NCBI GenBank assembly: GCA_021796315.1
Contig: JAJYOH010000179.1
Coordinates: 1-10,105, forward strand
Length of the DNA: 10,105 bases
Source of the DNA: Chloroflexota bacterium
GTDB taxonomy: Bacteria > Chloroflexota > Anaerolineae > Anaerolineales > Villigracilaceae
Direction of reading: 5' to 3'
Shown here: piece by piece, positions 1 through 10,105 of the stretch
Layout of the letters: every line of letters starts with the position of its first letter
Numbering within the stretch: position 1 is the stretch's first letter
The notes under the pieces: generated by a model
Database searches by the model: none
What the model saw: the letters and a program-made list of their open reading frames with translations, nothing else
What the model was told of the DNA's origin: nothing
Position numbers and translations under genes: made by a program

Positions 1-1
1 T

Positions 2-106
2 AGCCTCGTGTTCGACGGCGACCCAAGCGGTCAGGCCATTGTTGTTCAAGGTGTCGACTTGGGCAACGGGAAAACCAATGTTAATATCCGTTATGAAAAT
101 GTATAA
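2..106 (+). CDS. C-terminal fragment of an unrecognised protein
   Basis: An open frame enters from the left edge and gives 34 residues ending in tandem stops (TAA 104-106, then TAG in frame). The tail reads ...AIVVQGVDLGNGKTNVNIRY-ENV, an alternating hydrophobic/polar pattern suggesting beta strands. Codon use looks like that of the neighbouring genes, so it is probably the end of a real gene. I do not recognise the family, and no function can be given from so short a piece. No hairpin terminator is visible between this stop and the next gene. Confidence 0.6.
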   Translation, partial: SLVFDGDPSGQAIVVQGVDLGNGKTNVNIRYENV

Positions 107-168
107 TAGCCGTTTACGGGATATTGTTCTTCGCTCCAGTCAGGCATTTAAAAAATTGACTTGTCGTA

Positions 169-174
169 TATAAT
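169..174 (+). promoter_or_regulatory. Possible -10 box upstream of the two-helix peptide gene
   Basis: A perfect TATAAT lies 33 bases before the ATG at 207. The nearby TTGACT (156-161) is only 7 bases away, too close to be its -35 partner. The best-spaced upstream hexamer (TTTAAA, 147-152, 16-bp spacer) is weak. The region is AT-rich, so chance matches are likely. Confidence 0.35.
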
Positions 175-206
175 ATTTGAAATCCAAAAGTAAAGGAGCA
201 GATATT

Positions 207-392
207 ATGAATAATCAAAAGATGGTTGGTATTGCATTATTAATAGTCGGCATTATTGCGCTGGTTGTAGGGCTTTTTGCTGACTCATTGGGAATCGGTG
301 GCGTTCCCGGCCTTGGCTATAAACAGATCGTTGCCGCAGTTGTGGGTGTAGTTCTTGCAATTGGCGGATTCGTGATGATGACCAGAAAGTAA
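207..392 (+). CDS. Small two-helix membrane protein, function unknown
   Basis: This encodes a 61-residue peptide. I chose ATG 207 over the upstream in-frame ATG 177 because AAGGAG (193-198) lies 8 bases before it. Two hydrophobic stretches rich in small residues are visible at about residues 6-25 and 40-58. They are separated by a glycine-rich turn (residues 28-37, with an FADSLGIGG-VPGLGYK sequence) that probably carries the only exposed loop. GxxxG-like spacing (G8, G15, G22) suggests tight helix packing. The protein ends in a short positive tail (TRK), which by the positive-inside rule would place the C-terminus in the cytoplasm. It resembles many short uncharacterised DUF-type membrane peptides, but I cannot name the family. 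It appears monocistronic. Confidence 0.75.
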   Translation: MNNQKMVGIALLIVGIIALVVGLFADSLGIGGVPGLGYKQIVAAVVGVVLAIGGFVMMTRK

Positions 393-410
393 TCGATTTC
401 AATTTAGTTG

Positions 411-450
411 AAAAAAAAAGATGCCCTTCAGTGTAATTCTGAAGGGCATC
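411..450 (-). terminator. Rho-independent terminator of the FmdB-type gene
   Basis: A perfect 12-bp inverted repeat (420-431 with 439-450, 7-base loop) is flanked on its left by nine A residues (411-419). On the minus strand these become a T-tract directly after the hairpin, so it terminates transcription from the gene at 520-804. No T-tract follows on the plus strand, so it is a poor terminator for the small membrane protein gene converging on it. Confidence 0.9.
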
Positions 451-519
451 CTGGTCTTGTTGCCGTGCCATATTTTTTCAAAAGCGCCGACTCGCTCTGG
501 CGTCGTTTTTTTTATTGGG

Positions 520-804
520 CTATTCACTCTTGACAGCTTTTTCGGTCTTTGCGCTTTTTTCAACCGGCTTGCTTTCTTCTTTATCCTGCTTCCTTGCAGG
601 TTTTGTCGGTCCACTGCCGGATGGGGATTTGTGGTCAGTGGCATAGAAGCCGGAGCCTTTGAAGATGATTTTGGTTGGAGTGATAACTTTCTTAAGCGCC
701 TTCTTGCGGCATTCAGGGCAGGTTTTCAAAGGCGCATCGCTGAAGGACTGATGACGTTCGAACTGCACTCCACACGATTCGCACCGATAAGTATAAATTG
801 GCAT
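520..804 (-). CDS. FmdB-family zinc-ribbon protein
   Basis: A 94-residue protein starting MPIYTYRCESCG, the hallmark of the FmdB/CxxC_CxxC_SSSS family. Two CxxC knuckles (C8/C11 and C29/C32) form a small zinc ribbon. The segment LKKVITPTKIIFKGSGFY (about residues 37-54) is the conserved second half of the domain. Residues from about 57 onward are a low-complexity tail rich in Lys, Glu, Ser and Pro, probably disordered. The family was named after a putative regulator of formamidase, but its true role is not established; it is often called a regulatory zinc ribbon. Purine-rich AAGGAAAGAAGGAA just upstream of the ATG serves as ribosome binding site. The gene is divergent from the selenoprotein operon and ends in its own terminator. 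Confidence 0.92.
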   Translation of the reverse strand: MPIYTYRCESCGVQFERHQSFSDAPLKTCPECRKKALKKVITPTKIIFKGSGFYATDHKSPSGSGPTKPARKQDKEESKPVEKSAKTEKAVKSE

Positions 805-847
805 AGACTTTTTTCCTTCTTTCCTTGCTAACTAAGCAGCGTGGCGG

Positions 848-876
848 ATTATAGCGCGGCTGTCACCGTATGTATA
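848..876 (-). promoter_or_regulatory. Promoter of the FmdB-type gene
   Basis: Reading the minus strand, TATACA (876-871) and a perfect TATAAT (853-848) are separated by 17 bases. This predicts a start near 841 and a leader of about 37 nt before the ATG at 804. The -35 box matches the consensus at four of six positions. Confidence 0.55.
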
Positions 877-891
877 GTCTTGGATGCGGCA

Positions 892-900
892 TGTTATAAT
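892..900 (+). promoter_or_regulatory. Extended -10 promoter of the selenoprotein-trpS operon
   Basis: TGTTATAAT is an extended -10 element (TGn + TATAAT). It would start transcription near 907 and leave about 30 nt before the ATG at 938, with room for the GGAAGG ribosome binding site at 924-929. No good -35 is seen at normal spacing, as is usual for extended -10 promoters. It sits back to back with the promoter of the divergent FmdB-type gene. Confidence 0.55.
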
Positions 901-937
901 TTTCTAACGTTTGATATTAAACTGGAAGGTAGTAATA

Positions 938-1180
938 ATGCTCAAAATCGAGGTCGTTTATTGCGCGGTCTGACATTACACTGACCGGGCCGTGGGCCTG
1001 GCAAGCGAACTGCTCAAGAATTATGAGCATGTAATCGAAAGCGTAACCCTCGTTCCTTCGGACGGTGGCCGCTTCGATGTCAGCGTGAACGGGAAGTTGA
1101 TCTATTCCAAACTCGAGACCAAACGTCATGCCGAAGCAGGCGAGGTGCTGGGTCTTATTCATAAAATGGTGGAAGGATAA
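938..1180 (+). CDS. SelW/Rdx-family selenoprotein (in-frame TGA = Sec12)
   Basis: The frame from ATG 938 to TAA 1178-1180 encodes 80 residues if the single in-frame TGA (971-973) is read as selenocysteine. The N-terminus reads MLKIEVVYCAVU, i.e. a beta strand followed by C9-A-V-U12, the CxxU redox motif of the SelT/SelW/SelH (Rdx, thioredoxin-like) family. After the TGA the family pattern continues: an ASELL helix, then VTLVPSDGGRFDVSVNG, LIYSK and an EAGEVLGLI helix. Full length (about 80) is normal for bacterial members. GGAAGG at 924-929 lies 8 bases before the ATG. A SECIS-like hairpin follows the TGA. Without recoding, only a fragment starting at GTG 992 would be called, lacking the active site. 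The family is thought to act as thiol/selenol oxidoreductases; the substrate is unknown. It is the first gene of the trpS operon, 8 bases before trpS. The alternative is a Cys-to-stop pseudogene; the hairpin argues against that. Confidence 0.88.
985..1001 (+). promoter_or_regulatory. Putative bacterial SECIS hairpin
   Basis: CCGGGCC (985-991) pairs with GGCCTGG (995-1001), giving seven base pairs (six Watson-Crick and one G-U) around a GUG loop (992-994). The loop starts 18 nt after the TGA at 971-973. Bacterial SECIS elements recognised by SelB lie within the coding region just after the UGA, with the apical loop roughly 16-37 nt downstream and a G among the first two loop bases. This hairpin meets these criteria. 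It is a hand fold without energy calculation. Confidence 0.75.
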
Positions 1181-1188
1181 TTAATCGA

Positions 1189-2175
1189 ATGGCAAAAAAG
1201 GGACGAGTTTTTTCCGGCGCCCGCCCAACGGGACGCCAGCATCTTGGTAATTATTTGGGAGCGATCCAAAATTATGTTGCGTTGCAGGACGAGTATGAAT
1301 GTGTTTATTGCATCGTTGATATTCACGCGTTGACCACGGTGGAGGATACGCTTAATTTAAAGCAGAATACTTATGAGATGGCGCTCGACTGGCTGGCTGC
1401 CGGCATTCGCCCTGACGAGACGATCATGTTCATTCAGTCGCATGTGCCTGAAGTGATGGAACTGCATACGTTGTTGTCCATGGTCACGCCGCTCGGTAAA
1501 TTGACTGACCTGCCGACTTTTAAAGAGAAAGTCCGTCAACAGCCCGAGAATGTGAACTATGGTTTGGTTGGTTATCCGGTGTTGATGACGGCAGATATCG
1601 TGCTTTATAAAACAGATGTGGTGCCGGTTGGTATCGACCAGGCTCCACACATCGAGTTTGCGCGCGAGATCGTGCGTTCGTTCAACTATCGTTATAAGAC
1701 CAATGCTTTGATCGAACCACAGATGAAGAACACCAAAATCCCCAAGGTGCTCGGCATCGATGGCAAGGAAAAGATGGGGAAGAGCCTCAATAATCATATT
1801 GAGTTGGCGGCCACGCCCGAAGAGACGACCAAGCGCGTGCGCGAAATGGTCACTGACCCGGCGCGCATTAAACGTACTGACCCTGGCAACCCCGATGTGT
1901 GTAATGTCTTTACCATGCACAAGATTTTCTCGCCGCAGGATGAAGTGGACATGATTAACGTCGAATGTCGCCGCGCGGGCATCGGATGTGTGGATTGTAA
2001 AATGCGTTTTGCCGCCAACTTGAACAAAGGCCTTGAGCCGTTCCGCGCCAAACGCGTCGAGCTCGACGCCAGGCCGGATGCCGTTCAAGATATTTTGAAC
2101 GATGGCGCCAAACGTGCGCGCACCATTGCCCGGCAGACGATGGCTGAAGTGCGTGAAGCGATCCAATTACCATAG
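1189..2175 (+). CDS. trpS: Tryptophan--tRNA ligase, [4Fe-4S]-motif type
   Basis: A 328-residue class I aminoacyl-tRNA synthetase that charges tRNA-Trp with tryptophan in the cytoplasm. The start of the Rossmann fold carries the HIGH-type signature as PTGRQHLGN (residues 13-21), and the KMSKS loop appears as KMGKS (195-199). Both are typical of bacterial TrpRS. The GIDQAPHIEFARE segment matches the family tryptophan/ATP-site region. Four cysteines, C238, C260, C267 and C270, are spaced C-x21-C-x6-C-x2-C. This is almost the pattern that binds a [4Fe-4S] cluster near the anticodon-binding region of Thermotoga maritima TrpRS. ATG 1189 is 8 bases after the selenoprotein stop and can use GGAAGG at 1171-1176, so the two genes are very probably co-transcribed and translationally linked. 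Length is normal. Confidence 0.97.
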   Translation: MAKKGRVFSGARPTGRQHLGNYLGAIQNYVALQDEYECVYCIVDIHALTTVEDTLNLKQNTYEMALDWLAAGIRPDETIMFIQSHVPEVMELHTLLSMVTPLGKLTDLPTFKEKVRQQPENVNYGLVGYPVLMTADIVLYKTDVVPVGIDQAPHIEFAREIVRSFNYRYKTNALIEPQMKNTKIPKVLGIDGKEKMGKSLNNHIELAATPEETTKRVREMVTDPARIKRTDPGNPDVCNVFTMHKIFSPQDEVDMINVECRRAGIGCVDCKMRFAANLNKGLEPFRAKRVELDARPDAVQDILNDGAKRARTIARQTMAEVREAIQLP

Positions 2176-2199
2176 GTGAATTTCTAAAATCGAAGTTTT

Positions 2200-2236
2200 G
2201 TAATGCGTGATTCGTAAATTGCGAGTTGCGCATTAC
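2200..2236 (+). repeat. Inverted repeat in the trpS-dtd gap
   Basis: GTAATGCG (2200-2207) pairs with CGCATTAC (2229-2236), an 8-bp stem around a 21-base AT-rich loop that contains near-repeats of the type ATTCGTAA/ATTGCGA. Only four T residues follow, so it could be a weak attenuator between trpS and dtd, an mRNA-processing hairpin, or a decayed short repeat. Confidence 0.4.
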
Positions 2237-2251
2237 TTTTAAATAGATGAC

Positions 2252-2689
2252 ATGCGTCTCTTAATTCAACGAGTTTCTCGTGCCAGCGTTACCGTTAACG
2301 GACAGGTCATTTCCAAAATTGGAAAAGGCCTGTTGATCCTATTGGGCATCGGTCATGGCGATGGGGATGAACAGGCGAGCTTTCTGGCGGAGAAAGTTGC
2401 CAACTTGCGGATCTTTGAAGATGAACAGGGCAAGACGAATTTGTCCGTGTTGGATGTGAAGGGCGATGCCATTGTTGTTTCGCAATTCACGCTTTACGCC
2501 GACGCACGCAAGGGACGCCGCCCATCGTTCACCGACGCGGCCTTGCCGGAAATCGCCGCGCCGCTGGTGGATCGCTTCGTCGAATTGCTGATCGGTCACG
2601 GCGTCCCGACCCAGACCGGAAAATTTGGCGGGCACATGGAAGTGGAAATCCATAATAATGGGCCGGTCACGATCTGGTTGGAAAAATAG
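2252..2689 (+). CDS. dtd: D-aminoacyl-tRNA deacylase
   Basis: A 145-residue DTD-fold protein, full length. It hydrolyses D-amino acids (and glycine mischarged on tRNA-Ala) from tRNA, a proofreading step that keeps D-residues out of proteins. The N-terminus [15 protein letters not shown] is the family signature. The active-site motif SQFTLY is at residues 77-82, and the cross-subunit Gly-cisPro motif is within GPVT (137-140). These two motifs form the chiral-selective pocket of the homodimer. No Shine-Dalgarno is evident before ATG 2252. It lies 76 bases after trpS on the same strand, so it is probably in the same operon. The pairing with a tRNA synthetase is functionally sensible, since TrpRS is among the enzymes able to mischarge D-amino acids. 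Confidence 0.97.
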
Positions 2690-2719
2690 ATCGTTCATTT
2701 ATCCCAGAGGATGAATTGC

Positions 2720-3856
2720 ATGATACTTTCTATGTTTGTCGAAAAACTTTATGCACGCGCATTGACGCTCGCTTCGCGTTGGTATTGGATAGCCATACTG
2801 GGCGCATTGTTGCTGACCACGTTAATTACCGGGATTAATATTCCGAATGGTGAGGGCGGGTATCAGCTCTTGTCCAAAAATCCATTCATAACCCGTTATG
2901 ACCTCGGCGCTACAAATTATTATCAGGAGGATATTCTTTTTCCTCTTCTGGCCTATTTCACTCACATGACTTCACGCACGGGCTTTCTTATCCTGTGTTT
3001 TATATTTATTTACGGCAGCTATGTATTGTTTGCTTTCCTTGCCCGTAAAGCTTTTGGCCCGTTGCCAGGCTTGATCTTTTCGATCCTTCTGATCACATAT
3101 CCGTTGACCACCATGCTGCTTGCCATGCTCGGCATGGCAGACCCACTAAGCTATTTTTTGACCGTTCCATTGTTATTTGTCACGAATCCGATCCTGATCG
3201 GCATTCTAAGCTTTTTGGGCGTTTGTAATCACCCAATGATGTTGTTGGCGATGCCGGAAGTAATTTTGTTGCGTTTTATCGCCAAAGATGAAAAAGTCAG
3301 GTTACTTCACTTGTTTGTAAGTGTTGTCGGGGCAGCCCTGGGATATTTGGCAGTCAGTGCATTCCTTTCGTTTAATAATATCCATTTTTATCCCACACGG
3401 CTTTCATTTATCGGAGAGACAAGATTATCCACTTGGATCAACATCGATACTTTCAATCTTCCGCTGACCTGGTTCTCGCTGCAAAATATTCACTGGCTGG
3501 CCCTGCTTCTTTGTTTTTTGATTCTCATCAAACATGATCGGCGTTACTTGTTTTTCATTACCGCTTTGCTTTTGCTCAATTATGCTGTTACATGGATTGT
3601 CTATGATGTTACCCGTGTGTATTCACTGATTTCCTGGGGGTTGACATTTCATTGCCTTTTCCACTGCTATCGTTTAATTCAAAAACATGGCCAGCCGAAT
3701 GAAACAATTGAGTACATGAAGGCGTTGACGGTGATCGCGGTATTATCTTTCGGCGCACCTCGGATTTATATTTGGGCCGGACATGTTGACCCATCGCCGT
3801 TTGATGCGTTTTACCAACGAATCGGTGTGCACTTGAATCTGCTTATGGGCAAATGA
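2720..3856 (+). CDS. Polytopic membrane protein, function unknown
   Basis: A 378-residue, strongly hydrophobic protein with roughly eight to ten membrane segments. The first is at about residues 21-40, and a dense block follows from about 85 to 190. I chose ATG 2720 because AGAGG (2706-2710) lies 9 bases before it; the in-frame ATG 2711 abuts that site too closely. After the first helix comes a non-membrane stretch with a Y-Q-L-L-S-K-N-P-F-I-T-R-Y-D-L-G pattern and many tyrosines. A GMADPLSYFL motif and NHPMMLL are distinctive loop features. The layout recalls GT-C-type membrane glycosyltransferases or other many-pass envelope proteins, but I see no diagnostic acidic loop motif in the usual first-loop position and do not assign a function. 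It starts 30 bases after dtd, probably the last gene of the selenoprotein-trpS-dtd operon. Confidence 0.85.
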   Translation: MILSMFVEKLYARALTLASRWYWIAILGALLLTTLITGINIPNGEGGYQLLSKNPFITRYDLGATNYYQEDILFPLLAYFTHMTSRTGFLILCFIFIYGSYVLFAFLARKAFGPLPGLIFSILLITYPLTTMLLAMLGMADPLSYFLTVPLLFVTNPILIGILSFLGVCNHPMMLLAMPEVILLRFIAKDEKVRLLHLFVSVVGAALGYLAVSAFLSFNNIHFYPTRLSFIGETRLSTWINIDTFNLPLTWFSLQNIHWLALLLCFLILIKHDRRYLFFITALLLLNYAVTWIVYDVTRVYSLISWGLTFHCLFHCYRLIQKHGQPNETIEYMKALTVIAVLSFGAPRIYIWAGHVDPSPFDAFYQRIGVHLNLLMGK

Positions 3857-3903
3857 GCGCTTTCGATCGGCTGTGTGATCTGACCGGAAAGCAAAACTCA
3901 AGC

Positions 3904-3932
3904 TTGACTTTATTCAATTTCACTGATAAAGT
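3904..3932 (+). promoter_or_regulatory. Promoter-like site upstream of a terminator and csp
   Basis: TTGACT (3904-3909), a 17-bp spacer and TAAAGT (3927-3932) preceded by TGA form a plausible -35/extended -10 promoter. It would begin RNA near 3939, only about 70 nt before the strong terminator ending at 4011. It could produce a short RNA or a regulated leader for the cold-shock gene. Confidence 0.4.
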
Positions 3933-3975
3933 TGTCTTTGTAAGATGCAAGTAGGTTTTCGTTGGAAGTAATGCG

Positions 3976-4011
3976 ATGGCTCAAAGCAAGTCTGCTTTGA
4001 GCCATTTTTTT
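3976..4011 (+). terminator. Strong rho-independent terminator upstream of csp
   Basis: A perfect 13-bp stem (3976-3988 with 3993-4005), a 4-base loop AGTC and a T-tract at 4005-4011. It ends the operon whose last gene stops at 3856, or a short RNA begun near 3939, or it attenuates transcription into the cold-shock gene. Confidence 0.93.
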
Positions 4012-4069
4012 GACCACCGATGAACGCATACTGCGTCAAAATATTTTCTTTTTGTCTAAGGAGGCAAAA

Positions 4070-4279
4070 ATGTCAGAACGTGTAATCGGTACGGTCAAAT
4101 GGTTCAACGGTGAAAAAGGCTACGGCTTCATCGCCCGCGAAGGCGGCCCGGACGTTTTCGTCCACTACTCCGCCATCGAAAGCGAAGGCTTCCGCAATCT
4201 TCAGGAAGGCCAGAAGGTGGAATTCTCCATCGAAAAGGGCCCCAAAGGTTTGCAGGCCGCCGCAGTCAAGCCCGTCTAG
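4070..4279 (+). CDS. csp: Cold-shock domain protein (CspA family)
   Basis: A 69-residue single cold-shock domain, the standard length. It binds single-stranded RNA and DNA and melts mRNA secondary structure, acting as an RNA chaperone. The RNP1 motif is in KGYGFI and RNP2 in VFVHY, preceded by the family signature GTVKWFN. The end ...[13 protein letters not shown] is also canonical. The start is ATG 4070, fixed by a near-perfect Shine-Dalgarno TAAGGAGG (4057-4064). A longer frame from TTG 4010 overlaps the upstream terminator T-tract and is not credible. Just upstream is a small hairpin (ACGCA/TGCGT, 4024-4036). No convincing promoter lies between the upstream terminator and this gene, which suggests read-through or regulated antitermination. 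Its own terminator follows the stop. Confidence 0.97.
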
Positions 4280-4298
4280 TAATTTGACTTGACACACG

Positions 4299-4335
4299 AA
4301 CAACTCGTCCATCTCGGACGAGTTGTTTTATTTTT
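4299..4335 (+). terminator. Rho-independent terminator of csp
   Basis: A perfect 12-bp stem (4299-4310 with 4316-4327), a 5-base loop ATCTC, then TTTTATTTTT-type sequence to 4335. The stop codon of the converging minus-strand gene (4328-4330) lies inside the T-tract, so the two transcription units meet with no spare sequence. Confidence 0.93.
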
Positions 4336-5074
4336 GCGGAAGCCACAACCCCGCATCCATCTGGACTGCAAGCGCGCCCGCGTTTAATAAATCTTGCGCC
4401 TCGCTGACGGCGTACACACCTCCCGCGCCGATGATCGGGAGGCCAAGCTTCGCGGCAGAGTGGACAACTTCAAGCGTTTGTGGAAAAAGCGACGGCCCAT
4501 AAAGCCGGCCGGTGACCAGCGCTGAATCTTTCATCATTGCACCGCGCGGCATGGACAGGCTGATGGCTTGCGCTCCGTCTTGAATCAGCCGCGGCCCAAG
4601 ACTCAAAACCTGTTCGGATGGCAGAGAAAAAATCAAAGGCAGTTCACCCAAACACATTTCAAGCACGAGCAAAATAATGTCGTCGGCCAGCAGGGGAGCG
4701 AAGCCAAGTTCAACAGCCATTACATTTTCAACTTCTTCGAGACGGCGCACCATTTGTTGAGTCTCTTCAGGACGGTCAGCCATCAAATTTACAATGATGG
4801 GTAAAGAAGAATCATTCCAGCGGCGCGCATATTTTTTCAAGACTGAATCGAATCCGGGATTCGGCAATCCGGTGTGCAGCAGGAATCCGCCGGGGTATTC
4901 GATCAAGGCTGGTTGGGACGCGCCCGCCCGAGGTCGAAGCGAGAGCGGGTTGGTGACGAATGCGCCAAATTCATTGAGACCTCCGAGTTCTTTAAGAACC
5001 CGGAGGTCGGGCGCGAATCCCAAAGTCCCCGCCGCGTTCATCAATGGTTTGCTAAAATATAAGTCGCGTTTCAT
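4328..5074 (-). CDS. Dihydroorotate dehydrogenase-like protein, catalytically degenerate
   Basis: A 248-residue TIM-barrel protein resembling the PyrD/DHODH family. Retained features are the start motif MNAAGTLGF (12-20), GLPNPG (69-74), GRLYGPSLFPQTLEVV (189-204) and the phosphate-binding GAGGV (216-220), so an FMN-binding barrel is plausible. The orotate-site residues of true DHODHs are mostly gone. The TK of the first TKT motif is TN (41-42). The NxSCPN loop with the catalytic base reads VELGFAP (121-127). The K of the KLSP strand is absent (FSLP, 149-152), and the INT asparagine is replaced (SLSM, 172-175). It is also about 50 residues short of the usual length of around 300. It is therefore probably not the pyrimidine-pathway enzyme but a divergent flavoprotein or non-catalytic paralogue. 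No Shine-Dalgarno is seen before ATG 5074. Divergent from the CoA-transferase. Confidence 0.8.
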   Translation of the reverse strand: MKRDLYFSKPLMNAAGTLGFAPDLRVLKELGGLNEFGAFVTNPLSLRPRAGASQPALIEYPGGFLLHTGLPNPGFDSVLKKYARRWNDSSLPIIVNLMADRPEETQQMVRRLEEVENVMAVELGFAPLLADDIILLVLEMCLGELPLIFSLPSEQVLSLGPRLIQDGAQAISLSMPRGAMMKDSALVTGRLYGPSLFPQTLEVVHSAAKLGLPIIGAGGVYAVSEAQDLLNAGALAVQMDAGLWLPQK

Positions 5075-5085
5075 AAAATATTTTT

Positions 5086-5162
5086 ATGTCATTGCGAGCG
5101 CAGCGAAGCAATCTCACCATTGTAGATTGCTTCATCGGGCTTCGTCCTTCTCGCAATGACAT
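5086..5162. repeat. 77-bp nested palindromic repeat element
   Basis: The outer arms ATGTCATTGCGAG (5086-5098) and its exact complement (5150-5162) enclose inner arms GAAGCAATCT (5105-5114) and AGATTGCTTC (5124-5133), which also pair perfectly. The whole can fold as a long, interrupted hairpin. Elements beginning GTCATTGCGAG with GAAGCAATCT inside are widespread interspersed repeats in bacterial genomes, probably non-autonomous and mobile. Here the element fills almost all of the gap between two divergent genes, and its frame is open into the downstream CoA-transferase. Confidence 0.88.
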
Positions 5163-5175
5163 GGATTGGAAAATC

Positions 5176-6363
5176 ATGCAACCATTGAACGGCATTCGTG
5201 TGTTGGATTTAAGCCGCGTGTTGGCTGGCCCTTATTGTACGATGGTTCTCGGCGATCTGGGTGCGGACGTGATAAAAGTCGAGCCGCCCGAGGGCGATGA
5301 GACGCGTGGTTGGGGGCCGCCGTTCGCGGGTGGGGAGAGCGCATATTATTTGTGCGTCAATCGCAACAAGCGCGGCATGGCGATTAATTTAAAAACAGAT
5401 GAGGGACGTGAGATTATTCGTGAGCTTGCGCGACAAAGCGATGTGCTCGTGGAAAATTTTCGACCCGGAACTTTGTCTCGCTTCTCTCTGGACTTTGAGT
5501 CTGTTCCCGCTTTCAATCCGAATCTCATCTATTGTTCGATCACCAGCTTCGGGCAGACTGGCCCGATGCGTGACCGTCCCGGTTACGATTTTATGATCCA
5601 GGCTATGGGCGGAATCATGTCCATCACCGGCGAACCGGATGGCGAGCCGACGAAAGTCGGCGTGGCGGTGGCGGATTTGTTTGCGGGACAAAATGCAGTC
5701 ATCGCGATTCTTGCGGCGCTGCAAGCGCGCGTGTTGACGGGCAAAGGCCAATATCTTGATATTTCTTTGTTCGATTCTGAGTTGGGTTGGCTGGCAAATG
5801 TCGCCAGTAATTTTTTGATTTCAGGCAACGCGCCGAAAAGATATGGAAATGCGCACGCGAACATTGTGCCGTATCAAAGTTTTCAAGCCAGTGATGGATG
5901 GTTCGCGTTGGCGGTCGGTAATGATAAACAATTTGCGCGGCTGTGTGACGTGATTCAAAAACCTGGGCTGGCCAACGATCCGCGTTTCATGTTGAATGTT
6001 TCGCGCGTGGAAAATCGCCCCGAATTAATTAATTTGCTCAAATCTATTTTTCTCACGCGGACGGTGGGTGAGTGGCTGGAGAAAATCGAACAGGCTGAAA
6101 TCCCGTGCGGCTCGATCAATTCCCTCGACCAGACTTTTTCGATGCCGCAAGTCCAGGCGCGCGAAATGCTGATCGAGATGGATCATCCAACCATTGGGAA
6201 ATTGCCATTGGTCGGCTCGCCGCTGAAATTGAGCGAAACGCCGGTGAATTACAAACTTCCGCCGCCGATGTTGGGCGAACACACGGATGAAATTTTGGAA
6301 TCAATGCTTGGTTGTTCGGTGGAGAAAATAAAGAACCTGCGTAAAAAGAATGTCGTCAAATGA
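5176..6363 (+). CDS. CaiB/BaiF family III CoA-transferase
   Basis: A 395-residue family III CoA-transferase, which moves CoA between carboxylic acids through an aspartyl-CoA mixed anhydride; formyl-CoA transferase, CaiB and BaiF belong here. The N-terminal signature LNGIRVLDLSRVLAGPYC, then LGDLGADVIKVEPP and NRNKRGMAINL, is typical. The catalytic aspartate is D167 in VADLFAG. SFGQTGP and GYDFMIQAMGG are also conserved; the position occupied by histidine in alpha-methylacyl-CoA racemase appears to be Tyr, favouring a transferase over a racemase. The acid substrate cannot be told from sequence. I chose ATG 5176: the longer in-frame ATGs at 5086 and 5161 fall at the edges of the palindromic repeat, and translated repeat sequence is unlike the family N-terminus. 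The ribosome binding site is weak (TTGGAAAA). It appears to be a single-gene unit. Confidence 0.93.
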   Translation: MQPLNGIRVLDLSRVLAGPYCTMVLGDLGADVIKVEPPEGDETRGWGPPFAGGESAYYLCVNRNKRGMAINLKTDEGREIIRELARQSDVLVENFRPGTLSRFSLDFESVPAFNPNLIYCSITSFGQTGPMRDRPGYDFMIQAMGGIMSITGEPDGEPTKVGVAVADLFAGQNAVIAILAALQARVLTGKGQYLDISLFDSELGWLANVASNFLISGNAPKRYGNAHANIVPYQSFQASDGWFALAVGNDKQFARLCDVIQKPGLANDPRFMLNVSRVENRPELINLLKSIFLTRTVGEWLEKIEQAEIPCGSINSLDQTFSMPQVQAREMLIEMDHPTIGKLPLVGSPLKLSETPVNYKLPPPMLGEHTDEILESMLGCSVEKIKNLRKKNVVK

Positions 6364-6375
6364 TTTTCAAAAAGA

Positions 6376-6445
6376 TTTAACGCCAAGGCGCTAAGACGCG
6401 AAGTTTAATTTTTCTTTCTTTGCGACTCTGCGTCTTTGCGTTGAA
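6376..6445. repeat. Imperfect inverted repeat element downstream of the CoA-transferase
   Basis: Two 28-base arms (6376-6403 and 6418-6445) are complementary at about 21 of 28 positions. They carry the AACGCNAAGNCGC...GACGC type sequence that recurs in interspersed palindromic repeats of many bacteria. The central 14 bases are T-rich. It lies between the CoA-transferase stop and a separate terminator, so it is probably a small repeat rather than the terminator itself. Confidence 0.65.
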
Positions 6446-6455
6446 TTTTTTAAAC

Positions 6456-6490
6456 AAAAAATCCTTTCCATTAATGGAAAGGATTTTTTT
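6456..6490. terminator. Bidirectional rho-independent terminator
   Basis: A perfect 24-base palindrome (6461-6484, arms ATCCTTTCCATT and its complement) is flanked by five A on the left and a T run (6484-6490) on the right. It can stop transcription from both converging genes, the CoA-transferase and the ferredoxin reductase. Confidence 0.92.
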
Positions 6491-6505
6491 CTGTCGGAAA
6501 ATTTT

Positions 6506-7822
6506 TTACGCCGTGACCGTCATTCCCATGGCTTGCAGCATTTCTTCGTTGCTGGCGTATTTGAACTCTTCCAGTCCGCGTTTCCGGGCCTCGGCAGCTT
6601 CCACTGCTTCCAGTTTCTTGATATCGTCTTTGGTTATGATCGGCTTATCAAGATTTTTCAACTTTGAAGAGAGCGCATTTAGATCGGGATTAATAGGTTG
6701 TTTGGTTTGCAAATATTGCCAAACTGCTTTCGATGCGTTCGTCCCGTCGCGGCGGGCATAGCCGACCAGACCGGTGCTGGCTTTGCGTGACCAGCCGCCA
6801 ACGAAAATGCCATCTTCGTTCGTTTCGTAAGAAATACCTTCCACCGGATAACGCGGCGTTTCAGATTTGACGAATTCATTCGACGCCACCGGCAGGCCAA
6901 AAGAGTCATCCACTTTATCGCCGATGGCGAAGATAACCGTGTCAAGTTCAATTAAACGTTTGTTTCCAATTCCTTTGGATTTGGGTTCACCGTCTTTGAG
7001 CACAAGGGTGTTATCTTCAACTTCCAGGCCGGTCAGCAATCCATTTGTCCCAAGCATTTGAATGGGCGACGCCAAAAAGTCGAAACGGAATCGCCCGTCA
7101 GCGACTTTTGGATCCGCTTTCGGCAGGGTATCCAATACTTTTGAGCGGCCCATTTCCGGGTCCTGATTGATCGCCTGCAAGGTTGGCAGGATGCGCTGCA
7201 TTTCAGCGTCAAAAGCGGGAATATCCAGGTTGGCGATAATATGTTTCATCTCATCCTTGGTGAAATTAACCTCACCCGGTCCGCGGCGCACGATCGCCAT
7301 GACATCATCCACTTTTTCGATCTGGAGTAAATACCGCGCGATATCCAGCATTACGTTTCCGGCGCCGACCACTGCGCAGCGTTTTCCAATGCGGAATTTT
7401 TTCTGGCTAAACGGCGGCAGTTTGTTGTAACCGTAAACAACTTCCTTGGCGTGATATACGCCTTCAAGATTTTCTCCGGGCAAGCCCAGCCACTTGGTTC
7501 CCTGCGCTCCAACTGTAACAAGGACAGCCTGAAAACCAAGCGCGCGTAAATCGTCGAGTGTTAAATCGCCGCGCTCGCCGACCATCACGTTTCCATAATA
7601 GTCAATGTTCGGATTGTCGAGCGCAGAGCGGAACTGCTTGCGCAAGCCTTCCTTCATCGTATGCTTATTGGGATAGATACCGTATTCGGCCAGGCCGCCG
7701 GGTTTGATATCACGATTGAAAAGCGCCACACGCACTCCCTGCGTGGCGAGTTCGCGCGCGCCAAATAAACCGGATGGCCCGGCTCCAATCACTGCCACAA
7801 AATATGTATTTTGTTCAGACAC
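6506..7822 (-). CDS. Ferredoxin--NADP+ reductase, FprA/adrenodoxin reductase type
   Basis: A 438-residue FAD enzyme that passes electrons between NADPH and ferredoxin in the cytoplasm. The FAD dinucleotide-binding motif VIGAGPSG is near the N-terminus (glycines 13, 15 and 18). It is followed by the NADP-domain motif VVGAGNVMLDIAR (around 151-163) and RRGPGEVNFTKDEM, close to the RRGP...FT.KE pattern of adrenodoxin reductases. GWSRKASTGLVGYARRDG matches the conserved C-terminal FAD-contact segment. The AEARKRGLEEFKYASNEEMLQAMG end is the usual C-terminal lobe. The start is GTG 7822, because AAGGAGG (7834-7828) sits 5 bases upstream and the promoter lies inside the longer frame (ATG 7885). The protein could instead serve another small redox partner; the family call is firm, the partner is not. 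Its terminator is shared with the converging CoA-transferase. Confidence 0.92.
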   Translation of the reverse strand: MSEQNTYFVAVIGAGPSGLFGARELATQGVRVALFNRDIKPGGLAEYGIYPNKHTMKEGLRKQFRSALDNPNIDYYGNVMVGERGDLTLDDLRALGFQAVLVTVGAQGTKWLGLPGENLEGVYHAKEVVYGYNKLPPFSQKKFRIGKRCAVVGAGNVMLDIARYLLQIEKVDDVMAIVRRGPGEVNFTKDEMKHIIANLDIPAFDAEMQRILPTLQAINQDPEMGRSKVLDTLPKADPKVADGRFRFDFLASPIQMLGTNGLLTGLEVEDNTLVLKDGEPKSKGIGNKRLIELDTVIFAIGDKVDDSFGLPVASNEFVKSETPRYPVEGISYETNEDGIFVGGWSRKASTGLVGYARRDGTNASKAVWQYLQTKQPINPDLNALSSKLKNLDKPIITKDDIKKLEAVEAAEARKRGLEEFKYASNEEMLQAMGMTVTA

Positions 7823-7856
7823 AACTTCCTCCTTGAATTCGGACAATAACAGGTCG

Positions 7857-7885
7857 ATTATAGTAGAGAATATTTCTTCGGACAA
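7857..7885 (-). promoter_or_regulatory. Promoter of the ferredoxin reductase gene
   Basis: On the minus strand TTGTCC (7885-7880), a 17-bp spacer and a perfect TATAAT (7862-7857) predict a start near 7850 and a leader of about 28 nt carrying the AAGGAGG site. The site overlaps the codons of the longer open frame, which supports the GTG start. Confidence 0.65.
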
Positions 7886-7974
7886 GCTGGGGAAAAATAA
7901 CTTAAATCATCAGTCGTTTATCCATAAATAAGGTTACTACTTATCAGTAAGAGTTACCTGAGAATCCAACCAAA

Positions 7975-8005
7975 TTGAAAGCCGGTGTATCAGGCCATCT
8001 ATGTT
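7975..8005 (+). promoter_or_regulatory. Weak promoter candidate for the PVQT-repeat protein gene
   Basis: TTGAAA (7975-7980) and TATGTT (8000-8005) are 19 bases apart, slightly long. A start near 8012 would exclude the upstream ATG at 8001 and leave the GAGGAGG site in the leader. The rest of the gap from 7886 shows no other clear signal. Confidence 0.3.
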
Positions 8006-8033
8006 AAGATTGGGCAGTTCAAGAGGAGGCCGC

Positions 8034-8792
8034 ATGGCAACGTCAGACGATAAGCAAAAGAAAAGTGTAGTGGATCGTTTTCATACCATTCTTTCAAATG
8101 AAAAAATTGACAAGGAATCGGATGAACATCCCAAGCCCCATGTCCTTGACCGCTTGCCGAAGAAGACCAAACCCGCAGACGTTTCCATCAATCAGCCTGC
8201 GCCTCCTTCTCCGGACTCTCAAAGCGGTTCCCGTTTAACAAATAACCGCTTCCTCCCAGCCTTTTGGACGGTTGCCAGTGCACTTTCGTTAACCGTCAAT
8301 CTTCTTTTAATAATTGTGCTTGGCATCGTACTGTTAAAAGGAAACGCTCTTGGGATCGGTAACGGCCTGCTCGGCGGACTCTACTCCAACTTTGAGCTGA
8401 TGGATCAGGCACATATTAAAGCTGCGATCCCGGTCCAAACGAACATACCTTTAAATCTTTCCATTCCCGTTCAAACTACCACGGGCATCACGTTGGCACA
8501 GGATGTGGCTATTACAGGCGCTCATGTGAAGATCAATACGCCGTTGTTCAATATCGATGCGCCTGCTGATGTCACTCTTCCAGCAGGGACATCGCTCAAT
8601 GTCGTTTTGAATTTCACTGTCCCAGTCCAAACGACTGTGCCGGTCACGCTCAATGTGCCTGTGGATATTCCTTTACAGAATACGGAATTGCATCCTGCCA
8701 TCACCGGGCTTAAAGATACGATCAAACCGCTTTATTGCATGATCAATCCATTTGCCTTGTCGCTCAATGGAGGCATGATTTGCACTCCATAG
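8034..8792 (+). CDS. Single-pass membrane protein with PVQT repeats, function unknown
   Basis: A 252-residue protein. ATG 8034 follows GAGGAGG (8023-8029) and is preferred over ATG 8001. Residues 1-75 are hydrophilic, Lys/Asp/Pro-rich and probably disordered and cytoplasmic; the short motif V-[VL]-D-R occurs twice in related form (VVDRF 12-16, HVLDRL 36-41). A single transmembrane helix spans about residues 78-101. A short Gly/Leu-rich stretch and a helix follow. The outer part (about 130-220) is a run of alternating hydrophobic/Thr strands built from I/V-P-V-Q-T units (133-136, 145-148, 197-200) and related IPL, VPV and VPVDIPL steps. It looks like a beta-rich repetitive ectodomain. Two late cysteines, C235 and C250, could form a disulfide. 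I do not recognise the family. There is no obvious terminator before the next gene's promoter. Confidence 0.85.
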   Translation: MATSDDKQKKSVVDRFHTILSNEKIDKESDEHPKPHVLDRLPKKTKPADVSINQPAPPSPDSQSGSRLTNNRFLPAFWTVASALSLTVNLLLIIVLGIVLLKGNALGIGNGLLGGLYSNFELMDQAHIKAAIPVQTNIPLNLSIPVQTTTGITLAQDVAITGAHVKINTPLFNIDAPADVTLPAGTSLNVVLNFTVPVQTTVPVTLNVPVDIPLQNTELHPAITGLKDTIKPLYCMINPFALSLNGGMICTP

Positions 8793-8820
8793 TTTGAGCT
8801 TTTATATTCTCGCTTATAAT
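8793..8820 (+). promoter_or_regulatory. Promoter of the M16 peptidase gene
   Basis: A perfect TATAAT (8815-8820) ends 7 bases before ATG 8828; a weak TTTGAG (8793-8798) lies 16 bases upstream. Transcription would start at or next to the A of the ATG, so the message would be leaderless. No Shine-Dalgarno is present in TCCCCATC before the ATG. Confidence 0.55.
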
Positions 8821-8827
8821 CCCCATC

Positions 8828-10105
8828 ATGGCAAATACATTTACGAAAACCACACTTTCCAATGGCTTGACCATTTTGCTGAAAGAGATCCACACCGCAC
8901 CGTTGATTTCATCGTGGGTGTGGTATCGCGTCGGCTCGCGCGATGAGGCGCCTCCGTTGACGGGCATTTCGCACCTGGTCGAGCATATGCAATTTAAAGG
9001 CACGCCGCAATTCCCGGCCGCGCTGCTTGATCGCGTTATCTCGCGCGATGGCGGAATGCGCAATGCGTTCACCTTTTTGGATTGGACAACTTATTTCGAG
9101 ACCATGCCCGCCGATAAAATTGACATCGCCTTGCGCCTCGAAGCTGACCGCATGGTCAACAGCGAGTTCGATGAAAAGGAGTTTTCATCCGAGCGCACGG
9201 TGGTCATGTCCGAGCGGGAGGGGGATGAGAACGAGCCAATGTTCCGCCTCGGCGAAGCGATTCAACAGGCGGCTTTCCGAATCCATTCCTATCATCATGA
9301 AGTCATCGGCGACATGGCCGATCTCAAGACCATGACGCGCGATGATCTCTACAAACATTACCGCACATATTATGTTCCCAACAATGCAGTCATCGGCGTG
9401 GCCGGAGATTTCAAAACGAAAGTTATGTTGGCGCGCATCAAGGAATTATTTGACTCGATTCCTGCGGGGCCCATGCCGCCGCGTTTGACACGCTCCGAGC
9501 CGGAACAACGCGGCGAGGTGCGGCTGTCCGTTGAAGGTCCGGGTGAGACCGTTTATGTGCAGGCCGCGTATCGTTTCCCGTCTGCATCGCATCCCGATTT
9601 CTTCGCGTTGTCTGTGTTGGACAGTCTGCTGGCTGGGCCGTCGAATTTAAATATGTTTGGCGGCGGCGGCATCTCAAACAAAACATCGCGTCTTTATCGT
9701 TCACTCGTGGACAAGGAATTTGCAGTCGGACTTTCGGGCGGCTCGAACGTGACGGTCGATCCTTTCCTTTATCAAATTACTTTGATCGTTCATCCGAATC
9801 GAAAACCTGAAGATGCGCTGGCCGCACTCGATGAAGAAATAAAACGCGTGCAGGAATCTTTGGTTTCAAAAGCGGAGATCGCGCGAGCCATCAAACAAGC
9901 GCGTGCAAATTTTGCTTATGGCACGGAGAACATTACCAACCAGGCCTTTTGGCTTGGCTATGCTGAAATGTTTGCCGGCTATAAGTGGTTCGAAACTTAT
10001 CTGGAGAAAATGTTGAAGGTTACGCCGAAAGAAGTGCAGCGTGTGGCGCGCGAATATTTGCGTCCGCAATCCCGCGTGGTCGGGACTTATGTGAGGGAAT
10101 GTTTG
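8828..10105 (+). CDS. M16 family zinc metallopeptidase (insulinase-like), 3' end outside window
   Basis: The frame from ATG 8828 is open for 426 codons to the window edge with no stop. The start MANTFTKTTLSNGLTILL is the usual first strand of the M16 fold. The inverted zinc motif HxxEH is H49-L-V-E52-H53 within SHLVEHMQFKGT. The third zinc ligand is E129, in ERTVVMSE and 76 residues after the second histidine, as expected. The NAFTFLDWTTYFETMP and RLEADRM segments are also typical. Hence the catalytic N-terminal domain is intact and the enzyme is likely active, degrading peptides. About 426 residues cover the first domain and most of the second. The cut means I cannot say whether it is a roughly 430-residue half (as in paired M16B subunits) or a longer protein. 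Lack of a Shine-Dalgarno and the adjacent TATAAT suggest leaderless translation. Confidence 0.95.
   Translation, partial: MANTFTKTTLSNGLTILLKEIHTAPLISSWVWYRVGSRDEAPPLTGISHLVEHMQFKGTPQFPAALLDRVISRDGGMRNAFTFLDWTTYFETMPADKIDIALRLEADRMVNSEFDEKEFSSERTVVMSEREGDENEPMFRLGEAIQQAAFRIHSYHHEVIGDMADLKTMTRDDLYKHYRTYYVPNNAVIGVAGDFKTKVMLARIKELFDSIPAGPMPPRLTRSEPEQRGEVRLSVEGPGETVYVQAAYRFPSASHPDFFALSVLDSLLAGPSNLNMFGGGGISNKTSRLYRSLVDKEFAVGLSGGSNVTVDPFLYQITLIVHPNRKPEDALAALDEEIKRVQESLVSKAEIARAIKQARANFAYGTENITNQAFWLGYAEMFAGYKWFETYLEKMLKVTPKEVQRVAREYLRPQSRVVGTYVRECL

Follow-up and report, generated by a model that had tools for sequence, protein, structure and literature searches.

A very probable selenoprotein W gene of an uncultured Chloroflexota bacterium, with a SECIS hairpin register that appears to have moved within its lineage

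The TGA codon at 971–973 of the window, the 10,105-nucleotide stretch of DNA analysed here, very probably codes for selenocysteine (Sec), a rare amino acid, in a small redox protein of an uncultured Chloroflexota bacterium. We read the gene, selW, as encoding a SelW/Rdx oxidoreductase with the active site C9-x-x-U12 whose UGA is decoded as Sec by the ordinary bacterial route, and put the probability of this reading at about 96%. SelA and SelD would make Sec-tRNA(Sec), SelB would bind a hairpin at 985–1001 and bring Sec-tRNA(Sec) to the ribosome at the UGA, and Sec would be inserted at codon 12. The resulting thioredoxin-fold protein would act as an oxidoreductase through C9-x-x-U12, presumably by thiol/selenol redox exchange. 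The observations behind this reading are the frame, the conserved TGA, a hairpin that shows codon constraint and a certain amount of covariation, Sec machinery in relatives, and a predicted fold. The gene and its signals are as follows.

924–929, plus strand: Shine-Dalgarno sequence GGAAGG, 8 nt 5' of ATG 938.
938–1180, plus strand: selW, predicted 80-residue Rdx-family selenoprotein (from the frame, the Rdx PF10262 match and the conserved TGA).
971–973, plus strand: TGA, very probable Sec codon, the U of CxxU (from the frame and relatives).
985–1001, plus strand: predicted bSECIS hairpin, stem CCGGGCC/GGCCTGG, loop GTG at 992–994 (from the bSECIS model and codon shuffles).
992–1180, plus strand: 62-aa open reading frame, the standard gene-caller product, whose GTG start is the predicted SECIS loop.

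From ATG 938 to TAA 1178–1180 the frame runs through 80 codons with the TGA of codon 12 as its sole internal stop, which gives the active-site motif C9-A-V-U12. Pfam Rdx (PF10262) matches residues 3–75 with 71.6 bits (cut-off, 22.6; E=6.2e-20), and TIGR02174 (SelT/SelW/SelH) scores 57.6 bits against a curated cut-off of 34.2. Among solved chains, the closest in sequence is that of the Vibrio SelW-related protein 2p0g (E=1.5e-8), and mouse SelW, 2npb, matches with E=0.045. An AlphaFold model built from 12 sequences with Cys in place of Sec (pLDDT 91.3) has the order strand-helix-strand-strand-strand-helix plus a short helix, and predicts a thioredoxin-like fold in which CxxU lies between strand 1 (residues 2–9) and helix 1 (residues 12–32). 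SelW-type entries rank first among its PDB matches: the best is 2p0g (TM 0.87), and six bacterial entries (2p0g, 2fa8, 2obk, 3dex, 2ojl, and 2oka) supply all 21 matches at E≤0.001. The profile matches and the predicted structure thus bear out the assignment to the SelW/Rdx family that had been made in the sequence-only reading.

Relatives were collected by a scan of GTDB species genomes with patterns from which the Sec codon was absent. The scan returned 48 loci in 47 genomes, i.e., going by record titles, 40 loci from Chloroflexota (Anaerolineae-type or unspecified Chloroflexi; L001–L040) and eight from Actinobacteria, Poribacteria, Planctomycetes, and Dehalococcoidia (L041–L048). TrpS places the window with L001, of genome G001 (support 99/98, 94% identity). 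Three genes flank selW in the window.

520–804, minus strand: FmdB-family zinc-ribbon protein, divergent upstream neighbour (TIGR02605).
1189–2175, plus strand: trpS, tryptophanyl-tRNA synthetase (TrpRS) with an Fe-S type motif, 8 nt 3' of the selW stop.
2252–2689, plus strand: dtd, D-aminoacyl-tRNA deacylase (TIGR00256).

Among the 40 Chloroflexota loci, trpS lies 3' of selW in 37, dtd downstream in 34, and a divergent FmdB-type gene upstream in 20; several of the contigs end close by. The window TrpRS carries C-x21-C-x6-C-x2-C at Cys 238, 260, 267, and 270, and the four-cysteine motif recurs in 31 of 36 neighbouring TrpRS. This agrees with C-x(21-24)-C-x6-C-x2-C, the motif of the anticodon-binding region of Fe-S TrpRS, as given in the accessible part of PMC2954223, and by motif the window enzyme classes as an Fe-S TrpRS with a putative cluster. 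Both the linkage and the shared motif would suit a SelW that serves as dedicated partner of this TrpRS, keeping its cluster or thiols reduced. Yet the adjacent TrpRS is motif-less in five of the 36 cases, four of which are a different TrpRS (34–37% identity), and two loci (L019 and L040) have dtd with no trpS match beside selW. Furthermore, no trpS, dtd, or FmdB-type neighbour was seen in L041–L048 (0/8) or in the about 1.5-kb flanks of L061–L090 (0/30). Since the five TrpRS without the motif keep the linkage, we do not infer a functional partnership, which we regard as improbable. No paper tying bacterial selenoprotein W to a trpS operon was found in the open-access literature.

The neighbourhood offers some further observations. 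The different, motif-less TrpRS occupy the same place in L018, L025, L027, and L033, an apparent in-place replacement. The FmdB reading frame at 520–804 has no in-frame TGA; an FmdB-family gene is presented as a new selenoprotein in a figure legend of PMC2398784, in the part of that paper available. An Rfam cspA thermoregulator match (RF01766; 86.9 bits, gathering score 78) at 3952–4330 lies over a cold-shock gene and may reflect coding sequence rather than a conserved thermosensor. The protein encoded at 8034–8792 has a hydrophobic stretch and repeated VPVQT-like pieces with no NCBIfam match, and its gene recurs in the same gene order in 10 of the 40 Chloroflexota loci.

Returning to the selenoprotein itself, its annotation has been missed much as the sequence-only reading anticipated: a standard caller gives only the 62-aa frame from GTG at 992–1180, without the active site. 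Among the best 120 of 683 homologues, 109 are 56–65 aa long, P0010 being one that shares the start of this frame, and the remaining 11 are 79–99 aa long. The report of gene callers is what speaks for a real 62-residue protein translated from GTG 992, with the upstream part untranslated. Such a product would lack both CxxU and strand 1 of the AlphaFold model, it has no GGAGG-like site 5' of its GTG, and this GTG is itself the loop triplet of the predicted SECIS hairpin. In addition, the 11 codons ahead of the TGA are conserved as protein among relatives. The 62-aa frame is therefore probably not a real product, and we consider it very improbable as a rival to the full-length selenoprotein. The present reading restores the active site to a protein mostly listed in this lineage as a short fragment.

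The equivalent of codon 12 is TGA in 48 of 48 related loci (47 genomes), with the protein conserved on both sides, as would be expected from the earlier claim that this is the Sec position. Single loci show other irregularities, namely, a second in-frame stop (L015), a stop close to the match end (L025), and an internal repeat (L017). An even sample of 298 genomes of the class to which G001 belongs gave 134 Rdx matches in 129 genomes; 128 of these matches have exactly one stop, always TGA, six have no stop, and none has an in-frame TAA or TAG. Of 30 class matches fetched as loci, 27 have TGA and three have TGT (L061, L062, and L086). At this position, for which the sequence-only reading had called for a comparison with Rdx homologues, all 48 related loci have TGA and these three stop-free ones have Cys. 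These Cys-type Rdx genes occur in the same class. The genome of L061 (G199) has tRNA-Sec and no SelB match at E≤1e-70, and may be a case of Sec-to-Cys change.

A Cys-to-stop pseudogene or a sequencing error, in which the TGA would derive from TGT or TGC in a gene that is dead or misread, would draw on the single substitution that separates TGA from the Cys codons, on the TGT forms of those three loci, and on the second stop in L015. It fails because the TGA is common to all 48 related loci, across Chloroflexota, Actinobacteria, Planctomycetes, and Poribacteria and with both sides conserved; the 128 single-TGA matches against zero with TAA or TAG in the class sample and the conserved hairpin also stand against it, and we give it next to no weight.

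The TGA would imply that the organism has Sec machinery, and a search for selA, selB, selC, and selD in relatives agrees with this. G001 has all four, with tRNA-Sec at 69.8 bits, SelB at 352 bits, SelA at 538 bits, and SelD at 349 bits, the last itself with one in-frame TGA. Across the 47 genomes, SelB is over the cut-off in 43 (vs 2 of 14 control genomes) and tRNA-Sec exceeds 60 bits in 40. The 60-bit line was used because the gathering score, which 42 of the 47 genomes reach, is also reached by 5 of 14 controls, and two of those 42, G032 and G034, reach it with only 47–48 bits. SelA was found in 18 and SelD in 19 of the 20 genomes G001–G020, every SelD match with one TGA, and SelD was also found in 21 of 21 further genomes. 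G006 is the sole genome of the 47 that lacks both tRNA-Sec (>60 bits) and SelB; it has SelA and SelD matches.

In the class sample, SelB (E≤1e-70) is present in 239 of 298 genomes and strong tRNA-Sec (E≤1e-10) in 225, further evidence that many members of this Chloroflexota class use selenocysteine. SelB accompanies TGA-Rdx in 120 of 126 genomes vs 119 of 172 others (Fisher p=4e-9), and tRNA-Sec does so in 108 of 126 vs 117 of 172 (p=6e-4), both p values ignoring shared ancestry and assembly gaps. Neither component was found in three of the 126 TGA-Rdx genomes; assembly gaps may explain these three and G006. In the three class genomes whose Rdx matches are all stop-free, SelB gives no match at E≤1e-70, and tRNA-Sec is present in two of them. 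From its relatives, we infer that the window organism itself has the machinery. Reassignment of TGA to tryptophan (code 4), which would make codon 12 Trp, has in its favour the Trp at this position in the database translations of all 11 long homologues fetched (among the best 120 of 683), but this is explained by gene calling with TGA read as Trp and is what such a caller prints, the window's named genes are open across their family matches under table 11, relatives carry Sec machinery, and stop-free homologues (L061, L062, and L086) have Cys there, which leaves the Trp reading with hardly any probability.

A bacterial selenoprotein gene is also expected to carry a bSECIS element, and the window has a candidate. 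The bSECIS model allows a loop of 3–9 nt with a G in the first two positions, a stem of 4–16 bp, a spacing of 16–37 nt, and an energy of −7.5 kcal/mol or lower (PMC13188914, in the sections accessible). We applied it to the window and the 48 related loci with the energy taken as that of the bare hairpin. The window hairpin, CCGGGCC[GUG]GGCCUGG, has 7 bp and −11.4 kcal/mol and lies 11 nt (stem) and 18 nt (loop; spacing 18) from the TGA, within every limit of the model. The best bSECIS hairpins of the 49 loci average −8.78 against −3.63 for synonymous shuffles, the lowest of 100 shuffled set means being −4.46, and −7.5 is reached in 37 of the 49 loci vs 13.8% of synonymous shuffles. When the window sequence itself was shuffled synonymously, 11 of 2000 versions were as stable at the same place. 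The −7.5 line is missed by 12 of the 49 bare hairpins, including that of L001, the closest relative, and by 24 of 27 further TGA loci. Plain minimum-energy folding of the region gave p<0.05 in 9 of 49 loci (control stretches, 7/49, 2/49, and 8/48) with a mean z of −1.17 (controls, −0.44, 0.14, and −0.32). Such folding with codon shuffles was too blunt, and we relied on the explicit bSECIS model and an axis scan instead.

The axis scan uncovered two hairpin registers among 76 TGA genes, i.e., the window, the 48 related loci, and the 27 further loci. With UGA counted as nt 1–3, the better hairpin is centred on nt 23 in 26 genes, all in the window's group and the window among them, and on nt 27 in 48 genes, Actinobacteria and Planctomycetes records included; L047 and L048 have a hairpin at neither place. 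Over whole-number centres 18–37, the means at a group's own centre are −8.8 (nt 23) and −7.5 (nt 27), and the next best are −1.0 and −0.7, a contrast that is partly built in by grouping on these two centres. Codon shuffles at the group centres average −0.81 (nt 23) and −1.93 (nt 27).

Changes on both sides of a stem pair occur at two pairs (6 cells) among the 26 nt-23 genes and at three pairs (10 cells) among 17 of the 48 nt-27 genes; read in the opposite register, the groups yield 1 and 0 cells, respectively. Against shuffled partners, the cells are equalled in 1 of 500 (nt 23) and 0 of 500 (nt 27) shuffles and the covariation score in 0 of 500 for both. Counted as pairs that change on both sides, the nt-23 group does not exceed shuffled partners (300 of 500 reach its value) and the nt-27 group does so weakly (23 of 500), and pair types are not above shuffled partners in either (145 of 500 for nt 23; 494 of 500 for nt 27). 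There are thus some compensatory changes among relatives that share the window's register.

Of the two registers, only nt 27 is seen outside the 40 Chloroflexota loci, and it is therefore probably the ancestral form; the window probably carries the derived one. On a TrpS tree of 33 rows, from which the four loci with a different TrpRS were left out, the register label needs two changes, where one is possible. Three nt-27 sequences (L032, L036, and L038) can pair in both registers, which suggests a bistable intermediate. We consider it rather likely that the SECIS hairpin of this one orthologous gene moved 4 nt closer to the UGA while the Sec codon stayed unchanged.

The selD of these genomes is also a TGA-containing gene. 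In 42 selD loci (L093–L130 and L134–L137), 24 from genomes with nt-23 and 18 from genomes with nt-27 selW, the mean hairpin energy is lowest at nt 38 for both sets (−9.5 and −8.9, respectively, as raw means). The hairpin there is the best in 39 loci and among the top three in 40, with a loop that is mostly GUN, and is absent in L116 and L135. A second, weaker mean lies at nt 22.5 (−4.0 and −3.9 in the two selW groups). A lineage-wide change in the spacing preference of SelB was considered as the cause of the register shift and is unsupported, as the strongest mean selD hairpin sits at nt 38 whichever register selW has. Because selD hairpins mostly stay there, the shift looks local to selW. One SelB would then have to accommodate two spacings within a genome, and three over the lineage as a whole. 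If this holds, the register variants constitute a natural experiment on how far SelB tolerates differences in the UGA-to-SECIS distance, with ready variants for testing the rigidity of this spacing. No paper using the phrase "SECIS position" or "SECIS shift" was found in the open-access literature.

The SelW-like family is long known and common in bacteria, and the SECIS register is a modest new detail. The novelty that the sequence-only reading had seen in the gene was overrated: SelW-like Sec proteins are among the commonest bacterial selenoproteins (PMC2398784, in its accessible portion), and the machinery is common in the class, with SelB in 239 of 298 sampled genomes. Published surveys, cited here from the available parts of their texts, list 10 SelW-like selenoproteins, Cys homologues being few or absent in organisms that use Sec, and count three selenoproteins in Chloroflexi (PMC1794560), report 427 Sec and 56 Cys SelW-like sequences as the most abundant family in ocean samples (PMC2398784), and assign 11.3% of 4324 selenoprotein genes to SelW-like proteins (PMC9402790). 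The family is listed with PF10262 and CxxU (PMC9312934), and some SelW genes of epsilonproteobacteria have likewise been missed by annotation (PMC4607533), again as far as the accessible text of these sources goes. A dedicated account of selW in Anaerolineae or Chloroflexi was not found in the open-access literature.

Among profiles and structures, the window protein has its best NCBIfam match by E-value in NF041051 (SelTWH_Campy; 79.4 bits), yet stays under the curated cut-off of 88 of that model. The bacterial SelW-related structures 2p0g, 2fa8, 2obk, and 3dex have the same fold as the window model (TM 0.76–0.87) but are only 25–31% identical to the window protein, with chains of 103–107 residues vs 80. 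The predicted hairpin spans the same nucleotides as the SECIS of Escherichia coli fdhF (nt 15–31 with UGA as 1–3, 11 nt from the UGA), and in both the apical loop contains a G and a U (PMC8659212, in the part accessible). It differs from that element, as described there, in its three-nucleotide GUG loop, in G/U one place earlier, and in having no bulged U17. With other bacterial SelW-like selenoproteins, as the same partial sources describe them, the window gene has in common the Rdx domain, CxxU, the in-frame UGA, and a downstream bSECIS, and Cys forms are few in Sec-using organisms, as in the window's relatives. It is set apart by its host, an uncultured Anaerolineae-type Chloroflexota bacterium, by the usual position of selW upstream of trpS-dtd in its group, and by a hairpin register that appears to have moved 4 nt within its lineage.
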